Source of the DNA: a virus
Direction: 5' to 3' (one strand)
Virus record (IMG/VR): IMGVR_UViG_3300020404_001382
Coordinates: 1 to 31,407 of that record
DNA length: 31,407 bases
Shown: in pieces, positions 1 through 31,407 of the stretch
Numbering within the stretch: position 1 is the stretch's first letter
Layout: each line of letters begins with the position of its first letter
Made by a program: the position numbers and the translations under genes
Notes under the pieces: generated by a model
What the model was told of the DNA's origin: nothing
What the model saw: only the letters and a program-made list of their open reading frames with translations
Databases searched by the model: none

Positions 1-3000
1 TTGTCGTATCCACTTATCTTAAATCCGTTTGAACGCTTTTCAATTATAACACCACTATAAGTTACAGTTGTTAATGGCGAGCTTTGTATTAAATCAATTT
101 TATAATTTTCAAAAGGTACAAAAACATTTCCTTTGTTGCTAGGATTTTTACTATCAAGCACAAGTTTTAATTTTTCTTTGTCAGCAAAACCTCCAACTTT
201 AAAAGCAATTTTTTGTTGCAAATTTTGTAGCTTTGTAGTAAAGTCGCTGTATTGAGTTGTAATGTCACTTGCCATATAATCGTAGATGTAATTATTAAAG
301 CCTGCTGTTAAAATATTTTGTTCATTTACTACTGTATTTGTAAATAGTAAATTAGATAATTTTATACGCTGACTTGTGATACCATTGTAAACAAGTTGTC
401 CAACCAAGTTTCTGCTCATTCTTGATCTATCAAAACCTACGCCTAAAACTTGTGCGGGTCTGTTTATCATTATTGCTTTTAATAAAGCAAAAGGATATTC
501 GCTGCTGCGTCTCCAAGCAGTTTCTGCTGGTGTGTGATCGCCAAATTTAAAAGGCTGTCCGTTTTGTACACCAAAACTAAATTCGTTTACATAACCACTG
601 TCTAGTGGACTTAGAATATTTCCACTTTGGTCAACAGGAATATGTTTTGATAATCCTGGACGTATAAATCTTTTATCAGTTCGTATCAAGTCAGAAGATC
701 TTATGATACCTTTTTCTAAATCTTCCCATAATACTTTGTTGTCGCTTGTATATGGTGCAGGACCATACTTGCTTTCCCACCAGCTAGGCTCAATAGAAAA
801 ACCTAACATTTCCCAAGGACGTAAATTAGGTGAATCAGTATCATAAGCGTTTATATAGATACCACGCCAAAAACCTGCCAATGGTTTATTGTTTTTGCTG
901 CTACCAAATCCATAGTTATATGTAAATGTTGCTGCTTCTTGTACAAATGTGTTTTCTGTATAGTCTGCATTACCTGCTTTAGATAACCAATTTACAAAAT
1001 CACTTATAAGTATTCTGTTCAAATCTTTTGTTGCTACTTTACTATTTCTATATTCGCCACTTATGTAATCATATACATCAAAAATATCTTTGTTGTAAGG
1101 AACTTTTAAGTTATTAAATACTCTCTTTTCAAACTCAAGTAACAAGTCATCTCTATAGTCTTGGTATCCGATAATAATACTACCATCGTGTCCTCTAATT
1201 ACAGTTTGATTTTCTTGATATGTTGTATCAACAAAAACTTTAGGATGGTACGCAGGAAACATTCCCAACTTTGTTGGCGTTTGTGGAATATAACTTCCGT
1301 TTGTTGTTTCGTATTCATAAATTTCAATTACATCATCTACTGCTAAGGCATAATCGTTGTTGAACTGTACAAAGCCTTCTGATGTAAAAGTAAAGTCTAA
1401 ATTGTTACAAACTTGTTCACCATTTACATATACGTTTACAGCTTTTTCGCTTAAACGTGTAAGTGTAAAAGGTGCGCTCAAAGCATAAAATTTTAAATCA
1501 GTATCTAATACAGTGTGTGTAATTTTTTTGTTTGCGCCAATACCTAACATATCTGATTGATAAAATGGCATTGAAGGTTTTTTATCTTTTACCAAACTTA
1601 GCAATACTGTATCAACTTGTTCTTTTATTGATCCAGATAAGTTTAAGTTTTCTGCTTCTTGTACAAAAGCTCTTTTGAATTTACTGTATTCATTTTTGGC
1701 AAAATTAATTGCTGCAATTAAATTATTTTCTTTATTGCTAATACTGAACAAAGGCAAATTGATTGGGCCACTGTGCTGTACAAACTTACGTCCATATTTT
1801 TTCACATTTCCTAAGTCACGTAAATTGTTAGCACCTGGTTGTTTACCTACAAAGTTTGGTACTTCAACAGCAACACTATCCACGTGATCACTCACTTCAC
1901 CTAATGTAAATTGTGTTATATCTTCGTTGAGTGGATTTCTTTCAAAGTTATGAGGTGTTTCGTAATAACCTACACTAGTTTTAGTTGCAGTCTTTGAATG
2001 TGCTTTTATAATTAATATATCATCAACACTTAAATCTGTAAAAAATTGTATGCGTTTGTCATAGTTAGAATCAATTGCAAAATTAAAGTCTATGCCTTCA
2101 GTTTTTACTTCGTTGTTTACATAAACAATTACTTTCAAGTCATTTAAATAACCGCTTTCTTTATAAACATCAATGTTAAAATTATTTGTACGTTCTTGAC
2201 CTGTATATCTTCTTATAATATATTGTTTACTGTTTGTAGGTGCTTTTACCCAACCGTTGATATATTCTAATGTTTCGCCAACGTGTTCATACTTTTTCAA
2301 AAAGCCTGTTGAAGTTGCTACTGTAAAAACTTGATTGCTTACTTCGTATGTAAATTTGTCTTTTAACAAACTAAAATCAAATACTATATCACCAGTGTTG
2401 TTAATATTTTTGTATGTTAGAGGAAAGCCTAGTTCTGCATCATTTGTACCTTCGCCAACAGCGTAATTAAATACTCTACAACCTTTGAAATCACTAGCTG
2501 GATATGTAATTGTATCACCAAAACTATTTCCTTCATCATCGCATAGGTCAAATAAAGGTGCTTGATTGATTCCAGTTTTTTCTTGTGCTTTTTTCCAAGT
2601 AGTTCCGTCAAACCAATACATACAACCTGCATTTGCGTTACCGTCTTTAACAAGCACAGTTTGATTTTCTAAAGGCATTGTGTCAGCTGTTTCTATTAAT
2701 GAAATTTGTCTATTGCCTTTGAAGTCAAAAAACTTTACTTCAAATACTTTTCCATAAACAAAACTATCTGTGTCATTAATAAACATTACACGCATACCAT
2801 TAGAAAGTTCTACGCCATCTACACTATATCCTGGTTGTCCTTCAATTTTTGATTTTACGTCATTTGTTGATGCGTCAATCAAATCAATGTTATCTTTTGC
2901 TTTTGCACCAAAGTTAAATAATTTTAGTCCTGTGTCAAATTCAATAATAGGACGCTTGGCACGATTCTCTTCTGGTAAATTAAAACTTTGTCCGTTTAAT

Positions 3001-4298
3001 TCTGCACTTTGTTTAATTACATCTTTATGAAACCATCTATTATAACGTGTCCAAGGATTTCTATCCGGACTAGATTTGTTTATAACAATATAATCTTTTG
3101 TGCCAGCAAAACTTTTTGCATCTCCGTATGGCACTCTATCAAAGCCGTTGCCATCAAATGGCACAAGACTATCAGAAGTAAAAATTGCAGGAACTTGTAA
3201 GTCTTCAGCTGCAATAAGTCTAATCTCATCACCTACACCCTCAACATACCAAATGCCTTCCGCATATTTTGCAGGTGTAACATCGCCAATAAAATATATT
3301 TTCATTCCATTGCTTAAAGCCCAGCCGTCTGATGTTGTATATGTTTTCTTATCCAGTATTTCTTTTTCAACATCTATTTTACTTGCAGCATCTATATTTG
3401 AAATTTGTAGTCTTGAACTTATGTTCAAATCATATTGACTTATGAAATACAATGTATCAGGTGCATTATCAGGAATAGTAAATTCTAAAATACCTTTTTC
3501 AATATAATCTTCTGCTACAAAATCGTCTTGGTTGAGTAAGACATCATCAGTATCAGGAATAAGTGTTACACCTTCAGTGTATGTTTGATTTAAAATTGTA
3601 CTATCGTCTAAACGTTCGTCTGGATCTACACCTCTGTATAATGCAATGCTTAATGGATTGCCTGGTGCATCAATTTCAAATCTATATGTTTGTCCTCTAT
3701 ATAGATTAAGTGTAGGATTTTTTGATAATCCATCTGGATGGAACAACAAACTAATATCGTTGTCTTGTTCTAGTACTTCAAGCCTATATGTACTTTCAAT
3801 AAGTTTGCTTTGTCCTCTAACTGCAATTTCTTGTGGGCCATTAGGTAACCAATAATATTCACGAAAGTTAGCAAACTTATCTAAATTAATATTTGGATTC
3901 CAAGCATAATATTCTTGTTCATTTAATGCACTGTGATTATCTGTATTTGCATTGTATGTTTTTAGAAGACCAATATAATCGTTATAATCACCATAGTATT
4001 TTGTGCTACCTAAAAAATCTTCGTATACGCTAATAGGCTCAAACTGATAATCATTTCTTGTTTTAGAAATATCTTCTACATAATTATCAGATACAGTTGC
4101 AGCTTTGGCTTCACGCTTTCCTACAAAACCGTTTATCTTTTCAATCACACCCGGATTTGTTAACTGATCTAATGTACTGCTTAAAAACTTTTTGTTTTGC
4201 GGCGTTCTAAAAAATCTAGGTAATTGTTCTACGCTACTTCTTTTAGGATCTTTGCCTGCTGGTAACGGAAATTCATTTTGATCATCATTGTATGCCAT
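1..4298 (-). CDS. Giant baseplate-type structural protein, 3' end outside window (gp7 position)
   Basis: The frame opens with ATG at 4298, overlapping the gp6 stop as TAATG, and stays open for 1432 codons to the left edge, so the C-terminus is missing. It begins MAYNDDQNEFPLPAG. The protein is rich in aromatic and beta-type sequence. It carries at least two copies of a module with the core LSNGM-(K/R)-(I/V)-x-F-I (LSNGMKIYFIGD near plus position 3300 and LSNGMRVMFIND near 2790), each followed by a V-x-x-I-x-L-I strand. It has no separate promoter and is translationally coupled to gp6. In T4 the wedge protein gp7 (1032 residues) is similarly large and acts with gp6, so a wedge or wedge-peripheral role is plausible. 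That rests on position and size, not on recognised homology. A fibre or baseplate-periphery protein is the main alternative. Confidence 0.75.
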   Translation of the reverse strand, partial: MAYNDDQNEFPLPAGKDPKRSSVEQLPRFFRTPQNKKFLSSTLDQLTNPGVIEKINGFVGKREAKAATVSDNYVEDISKTRNDYQFEPISVYEDFLGSTKYYGDYNDYIGLLKTYNANTDNHSALNEQEYYAWNPNINLDKFANFREYYWLPNGPQEIAVRGQSKLIESTYRLEVLEQDNDISLLFHPDGLSKNPTLNLYRGQTYRFEIDAPGNPLSIALYRGVDPDERLDDSTILNQTYTEGVTLIPDTDDVLLNQDDFVAEDYIEKGILEFTIPDNAPDTLYFISQYDLNISSRLQISNIDAASKIDVEKEILDKKTYTTSDGWALSNGMKIYFIGDVTPAKYAEGIWYVEGVGDEIRLIAAEDLQVPAIFTSDSLVPFDGNGFDRVPYGDAKSFAGTKDYIVINKSSPDRNPWTRYNRWFHKDVIKQSAELNGQSFNLPEENRAKRPIIEFDTGLKLFNFGAKAKDNIDLIDASTNDVKSKIEGQPGYSVDGVELSNGMRVMFINDTDSFVYGKVFEVKFFDFKGNRQISLIETADTMPLENQTVLVKDGNANAGCMYWFDGTTWKKAQEKTGINQAPLFDLCDDEGNSFGDTITYPASDFKGCRVFNYAVGEGTNDAELGFPLTYKNINNTGDIVFDFSLLKDKFTYEVSNQVFTVATSTGFLKKYEHVGETLEYINGWVKAPTNSKQYIIRRYTGQERTNNFNIDVYKESGYLNDLKVIVYVNNEVKTEGIDFNFAIDSNYDKRIQFFTDLSVDDILIIKAHSKTATKTSVGYYETPHNFERNPLNEDITQFTLGEVSDHVDSVAVEVPNFVGKQPGANNLRDLGNVKKYGRKFVQHSGPINLPLFSISNKENNLIAAINFAKNEYSKFKRAFVQEAENLNLSGSIKEQVDTVLLSLVKDKKPSMPFYQSDMLGIGANKKITHTVLDTDLKFYALSAPFTLTRLSEKAVNVYVNGEQVCNNLDFTFTSEGFVQFNNDYALAVDDVIEIYEYETTNGSYIPQTPTKLGMFPAYHPKVFVDTTYQENQTVIRGHDGSIIIGYQDYRDDLLLEFEKRVFNNLKVPYNKDIFDVYDYISGEYRNSKVATKDLNRILISDFVNWLSKAGNADYTENTFVQEAATFTYNYGFGSSKNNKPLAGFWRGIYINAYDTDSPNLRPWEMLGFSIEPSWWESKYGPAPYTSDNKVLWEDLEKGIIRSSDLIRTDKRFIRPGLSKHIPVDQSGNILSPLDSGYVNEFSFGVQNGQPFKFGDHTPAETAWRRSSEYPFALLKAIMINRPAQVLGVGFDRSRMSRNLVGQLVYNGITSQRIKLSNLLFTNTVVNEQNILTAGFNNYIYDYMASDITTQYSDFTTKLQNLQQKIAFKVGGFADKEKLKLVLDSKNPSNKGNVFVPFENYKIDLIQSSPLTTVTYSGVIIEKRSNGFKISGYD

Positions 4299-7200
4299 TA
4301 GTAACCATAGCCTCCGCCGCCACCGCCGCCGGAGTTACCACCTCCGCCACCGCCTGAGCTGCCACCGCCTCCACTCGAACCAGAGCCGCCTGATTGGCTA
4401 GGAGCACTTGGAGTGCTTGGTGTAGGATTTGGACTAGATGACGTATCAAATGTATATCCTGTAGATGTATTAGCTGTGCTTTGTACACCAACGTTGAGTA
4501 TATCATCGCTTGTTACAACAAGTCCAGTTGCTTTAAGTCTTGATTGTGTAATTGCATCAATTATTTCCACATCATCAACGGTTGCACTGCTTATAAGAAT
4601 TTCATCGTTCTCACTTTTTATTTCATACAAACTACCAAAACTTTGTGTTTCTTGTTTAGGCACCAACACTATGCTAACAACATCTGGTGATAATTGATTT
4701 ATAATATAAGTTGCTAACTCACTGAAATAAAATGTTTCGCCAAAATCCCAATTCTCTAAAGCAAAGAAAGAATTTACTGCATCAATAATTCTACTTTTTA
4801 CATCATTGTCATTTACAACTCTTTCTGTATTCTTAACTACTTTTATTGTTGCTTGTAAATCCACATCACTTTTACTTCCTAGTATTGGTTTGTATTTTAC
4901 AGGATGATAAATTACATCATCGCTTATACTTTTAATTGCATTGATACTTGGACTATAATCTAAGTATAAATTATCGCTACTCGGTGGTAATGGTTTTGCT
5001 GCTACATTACCTTTTATATAATCTCTATAATCATTGTCATAAGCCTTTGTAAGCAAATATACATCAATTATATTACTGCTACTAGGATCAATTCTTGCTT
5101 GTTCGTCTGCTGCGTGTGAGTATTCAAACTTAATATCAGTTCTACCTATAAATGCAAGATAGTCAGATGTAAATTCTAATTGGTTTGCAGTTTTATTAAA
5201 TTTTAAAAATACATCTCTGTCAATTAAGTAAAATACATCGCCATCGTTGTATTGGCTCAATGCACCTACAGCACCTTGACTTGTTTTTGTGTAAATTGGT
5301 TCTTTAACTGCATCAACATAATTGAATGTTTCTGTTTTGTTTACTGTAGATTTTTTCTGATATATGTATTTTGTATTTTTGTTTGTTTCAGGTGCAACAA
5401 TGTGATCAAACAAATCTGGATCATCAACTACTCCATCGCTGTCACTATCAAAGAAACTTATTTCAATTTTTTTACTGTTTACATAACCAGCATCGTTTTT
5501 AAATTCTTTTGTTATTTGCCAAGGCCAATCAACTGTAAAAGGATTTAGTGCGTCTGGTTGTGTATTAATACTTAATACTTTAATTACATCTTGAACAATT
5601 GTTCCTGATTTACTATCATATATTTTGTTTGTGCTATCAAAGAAAAATCTTATTTGGTCATTGCTTTCAAAAACGTATCTACGTCCTCTAGCAGTAATTG
5701 TATATTTTTGTCCATCAGTTTCAAATAACAACAACCAACTATTATCACTTTGTGTGTTAGTGCTATCACCTGTTTTACCTAAACTAAAATCATTACGTGT
5801 ATCTAAATTGTTTGCAATAATTACACGCCATTGACTTGCTTCAAAATCATATCTCAATCCAAATGTTTTGTAAGCAAATGATTGATCAATTATTTGTGTT
5901 TTTACTGCATCAGTGATACTTGTATCTAATACAGGTATAATTTCTGCAAGTACAGCAGTATCAGGAATTTTATCATTAAGCACAATTGGGCCTAATCCTG
6001 TTTCAGCATTTACTACTGTTCCATTATCTTCAATACTTACAACTTTTACCCATTTGTAAGTAGCTGATCCTGCTGAGCTTGCTGAGCCTAACGCTAGGTC
6101 ACCATTAGGTAAGAAGTAGTAGTTTTGTGGAGCATCAAATTTAATCAATGCACCTGGTGTTACAAATCGCATAATACTTTTAGTAAAACTAGATACAGCT
6201 ACAGGTACGTTGTTTACCAAATCTATAAAATATCCTGTTGATCTATTTGTATCAAATGTTTCAAACTTCCAAGAAAAACCTAATGCTTTTACACTTGTGT
6301 TTCTCGGAAAGTTTTTGTAGTAAAAGTTCAATAATTTTGTATCTTTGATTGCAGGCGTAATTACATTATTCACAGCAGATTCAATATCATTTCTTGTTAC
6401 AAAATCAAAACTGTATTTTTCATTTACGTCTTCTGTGTATAAAATACCATCGTCACTGTACAATAATGTATTACTGTATTTGCCACTTGCATCTCTAAGA
6501 TCAAAATATCTACTGATGCCACTGCTGGTTCTGTTTACTGCTTTTGTTTTTACAATATTTTGATTAATACCAAGTGTGCCTACATTGTAATCTTCACCGG
6601 TAATTAATCTGTTTTGTGTGTAATACGTGCTTGGTGCATTTGTTTTAATTGACGCATTACTTTCTGCAGGTGAACTATTATCAACAACAGTTTTAAGCTC
6701 CATTGTAATAGACAATGTTTCTATTTTTCCAGCAGCACTTGTATAAGGAATACTAATTGTAATGCCTGTCATATCGCTAGGAACAATTTTGTATTGTCTA
6801 GCATTACTTGTTCTATAATAAACTTTGAAAGTGCCTTTTGGTAGTGTACCAAAAGTACCATCACTAAAAATTAAACTAATTCTATCTTGAACACGACTAA
6901 GCACACCGTAAATGTTTCTAACACTTTTGCTTATGCTGTTGTAGATAATATTATTTCCTTCAACATTATCTACTTTGGTCCATAATTCATTTTCTAAATT
7001 ATTACTGTCTAGCTTATACAACCACACATCACCGTTGTTGATATTGTCTGTATCAATATTAATTGTAGTGTTTGGCGTTGGATTACTTACAGTAACAACA
7101 TTGTTTTCTAATCTACCTTGTCTAAAATGTAAAAAGAATCCACTGTTGTTTGATCCTGCACCTTGTCCATCATCTCTATACAAGAAAGCTAGTCTGTTGC

Positions 7201-7897
7201 CGGCTAAAGGCTCTTCTTCATAAATTTTTTCATTGTCAATTGCAGTACTAACAATTTCAAACTGTGTTGTTATACTGTCTACATTTTTTGTGAAACTGTA
7301 AATAGGCAATCCTGTGCCAGTTTGTGCATTTAATCTATATTGTTCAGTAAGCACACTATCAATAGTTTCTTTTTTAATACTTTTGCCAAACTTTGAATCT
7401 GTTGGCAAAGCACTGTTTAAAATTTTAATAAACTGTTCATACCAATCAGCATTTGTACTATCATTCCAAATTACAGTTTGTCCACTTAAATTTGTTCCAT
7501 TGCTGTCTATAACATCTTCAGTTGTACTAACACTTTCAAACTTCAACAATCCATTTGCTGTTTGATTCCTTTTTGTATTATAACTTACTAACCTTGCTAA
7601 ACGGAGAACACTTTCTCTACGTTCTGCTGTTTCTATATAGTTTTCACGTGCATTTAAATCTGCACGGAATGCAATGTTTTGTCCAAGGAATGCAATAAGA
7701 TCAATTAGTGCAAGATATTCACTGCTTTCGATATAGTCGTTGAAATCTTCTGGGTAGTTTTGCCTAATATAGTTTATCATTGTACGGCGAAGATTATCAA
7801 AGTCGTAACTTTGGAAATCAGCATACTTAAAACTTTGATAAACTGTCTTCCAATCTTCTGCTAAAAGAAGTCTATTTTGACGTTCTGTACTTGACAT
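4298..7897 (-). CDS. 6: Baseplate wedge protein gp6, enlarged, with Gly-rich C-terminal tail
   Basis: The 1199-residue protein has a very typical gp6 N-terminus: residues about 8-110 include LLAEDWKTVYQSFKYADFQ, SSEYLALIDLIAFLGQNIAF and AERRESVLRLARLVSYN. gp6 forms the inner ring of the baseplate wedge around the hub. The T4 protein has 660 residues, so this one is almost twice as long; the extra length lies after the conserved N-terminal block. The last roughly 30 residues are nearly all Gly and Ser and end GGYGY. They are encoded by a GC-rich patch (4305-4395) unlike the AT-rich surroundings. The start ATG at 7897 has AAGGA nine bases upstream and a GATAAATA late-promoter box at 7921-7928. 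The stop overlaps the next start (TAATG). The family call is firm; the function of the extension is unknown. Confidence 0.93.
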   Translation of the reverse strand: MSSTERQNRLLLAEDWKTVYQSFKYADFQSYDFDNLRRTMINYIRQNYPEDFNDYIESSEYLALIDLIAFLGQNIAFRADLNARENYIETAERRESVLRLARLVSYNTKRNQTANGLLKFESVSTTEDVIDSNGTNLSGQTVIWNDSTNADWYEQFIKILNSALPTDSKFGKSIKKETIDSVLTEQYRLNAQTGTGLPIYSFTKNVDSITTQFEIVSTAIDNEKIYEEEPLAGNRLAFLYRDDGQGAGSNNSGFFLHFRQGRLENNVVTVSNPTPNTTINIDTDNINNGDVWLYKLDSNNLENELWTKVDNVEGNNIIYNSISKSVRNIYGVLSRVQDRISLIFSDGTFGTLPKGTFKVYYRTSNARQYKIVPSDMTGITISIPYTSAAGKIETLSITMELKTVVDNSSPAESNASIKTNAPSTYYTQNRLITGEDYNVGTLGINQNIVKTKAVNRTSSGISRYFDLRDASGKYSNTLLYSDDGILYTEDVNEKYSFDFVTRNDIESAVNNVITPAIKDTKLLNFYYKNFPRNTSVKALGFSWKFETFDTNRSTGYFIDLVNNVPVAVSSFTKSIMRFVTPGALIKFDAPQNYYFLPNGDLALGSASSAGSATYKWVKVVSIEDNGTVVNAETGLGPIVLNDKIPDTAVLAEIIPVLDTSITDAVKTQIIDQSFAYKTFGLRYDFEASQWRVIIANNLDTRNDFSLGKTGDSTNTQSDNSWLLLFETDGQKYTITARGRRYVFESNDQIRFFFDSTNKIYDSKSGTIVQDVIKVLSINTQPDALNPFTVDWPWQITKEFKNDAGYVNSKKIEISFFDSDSDGVVDDPDLFDHIVAPETNKNTKYIYQKKSTVNKTETFNYVDAVKEPIYTKTSQGAVGALSQYNDGDVFYLIDRDVFLKFNKTANQLEFTSDYLAFIGRTDIKFEYSHAADEQARIDPSSSNIIDVYLLTKAYDNDYRDYIKGNVAAKPLPPSSDNLYLDYSPSINAIKSISDDVIYHPVKYKPILGSKSDVDLQATIKVVKNTERVVNDNDVKSRIIDAVNSFFALENWDFGETFYFSELATYIINQLSPDVVSIVLVPKQETQSFGSLYEIKSENDEILISSATVDDVEIIDAITQSRLKATGLVVTSDDILNVGVQSTANTSTGYTFDTSSSPNPTPSTPSAPSQSGGSGSSGGGGSSGGGGGGNSGGGGGGGYGY

Positions 7898-7948
7898 TTG
7901 CCATTCCTTATTTTATATAATATTTATCTGAAAAATAAAGTACGCACT
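7898..7948 (-). promoter_or_regulatory. Late promoter-like box upstream of gp6
   Basis: Read on the minus strand, GATAAATA (7928 to 7921) matches the T4 late consensus TATAAATA at seven of eight positions. By the T4 spacing, transcription would start near 7915 and leave a short leader holding the AAGGA ribosome site before the ATG at 7897. It lies in the only sizeable gap (51 bases) inside the baseplate operon apart from its front end. Confidence 0.5.
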
Positions 7949-8389
7949 TTAAATGAGACCCGCAGACTCGTCAAAAGTTAAACGTAAACTTTCAGATATA
8001 TTGTATGGCAAATATGTTAATGCACACTCAATTTGAATGCCACTTTCAAATGTTTGTATGGTAACATTATTAACACTTACTCTTGGATCATAGTTAATAA
8101 TATCTGTTACATTTTTTATAATTGCTTCTTTTAAAGAATCAGTTAGTGGTTCAAATAATACGTCCCAGATAATTGTGCCAAATTCAGGATTTTCTAACTT
8201 TTCTCCTTGACGTATGTGGAAATGATTTATAATGTCTTGTTTAATTAATGCTAAGTCATATTTTACAAAATTATTGCCTTTATTATCTACTGTGCTTATA
8301 CCTCTATATTTTTTGGCAGTCACAGGTTGGTTAGTAGAATTGTCTCCTACTGTAATACTTTTGTATAATGCTTTTTCATTTACTGACAT
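7949..8389 (-). CDS. 25: Baseplate wedge protein gp25 (gp25/lysozyme-like fold)
   Basis: The 146-residue protein matches the gp25 family in length and in its core: HFHIRQGEKLENPEFGT, then IWDVLFEPLTDSLKEAI and a C-terminal beta sheet. In T4-like phages gp25 sits in the inner wedge, pinned to gp6 and gp53, and takes part in sheath initiation. The family shares a fold with a lysozyme-type protein but is structural. The gene lies between the 432-residue protein and gp6, as expected for a wedge gene. Its ATG at 8389 has no good ribosome site: the nearest purine tract (GGAA) is about 14 bases upstream, and a late-promoter-like AATAAATA occupies 8394-8401. Confidence 0.92.
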   Translation of the reverse strand: MSVNEKALYKSITVGDNSTNQPVTAKKYRGISTVDNKGNNFVKYDLALIKQDIINHFHIRQGEKLENPEFGTIIWDVLFEPLTDSLKEAIIKNVTDIINYDPRVSVNNVTIQTFESGIQIECALTYLPYNISESLRLTFDESAGLI

Positions 8390-8393
8390 ATTG

Positions 8394-8401
8394 TATTTAT
8401 T
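8394..8401 (-). promoter_or_regulatory. Late promoter-like AATAAATA just before gp25
   Basis: The minus strand reads AATAAATA from 8401 to 8394, seven of eight matches to T4 TATAAATA. With the T4 offset the RNA would begin at about 8388, at the gp25 start codon (8389), giving an essentially leaderless mRNA. In AT-rich DNA this can be a chance match, so confidence is low. Confidence 0.3.
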
Positions 8402-8406
8402 TCCAC

Positions 8407-9705
8407 TTATCTAGGTAAAACATATGTTTTGCCGTTTATAAATTTTACTCTTTCATTTCCAAATATTATACCATCAAATAGTTTTGCACCTTCGGGTATA
8501 ATATCAGACACTGCACCGTTTACTACAGATCTAATATCGTTAATAGCATCAACTGGTGCATTTGTTAATGAAAAAATACCTCCGCTATTGGTTGTTAAAA
8601 CTTTATCTAGTTCGCTTGCAGCAAGTTCAGCACTAGCAGCTAAACTACCAAATGTGTTATCTCCAGTTTGTGGAAATATTTTTGCATCCATTTGTCTAGA
8701 TGTTCCAGCAATAGCTCTAATATTGTTTGCAGGATTTGTTGCAAAACTTATACCACCAGCTATAAGTCCTGCTGTTGTAGGATCAATGCTAGGTAAACCT
8801 ATTTTGTCTAAAACTTTAGCACCAACACCTGCAATTGAACCATCAACAATTGCTTTTAATCCTGGATCTAATCCTTTGTATGCAGTTGATAAGGTATCGC
8901 CTAAACCTTTTACGGCACCAGAAAAGTCTTGTACAATAGGACCTAAGCCTGGAATATTTGATATTGCACCACCTATGTCTTCAAACAATGCTTTACCAGC
9001 ATCTACTAGTCCGTTTGCCAATCCACCTAAAGCATCTCCGACAGCACCACTTACTGTGCTTAATACATTACCAAATACATTTGTTAAACTTGTTGTACTC
9101 AACAAATTACCCATTACACTTGGTAGTAAGTTTGTAAGTCCTTGCACTGCTCCGCCAATAATACTACTTAAACCTCCAGGTAAACCTTGCAAAAAACTGT
9201 CTGTTGTAATTTGCACAATTTCTTGTAGTAAATTTTCAATAGATGTTCTTTCAGGTAAAAAGTTTTCTTTTGGTGCAGGCGTTGTACCTGCAAAAGTTTT
9301 GCCACTTTCAGCATTAGCATTTGCAGGATTGTCTGCTGCTGGTGCGCTTTTTGATCTTCTAGCCGCTCTCAAAATTGCATCATCATAAGGTTCGTCAGTA
9401 GAAGTATTTTTTCTACCCGCTCTTAAAATTGCATCATCATATTGCTTAGGCTGTTTTCCTGAGTTTGTACCGCCGCCGATATAACCTTTACTCTGAGCAT
9501 ATCTACGTTCTCCCGGAGTAAGTTGAGCCTGTGCAGGGCCGCCGCCTATATCTTCATTAAACTGTCTTAATGCTTCAACATTCCGTGCATCTTGTGAAGT
9601 AAATCCGGTGCCTCCGCTTTTTTGTGTTGTAGTAAGTGATGATACTTTATTAGCACTGCCCTTTGTGCCAACTGATCCTTTACTTACGGGCCAAGTGTCT
9701 GCCAT
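8407..9705 (-). CDS. Unrecognised Gly-rich virion-type protein in the baseplate operon
   Basis: I do not recognise a family in this 432-residue protein. The N-terminal about 150 residues are polar and low-complexity and contain a repeated octapeptide YDDAILRA (residues 89-96 and 107-114), visible also as a DNA repeat near 9361-9445. Residues about 170-340 are a long run of Gly/Ala/Leu/Val-rich amphipathic segments (for example GLSSIIGGAVQGL and GNVLSTVSGAVGDALGGL), the kind seen in membrane-active or tube-lumen proteins. The C-terminus is compact and ends FINGKTYVLPR. The start ATG at 9705 is one base after the upstream gp5-like stop and has GAGGAAG as ribosome site. Its position between spike and gp25 suggests a hub- or spike-associated virion protein; that is inference from context. 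Confidence 0.8.
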   Translation of the reverse strand: MADTWPVSKGSVGTKGSANKVSSLTTTQKSGGTGFTSQDARNVEALRQFNEDIGGGPAQAQLTPGERRYAQSKGYIGGGTNSGKQPKQYDDAILRAGRKNTSTDEPYDDAILRAARRSKSAPAADNPANANAESGKTFAGTTPAPKENFLPERTSIENLLQEIVQITTDSFLQGLPGGLSSIIGGAVQGLTNLLPSVMGNLLSTTSLTNVFGNVLSTVSGAVGDALGGLANGLVDAGKALFEDIGGAISNIPGLGPIVQDFSGAVKGLGDTLSTAYKGLDPGLKAIVDGSIAGVGAKVLDKIGLPSIDPTTAGLIAGGISFATNPANNIRAIAGTSRQMDAKIFPQTGDNTFGSLAASAELAASELDKVLTTNSGGIFSLTNAPVDAINDIRSVVNGAVSDIIPEGAKLFDGIIFGNERVKFINGKTYVLPR

Positions 9706-9706
9706 T

Positions 9707-11395
9707 TTATTCTTCCTCTTCAGGTGTTAATTCATTCATAGGAGTTCTATCTGTTTGCACAGTCCTATTTTCAAAATGTTTGTCTTGGCTTTCTGTATCA
9801 ACTGCTTCTGTTTTGTCTGGAGCAGTTTCAACAGGGTTCCAATTTTCGTGTCCTTGCCACGGTTCGTGTTGTGGTATACGTTGTGGAAATTTTGCCTTGA
9901 TAGGTAAAGTTGCCTCTGTTGCTTTTTCGCCTGGATTTGTAGTTTTAGCTGCTGGACCATTCATATCAATTCTAGTTGCAGTTTCATAATGGCGAGACGC
10001 ACTAATATGAGTATCTCCTGCTGCTGTAAATTTTATATCTTTGCCAGCATATGCGCCAACACCTTCGTCACCTGTTAAATTCATTGCATTTTCAGCATAC
10101 AAACTAATATCGTTTTCAGCTGTTGCACTTAAATTATTTGTAACCAATACTTGTTTGTCATTTAACACAGTTGTTTTCATATCATTTGTAACAGTTGTTT
10201 CTAAATTATTTTTGCATTTTATTTTACCGTCTATGCCAACTAATAATTCATAATTTTTAGCTGCACTTTGATAAATGTTTTCATTTACAATCATATTGAT
10301 ATTTCTTCCAGCTTCAAAGTTTATATCTCTGTCTGCTGTAAAATTCATATCATTTTCTGTGTGAAAACTTATACTATCTTGTGCATATACATCAAGTTTA
10401 CCATTGGCACTCATTTCTATCCAACAAGATCCATTGCTGTTATTGATATAAATCAAATCTTCACTTGTGTGCATTAAAACTTGTGCGCCTGTTCTTGTAC
10501 GCAATCTAATAAGTTCATTGTGAGGCATTGTTACATCGCCGCCACCTTCACTTGCTTCTTTGTTGATATATTTGTAAGGAGTATCTGCTGGAGGACCTTC
10601 TCTAATAAGTTTGTCATCACCATCATCAATTACAATACTACTACTTCCTAATCTACTTGTAGGTATATTTGCTTTAGATTCTTTAAGTCCAACTGGTGCT
10701 GTTGGCTTACCGCCACGTTTATCTAAAGGACCAGGACTACTAAATCCTACTACTGCACTAGGTGTTTCTCTTTGAGCACTTGTAGATGTAATACCTCTTA
10801 TATCATCTTCAACTAAACCTTGCTCTACAAGTTTTTCAACAAATTCATCATTTATTGGTCTTTTGTATTTTACAACATTGTTAGTATTAGGTTTTGTAAT
10901 TGCTTTATTATATTCACCTGCTGGTAATCTTTTGCCTTTTAATTCGCTAGGAACATCTCCAGTAAGTTGTTCAGTTGCAGGCTGTCCACCAGGTGTCATA
11001 AAGGTCATACCTTTTTCTGGTATACAAGCAAACCAATAACCAAAATCTCTGCTGCCTTCAACAAAAGTTACAAGCACTAATGTACCAGGATCTGGCGGTA
11101 CTGCCCAAAAACCATAACTTTTTTGTGTACTTGCATAATCATTATTTTTGCTAGGTCCTTTTTGACTATTGGTAGTACCATAAAATGGACTTGCATAATA
11201 TACTTCAACAGTTTGTCCAAGTGTTTCGCCAATATTTCCTGCTTCAGCTGTTTTTAATAATTCAACACGTAGTCCACCAAGATACAAACTATCTAAATGT
11301 TCAATAACCCTTGCAATGTAAGGACCAGGATTTCTAGATGCTACAGCATCATCACTACCACGTGTTACTTCATTTTTGTTAGGTATATCGTTCAT
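9707..11395 (-). CDS. 5: Baseplate central spike protein, gp5-like without lysozyme domain
   Basis: The 562-residue protein has an N-terminal OB-fold-like region (residues about 20-130, with PYIARVIEH, LRVELL and FWAVPPDPGTLVLVTFVEG), a linker (about 130-290), then a repetitive beta-helix region (about 295-480) with VgrG/gp5-type units such as NDMNFTADRDINFEAGRNI. The acidic C-terminus includes a Pro/His/Trp segment, QHEPWQGHENW. T4 gp5 carries a lysozyme between OB-fold and helix. Here that interval is a Pro/Lys-rich linker with no lysozyme-like sequence, so cell-wall digestion must come from elsewhere or be unnecessary. The ATG overlaps the hub gene stop by four bases (ATGA), so the two are translationally coupled. 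The role as membrane-piercing spike of the hub is family knowledge. Confidence 0.85.
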   Translation of the reverse strand: MNDIPNKNEVTRGSDDAVASRNPGPYIARVIEHLDSLYLGGLRVELLKTAEAGNIGETLGQTVEVYYASPFYGTTNSQKGPSKNNDYASTQKSYGFWAVPPDPGTLVLVTFVEGSRDFGYWFACIPEKGMTFMTPGGQPATEQLTGDVPSELKGKRLPAGEYNKAITKPNTNNVVKYKRPINDEFVEKLVEQGLVEDDIRGITSTSAQRETPSAVVGFSSPGPLDKRGGKPTAPVGLKESKANIPTSRLGSSSIVIDDGDDKLIREGPPADTPYKYINKEASEGGGDVTMPHNELIRLRTRTGAQVLMHTSEDLIYINNSNGSCWIEMSANGKLDVYAQDSISFHTENDMNFTADRDINFEAGRNINMIVNENIYQSAAKNYELLVGIDGKIKCKNNLETTVTNDMKTTVLNDKQVLVTNNLSATAENDISLYAENAMNLTGDEGVGAYAGKDIKFTAAGDTHISASRHYETATRIDMNGPAAKTTNPGEKATEATLPIKAKFPQRIPQHEPWQGHENWNPVETAPDKTEAVDTESQDKHFENRTVQTDRTPMNELTPEEEE

Positions 11396-13725
11396 TGCGC
11401 TTGTCCATAAGGTGAATAACTTCTTTGATTAGGTGTAGCATCTTTAACTTTGTTCTTTTGATCGCTTGTACCAGTTTGTCTTGTGTCTTCTGGCTGATTT
11501 GGTCTACGCAATAATTTTAATCTTTGAGTAAACACTCCTTTGTCAAAATTGTTTGTAAGAGTTGTAACTCTATACAATCCACTAAAACTATCAACTGGAA
11601 TAGTTTCTTCTGGAAATATCATATTGCCAGCATCTTCATTGTAATCTATTGGAGTTCTAAAATTTACAATTACATCAACTTCGCTACGTTGATATTCCAT
11701 AGATTGATTTTCAGTTGAATTAAATTCTACTGTTGTAGATGTAAAATTACCCATACCACTGTCAAACAAGAAATATGGATCTCCTACAATTTCTAAATCT
11801 AACATTACTAAATCTGTAAAACTATTAATAATATTATCATTAAACATTTTTGCAATTCTAATTTTACTATTATCTATACCAGCACCTCCGCCACCTTGTA
11901 GCGATGTTCTTGAATTAGCAAACTGTTGTGAGAAACCTGTACCACTTAAACTGTTTGTTGCTTGATTAATAATATATGCATCAGTACCTTGTTGTGAAAT
12001 ACTTTGTACCAATCCACCGCCTTTTCTATCAAGGTTATTTTGTCCCATATCTGACATAATACTTTTAAAAAATGCAGCATTAATTTGAATATCAAAACTT
12101 AATATGTCTACATTCTGTCCTGTGTAGATATAATTGTATTCTCTTTTAGCAAGACTTCTAAGTTGTGAATAACTTAAACCAGGATCGGAAGGTTTTTGTA
12201 ATGCACTGCTATGTACTTTGTAAGGTACAACTCTGTAATGATAAGTTTTTGCAGTTACACCGTCTTGTTGTTCTCTTGCAGCGCCTTCTTTGACAAAAGT
12301 TTGTGCATCTATTTTAAACCATTCAATCATACCGTTTGAATCAGCTGGTTTATCTTTAAGTTGTTGAGCCCAACTACTAGTTGTTACAACTTCTTCAATC
12401 ATTCTTGTAATTTTTGTATCACTATCAAAAGTAAAACTACGTTGTACAGGATCAATTACATTTTTTCCTCTTGTATAAACTTTATTTTTCTTATCGTATT
12501 GTTGTCCACTTTTGCCCATTGGTATTTTACCACTGTCATTAAAACTTTTTGCAATGTCTGCATTACCAATAATGTTGACACTACCAGGCTCTTGTGCAAT
12601 TTTTATAAGTCCTTCGCCTATACTGCTTTTACTAAAAATTAATCCAGTTACGCTGCTAAGAAATGCATCAAAATCCTGCGGCGCTTGCGCTCCTAAGAAT
12701 CCTGTAATACTTTGAAACACACTGTTGATGTCACCAGACCTAAATGCATTAAGCACTCCATTCAATGCACCAAAATTTGCTCCGCCAAATGCTCCACCTA
12801 ACGCTCCAACTATGCCTCCACCTAGTGCAGCCCTGCCAAGATTCTTTTCTCCTGCTAGTGCGCCTGCAACAACACCACCTATAACACCTTTTGCAAGATT
12901 ACCAAACAACGGATTGCGAGATTTTTTTGGTGCTATAGTAGCTCCCCTATCAACTGTGTTTGTTTTTTGTGAATTGCTGACACTTGATGTAATATCATTT
13001 GGAAAAGATATAATTATTTCGTCTGCAACAGGATAGTTGCCTTCTTTTCTAAGTTCTTCATATCGGCCATTTACAATTGTTGTTAAACTTTCAGGTCCTG
13101 TTTGCAAAATTTCTACAACATTTTTTCCTGTTACAGTAATATCGCTGTAAGTTCTATCAATTTGATCAATAAGTGCTTGTTCGTTCCAAGGAATAGCAGT
13201 AACTTGATAAGTTGTGCCACTTGCTCCAATATTAAATTCAACATTGGTAAGTTTCATAGGAATTTTTCTTTGTAAATTTTTAGTATCAACAGTAACAGGA
13301 TTACCATCGTCATCAAATCCTACAAATTCAATTGTAAGCAAAAAAGGTGCTTGTATATAATTTGTAAAACCTGCTTGTAAAGCAGCAATCTGTAAAGTTT
13401 GTAAAAACAAACCCATACTGTAAGGTTCTGTAACTTGAAACTCAATATTAGTTGCATTTGTTAATCTTGTTTTTGTATTAGGAACAACAATTGCTTCTAT
13501 ACTTACATCTTCAATGTAATATTCTAGTTTGCCGCCTATTTGATCTTCAAAAACAGTTGATACGTAGCTTTCGCTCTTACCGCCGCTTTTTAAAATCTCT
13601 AATTGAGCTGTTGCACCGATATATGTTTCATCAGGATAGTTTATTTCCTCTTTTGTCAATACTGCCAAAGTGAAAATACTATTATAACTTGAATAAACGT
13701 GTAACGGATTAATCTCTTTGGCCAT
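11392..13725 (-). CDS. Large baseplate hub-type protein with glycine-zipper insert
   Basis: This 777-residue protein sits exactly where the hub ring (gp27 in T4) would be expected, immediately before and overlapping the gp5-like spike. Residues 1-200 are beta-rich and look like a tail-tube/hub-type fold (for example YIEDVSIEAIVVPNTKT, PFLLTIEFVGFDDDGNPV). Residues about 277-330 form a Gly/Ala-rich zipper (AKGVIGGVVAGALAGEK, GGGIVGALGGAFGGANFGA). The rest is beta-rich with a Gln/Asn/Gly-rich tract near 575-620 and a polar tail. T4 gp27 has 391 residues, so this would be a doubled or fused version. I call it hub-type from position and beta-rich sequence rather than recognised gp27 motifs. The ATG lies directly after the gp53-like stop (TAAATG). 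Confidence 0.75.
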   Translation of the reverse strand: MAKEINPLHVYSSYNSIFTLAVLTKEEINYPDETYIGATAQLEILKSGGKSESYVSTVFEDQIGGKLEYYIEDVSIEAIVVPNTKTRLTNATNIEFQVTEPYSMGLFLQTLQIAALQAGFTNYIQAPFLLTIEFVGFDDDGNPVTVDTKNLQRKIPMKLTNVEFNIGASGTTYQVTAIPWNEQALIDQIDRTYSDITVTGKNVVEILQTGPESLTTIVNGRYEELRKEGNYPVADEIIISFPNDITSSVSNSQKTNTVDRGATIAPKKSRNPLFGNLAKGVIGGVVAGALAGEKNLGRAALGGGIVGALGGAFGGANFGALNGVLNAFRSGDINSVFQSITGFLGAQAPQDFDAFLSSVTGLIFSKSSIGEGLIKIAQEPGSVNIIGNADIAKSFNDSGKIPMGKSGQQYDKKNKVYTRGKNVIDPVQRSFTFDSDTKITRMIEEVVTTSSWAQQLKDKPADSNGMIEWFKIDAQTFVKEGAAREQQDGVTAKTYHYRVVPYKVHSSALQKPSDPGLSYSQLRSLAKREYNYIYTGQNVDILSFDIQINAAFFKSIMSDMGQNNLDRKGGGLVQSISQQGTDAYIINQATNSLSGTGFSQQFANSRTSLQGGGGAGIDNSKIRIAKMFNDNIINSFTDLVMLDLEIVGDPYFLFDSGMGNFTSTTVEFNSTENQSMEYQRSEVDVIVNFRTPIDYNEDAGNMIFPEETIPVDSFSGLYRVTTLTNNFDKGVFTQRLKLLRRPNQPEDTRQTGTSDQKNKVKDATPNQRSYSPYGQAQ

Positions 13726-14031
13726 TTACAGTCCTAATTCTTCTTTAAGATTACTTTGCTTAGGTAAAAATATCTTTGTTCCTGATTTTATATCAAATAC
13801 AGGATCTTTTATAAGATCCATATTGCGTTGTGCAAACACCCACCACAATTTTGCAGTACCATATAAGTCGTATGCAAGTAAATCCGGTCTGTGATTGTAT
13901 TGAGGCTCTATCTCATACAAAAGATCATCATCTTCTGCAGGAATAGGAACTATTTCTAATATTCCTAGTTCTCCTGATTCTGTTACAGTTGTTTTATTCC
14001 AAGGACTTGTTTTTGCATAGCTAACTGGCAT
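13726..14031 (-). CDS. 53: Baseplate wedge protein gp53-like (LysM-like C-terminus)
   Basis: The 101-residue protein has the features of the short marine T4-like gp53: a central YNHRPDLLAYDLYG followed by LWWVFAQRNMD and a C-terminal DPVFDIKSGTKIFLP that resembles a LysM-type end. gp53 clamps neighbouring wedges together through gp6 and gp25. T4 gp53 is longer (196 residues); a short form keeping the conserved core is what I expect in marine relatives. The ATG overlaps the stop of the gp48-like gene (TAATG), and the gene is followed without a gap by the hub-type gene, so all are read from one mRNA. Confidence 0.8.
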   Translation of the reverse strand: MPVSYAKTSPWNKTTVTESGELGILEIVPIPAEDDDLLYEIEPQYNHRPDLLAYDLYGTAKLWWVFAQRNMDLIKDPVFDIKSGTKIFLPKQSNLKEELGL

Positions 14032-14858
14032 TATAGAAATCCTTCATTTTTCAAATCGCCGTTTACAAACTTGTCTAAACTGAATGATGCAGCTTTGATT
14101 CTGCTGTATGTTGGCTGTAATGTAACACTCATAGTTGATAATGTTGGTACCCAACTGTATTCTTCTGCACTTTGCGTATTTTGTGTGCCAGTGAATGAAT
14201 TTCTAATTGGTACTCTTATGTAATCAACACCATTTTCTAAACTATAGTTGAAGTTTTGCACCACACAAGGTACATTGTTTAGAACATATTGTCCATAACC
14301 GTTAACTTTAACTAATGGTGGCGGTGATCCTTTGTTGCTTGTTTCTCCAAAAGCCATTTTTGTAACACTTTTGAAAAAATGCACTGCTGCAATCCAATAT
14401 CTGCCGTCATCTTCTGTTTGCACTGGAAACTCTCCGGCTATAACAAAAGGTTCAACACTACTACTTTCATATATTGGAAAGGGATAATTACTATGTGTAG
14501 GAGCACTTAAATTATAATTCGCTGTATGCTGAAATGTTATGTTAGGCACAAGAGGAAACACCACGTTGTTTGCTGTTTGTGCAAGTGGTGCTAAAATAGG
14601 ACTTGATCTAAACGTGCTTATATCTGGAACACTTATTCGTACTCGCCAGTCTTCACCTACGGATTCATTACTAGGTTTAAAATTAGCAGTTGAATATTTT
14701 GCACTTGCTGGTTCTGCACCTGGTGATAAATTGCGACTACGTAAGTTGCTCATAAACTGGTTTACATTCGTTAAGAAGTCAGATATGCTCTGTTTATTTT
14801 GTATGTTGCTTTCACTGCCAACGTTTGTGTCAATGCCTGTAATTGGATCTATTGCCAT
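14031..14858 (-). CDS. 48: Baseplate tail-tube cap/initiator protein, gp48/gp54-like
   Basis: The 275-residue protein begins with a Ser/Asn-rich helix-forming segment (residues 1-60) followed by a beta-rich domain (about 65-265) with WRVRISVP, FPLVPNITFQHTANY, FPIYESSS, VQNFNYSLENGVDYI and WVPTLSTMSVTLQPTYSR. The last of these resembles the end of tube-type proteins. In T4, gp48 and gp54 sit on the hub and start tail-tube polymerisation. Here only one such gene is seen, heading the operon, and assigning it to gp48 rather than gp54 is uncertain. The start ATG at 14858 has AGGAG at a good distance, downstream of a late-promoter box. It is the first gene of the leftward operon. Confidence 0.7.
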   Translation of the reverse strand: MAIDPITGIDTNVGSESNIQNKQSISDFLTNVNQFMSNLRSRNLSPGAEPASAKYSTANFKPSNESVGEDWRVRISVPDISTFRSSPILAPLAQTANNVVFPLVPNITFQHTANYNLSAPTHSNYPFPIYESSSVEPFVIAGEFPVQTEDDGRYWIAAVHFFKSVTKMAFGETSNKGSPPPLVKVNGYGQYVLNNVPCVVQNFNYSLENGVDYIRVPIRNSFTGTQNTQSAEEYSWVPTLSTMSVTLQPTYSRIKAASFSLDKFVNGDLKNEGFL

Positions 14859-14869
14859 AGTGATACTCC

Positions 14870-14884
14870 TATAATGTATTTAGT
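14870..14884 (-). promoter_or_regulatory. Late promoter of the baseplate operon
   Basis: The minus strand reads ACTAAATA from 14884 to 14877, followed by CATTATA. The 14-mer CTAAATACATTATA (14883 to 14870) recurs exactly on the plus strand at 19735-19748, before the 532-residue gene. The core matches the T4 late box TATAAATA, which is read by gp55-programmed polymerase. Start of transcription would be near 14871, leaving a 12-base leader that carries AGGAG. One base of it overlaps the gp55 -35 box. Confidence 0.65.
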
Positions 14885-14912
14885 TGACAAAAATAAGTGC
14901 GTAGTTTATAAT
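14884..14912 (+). promoter_or_regulatory. sigma70-type promoter of gp55
   Basis: A perfect -35 TTGACA (14884-14889) and perfect -10 TATAAT (14907-14912) are separated by the optimal 17 bases. The ribosome site AAAGGA follows at 14923-14928 before ATG 14935. Host RNA polymerase should read this without phage factors, which suits an early or middle gene. The -35 box directly abuts the divergent late box of the baseplate operon. Confidence 0.85.
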
Positions 14913-14934
14913 AGAATTAAGTAAAGGAATAATT

Positions 14935-15759
14935 ATGGCCAAGAGAATCAATTATCTTAACAATAAAGATATGTTAAAAGAAATACACAAAAGCAAAGCT
15001 ACATTTTGTAGTTATGTTGATCCTGTATATGCTGTGTATGATATTATTTTACCAAGCATAGAAAAGATCAATGTAAGGACTATTGCAGAAGCAAAGAGAA
15101 ACCGTGCTAAGAAAATGTCAACTGAAGCATATGAGACAGCAAAAGCAGTAAACAAAAAAGTTAAAATGTCAGAATACGAAGTTGACTACAGAACAATAGA
15201 CAAAAGTTCATTAATATTTAGAGTAATGATGTTTGATCACATTCCAGACGAGCCTGGACGTAAGAAAACACCAAAAACAATAGCAGATACAAAAACAAAA
15301 CTAAATTTTCCACCATTTCAACACTATAAATTTGACGAACACGATGAACTTGTTTGTGTAGGTAAAAGTCACTGGCAAGGTGGAATGGAAAATGGACATT
15401 TTGACAAGACACACGGTAAAGCAACTAATGAACTTGCACGTATGTGGATGAAGTTAGTTGATAGATATGCAACTAGAGGCAATGTACGTGGATATACATA
15501 CAACGACGAAATGAAAGGACAAGCAATCCTTCAATTGTCACAGATAGGACTACAATTTGATGAAAGTAAATCCAACAATCCTTTTGCTTATTATACCGCT
15601 GCTGTTACTAATAGCTTTGTGCGTGTCATTAATTTAGAAAAACGCAATCAAAACATAAGAGATGACATATTAGAGATGAATAATCTTAATCCTTCACACA
15701 CAAGACAACACTCAGGCGAGTGGGAAGCAGCATTACGTAGAGAATCAGAGCAGAAATAA
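14935..15759 (+). CDS. 55: Late-transcription sigma factor gp55
   Basis: The 274-residue protein matches gp55, the phage sigma-like factor that directs host RNA polymerase to TATAAATA late promoters. The start is YLNNKDMLKEI, as in gp55 proteins. The sigma region 2-like part lies at about residues 178-238, with RGYTYNDEMKGQAI, SKSNNPFAYYTAAVTNSF and VINLEKRNQNIRDD. It is longer than T4 gp55 (185 residues) because of a polar segment (about 45-145) that includes a Lys-rich stretch and FPPFQHYKFDEHDELV; that extra part I do not recognise. It is driven by a consensus sigma70 promoter and faces away from the late baseplate operon it should activate. The co-activators gp33 and gp45 are not in this window. 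Confidence 0.92.
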   Translation: MAKRINYLNNKDMLKEIHKSKATFCSYVDPVYAVYDIILPSIEKINVRTIAEAKRNRAKKMSTEAYETAKAVNKKVKMSEYEVDYRTIDKSSLIFRVMMFDHIPDEPGRKKTPKTIADTKTKLNFPPFQHYKFDEHDELVCVGKSHWQGGMENGHFDKTHGKATNELARMWMKLVDRYATRGNVRGYTYNDEMKGQAILQLSQIGLQFDESKSNNPFAYYTAAVTNSFVRVINLEKRNQNIRDDILEMNNLNPSHTRQHSGEWEAALRRESEQK

Positions 15760-15761
15760 GG

Positions 15762-15790
15762 TTGATTTTCTGTAAAAACTAAGCTATACT
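15762..15790 (+). promoter_or_regulatory. sigma70-type promoter of gp47-gp46
   Basis: A -35 TTGATT (15762-15767) and a -10 TATACT (15785-15790) are 17 bases apart, just after the gp55 stop. GGAG at 15802-15805 then precedes the GTG start of gp47. Five of six matches in the -10 and four of six in the -35 make this a good host-type promoter. Confidence 0.7.
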
Positions 15791-15812
15791 GCTAGGGAAG
15801 TGGAGAATATTC

Positions 15813-16826
15813 GTGTTTAAAAAAGCAGCAGTGTTTACTGACATACATTTAGGTATGAAAGGTAACTCACGTGTTCATAATCAAGACTGTGAATCATATA
15901 TTGATTGGTATATTGAAACAGCAAAGGCAAATAACTGTGAAACAGGACTCTTTTGCGGTGACTGGCACCATAATAGGAACAGTTTGAACCTTACAACTAT
16001 GGATACAACCATTAAGTTGTTAGAAAAACTAGGTCAAGCATTTGAAAACTTCTATATGTTTGCAGGTAACCACGACTTGTACTACAAAGACAAGCGTGAT
16101 GTAAAGTCAACAGAGTTTGCAAAGCATATTCCTAACATAACAGTAGTGGATGAAATACAAGTTATTGATGATGTAGCACTAGTTCCGTGGTTAGTAGGTG
16201 ATGAATGGCGCCGAATGGAGAAGTTACAATCTAAATACTTGTTTGGACACTTTGAATTACCTAGTTTCTATATGAATGCAATGGTACAAATGCCTGATCA
16301 CGGAGATCTAAAAAGCGAACACTTCAAAAATCAAGAGTATGTGTTCAGTGGACACTTCCACAAGCGGCAAAAGCAAGGTAAAATACATTACATTGGTAAT
16401 GCTTTTCCACATAACTATGCAGATGCTTGGGATGATGACCGCGGTATGATGATATTGGATAGAGAAAACAATGCTGAACCAGAATATATTAACTGGCCAG
16501 CGTGTCCAAAGTATCGTACAGTTAAATTATCACAGTTAATTGATGAGAAAGACACACTGATCAAGCCTAATATGTACTTGAGGGTTACACTTGATATTGA
16601 TATTAGTTATGAAGAAGCCAGTTATATTAAAGAAACATTTATGGAACAATACAAGTGTAGAGAAATAACACTTATTCCACAAAAACACATTGAAGAAATA
16701 AACACAGACTTGGATATCGAACAGTTTGAAAGTGTAGATCAGATTGTAAGTAATGAGATTCAAGCAATTGACAGCGAACAGTTCAATAAAAAACTATTAT
16801 TAGACATTTATAACGAGTTAGTATGA
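15813..16826 (+). CDS. 47: Recombination endonuclease subunit gp47 (Mre11/SbcD family)
   Basis: The 337-residue protein is a metallophosphoesterase with all expected metal ligands: D10-I-H12 (TDIHLGMK), G49-D50-W-H52-H53, G85-N86-H87-D88 (AGNHDLYY), H146 in FGHFELP and G180-H181-F-H183. T4 gp47 has 339 residues. With gp46 it forms the Mre11-Rad50-type nuclease that resects DNA ends for recombination-dependent replication and host DNA breakdown. The start is GTG at 15813 with GGAG seven bases upstream; no better in-frame ATG lies near. The end overlaps the gp46 start by four bases (ATGA), so the subunits are coupled. The call is secure. Confidence 0.97.
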   Translation: MFKKAAVFTDIHLGMKGNSRVHNQDCESYIDWYIETAKANNCETGLFCGDWHHNRNSLNLTTMDTTIKLLEKLGQAFENFYMFAGNHDLYYKDKRDVKSTEFAKHIPNITVVDEIQVIDDVALVPWLVGDEWRRMEKLQSKYLFGHFELPSFYMNAMVQMPDHGDLKSEHFKNQEYVFSGHFHKRQKQGKIHYIGNAFPHNYADAWDDDRGMMILDRENNAEPEYINWPACPKYRTVKLSQLIDEKDTLIKPNMYLRVTLDIDISYEEASYIKETFMEQYKCREITLIPQKHIEEINTDLDIEQFESVDQIVSNEIQAIDSEQFNKKLLLDIYNELV

Positions 16827-18598
16827 TAAAAATTAAAGATCTCACAGTAAAAAACTTTATGAGTGTGGGTAATGTTACCCAGGCAGTTGACTTCAATAAG
16901 GAGCAACTTACTCTAGTGCTTGGTGAAAACTTAGACCAAGGAGGTGACGATACAGGATCACGCAACGGTACAGGTAAAACAACAATAATCAATGGATTAT
17001 CCTACGCCTTGTACGGCCAAGCACTAACAAATATCAAGAGAAACAACTTGATTAACAAAACTAACAGCAAAGGTATGTTAGTTACACTAAATTTTGAAAA
17101 GGGCAACAACAAATATCGTATAGAACGTGGTAGATCACCAAATATACTCAAGTTTTTCATAAATGATCACGAACAGCAAGAAGATGTCAACGAATCACAA
17201 GGTGATAGTAGACAAACGCAAAAAGATATTGATGATTTACTGAATATGAGTCACGATATGTTCAAACACGTTGTTGCATTGAACACATATACAGAACCTT
17301 TCCTAAGTATGCGAGCAAATGACCAACGTGCAATCATTGAACAGTTGCTTGGTATAACAATTCTTACTGAAAAAGCAGATTTACTGAAGGAAAAAGTAAA
17401 ACAAACAAAAGAATATATCACAGAAGCAACATTAAAAATAAATGCTATCGAATCTAGTAATAAAAAGATTGAACAAAGCATTGAAACGCTTGCAGGAAGA
17501 CAAAAAGCGTGGTTTGCTAAACAAAAACAAGATATAGAAAAGCTAGATAAAGCAATTGAAGAATTAGAAAAGCTAGATATTGAAAATGAACTCGAAGCAC
17601 ACGACAAATTAGTAAATTGGACTGAATTAAACAATCGTGTTACAAGTCTTAACAAAGAAAAAGCAACACTTGAAACTGCACTTATGAGAGCAACTAAGAC
17701 TGTTGACAAAGCAGAGAAAGATATTGAAGAATTAGTTGATGCTATTTGTTATACTTGTGGACAAGAGCTACACGCAGATAAAAAAGCTGAGATTGAAAAG
17801 AAGAAAACAAAAGAACTGAACGATGCACTTGCATATCAAACAGAAGTTGCTGATAAACTAGAAACAACAATGAATTTATTAACAGATATAGGTGATATCA
17901 ACGGGCGTCCAGATACTTTTTATGAAAGTGCAAAAGAAGCATATGAACATAGAAACAATGTAGATAACTTTCGTCAAAGTTTGGTAAGTAAACAGCAGGA
18001 AGAAGATCCTTATCAAGCACAGATTGACGATTTAACAAATACAGCTCTTCAAGAAATTGATTGGCAAAGTGTAAATGACTTGACTAATATAAAAGAACAC
18101 CAAGAGTTTCTATTGAAACTGTTGACAAACAAAGATTCTTTTATACGTAAAAAGATAATTGATCAAAACTTGGCATATTTGAACAACAGGCTCACTTATT
18201 ATTTAGACAAACTAGGCTTACCACATCAAGTTGAATTCCAAAATGACTTATCAGTTGAGATTACACAACTAGGACAAGATTTAGACTTTGATAACTTGAG
18301 CAGAGGCGAACGCAACAGGCTAATACTAGGAATGAGTTTTGCATTTAGAGATGTTTGGGAATCATTATACCAAGGAGTAAATTTATTATTCATTGATGAA
18401 CTTATTGATAGTGGTATGGACACCGCAGGAGTTGAAGGAGCATTGGCTGTACTCAAAAAGATGGGTAGAGAACGTAGAAAAAATGTTTTTCTTATTTCGC
18501 ATAAAGACGAACTTGTTGGAAGAGTCAATCACGTAATGAAAGTTATTAAGGAAAATGGATTTACATCATACGAGAACGATGTTGAAATTGTAGAATGA
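16823..18598 (+). CDS. 46: Recombination endonuclease subunit gp46 (Rad50/SbcC family ATPase)
   Basis: The 591-residue protein has the full Rad50 layout: Walker A G45-SRNGTGK-T53, a first coiled coil (about 180-300), a zinc hook C309-Y-T-C312, the return coiled coil, the ABC signature LSRGE (492-496), Walker B LLFIDE (521-526) and a switch histidine in LISHKDEL. T4 gp46 has 560 residues. It partners gp47 and uses ATP to control end resection. The coiled-coil arms are short, as usual in phages. The ATG overlaps gp47, and the TGA overlaps the next ATG (ATGA), so three genes are coupled. No residue expected for activity is missing. Confidence 0.97.
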   Translation: MIKIKDLTVKNFMSVGNVTQAVDFNKEQLTLVLGENLDQGGDDTGSRNGTGKTTIINGLSYALYGQALTNIKRNNLINKTNSKGMLVTLNFEKGNNKYRIERGRSPNILKFFINDHEQQEDVNESQGDSRQTQKDIDDLLNMSHDMFKHVVALNTYTEPFLSMRANDQRAIIEQLLGITILTEKADLLKEKVKQTKEYITEATLKINAIESSNKKIEQSIETLAGRQKAWFAKQKQDIEKLDKAIEELEKLDIENELEAHDKLVNWTELNNRVTSLNKEKATLETALMRATKTVDKAEKDIEELVDAICYTCGQELHADKKAEIEKKKTKELNDALAYQTEVADKLETTMNLLTDIGDINGRPDTFYESAKEAYEHRNNVDNFRQSLVSKQQEEDPYQAQIDDLTNTALQEIDWQSVNDLTNIKEHQEFLLKLLTNKDSFIRKKIIDQNLAYLNNRLTYYLDKLGLPHQVEFQNDLSVEITQLGQDLDFDNLSRGERNRLILGMSFAFRDVWESLYQGVNLLFIDELIDSGMDTAGVEGALAVLKKMGRERRKNVFLISHKDELVGRVNHVMKVIKENGFTSYENDVEIVE

Positions 18599-18834
18599 CA
18601 GACGACACACACGACGAACTAGTAAAAACATATTTAGAATATTTTAAGGCAAACGAAAAGTTTGAACAAAGTCCTAGTGAAGCAACAAAACGCAGTGCTA
18701 GGAGAGAACTTAGAAAACTTATTACATTAGCAAAGGCAAGACAATTAGAAATAGCAAAAAAATACGAAGAGGTACTTAGAGGCTACAGAGAAAACCAGAA
18801 ATGGCAGACAAATAGAAAACATCCATATACATAG
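18595..18834 (+). CDS. Small charged helical protein after gp46, function unknown
   Basis: This 79-residue protein is highly charged and predicted to be helical: a first helix DELVKTYLEYFKANEKFEQ, a short turn, then ARRELRKLITLAKARQLEIAKK, ending in a basic polar tail. I know no function for it. Small helical proteins of this type next to gp46 occur in marine T4-like phages, as far as I recall. Its ATG overlaps the gp46 stop (ATGA) and the next gene starts four bases after its stop, so it belongs to the recombination operon and may interact with gp46/47 or with DNA. That role is inferred from position only. Confidence 0.75.
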   Translation: MTDDTHDELVKTYLEYFKANEKFEQSPSEATKRSARRELRKLITLAKARQLEIAKKYEEVLRGYRENQKWQTNRKHPYT

Positions 18835-18837
18835 TTT

Positions 18838-19263
18838 ATGCATTGGACGTACAAAGGTAAAAAAGTAAACACTATCGCAGATGAATACGAAGGCTTTGTA
18901 TATCTAATAACAAACAAAAAGACGAAACAAAAATACGTAGGCAAGAAGTTAGCAAAATTTAAAACAACCAAGCCACCATTAAAAGGCAAAAAGAACAAAC
19001 GTCGAGGCTATAAAGAAAGTGATTGGCGTGAATACTGGGGAAGTTCAGATAAACTGAACGAAGATGTAAAACAACTAGGCGAAAAAAACTTTACTCGTGA
19101 AATACTTTACTACTGCAAAAGCAGAGCAGAGATGAGTTACATAGAAGCACGAGAACAGTTTGATAGGCGAGTCTTAGAGACAGACGAATACTACAACGGA
19201 ATCATCAATGTTAGAGTTGGTGGATCAAATAAACTACGCCAGGCACTACTAGAACAAAAATAG
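18838..19263 (+). CDS. GIY-YIG-like nuclease domain protein
   Basis: The 141-residue protein opens with a basic segment, then GFVYLITNKKTKQKYVGKK (residues about 19-37), the two-strand GIY-YIG core with F-V-Y and Y-V-G in place of GIY and YIG. The distal part fits the same family: REYWGSSDKLNEDVKQLG, then NFTREILYYC, then EMSYIEAREQF with a candidate catalytic Glu. A Lys-rich stretch sits between, which could bind DNA. Such domains are found in T4 Seg homing enzymes and in repair nucleases. No ribosome site precedes the ATG at 18838, so translation is probably coupled to the gene upstream. The stop at 19261-19263 is followed directly by the structured 500-base gap. Whether it is a homing or a repair enzyme cannot be told from sequence. 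Confidence 0.75.
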   Translation: MHWTYKGKKVNTIADEYEGFVYLITNKKTKQKYVGKKLAKFKTTKPPLKGKKNKRRGYKESDWREYWGSSDKLNEDVKQLGEKNFTREILYYCKSRAEMSYIEAREQFDRRVLETDEYYNGIINVRVGGSNKLRQALLEQK

Positions 19264-19483
19264 GCTATATAACGAGCTCTGAAAAAATCCAAGATCCAGC
19301 CGAGGTAATGCTCGTCGCCGGTGGTGTGGTATGCTCGCGTGAAGAAACATACGATAGGTTTTAAAGGATTGTGGCTCTGAGAAAAAGCAACCACAGGGTA
19401 AGTGTTTTCGCTTGTTAGGGAATAACTGCCTTCCGTTGATATGACGAAGCTAGAGTAGGAGGATACAGGTCAACCGCCTCCAA

Positions 19484-19528
19484 CTTACGCTACACCGTAT
19501 AATTTAATTTTATACGCTGCACCGTAAG
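19484..19528 (+). repeat. Double-stem hairpin with a symmetric 6x6 internal loop
   Basis: CTTACG (19484-19489) pairs with CGTAAG (19523-19528), and CGTATAA (19496-19502) with TTATACG (19510-19516). The two sides of the internal loop are almost the same sequence, CTACAC and CTGCAC, so the element is also a near-direct repeat of ACGCTRCACCGTA. Such symmetry suggests a structured, possibly non-canonically paired internal loop. Confidence 0.6.
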
Positions 19529-19581
19529 AATCTCTTTTAATAAGATGGCTGAAGCGACTCGAATAATGCTCAAAAGCTACC

Positions 19582-19601
19582 TTCGCCCGGCAACGGGCGA
19601 A
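19582..19601 (+). other. Perfect 8-bp hairpin with GCAA (GNRA) tetraloop
   Basis: TTCGCCCG (19582-19589), GCAA, CGGGCGAA (19594-19601). This is the most GC-rich stem in the AT-rich gap and is not followed by a T run, so it is not a rho-independent terminator. GNRA loops often make tertiary contacts in folded RNAs. Confidence 0.75.
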
Positions 19602-19632
19602 TTATGACTTCACAATCTGAATAATACTAAAA

Positions 19633-19651
19633 GCATATGCATAGCATATGC
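19633..19651 (+). repeat. Palindromic repeat GCATATGC-ATA-GCATATGC
   Basis: An 8-base palindrome is repeated after three bases, which makes a perfect 8-bp hairpin with an ATA loop in RNA, or two adjacent operator-like sites in DNA. The flanks AATAA/TTATT and ACAAT/ATTGT extend it into a longer imperfect stem (19612-19665). Confidence 0.65.
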
Positions 19652-19707
19652 CTTATTAATATTGTTATCAAGAACTAATGATTCGTGTTGAGTGATAACG
19701 AAAACAC

Positions 19708-19726
19708 AGTTGAACGTAGTTCAACT
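19708..19726 (+). other. Perfect 8-bp hairpin just before the late promoter
   Basis: AGTTGAAC (19708-19715), loop GTA, GTTCAACT (19719-19726). It is not followed by a T run. It ends eight bases before the ACTAAATA box, so it may close the RNA element or separate it from the next transcript. Confidence 0.6.
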
Positions 19727-19733
19727 AATATAA

Positions 19734-19748
19734 ACTAAATACATTATA
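19734..19748 (+). promoter_or_regulatory. Late promoter of the 532-residue gene
   Basis: ACTAAATA (19734-19741) is followed by CATTATA; bases 19735-19748 are identical to the late box before the baseplate operon (14883 to 14870, minus). T4 spacing puts the start near 19747, twenty bases before ATG 19767. Confidence 0.6.
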
Positions 19749-19766
19749 CAGCTGGAACACTTATGA

Positions 19767-21365
19767 ATGAAATTAGTTGAATTAATATCCGAAGAAAAAA
19801 TTATAATCAAAGAAGAAGCTATCAAGATTGAGCCATTGACAAGGTTGTCTGTTGGTGGTATAGATTATAAATGGAATGAAAAAACTAAACAATGGGTAGA
19901 TGCAAAGACAAACAATCCTGCTAAAGCAGGTGTTGCTGCTAAATTAACAAAAACATATAAAGGTTTGAATGCAAAACCTAATTTTTCCGATCCAAGTAAG
20001 GCAAGAGCTGTTCCGGTTAACAATGGATTTTTGGTCAACTTAAAAGATCAAACCTTTAAATTTACTACAGAAAAAGATGCAAACAAGTTTATTACCAAAT
20101 TAAAAGGTGGTAAATCTATTCCTACTGCTCTAAAAGATTTTAAACCCGAGTCTTTCAAAGAATTAGGTAGAAAAGCATTTGACAAGTTTAAAATTGGTGT
20201 AACATTAACTGCTGAACAAGCAGATGATTTAATTTCTAAAAGCAGTAGGCTTACAAAAATAGCAACTTCTCCATATTTTACTGGATTCTTCAAGTTGTTG
20301 GGTATACTTGGCATAAATGTTGCATTGTACAAAACATATATTATAAATTACGATCAAGTAGCGTCTACACCAGATTCTGAATTTGAAGGAGGCGCATCAG
20401 AAAAAGAAGAGTTACTAGATGTTATAACTGGTTTATTTGTTTCACAGGTTATTCTAGTTACATCTATGGCATTTAGAGTAATTAGAGTTGTTACACTTGT
20501 AAACCTTATACGTACTCCTATCAGAGCAATGCAACTAGGTGGTGCTGCCACTGGTGTTGGTACTGTACCTAGTTTGATTACAATGATTGTAACTGAAGCA
20601 GCATTTTGGGGTGCAACATATTTGTTGACTAGACCTGGTGTGCAAATGAAATTAGCAGAATACATAGCAAGTGTAGGTGCAAGTGTGTTCTTTGGCGCAG
20701 TAGGAGCAGCCGCAGATACTATTGCAGTTTCACTTAACTCCGTTACAAATGGTGCTCTAGGTGGAGCAACTTTAAGAGATGCACTAACATTCAAAAAAGG
20801 TGTAAAGAAAATGCCTACTGGTACTGCACACGCATCAAGCGAATGGGCAAAATTAGCATTCCAAGATATGATTTTTCCTCCGGATATGGAAAAGGTCAAA
20901 GTTCCTTATTTGATATTAGGAGACAGAACAAATGCAATATACGATGCATTAGAAATTGATCCTAGCCAAAGACCATCTGCTGCATTGAAACCAAAACCAA
21001 TGTCATCTGGACAACTTGGACAGTTGAGTGATTACGTGTTCCTTTACACACCAGAAATGGCAGACAAGCTAAAAGATACACACGAACTTGTTGCTGTTAG
21101 TGATAGAGCAGGGTCAAGACCAGGCGGTGAAAATCAAGAACTATATCTTGCTCCTACTCCTCAAGCATTGGCAAGTGCAACAGGACCTGAGGCAGCAAGT
21201 ATTCCAATGCCAACAAATCGTGTAGTAACTAGAACAGGTACAAGGATTGAAAGAGATACAACTCAAGATCCAACACAGGATCCAATTGTAAAAATTGCAA
21301 GCGATGCTATCAATGCTACTAACACTAATCAATCACAAGCTGATGCAGCAATGGGTCCTAGATAA
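19767..21365 (+). CDS. Unrecognised 532-residue protein with four hydrophobic segments
   Basis: I do not recognise this protein. It starts with a charged helix (MKLVELISEE), then a GGIDYKWNEKTKQWVDA strand pair, a basic middle region (residues 60-160), and four hydrophobic segments at about 173-195, 217-247, 264-287 and 300-320 (for example FFKLLGILGINVALY and SVFFGAVGAAADTIAV). The C-terminal about 200 residues are polar, rich in Pro, Ala, Gln and Thr. There is no signal peptide. It has a late promoter of its own, so it is most likely a virion or lysis-period membrane protein; a DNA-ejection pore or a holin-like role are possibilities I cannot separate. The ATG at 19763 in another frame stops after five codons, so 19767 is the start; the ribosome site (GGAAC) is weak. 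Its TAA directly abuts the convergent gp51-like stop. Confidence 0.75.
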   Translation: MKLVELISEEKIIIKEEAIKIEPLTRLSVGGIDYKWNEKTKQWVDAKTNNPAKAGVAAKLTKTYKGLNAKPNFSDPSKARAVPVNNGFLVNLKDQTFKFTTEKDANKFITKLKGGKSIPTALKDFKPESFKELGRKAFDKFKIGVTLTAEQADDLISKSSRLTKIATSPYFTGFFKLLGILGINVALYKTYIINYDQVASTPDSEFEGGASEKEELLDVITGLFVSQVILVTSMAFRVIRVVTLVNLIRTPIRAMQLGGAATGVGTVPSLITMIVTEAAFWGATYLLTRPGVQMKLAEYIASVGASVFFGAVGAAADTIAVSLNSVTNGALGGATLRDALTFKKGVKKMPTGTAHASSEWAKLAFQDMIFPPDMEKVKVPYLILGDRTNAIYDALEIDPSQRPSAALKPKPMSSGQLGQLSDYVFLYTPEMADKLKDTHELVAVSDRAGSRPGGENQELYLAPTPQALASATGPEAASIPMPTNRVVTRTGTRIERDTTQDPTQDPIVKIASDAINATNTNQSQADAAMGPR

Positions 21366-21599
21366 TTACAGCAATGGCATTTTTGCATTTTTAGTATTTT
21401 CAATATTGTCTTTTACAATTTTAGATATAATTTCTTGATCTTCCATATCGGTATCGTATAACAATGTATTCACAGAGATACCGCCTCTCATATACCAACT
21501 GAGTCTATAGATAGTGTCTTTTATTCTTTTTATATCATTCTCAAATTCATTGGCTAATTCTTCTACAGCACTATCATCTAAGTAGATTAGCCTTTTGCG
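21366..21599 (-). CDS. 51: gp51-like tail, probably made as a -1 frameshift extension of gp26
   Basis: The minus frame ending with TAA at 21368-21366 encodes a compact acidic peptide: RLIYLDDSAVEELANEF, then DIKRIKDTIYRLSWYMRGG, then TDMEDQEIISKIVKDNIE, ending MPLL. It follows the gp26-like gene, as gene 51 follows 26 in T4, and has gp51-like character (baseplate hub assembly factor). No ATG, GTG or TTG exists in this frame between the upstream in-frame stop (21647-21645) and the conserved part. A slippery T-TTT-TTC and a downstream stem at the gp26 end would shift ribosomes from gp26 into this frame, adding 77 residues after F275 to give a 352-residue fusion. Alternatives are initiation at a rare codon (ATC 21587) or a sequencing error in the A6 run at 21600-21605. 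Confidence 0.7.
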   Translation of the reverse strand, partial: RKRLIYLDDSAVEELANEFENDIKRIKDTIYRLSWYMRGGISVNTLLYDTDMEDQEIISKIVKDNIENTKNAKMPLL

Positions 21600-21605
21600 A
21601 AAAAA
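21552..21605 (-). promoter_or_regulatory. Probable programmed -1 ribosomal frameshift signal
   Basis: On the minus strand the gp26 codons GAT TTT TTC give the heptamer T-TTT-TTC (21605 to 21599), of the X-XXY-YYZ form. After a 6-base spacer comes GGCTAATCTAC (21592 to 21582), which pairs with GTAG (21566 to 21563) and ATTAGCC (21558 to 21552) to form an 11-bp stem with one 4-base bulge. The gp26 stop lies inside the stem. Heptamer, spacer length and stem are what known -1 signals require. Confidence 0.65.
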
Positions 21606-22423
21606 TCTGTTTGATCGATTGTGATACGTATTTTGTTTTCCGCATCACAGGCAGTGCATTTTACAGTTTCTTCTGGTAACAGCCACGTTTCGTATTGCTT
21701 GTCTATATGTGCTTTGATTGCTTTGAACATATCAACATCATAGCTTTCAATGAATTCGTAAATTGCTTTTTTGTCCTTTTCAACTTCACCTTCAACTTCA
21801 ATGCTGTTGATAGAAAGCAATATTGATTTCATATTCATTTTTGCAATTGATGATAAAATTTGATCAGTAGCTTTTGCTTTTTCATCTTCGTCTTTGATGT
21901 TTGGTATTTGTATACTCAATGCTCGTTGATAACCTACTGACTCTTTTTGTAAGTCAGTATAATCAGTATATGTCAAAGGAACAAAATTTATTTTGAAATC
22001 GTTGTAAGTTATACTGTCATCAAATTCTAATCTGTTCAAATATTCGATATACTTTGAAATATCAACTTCGTATTCATTTTCTTCGTTACATTTTTTGCAA
22101 CGTTGACCAATTTGCATTTTTGGACCATAGGTTGCCATACGTATTGATAGCAACAAAGCATCAACATCTAAAGTAACCAAGCTAAATGGTTTTAGTATAG
22201 AAGGGATACAACTTTGAATATTTTTCGCAGTTGCTTGCCCGTTTATCAAAGCATCAGGTGTTCTATAAAGTATTTCATCATTAGCAGTCATACTAAACAC
22301 TGCTAAATTTGAATACGAATCTTCATATAACACATTATTGCTATAATATTTGCCTTTACTAGGCAAATCTATATAGATTTTTGGCTGTCTTGTATATTTT
22401 TTGAGAGGGCTTTCGTTTTCCAT
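21587..22423 (-). CDS. 26: Baseplate hub assembly protein gp26-like (T4 baseplate family), two CxxC motifs
   Basis: The 278-residue protein matches the T4 gp26 family: an N-terminal YIDLPSKGKYYSNN and EILYRTPDALINGQAT, then C109-KK-C112, and a second C256-TA-C259 near the end. The four cysteines could hold one or two zinc ions. T4 gp26 has 208 residues. The family is needed to assemble the baseplate hub. The start ATG at 22423 has TAGGGA upstream and a perfect TATAAATA late box at 22462-22455. Its stop is inside a candidate frameshift stem, and the -1 frame continues as the gp51-like tail. It is divergent from the tape-measure gene, which fits a role as tail assembly chaperone; that is inference. 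Confidence 0.85.
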   Translation of the reverse strand: MENESPLKKYTRQPKIYIDLPSKGKYYSNNVLYEDSYSNLAVFSMTANDEILYRTPDALINGQATAKNIQSCIPSILKPFSLVTLDVDALLLSIRMATYGPKMQIGQRCKKCNEENEYEVDISKYIEYLNRLEFDDSITYNDFKINFVPLTYTDYTDLQKESVGYQRALSIQIPNIKDEDEKAKATDQILSSIAKMNMKSILLSINSIEVEGEVEKDKKAIYEFIESYDVDMFKAIKAHIDKQYETWLLPEETVKCTACDAENKIRITIDQTDFFAKG

Positions 22424-22435
22424 AATTATTCCCTA

Positions 22436-22450
22436 GGTAAATACTAGTAT
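22436..22450 (+). promoter_or_regulatory. Late promoter of the tape-measure/portal block
   Basis: GGTAAATA (22436-22443) followed by CTAGTATA resembles the ACTAAATA-CATTATA boxes elsewhere. Transcription would start near 22449 and cross the opposing gp26 box. AGGAG at 22476-22480 lies 39 bases before TTG 22489. Confidence 0.5.
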
Positions 22451-22454
22451 AGAA

Positions 22455-22462
22455 TATTTATA
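22455..22462 (-). promoter_or_regulatory. Late promoter of gp26-gp51
   Basis: The minus strand reads TATAAATA from 22462 to 22455, an exact match to the T4 late consensus. Transcription would start near 22449 and run left across the box of the tape-measure promoter, so the two promoters overlap face to face. Confidence 0.65.
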
Positions 22463-22488
22463 AACCAAAAACTGTAGGAGTGTGTCTT

Positions 22489-24597
22489 TTGGCTACTAAC
22501 TTAGAAGAATTAATGACTGGTAGCGGTAATGCCTTGGCTTTCTTAGGAAGAGAAGCAAAAGGCGCAGGAAATGCAGTAGTTGGACTGGCAGGTAATTTAC
22601 TATCTGGTAGTATGAAACTATCTGATTATAGTAAATCTTTAGAAACAAACACAAAAATATTAGGTAAACTAGGCAAAGTTGTAAACGCATTAACAATGTT
22701 TGCTGAAGAAAGTTTAGCAGAATATCAAAGTTTAACAGGCATTGGTGCAAGTTTTGGCAAGCAAATGACAGAAATAAAAATTGCTGCTGCTGAACTTGGA
22801 ATGACTGTTGAACAAATGACCAAACTGTTTAAAGACAATGCAGAAGGATTAAGTGCATTTGGTGGCAGCACTGATACAGCAATCAGCAGATTTAGACAGT
22901 TTAGCAGTAGTGTTTTATCAAGTGATGTAGGATCTAATTTACGTAGATTAGGTTTTACAGTTGACGATATAAATGAAAACTTGTTAACCTATGCAGAAAT
23001 TGCTGAACAAGACAACCAACTAGAACGCAGTGTTGGTAGAGATAGAAATGCAAGTGCATTAGAGTTTGCAAAAGAGTTAGATGCACTGAGTAAACTTACA
23101 GGTAAGCAACGTGAAGATCTTGCAGATCAAATGAAAGAAGCAAGACGTCAAGGTGACGTGCAAGCATTCTTAACTGGACAAAGTGCTGATGCAAGCGAAG
23201 CACTTACCACAGGACTAACAAAAATTGGTTCTACTATGGGGCCACAATTTTCTGAATTGTTCAAAGACTTGTTAATACGTGGTGCTCCCACTACAGACGC
23301 AACTAGACAAGCATTTGTTGCATTAGGTGATAGTGCTGATGAATTTCAAGCACAAGTAGATGCATTTAGACAGGGTATGAATACAAATGATTTTAGTGCA
23401 TTTGATCAAAGTATATCAAACACACAAGCAGCATTTACAAGTTATTTGAATACAGAAGAAGCTAGACAAATTGGTATGTTGGGCAACTTGACAGGCATAA
23501 GCCAAGCACAAAACCAATTGAGAGAAGATTCATATGTGTTTGCAAACAGATTAAATGCAGCTGGCGCTGCTGCTGAAGATACACTTGTAAAATTGCAAAG
23601 AATAACTGCTGAAATAGAACGTCAACAAGAAATCCAGATGAGTCAAGAAGATCCAAGGAATCTAATTGACGAAACTATAAGATTGAACGAAGCAACACGT
23701 GAAATGGTGCTTGCAACACAACAAACAGCACTTAAAAACTTAGAAGAAATGGGCGTAAGTGCATTACAAAAAGTACAAGATGCAATGCCTAGTGTTGGAG
23801 AGATAACAAACAGTCTGGGTGGTGTAGTTGACAATTTATTTAGAGCATCAGAGAACGTAGCAAAAGTTTACGAAGACGGTAGATTGGCACTTGATCGATT
23901 TGAAAATATGGAAGTTGGCGATGTTGGAAATATGATGGTAGGCGACTTAGGAGTAGCAACAAATGAGGGTGTAAAAGAAACTGCTGAAACATTATCAAAA
24001 GAAATTACTGATGCACGAAAAGAAGTTAAAGATACTGAACAAAAAATTGCACAATTACAGTTTAGACAAACAGAAGCTACACTTGCAGGACAATCTCAAC
24101 AAGCTCAAGCAATAGGAGCAGAAATAGAACAGATGCAAGCAGAACTTTCTTCTGCCATAGTTAAAACAGGCGAAGCATTTACAAGAGCTAGAATCAACGA
24201 TTATAAAACAAGAGGATTCACAGGCAGAGGTTTTGCAGATGGCGGTTATATTAGATCAGGAGAAATTGGTGTTACAGGAGAAATGGGTCCAGAACTTATT
24301 TCTGGTCCAGGTAATGTGTTAAGCACAGAAAATACACGTAATTTAGTTACAGCAATGCGTGGATTGCGTTCACAGATTGACAATAATGCCACTTCGTCGT
24401 ATAATAGTGACACTAATACGATAAGTAATAATATATCAGAAACAATGATGACTATGCTCGAAGGTAAATTAAACACACAAAATTCATTATTAGAAAGTTT
24501 GCTAAGAGTTGAAAGTAGTGCTGCTGATACAGGAAAAAGACAATTTAGAGCTACAAAAGGATTGAGCGGCAATATGCTAAAAGGAATAGGCACGTGA
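22489..24597 (+). CDS. Tail tape measure protein
   Basis: The protein of about 702 residues has the marks of a tape measure: long helical, Gln/Ala/Ser-rich stretches with almost no Cys or Trp, hydrophobic patches near the start, and a C-terminal GGYIRSGEIGVTGEMGPEL followed by a GPGNVLSTENT segment, the G-E-x-G-P-E-L motif common near tape-measure C-termini. It sets tail length inside the tube and is the counterpart of T4 gp29. I choose TTG at 22489, eight bases after AGGAG (22476-22480). The in-frame GTG at 22480 overlaps the ribosome site itself and would add only MCL. It is the first gene of the plus-strand block and its TGA overlaps the portal GTG. Confidence 0.8.
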   Translation: MATNLEELMTGSGNALAFLGREAKGAGNAVVGLAGNLLSGSMKLSDYSKSLETNTKILGKLGKVVNALTMFAEESLAEYQSLTGIGASFGKQMTEIKIAAAELGMTVEQMTKLFKDNAEGLSAFGGSTDTAISRFRQFSSSVLSSDVGSNLRRLGFTVDDINENLLTYAEIAEQDNQLERSVGRDRNASALEFAKELDALSKLTGKQREDLADQMKEARRQGDVQAFLTGQSADASEALTTGLTKIGSTMGPQFSELFKDLLIRGAPTTDATRQAFVALGDSADEFQAQVDAFRQGMNTNDFSAFDQSISNTQAAFTSYLNTEEARQIGMLGNLTGISQAQNQLREDSYVFANRLNAAGAAAEDTLVKLQRITAEIERQQEIQMSQEDPRNLIDETIRLNEATREMVLATQQTALKNLEEMGVSALQKVQDAMPSVGEITNSLGGVVDNLFRASENVAKVYEDGRLALDRFENMEVGDVGNMMVGDLGVATNEGVKETAETLSKEITDARKEVKDTEQKIAQLQFRQTEATLAGQSQQAQAIGAEIEQMQAELSSAIVKTGEAFTRARINDYKTRGFTGRGFADGGYIRSGEIGVTGEMGPELISGPGNVLSTENTRNLVTAMRGLRSQIDNNATSSYNSDTNTISNNISETMMTMLEGKLNTQNSLLESLLRVESSAADTGKRQFRATKGLSGNMLKGIGT

Positions 24598-26336
24598 GTT
24601 GGAAGAAATTTTTTACACCAGTACCAACAGCAGGTAATGCAAATGGAAGTTATAGTCCATTCAGTATGAAAGGACAAGCTGGTCCTGGCCCTGCTGCTTC
24701 AAATTACAGTTCACATTTGCCAGATGTATATGTTGGTTCGCCAAATCGTATTGAACGTTACAATCAATACAATACAATGGACAGCGATAGCGAAGTAAAC
24801 GCTGCACTAGATATCCTAGCAGAGTTTTGTTCACAAAAAGCCAAGGACAACGATACACACTTTAACATTAATTTTAAGAAACAAGCAAATAATTCTGAAG
24901 TACAAATTTTAGGTGAGTATCTAAAACAATGGTGTAAGATACAACAATTTGATACACGTATGTTTCGTATCATACGTAATTCATTTAAGTATGGCGATCA
25001 ATTTTTTATTAGAGATCCTGAAACACAAAAATGGTTTCACGTGGATCCTAGTCAAGTAACAAAGATTATTGTTAACGAAAGTGAAGGAAAACGTCCGGAG
25101 CAGTATGTAATAAAAAATCTTAACTTTGCCTTTGGTGCATTAGAAGCAACACCACTTAATCAGCAAAACAGTTATGGCCCTGGAGGCACAGCAGGTTATC
25201 AAACAGTTAGCCAAAGAGCAGCCACAGGTTCAGCAACACCACCGTCTGGAACAAGCAGATGGCAAAGTGATCAAAGCGAAACATTTGTTGATGCAAATAA
25301 TGTAATCCATTTAAGTATGAGCGAAGGCTTAGATCAAAACTTTCCTTTTGGTAATTCATTACTAGAAAGTATTTTTAAGGTATACAAGCAAAAAGAATTG
25401 CTTGAAGATGCGATTATTATCTATCGTGTCCAACGTGCGCCAGAGCGCAGAGTATTCTACGTTGATGTGGGCAATATGCCTTCACACCTTGCTATGCAAT
25501 TTGTGGAACGTGTGAAAACGGAAATACATCAAAGACGAATCCCATCCAAGACAGGTGGCGGTACGAATGTTATAGACTCGTCATACAACCCACTGTCAAT
25601 CAATGAAGACTACTTCTTTCCACAAACTGCTGAAGGGCGTGGAAGTAAAGTTGAAACACTGCCTGGAGGTACAAACTTAGGAGAGATTGATGATCTCAGA
25701 TATTTTACCAACAAACTGGTTCGCGGCTTGCGTATACCTAGTTCCTACTTGCCTACTGGCGCCGACGACGGTGCATCACAGTATAATGATGGACGAGTTG
25801 GTACAGCATACATTCAAGAGCTAAGATTCAACAAGTATTGTGAAAGACTTCAAGGAATGCTTGAAGAAGTATTCAATACAGAATTTAAATTATATCTAAA
25901 AAACAAAGGTGTAAATGTTGATTATTCAATGTTTGACTTAGATCTAACACCTCCACAAAACTTTGCTGCATATAGACAAGCAGAACTTGATAACAACAGA
26001 ATTAGTACATTTAGCACAATTCAAGCAGTTCCATTTATGTCAAATAGATTTGCACTGAAACGTTTCTTAGGACTTAGTGATGAAGAGATTGCAGAGAATG
26101 AACGCTTGTGGATGGAAGAAAACCAAGATAACTTAGATGCAGCAGCACAAGAGCCTGCAATGGGAGCAGCAGGATTGTCTGGAGCAGGAATAGCAGATGA
26201 CTTTGGTGGACTTGAAACTGAACTTGGTGATACGGGTGAAACTGTAGATGCCGGAGATGGTACTGCACCAGAGACTGCAACAGGTGCTGATATAGGAGGA
26301 GGAGCAGAGGCAGAGCCAACTGACCAAACTGTATAA
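24594..26336 (+). CDS. 20: Portal vertex protein gp20
   Basis: The 580-residue protein is a clear gp20: YNTMDSDSEVNAALDILAEF near residue 60, FRIIRNSFKYGDQFF, YRVQRAPERRVFYVDVGNMP, AMQFVERVKTEIHQRR, SINEDYFFPQTAEGRGSKVE, LPGGTNLGEIDDLRYF and GLRIPSSYLP. Twelve copies form the portal through which DNA enters the head and to which the tail joins. T4 gp20 has 524 residues. The C-terminal about 70 residues are Gly/Ala/Glu-rich low complexity. The GTG start overlaps the tape-measure stop (GTGA), with AAGGAATAGG as ribosome site. In T4, tape measure and portal are not coupled in this way. Confidence 0.96.
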   Translation: MSWKKFFTPVPTAGNANGSYSPFSMKGQAGPGPAASNYSSHLPDVYVGSPNRIERYNQYNTMDSDSEVNAALDILAEFCSQKAKDNDTHFNINFKKQANNSEVQILGEYLKQWCKIQQFDTRMFRIIRNSFKYGDQFFIRDPETQKWFHVDPSQVTKIIVNESEGKRPEQYVIKNLNFAFGALEATPLNQQNSYGPGGTAGYQTVSQRAATGSATPPSGTSRWQSDQSETFVDANNVIHLSMSEGLDQNFPFGNSLLESIFKVYKQKELLEDAIIIYRVQRAPERRVFYVDVGNMPSHLAMQFVERVKTEIHQRRIPSKTGGGTNVIDSSYNPLSINEDYFFPQTAEGRGSKVETLPGGTNLGEIDDLRYFTNKLVRGLRIPSSYLPTGADDGASQYNDGRVGTAYIQELRFNKYCERLQGMLEEVFNTEFKLYLKNKGVNVDYSMFDLDLTPPQNFAAYRQAELDNNRISTFSTIQAVPFMSNRFALKRFLGLSDEEIAENERLWMEENQDNLDAAAQEPAMGAAGLSGAGIADDFGGLETELGDTGETVDAGDGTAPETATGADIGGGAEAEPTDQTV

Positions 26337-26339
26337 ATA
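26332..26339 (+). promoter_or_regulatory. Exact TATAAATA late box at the portal stop
   Basis: TATAAATA (26332-26339) overlaps the portal stop codon. With T4 spacing the RNA would begin at 26345, exactly at the A of the next ATG, giving a leaderless message. The box could also simply be chance in AT-rich DNA. Confidence 0.45.
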
Positions 26340-26344
26340 ATATT

Positions 26345-26590
26345 ATGATACTTAGAGAACTTTTTTACTTTGACAAAGATAACCTAGAGCCGATTGAAGA
26401 TTTGACATATAGTCCTGCTGAGGATACAAGTGTGTTAAAAATTGACGATACAAGAAAAACTAGGCTTTCTCTAAAAGATATCAACAAAGCTCGTAAAGCT
26501 GCCGAAAGTCACCAAAAAGATACAGCACAAGAGCTTGAAAAGGTTAAACAAATGTACGGATTGGCTGCACAAGCAGCAGCGGCAGTTTAA
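26345..26590 (+). CDS. Small protein after portal, prohead-core position (gp67/68)
   Basis: This 81-residue protein begins MILRELFYFDKDNLEPIED, then a helix with DDTRKTRLSLKDINKARKAAE, a second amphipathic helix and an Ala-rich end. It lies directly after the portal gene, where T4 has the prohead-core genes 67 and 68. As far as I recall, marine T4-like phages carry a similar small gene here. Helical, charged composition suits an internal head or scaffold component, but I cannot assign it by sequence. No ribosome site precedes the ATG; coupling to the portal stop eight bases upstream or leaderless translation from the TATAAATA box are the two options. Confidence 0.7.
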   Translation: MILRELFYFDKDNLEPIEDLTYSPAEDTSVLKIDDTRKTRLSLKDINKARKAAESHQKDTAQELEKVKQMYGLAAQAAAAV

Positions 26591-26603
26591 CAAAAGGTGA
26601 CTA

Positions 26604-27218
26604 GTGTCAAACAAAAAAGTAGCATTTGTGCTTGGAAATGGTACAAGTCGTAAAATTATCAACCCGTTTGATTTAAAACAGCACGGAAAAATATATGGAT
26701 GTAATGCACTATTTAGAACATTTGCACCTGACTATTTGGTTGCTGTTGATACTAAAATGATAATGGAAATACAAAAAACCAATTATCAACACAAACACGA
26801 AGTGTGGAGCAATCCTAACAAATTAACCAAGCAAGATCCTAACATAAACAAATTCAACCCAAATAAAGGTTGGAGCAGTGGGCCTACTGCTTTACATATG
26901 GCAAGTATGCACGATAATGCAGAAATATACATTTTAGGCTTTGATTATGTTGGTTTAGGCAAAGATAACGAACTTGTAAACAATATATATTCAGGCACTC
27001 AAAACTATAAAAACATAAACGATAGAGCCACTTATTACGGAAATTGGCAGCGCCAAACTATGGCCTGTATAAATCAGTTTGTAAGGACTAAATACATTCG
27101 AGTAACGGAAAATGAGGAAAGCTATATACCGGATACGTTAAAAGATTGTAAAAATTTGAAACACATTACAATTGATAGTTTTATTGATTTTTTTGGTATA
27201 ACGCCATTAAAATCTTAA
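26604..27218 (+). CDS. Conserved-type Rossmann-like protein with GNG motif, possibly glycosyltransferase-related
   Basis: The 204-residue protein begins KKVAFVLGNGTSRKII, a strand-loop-helix with G-N-G-x-S, and continues KIYGCNALFRTFAPDYLVAVD. It later has GPTALHMASMH followed by EIYILGFDYVGLG. The opening resembles the nucleotide-sugar binding start of GT42-type sialyltransferases and of DUF115-like proteins (a GNGxS loop, then a C-N pair and a D), but the match is partial and I do not claim an activity. It sits inside the head operon between a small core-type gene and the acidic core protein, an unusual place for an enzyme. The start is GTG at 26604 with AAAGGTGA upstream. It is followed by a possible terminator and a new late promoter. 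Confidence 0.65.
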   Translation: MSNKKVAFVLGNGTSRKIINPFDLKQHGKIYGCNALFRTFAPDYLVAVDTKMIMEIQKTNYQHKHEVWSNPNKLTKQDPNINKFNPNKGWSSGPTALHMASMHDNAEIYILGFDYVGLGKDNELVNNIYSGTQNYKNINDRATYYGNWQRQTMACINQFVRTKYIRVTENEESYIPDTLKDCKNLKHITIDSFIDFFGITPLKS

Positions 27219-27219
27219 A

Positions 27220-27257
27220 ATACGCTGTTTTGACCCCATTTTAAGCGTATATTTTCG
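27220..27257 (+). terminator. Possible terminator hairpin before the head-core block
   Basis: ATACGCT (27220-27226) and AGCGTAT (27244-27250) form a 7-bp stem with a 17-base loop, followed by ATTTTC. The T run is short and the loop large, so this is a weak candidate. Confidence 0.35.
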
Positions 27258-27263
27258 AAAAAG

Positions 27264-27277
27264 TGTAAATATAACTG
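27264..27277 (+). promoter_or_regulatory. Late promoter-like box before the acidic core protein
   Basis: TGTAAATA (27264-27271) followed by TAAC resembles the NNTAAATA boxes seen before other late blocks. The start would be near 27277, leaving a 34-base leader that contains AAGGAG before ATG 27311. Confidence 0.4.
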
Positions 27278-27310
27278 ACAGCCTTGTAAAGATAACTAAA
27301 GGAGATAACA

Positions 27311-28264
27311 ATGACTGAGCACAATAAGTTTGAAGAAATGCTTGAGCATCTTGTTAACGAAGATCGCGAAAAAGCAGCAGAACTTTTCCACGAAATCGTG
27401 GTTGAAAAATCAAGAGATATTTATGAATCACTACTAGAAGACGAAGATGAAGCAGTTGAAGAAACTACTGATGAAGAAGTAGATGAAGCAACTGATGAAG
27501 AAGTTGATGAGTCATCAGAAGATGATTTAGACGAAGCTACTGACGAAGAAGTAGAAGAGTCAAATGATGAAGAAGTTGAAGAAGCTACTTCTGAAGATGA
27601 AGTTGAAGAAGGTATCTTTGACGAGCCAGCAGTAGAAGCTGACCCAGCAGACGATATGATGGGCGACATTGAAATGCCAGGAATGGACGATGAAGCACCA
27701 GCAGACGATATGGGTATGGGCGATGACGAAGAAGATGGCGACATCGAAGATCGTGTAATGGATCTAGAAGATGAACTAGAAGCATTAAAAGCAGAATTCG
27801 AAGCAATGATGGATGATGAAGCACCAGGAGATGAAGATGGTGACGAAATGCCTATGGATATGGATTCAGAAGAAGGCGACGACGAAAAAGAAGAAGAAGC
27901 AGTCGCTTTTGAAGAAACTGATGAGGAAGTAGAAGAAGCTACTGACGAAGAAGTAGAAGAATCAAAAAATGAAAACAAGTCACAAACAGAAATTATGCGT
28001 GAGTATACAGACAAAGTATCAGCATCAATGGGTGACAATGGCGCAAATGCAAAATCACCAGTAGCTGGAGCAAATGATATGGGCGGAGACGCATCAAACA
28101 TTGCAAAAGGCGGTGAAGAGTCAGGAATGACACCTGCAAAGCCAAAAGAAGATACCGCTGGTAACGTAAACGTTCCTGGTGGAAAAGCTGGCAAACCAAT
28201 GGCAGCAAAAGCCCCTGCAAAGGGAGACGATGGCGCAAATAAGAAATCAACTATTGGCGCATAA
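27311..28264 (+). CDS. Very acidic repeat protein, likely prohead core component
   Basis: The 317-residue protein has a short ordinary N-terminus (to about residue 38), then about 190 residues dominated by Glu and Asp with recurring (T/S)DEEV(D/E)E units, interrupted by Met/Asp/Pro-rich stretches, then a Gly/Ala/Lys/Pro-rich C-terminus. A 32-base block at 27533-27564 recurs at 27935-27966 with one difference. T4 packs small acidic internal proteins in the prohead core (gp67, gp68), and this lies between portal and protease, where these belong; it is much larger than either. Processing by gp21 is plausible but no specific site is claimed. It shares the 15-mer AAGGAGATAACAATG start context with the capsid gene, pointing to high expression. 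Confidence 0.7.
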   Translation: MTEHNKFEEMLEHLVNEDREKAAELFHEIVVEKSRDIYESLLEDEDEAVEETTDEEVDEATDEEVDESSEDDLDEATDEEVEESNDEEVEEATSEDEVEEGIFDEPAVEADPADDMMGDIEMPGMDDEAPADDMGMGDDEEDGDIEDRVMDLEDELEALKAEFEAMMDDEAPGDEDGDEMPMDMDSEEGDDEKEEEAVAFEETDEEVEEATDEEVEESKNENKSQTEIMREYTDKVSASMGDNGANAKSPVAGANDMGGDASNIAKGGEESGMTPAKPKEDTAGNVNVPGGKAGKPMAAKAPAKGDDGANKKSTIGA

Positions 28265-28274
28265 GGACTGACGA

Positions 28275-28892
28275 ATGAGACACTTAAACGAGCATCTGAG
28301 TTTTGACCAGGCTAAGATTGTAGTTGAGTCTGCTAATGACGGCAAAGACCTTTATATGAAAGGAATTTGTATTCAAGGCGGAGTCAAAAACGCCAATCAG
28401 CGTGTTTATCCCGTAAATGAGATTAGCAGGGCTGTCACCACACTCAACGAACAAATTAGTGGCGGCTACTCAGTGTTAGGCGAAGTCGATCATCCTGAAG
28501 GACTTAATATTAACTTAGATCGTGTATCACATATGATTAATGAAATGTGGATGGACGGTCCAAATGGTTATGGAAAATTAAAAGTACTACCAACTCCGAT
28601 GGGACAATTAGTAAAAACAATGCTTGAAAGCGGAGTTAAACTAGGCGTTTCATCGAGAGGTAGTGGTGAAGTCGACGGCGGCGGACAAGTTGCCGGATTC
28701 GAGATTATTACTGTGGACGTTGTGGCACAACCAAGCGCCCCCGGTGCGTATCCAACACCAATTTACGAACATTTAATGAACGAAAGAGGTGGATACAAGG
28801 CATTTTTAACTTCAAGAGAAGTCCAAGGCGACAAAAAGGCACAAAAGTATTTAAAAGAGAGTCTATTGAATATAATAGACAGGCTCCAATAA
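28275..28892 (+). CDS. 21: Prohead core protease gp21
   Basis: The 205-residue protein is a clear T4-type prohead protease. It has NANQRVYPVNEI near residue 40, the His of GEVDHPEG (H73) and the Ser of LGVSSRGSG (S126 or S127), which correspond to the catalytic His and Ser of T4 gp21 (H85, S140). The block FEIITVDVVAQPSAPGA follows, as in the herpes/HK97-type protease fold. It cleaves head proteins after (L/I)-x-E during maturation and ends the life of the scaffold. The T4 enzyme is of similar size (212 residues). ATG 28275 has AAGGA upstream, ten bases after the acidic gene stop. Confidence 0.95.
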   Translation: MRHLNEHLSFDQAKIVVESANDGKDLYMKGICIQGGVKNANQRVYPVNEISRAVTTLNEQISGGYSVLGEVDHPEGLNINLDRVSHMINEMWMDGPNGYGKLKVLPTPMGQLVKTMLESGVKLGVSSRGSGEVDGGGQVAGFEIITVDVVAQPSAPGAYPTPIYEHLMNERGGYKAFLTSREVQGDKKAQKYLKESLLNIIDRLQ

Positions 28893-28905
28893 CGAGGAGA
28901 AATTA

Positions 28906-30000
28906 ATGTTAGATGCACTCAAAAATCTCTTCGAAAATGACGCACTATCGGAAGAAGTACGTTCTGAGTTAGAGGAAGCGTGGAACGCAAAGGTTAAAGA
29001 AAATCGCCTTGAAGTTACTAGTGAACTACGTGAAGAATTTGCTAAAAAATACGAACACGACAAAGCAACAATGGTGGAAGCCATTGACAGTCTTGTGACG
29101 GAAAAGTTAGCAGAAGAAATTGCGGAATTCCAAGACGATCGTAAACAACTAGCAGAAGCAAAAGCAAAATTTGCTGTTGCTCAGCGTAAAAATGCAGACC
29201 TAATGAAAACTTTTGTTTCGGAGCAACTAGCTTCAGAAATAAAAGAACTACACGCAGATCAAAAAGCAACAGCTGATAAGTTTGTTGCTCTTGAAGAGTT
29301 TGTAGTAGAATCACTTGCTAAAGAACTTGCAGAATTTTACGAAGACAAAAAAGACTTGGCTGAAACTAAAGTACGTCTTGTACGCGAAGCCAAAGAACAT
29401 CTTAATAGCGTTAAGTCAACGTTTATTAAGAAAAGTGCAGCGTTGGTATCAGAAACAGTGTCAAAAGGTCTCACCAAAGAGATTTCAGCACTGAAAGAAG
29501 ATATTGAAGCAGCACGCCAGAATGATTTTGGACGTAAGCTATTCGAAGCATTTGCTAATGAATATCAACACTCATATCTTAACGAGAAGAGTGAAACTTC
29601 TAAACTACTAAAAGTTGTAGGTACTAAAGACCAACAGCTTGCAGAAGCAAAAGAAGCAGCGTCTAAAGCAATCAAACTTGCAGAAGCACAGGCAGCAGAG
29701 AACAAAAAGATCACTGAATCTGTGTCACGCAAAGAAAAAATTGATGGTTTAGTTGCTCCATTGAGCATCGACCAGAAAGAAATAATGATGGACTTGTTAG
29801 AATCAGTTCAAACAGGAAAATTACAATCACAGTTTGAGAAATACTTACCGGCAGTTATCGACGGCAAGAGTCCAACGAAGAAGGCAGTTTTAGCAGAGGC
29901 AAAAGAAGTAACAGGCAACAGGGAAACCGAAACAACTGATATGGCAGCAAAGGCTGATAACAACGTAGTTGATATCAAGCGTTTAGCTGGTTTGAATTAA
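28906..30000 (+). CDS. 22: Prohead core scaffold protein gp22
   Basis: The 364-residue protein is almost wholly charged alpha helix and coiled coil, with repeats of the type SLVTEKLAEEIAEF and FVVESLAKELAEFYEDKKDL, and a conserved-looking segment GRKLFEAFANEYQHSYLNE near residue 210 typical of gp22. Many L-x-E tripeptides provide gp21 cleavage sites. T4 gp22 has 269 residues, so this version has extra coiled coil. It lies between protease and capsid genes, as in T4. ATG 28906 has GAGGAG upstream. The C-terminus (VVDIKRLAGLN) leads straight into the capsid ribosome site. Confidence 0.92.
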   Translation: MLDALKNLFENDALSEEVRSELEEAWNAKVKENRLEVTSELREEFAKKYEHDKATMVEAIDSLVTEKLAEEIAEFQDDRKQLAEAKAKFAVAQRKNADLMKTFVSEQLASEIKELHADQKATADKFVALEEFVVESLAKELAEFYEDKKDLAETKVRLVREAKEHLNSVKSTFIKKSAALVSETVSKGLTKEISALKEDIEAARQNDFGRKLFEAFANEYQHSYLNEKSETSKLLKVVGTKDQQLAEAKEAASKAIKLAEAQAAENKKITESVSRKEKIDGLVAPLSIDQKEIMMDLLESVQTGKLQSQFEKYLPAVIDGKSPTKKAVLAEAKEVTGNRETETTDMAAKADNNVVDIKRLAGLN

Positions 30001-30013
30001 GGAGATAACAATG
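29999..30013 (+). promoter_or_regulatory. Strong ribosome site of the capsid gene, duplicated at 27299
   Basis: AAGGAGATAACAATG here is identical to 27299-27313 before the acidic core protein. AAGGAG with an AT-rich six-base spacer and ATG is close to an ideal initiation site, in keeping with the high protein need. Confidence 0.7.
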
Positions 30014-31183
30014 TCAGAACTATTAGAAAGTCGCTGGCAAGAGACTAAAACAGCACTTCTTGAAGGCCTAAATGGCAATAAGAAAGCAGTTATGGCGTCA
30101 ACACTTGAGAATACACGCAAGTATTTGGCTGAGACTGCAGGTGCTGGAGCTACCTCTGCCGGCAATATCGCAACACTTAACCGTGTGATCCTACCAGTGA
30201 TCAGACGTGTTATGCCAACAGTGATTGCAAACGAAATCGTTGGTGTTCAGCCGATGACAGGTCCAGTGGGTCAAATCCACACATTGAGAGTACGTTACTC
30301 AGACACAGCAGGTACAGGCGCAGCCGGTGCAGTAGCTGGAGAAGAAGCACTTTCACCATTCAAAATTGCTGAAGCATATTCAGGTGACGCAAGTACTGCA
30401 AAAGGTGCAGCTACAGCGGCTCTAGAAGGTGCTGCTGGTAACAGACTAAGCATTCAGATCTTGAAACAGACTGTTGAAGCTAAGTCACGTAAGTTGTCAG
30501 CACGTTGGACATTTGAAGCGGCTCAGGACGCTCAAAGCCAGCACGGCATTGACGTTGAAGCAGAAATTATGGCTGCTTTGGCTCAAGAAATTACTGCTGA
30601 AATCGACCAAGAGATCCTAGCATCACTTGCAACATTGGCAGGAACAGGAACTGATACATACAACCAAGCAGGCGTATCAGGTACAGCTACTTTCGTTGGT
30701 GACGAACACGCAGCACTTGCAGTTCTAATCAACAGAGCAGCAAACAGAATCGCACAGAGAACAAGAAGAGGCGCAGGTAACTGGTCAGTCGTATCTCCAG
30801 CGATCTTGACTGTACTACAGTCAGCAACAACTTCAGCGTTCGCAAGAACAACTGAAGGTACTTTTGAAGCACCAACAAACACAAAAATGGTTGGTACACT
30901 AAACGGCGCAATGAAAATTTATGTGAACACATATGCAGGCGACGATGATGTACTAGTTGGTTACAAAGGTACTAGCGAGTCAGACGCAGCAGCGTTCTAC
31001 TGCCCATACATTCCATTAATGAGCAGCGGCGTTGTACTTGACCCAACATCATTTGAGCCAGTCGTATCATTTATGACTCGTTACGGATATGTTGAGTTGT
31101 CAAACACTGCATCATCACTCGGTAATGCAGCTGACTACCTAGAGAAAGTTGAAGTTACAACAGCTAACTTGAGCTTCTCATAA
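30011..31183 (+). CDS. 23: Major capsid protein gp23 (short form)
   Basis: The 390-residue protein has gp23 hallmarks: an N-terminal helical propeptide (RWQETKTALLEGLN), the block TLNRVILPVIRRVMPTVIAN followed by EIVGVQPMTGPVGQIHTLRVR, FEAAQDAQSQHGIDVEAEIM, and a C-terminal CPYIPLMSSGVVLDPTSFEP. It forms the hexamers of the head shell after gp21 cleavage. An L-A-E at residues 39-41 (KYLAE/TAGAG) fits the gp21 rule and would give a mature N-terminus at T42. T4 gp23 has 521 residues; at 390 this lacks the large inserts, as is common in distant marine relatives. It is followed by a strong terminator. Confidence 0.95.
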   Translation: MSELLESRWQETKTALLEGLNGNKKAVMASTLENTRKYLAETAGAGATSAGNIATLNRVILPVIRRVMPTVIANEIVGVQPMTGPVGQIHTLRVRYSDTAGTGAAGAVAGEEALSPFKIAEAYSGDASTAKGAATAALEGAAGNRLSIQILKQTVEAKSRKLSARWTFEAAQDAQSQHGIDVEAEIMAALAQEITAEIDQEILASLATLAGTGTDTYNQAGVSGTATFVGDEHAALAVLINRAANRIAQRTRRGAGNWSVVSPAILTVLQSATTSAFARTTEGTFEAPTNTKMVGTLNGAMKIYVNTYAGDDDVLVGYKGTSESDAAAFYCPYIPLMSSGVVLDPTSFEPVVSFMTRYGYVELSNTASSLGNAADYLEKVEVTTANLSFS

Positions 31184-31200
31184 GCGTAGCTTAATAATTC

Positions 31201-31227
31201 AAAATAGGCCCTCCGGGGCCTATTTTT
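31201..31227 (+). terminator. Rho-independent terminator after the capsid gene
   Basis: AAAATAGGCCC (31201-31211) pairs perfectly with GGGCCTATTTT (31216-31226) across the tetraloop TCCG (a UNCG-type loop), followed by further T. The flanking A and T runs mean it could also stop transcription from the right. Confidence 0.92.
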
Positions 31228-31230
31228 ATG

Positions 31231-31250
31231 AGTAAATACCCACAAGGAGT
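31231..31250 (+). promoter_or_regulatory. Late promoter-like box and ribosome site of the last gene
   Basis: AGTAAATA (31231-31238), then AAGGAG (31245-31250), then ATG 31257. The box sits just after the terminator, which isolates the next gene from capsid transcription; T4 spacing gives a start near 31244. Confidence 0.45.
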
Positions 31251-31256
31251 AATACA

Positions 31257-31407
31257 ATGGTATACAAAGGTCAAGTTTATAAATTTGCAGGCAAGTGGGG
31301 TGTTATACGTCCAGATGCATTTGGACAAGTACGTGTTGACGTGCTATTCGATAAAAATCAACATCAGTTTGTAATAGGTGAGCGTGTAGAATACGAACAA
31401 ATTGAAA
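31257..31407 (+). CDS. Start of a small protein, cut by window edge; cold-shock-like OB fold possible
   Basis: Fifty codons are visible. The protein begins MVYKGQVYKFAGKWGVIRP, followed by DAFGQVRVDVLFDKN and FVIGERVEYEQIE. The order of a K-W-G-V-I strand, a D-V-L-F strand and a G-E-R-V-E-Y-E strand recalls the cold-shock OB fold (KGFGFI, DVFVH, GQxVxFE), but aromatic RNA-binding residues are only partly present, so this is tentative. It has its own ribosome site and a late-type box after the capsid terminator. The C-terminus lies outside the window. Confidence 0.6.
   Translation, partial: MVYKGQVYKFAGKWGVIRPDAFGQVRVDVLFDKNQHQFVIGERVEYEQIE

Follow-up and report, generated by a model that had tools for sequence, protein, structure and literature searches.

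Vladimirov, Gautam and Davidson are said to have reported in 2022 that frameshifting is conserved in several groups of T4-like phages, with genes 26 and 51 separate in the group of T4 itself. In phage lambda, the slip site is G_GGA_AAG. The G-T frameshift is described, in the part of Atkins et al. 2016 (PMC5009743) used here, as conserved in long-tailed phages, with T4 excepted. A passage of the PRFect paper (PMC10885494), citing Vladimirov, Gautam & Davidson 2022, refers to T4-like phages that have a short gene alongside a longer, fused one, and a passage of the Adele paper (PMC12846349), citing the same study, to poly-T slip signals in T4-like TAC-N genes. A sequence-only reading of the DNA analysed here had proposed a programmed -1 frameshift fusing gp26 to gp51 and knew of no such report. 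The 2022 study, as represented in these two citing passages, is such a report, so the idea is right and, in kind, already published.

The window, that is, the whole stretch of viral DNA analysed (31,407 nucleotides, 31.4 kb), carries T4-like genes, including those for a portal (PF07230) and a gp25-like protein. Its gp26-like gene lies on the minus strand at 22423-21587 and encodes a short form (TAC-N) of 278 residues, with a TAA stop at 21589-21587. The gene ends in GAT TTT TTC GCA AAA GGC TAA, within which the slippery heptamer T_TTT_TTC (21605-21599, minus) is in phase, TTT and TTC being codons 274 and 275 (Phe-Phe). The last three residues of the short form, AKG, are read in the 0 frame 3′ of this site. 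A 6-nt spacer, GCAAAA (21598-21593, minus), separates the heptamer from a candidate stimulatory stem-loop (21592-21552, minus), whose 5′ arm spans 21592-21582 and whose 3′ arm spans 21563-21552; the gp26 stop sits within the 5′ arm.

The -1 frame is opened by an upstream TGA stop (21647-21645, minus) and continues past the heptamer as a C-terminal part (TAC-C; 21599-21369, minus) of 77 residues, which would join F275 and is followed by a TAA stop at 21368-21366. Translation in the -1 frame confirms the fusion size of 275+77 residues given by the sequence-only reading, and its valid in-phase heptamer is borne out as well. That reading also held that no ATG, GTG or TTG precedes the conserved peptide, and this is correct: the first possible start in the -1 frame is an ATG at 21491-21489 (minus), which falls within the conserved WYM motif, 98 nt beyond where gp26 stops. 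It had further named the length of the T6 run (A6 on the plus strand, 21600-21605) as a point on which the proposal could fail. The run reads exactly T6C in 11 close relatives from metagenome contigs, so the site in the window is no sequencing error.

The short form matches PF12322 (T4_baseplate) at E 1.1e-11 and 45.3 bits, the cut-off being 24.5, and phrog_150 (baseplate hub) at E 3.2e-15. A megablast search of window positions 10000-31407 against phages gave no match, a scan of genome contigs found no relative, and Rfam returned only sub-threshold matches in the 1.2 kb around the gp26-like gene. The protein also contains two CxxC pairs, C109/C112 and C256/C259, which perhaps form metal-binding hairpins. 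They are kept in 11 of 11 sequences of a close alignment; of the four cysteines, only C109 still reaches at least 90% in a wider alignment of 47 sequences.

Taken together, these features and the comparison with relatives make it very probable that the site yields a short and a long T4-like tail assembly chaperone via -1 frameshifting. The comparison provides a conserved slip site, frame and tail protein, a single family copy per searched record, and homology to T4 gp26 as well as T4 gp51. We infer the slippage, its rate and the chaperone roles as follows. Ribosomes on the gp26-like gene would occasionally slip back one base at T_TTT_TTC, about 6 nt 5′ of the stem, bypass the gp26 stop and append 77 residues. 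Two chaperones would result, corresponding to TAC-N and TAC-NC: a short one, made often, of 275 residues plus AKG, and a long one, made rarely, of 352 residues. As with lambda gpG/gpGT, the common part would coat the tape measure, while the tail of the long form would recruit tube subunits.

Relatives were collected by similarity to the short protein and comprise 20 stretches of phage records and 177 IMG/VR loci, 197 in all, which fall into 90 clusters at 90% identity and 28 at 60%. The set is redundant, several IMG/VR records being equal in length to reference phages that it also contains. The phage-record set takes in 16 of the 62 records of a tblastn search; from a group of 14 IMG/VR loci, two that end before the gp26 end (L030 and L031) and the window itself (L017) were left out. 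An in-phase -1 heptamer near the gp26 stop, together with an open -1 frame, is present in 196 of the 197 relatives, three of which are on contigs that stop within the -1 frame, and in 27 of the 28 clusters at 60% identity. Each of these sites includes TTTTTTC, TTTTTTT or AAATTTT. The comparison of junctions suggested by the sequence-only reading finds the heptamer conserved, and the proposed programmed -1 frameshift, with a short gp26 and a long gp26 plus tail, is strongly supported by this comparison.

That the arrangement exceeds chance is also indicated by a control of 136 ORFs, each belonging to T4, to the window or to a cluster representative, in which a strict heptamer had to be followed by at least 50 further -1 codons. 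A strict heptamer occurs near the end of 36 of the 136 ORFs. The 28 that pass the extension test are all of the gp26 type, and the remaining eight are without a -1 extension.

The sole relative without a slip site is Pseudomonas phage Cygsa01 (L036). A scan with the Cygsa01 protein as query found TTTTTTC in 16 of 17 loci; the exception, L218, has a 205-residue gp26-family ORF with neither a slip site nor a long -1 frame and may be of the two-gene type. Among five named phages picked for spread, the site is present in P-SSM4 and phiM12 and absent from Cba120, D509 and Acj9. As a separate observation, Cba120 (L220, near 2305), Vibrio phage D509 (L221, near 2221) and Cygsa01 (near 3307) have no canonical heptamer; in each, a -1 frame that encodes a similar tail runs uninterrupted through the gp26 stop, with NTT TTC (a bare T_TTC) immediately 5′ of that stop. 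The -1 frame of Cba120 first offers a start codon 32 nt beyond the gp26 stop, and no CDS is annotated there.

At the junction, 25 of the 28 cluster representatives share NNT TTT TTY despite variation in the residue that precedes the Phe pair (N, D, S, H, A or R). With codon frequencies taken from the gene concerned, the joint probability over the 25 comes to 10^-26.9, or to 10^-15.5 if the final base may vary, values that assume independence, are computed only on the site-bearing representatives (leaving out Cygsa01 and two A_AAT_TTT clusters) and serve as a guide, not a test. In those two 60% clusters, which hold 24 loci (L133, L135-L138, L141, L144, L146-L153, L157, L158, L163, L164, L166, L167, L169, L176 and L180), A_AAT_TTT replaces T_TTT_TTC at the same junction. 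Their gp26 frames end in NPVNFS, and a -1 slip would again yield Phe-Phe followed by the conserved tail, so that Phe-Phe occurs in these loci only in the -1 product. This substitution is apparent turnover of the slip site under selection. Sequence comparison thus indicates that selection is acting on the slip site itself, beyond that on the protein.

Conservation of the -1 frame sets in directly behind the slip: 18 of 25 sequences have R there, and 20 of 25 have L at position 4. The 0 frame is variable at position 1 and comes to its stop after between 1 and 11 residues. On the other side of the balance, among the 16, 12 and 7 sequences in which the 0 frame is still open at positions 3-5, it is no more variable than the -1 frame.

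Taken alone, the downstream stem of the window is modest. It is only mildly more stable than shuffled sequence, with z of -1.28 over 65 nt and -2.02 over 42 nt, the latter segment having been chosen to hold the stem. Across the family, the 50 nt 3′ of the site have a mean folding z of -1.48 in 27 representatives, against -0.34 in 289 windows inside gp26 (p 1.3e-4), and z falls below -1.5 at 12 of 27 junctions against 42 of 289 internal windows. Four clusters (L006, L013, L034 and L155) have a positive z at the junction. As for the particular stem drawn by the sequence-only reading, its 6-nt spacing from the heptamer and its outer 7 bp are retained, but its inner CTAC/GTAG helix is paired in only 65% of cells among relatives.

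The original inner register, with 83.6% of all cells paired, has been replaced by a three-column shift that reaches 92.7%. In five distinct sequences, the shifted register has two pairs changed on both sides, compared with one in the original, and one of its inner pairs (A-A in the window) fails in three of the five.

The rival account that has most in its favour treats the -1 ORF as a separate small gene for a free gp51-like protein, translated from its own start or by coupling at the gp26 stop, with the heptamer incidental. Such a gene is annotated as its own CDS in Phosso, 121Q, XbC2, BF and P-SSM4. In 129 of the 196 loci, the gp26 stop has a -1 start codon no more than 11 nt away, and the tail could there be initiated separately. 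Over the 20 codons that follow the slip, no start is present in 41 of the 196 loci or in 7 of the 27 representatives. The window belongs with these: its C-terminal domain in the -1 frame is conserved among relatives and no start lies ahead of it, the ATG at 21491 falling inside the domain. In L184 the -1 start comes at +89, and in PA5oct the -1 frame is without any start codon whatsoever. The conserved -1 residues, moreover, begin at the slip site itself, and a separate gene leaves the conserved heptamer unexplained. The combination that the sequence-only reading had named as speaking against it, a clear gp51 start with no slip site, is not the pattern of these relatives, although starts alone are common. 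A separate gene as the whole explanation is thus very unlikely.

Fusion by frameshifting could also arise in the transcript, through slippage of the polymerase rather than the ribosome on the T6 run, and 25 of the 28 clusters do have six or seven consecutive T. A T6 run is, however, short for this process, which normally needs a run of about nine, and at the 24 A_AAT_TTT loci the run is five T long (as read for ten of these). The enriched downstream stems are suited to ribosomal pausing. These points make transcriptional slippage less probable still. An assembly error or a broken gene, in which a single ORF has lost or gained a base, has next to no likelihood. Nothing was found in its favour, and it is contradicted by comparison, as the arrangement recurs in isolate genomes and in independent contigs, and the gp26 frame stops within 70 nt of the site in all 196 loci, so that no locus is an in-frame fusion. 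Ribosomal -1 frameshifting into a long chaperone remains the preferred reading.

T4 gp26, T4 gp51 and the short form of the window all match PF12322, the two T4 proteins with 215.6 and 177.5 bits, respectively. Against PHROG 150, which has 282 positions, the match of T4 gp26 reaches position 235 and that of T4 gp51 position 280, which identifies gp51 as the longer form. T4 has no slip site at its gp26 end; gp26 stops there shortly past the corresponding Phe pair, written TTC TTT, which is not slippery, and gp51 continues beyond. Among 20 records searched, 7 of which are IMG/VR records and possibly fragments, T4 has two PF12322 copies, Cygsa01 has one, and 17 of 18 slip-site records have a single copy. 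In the remaining slip-site record, SCTP-2, no PF12322 copy scored, though tblastn found one. One slip-site gene thus corresponds to two T4 genes. Aeromonas phage phiAS5 (L034), a member of T4's own family, the Straboviridae, has T_TTT_TTC at 3702-3708 and only one copy of the family, a combination that suggests a derived origin for the two genes of T4.

The relationship of the 77-residue tail to gp51 is less direct. Alone, the tail of the window gave no gp51 family match, and the joined protein matches phrog_150 only up to position 232 of 282, so that the tail adds nothing to the family match. By hhalign, the cyanophage tail aligns to the C-terminus of T4 gp51 with a probability of 88.6% and the Chrysonvirus tail with 31.7%; for the jumbo-type tail, the values are 23.8% to the cyanophage tail and 1.9% to T4 gp51 directly. 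The description of the window tail as gp51-like rests on its position, an ER-type motif and this chain via cyanophages.

We lean slightly towards a scenario in which the slip goes back to the ancestor of the entire T4-like supergroup, including the marine, jumbo, cyanophage and Chrysonvirus lineages. The site would have turned over under selection among T_TTT_TTC, T_TTT_TTT, A_AAT_TTT and perhaps the bare T_TTC of Ackermannviridae-like phages. T4 would have replaced it by duplication into gene 26 (short) and gene 51 (long), leaving a dead TTC TTT.

AlphaFold2 models the short form confidently, with a pLDDT of 87.3, and the C-terminal part as helical with a pLDDT of 87.9. Among predicted viral proteins, the short-form model has 67 matches at E ≤ 0.001, and several of the best 50 of these are named baseplate hub. 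No solved structure in the PDB matches it at E 0.001, and a second PDB fold search gave short helical matches. Among the 50 matches listed in each PDB fold search, no solved tail assembly chaperone, of which HK97 gp13 is an example, was recognised. When solved structures were searched by sequence, T4 gp26 matched two zinc-finger chains and T4 gp51 none.

The sequence-only reading placed the junction next to the tape-measure gene. The neighbour concerned, a divergently oriented 705-residue gene (22480-24597, plus), is a tape-measure candidate by synteny only; it has no informative PHROG or Pfam match, and its sequence does not reveal it as a tape measure. The order of portal, large structural protein and divergent gp26 recurs in ten jumbo-phage records, those of Phosso, RaK2, 121Q, GAP32, PA5oct, CBB, Hallingskeid, XbC2, XaC1 and BF; Atu_ph07 and XacN1 have different neighbours beside gp26. 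The RaK2 counterpart of the 705-residue protein is annotated as similar to a tape measure, as is the second gene after gp51 in phiM12. Elsewhere in the window, a 432-residue protein (8407-9705, minus) weakly resembles tape-measure families, with E of 2.7e-5 and 4.7e-4. It is a possible rival candidate, and low complexity may be the cause of these matches.

In the phage records examined, the joined long chaperone is absent from the annotations, and the C-terminal part appears as a hypothetical protein, as a separate gp51 or not at all. The label "baseplate hub" for these proteins would be better read as tail assembly chaperone. In titles and abstract openings, we recognised no description of the slip site in jumbo or marine phages, and we do not claim its absence from print. 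As far as can be told, the present analysis adds the marine group of the window, the extent of the site over jumbo phages and cyanophages, the variant site of the two A_AAT_TTT clusters, and statistics on codons and stems. The variants of the site form a natural series that could be used in reporter tests.

Compared with known systems, the locus resembles lambda gpG/gpGT, as described in the portion of Atkins et al. 2016 (PMC5009743) drawn on here, in having a short protein that is extended by low-level -1 frameshifting. It differs from lambda in its slip site and in that the gp26-like gene is divergent from its large neighbour. Its likeness to the TAC locus of phage Adele (Vandenendeviridae/Andersonviridae) lies, according to the corresponding passages of that paper (PMC12846349), in a -1 poly-T site near the 3′ end of TAC-N and a -1 frame that is open in 56 of 56 alleles; the Adele locus differs in its invariant motif GTTTTT and in belonging to other phage families. 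T4 genes 26 and 51 belong to the same protein family (PF12322) as the window gene, but T4 has two family genes where slip-site records have one. The locus shows two solutions to a single need: one gene that carries a slip site, or a pair of related genes.
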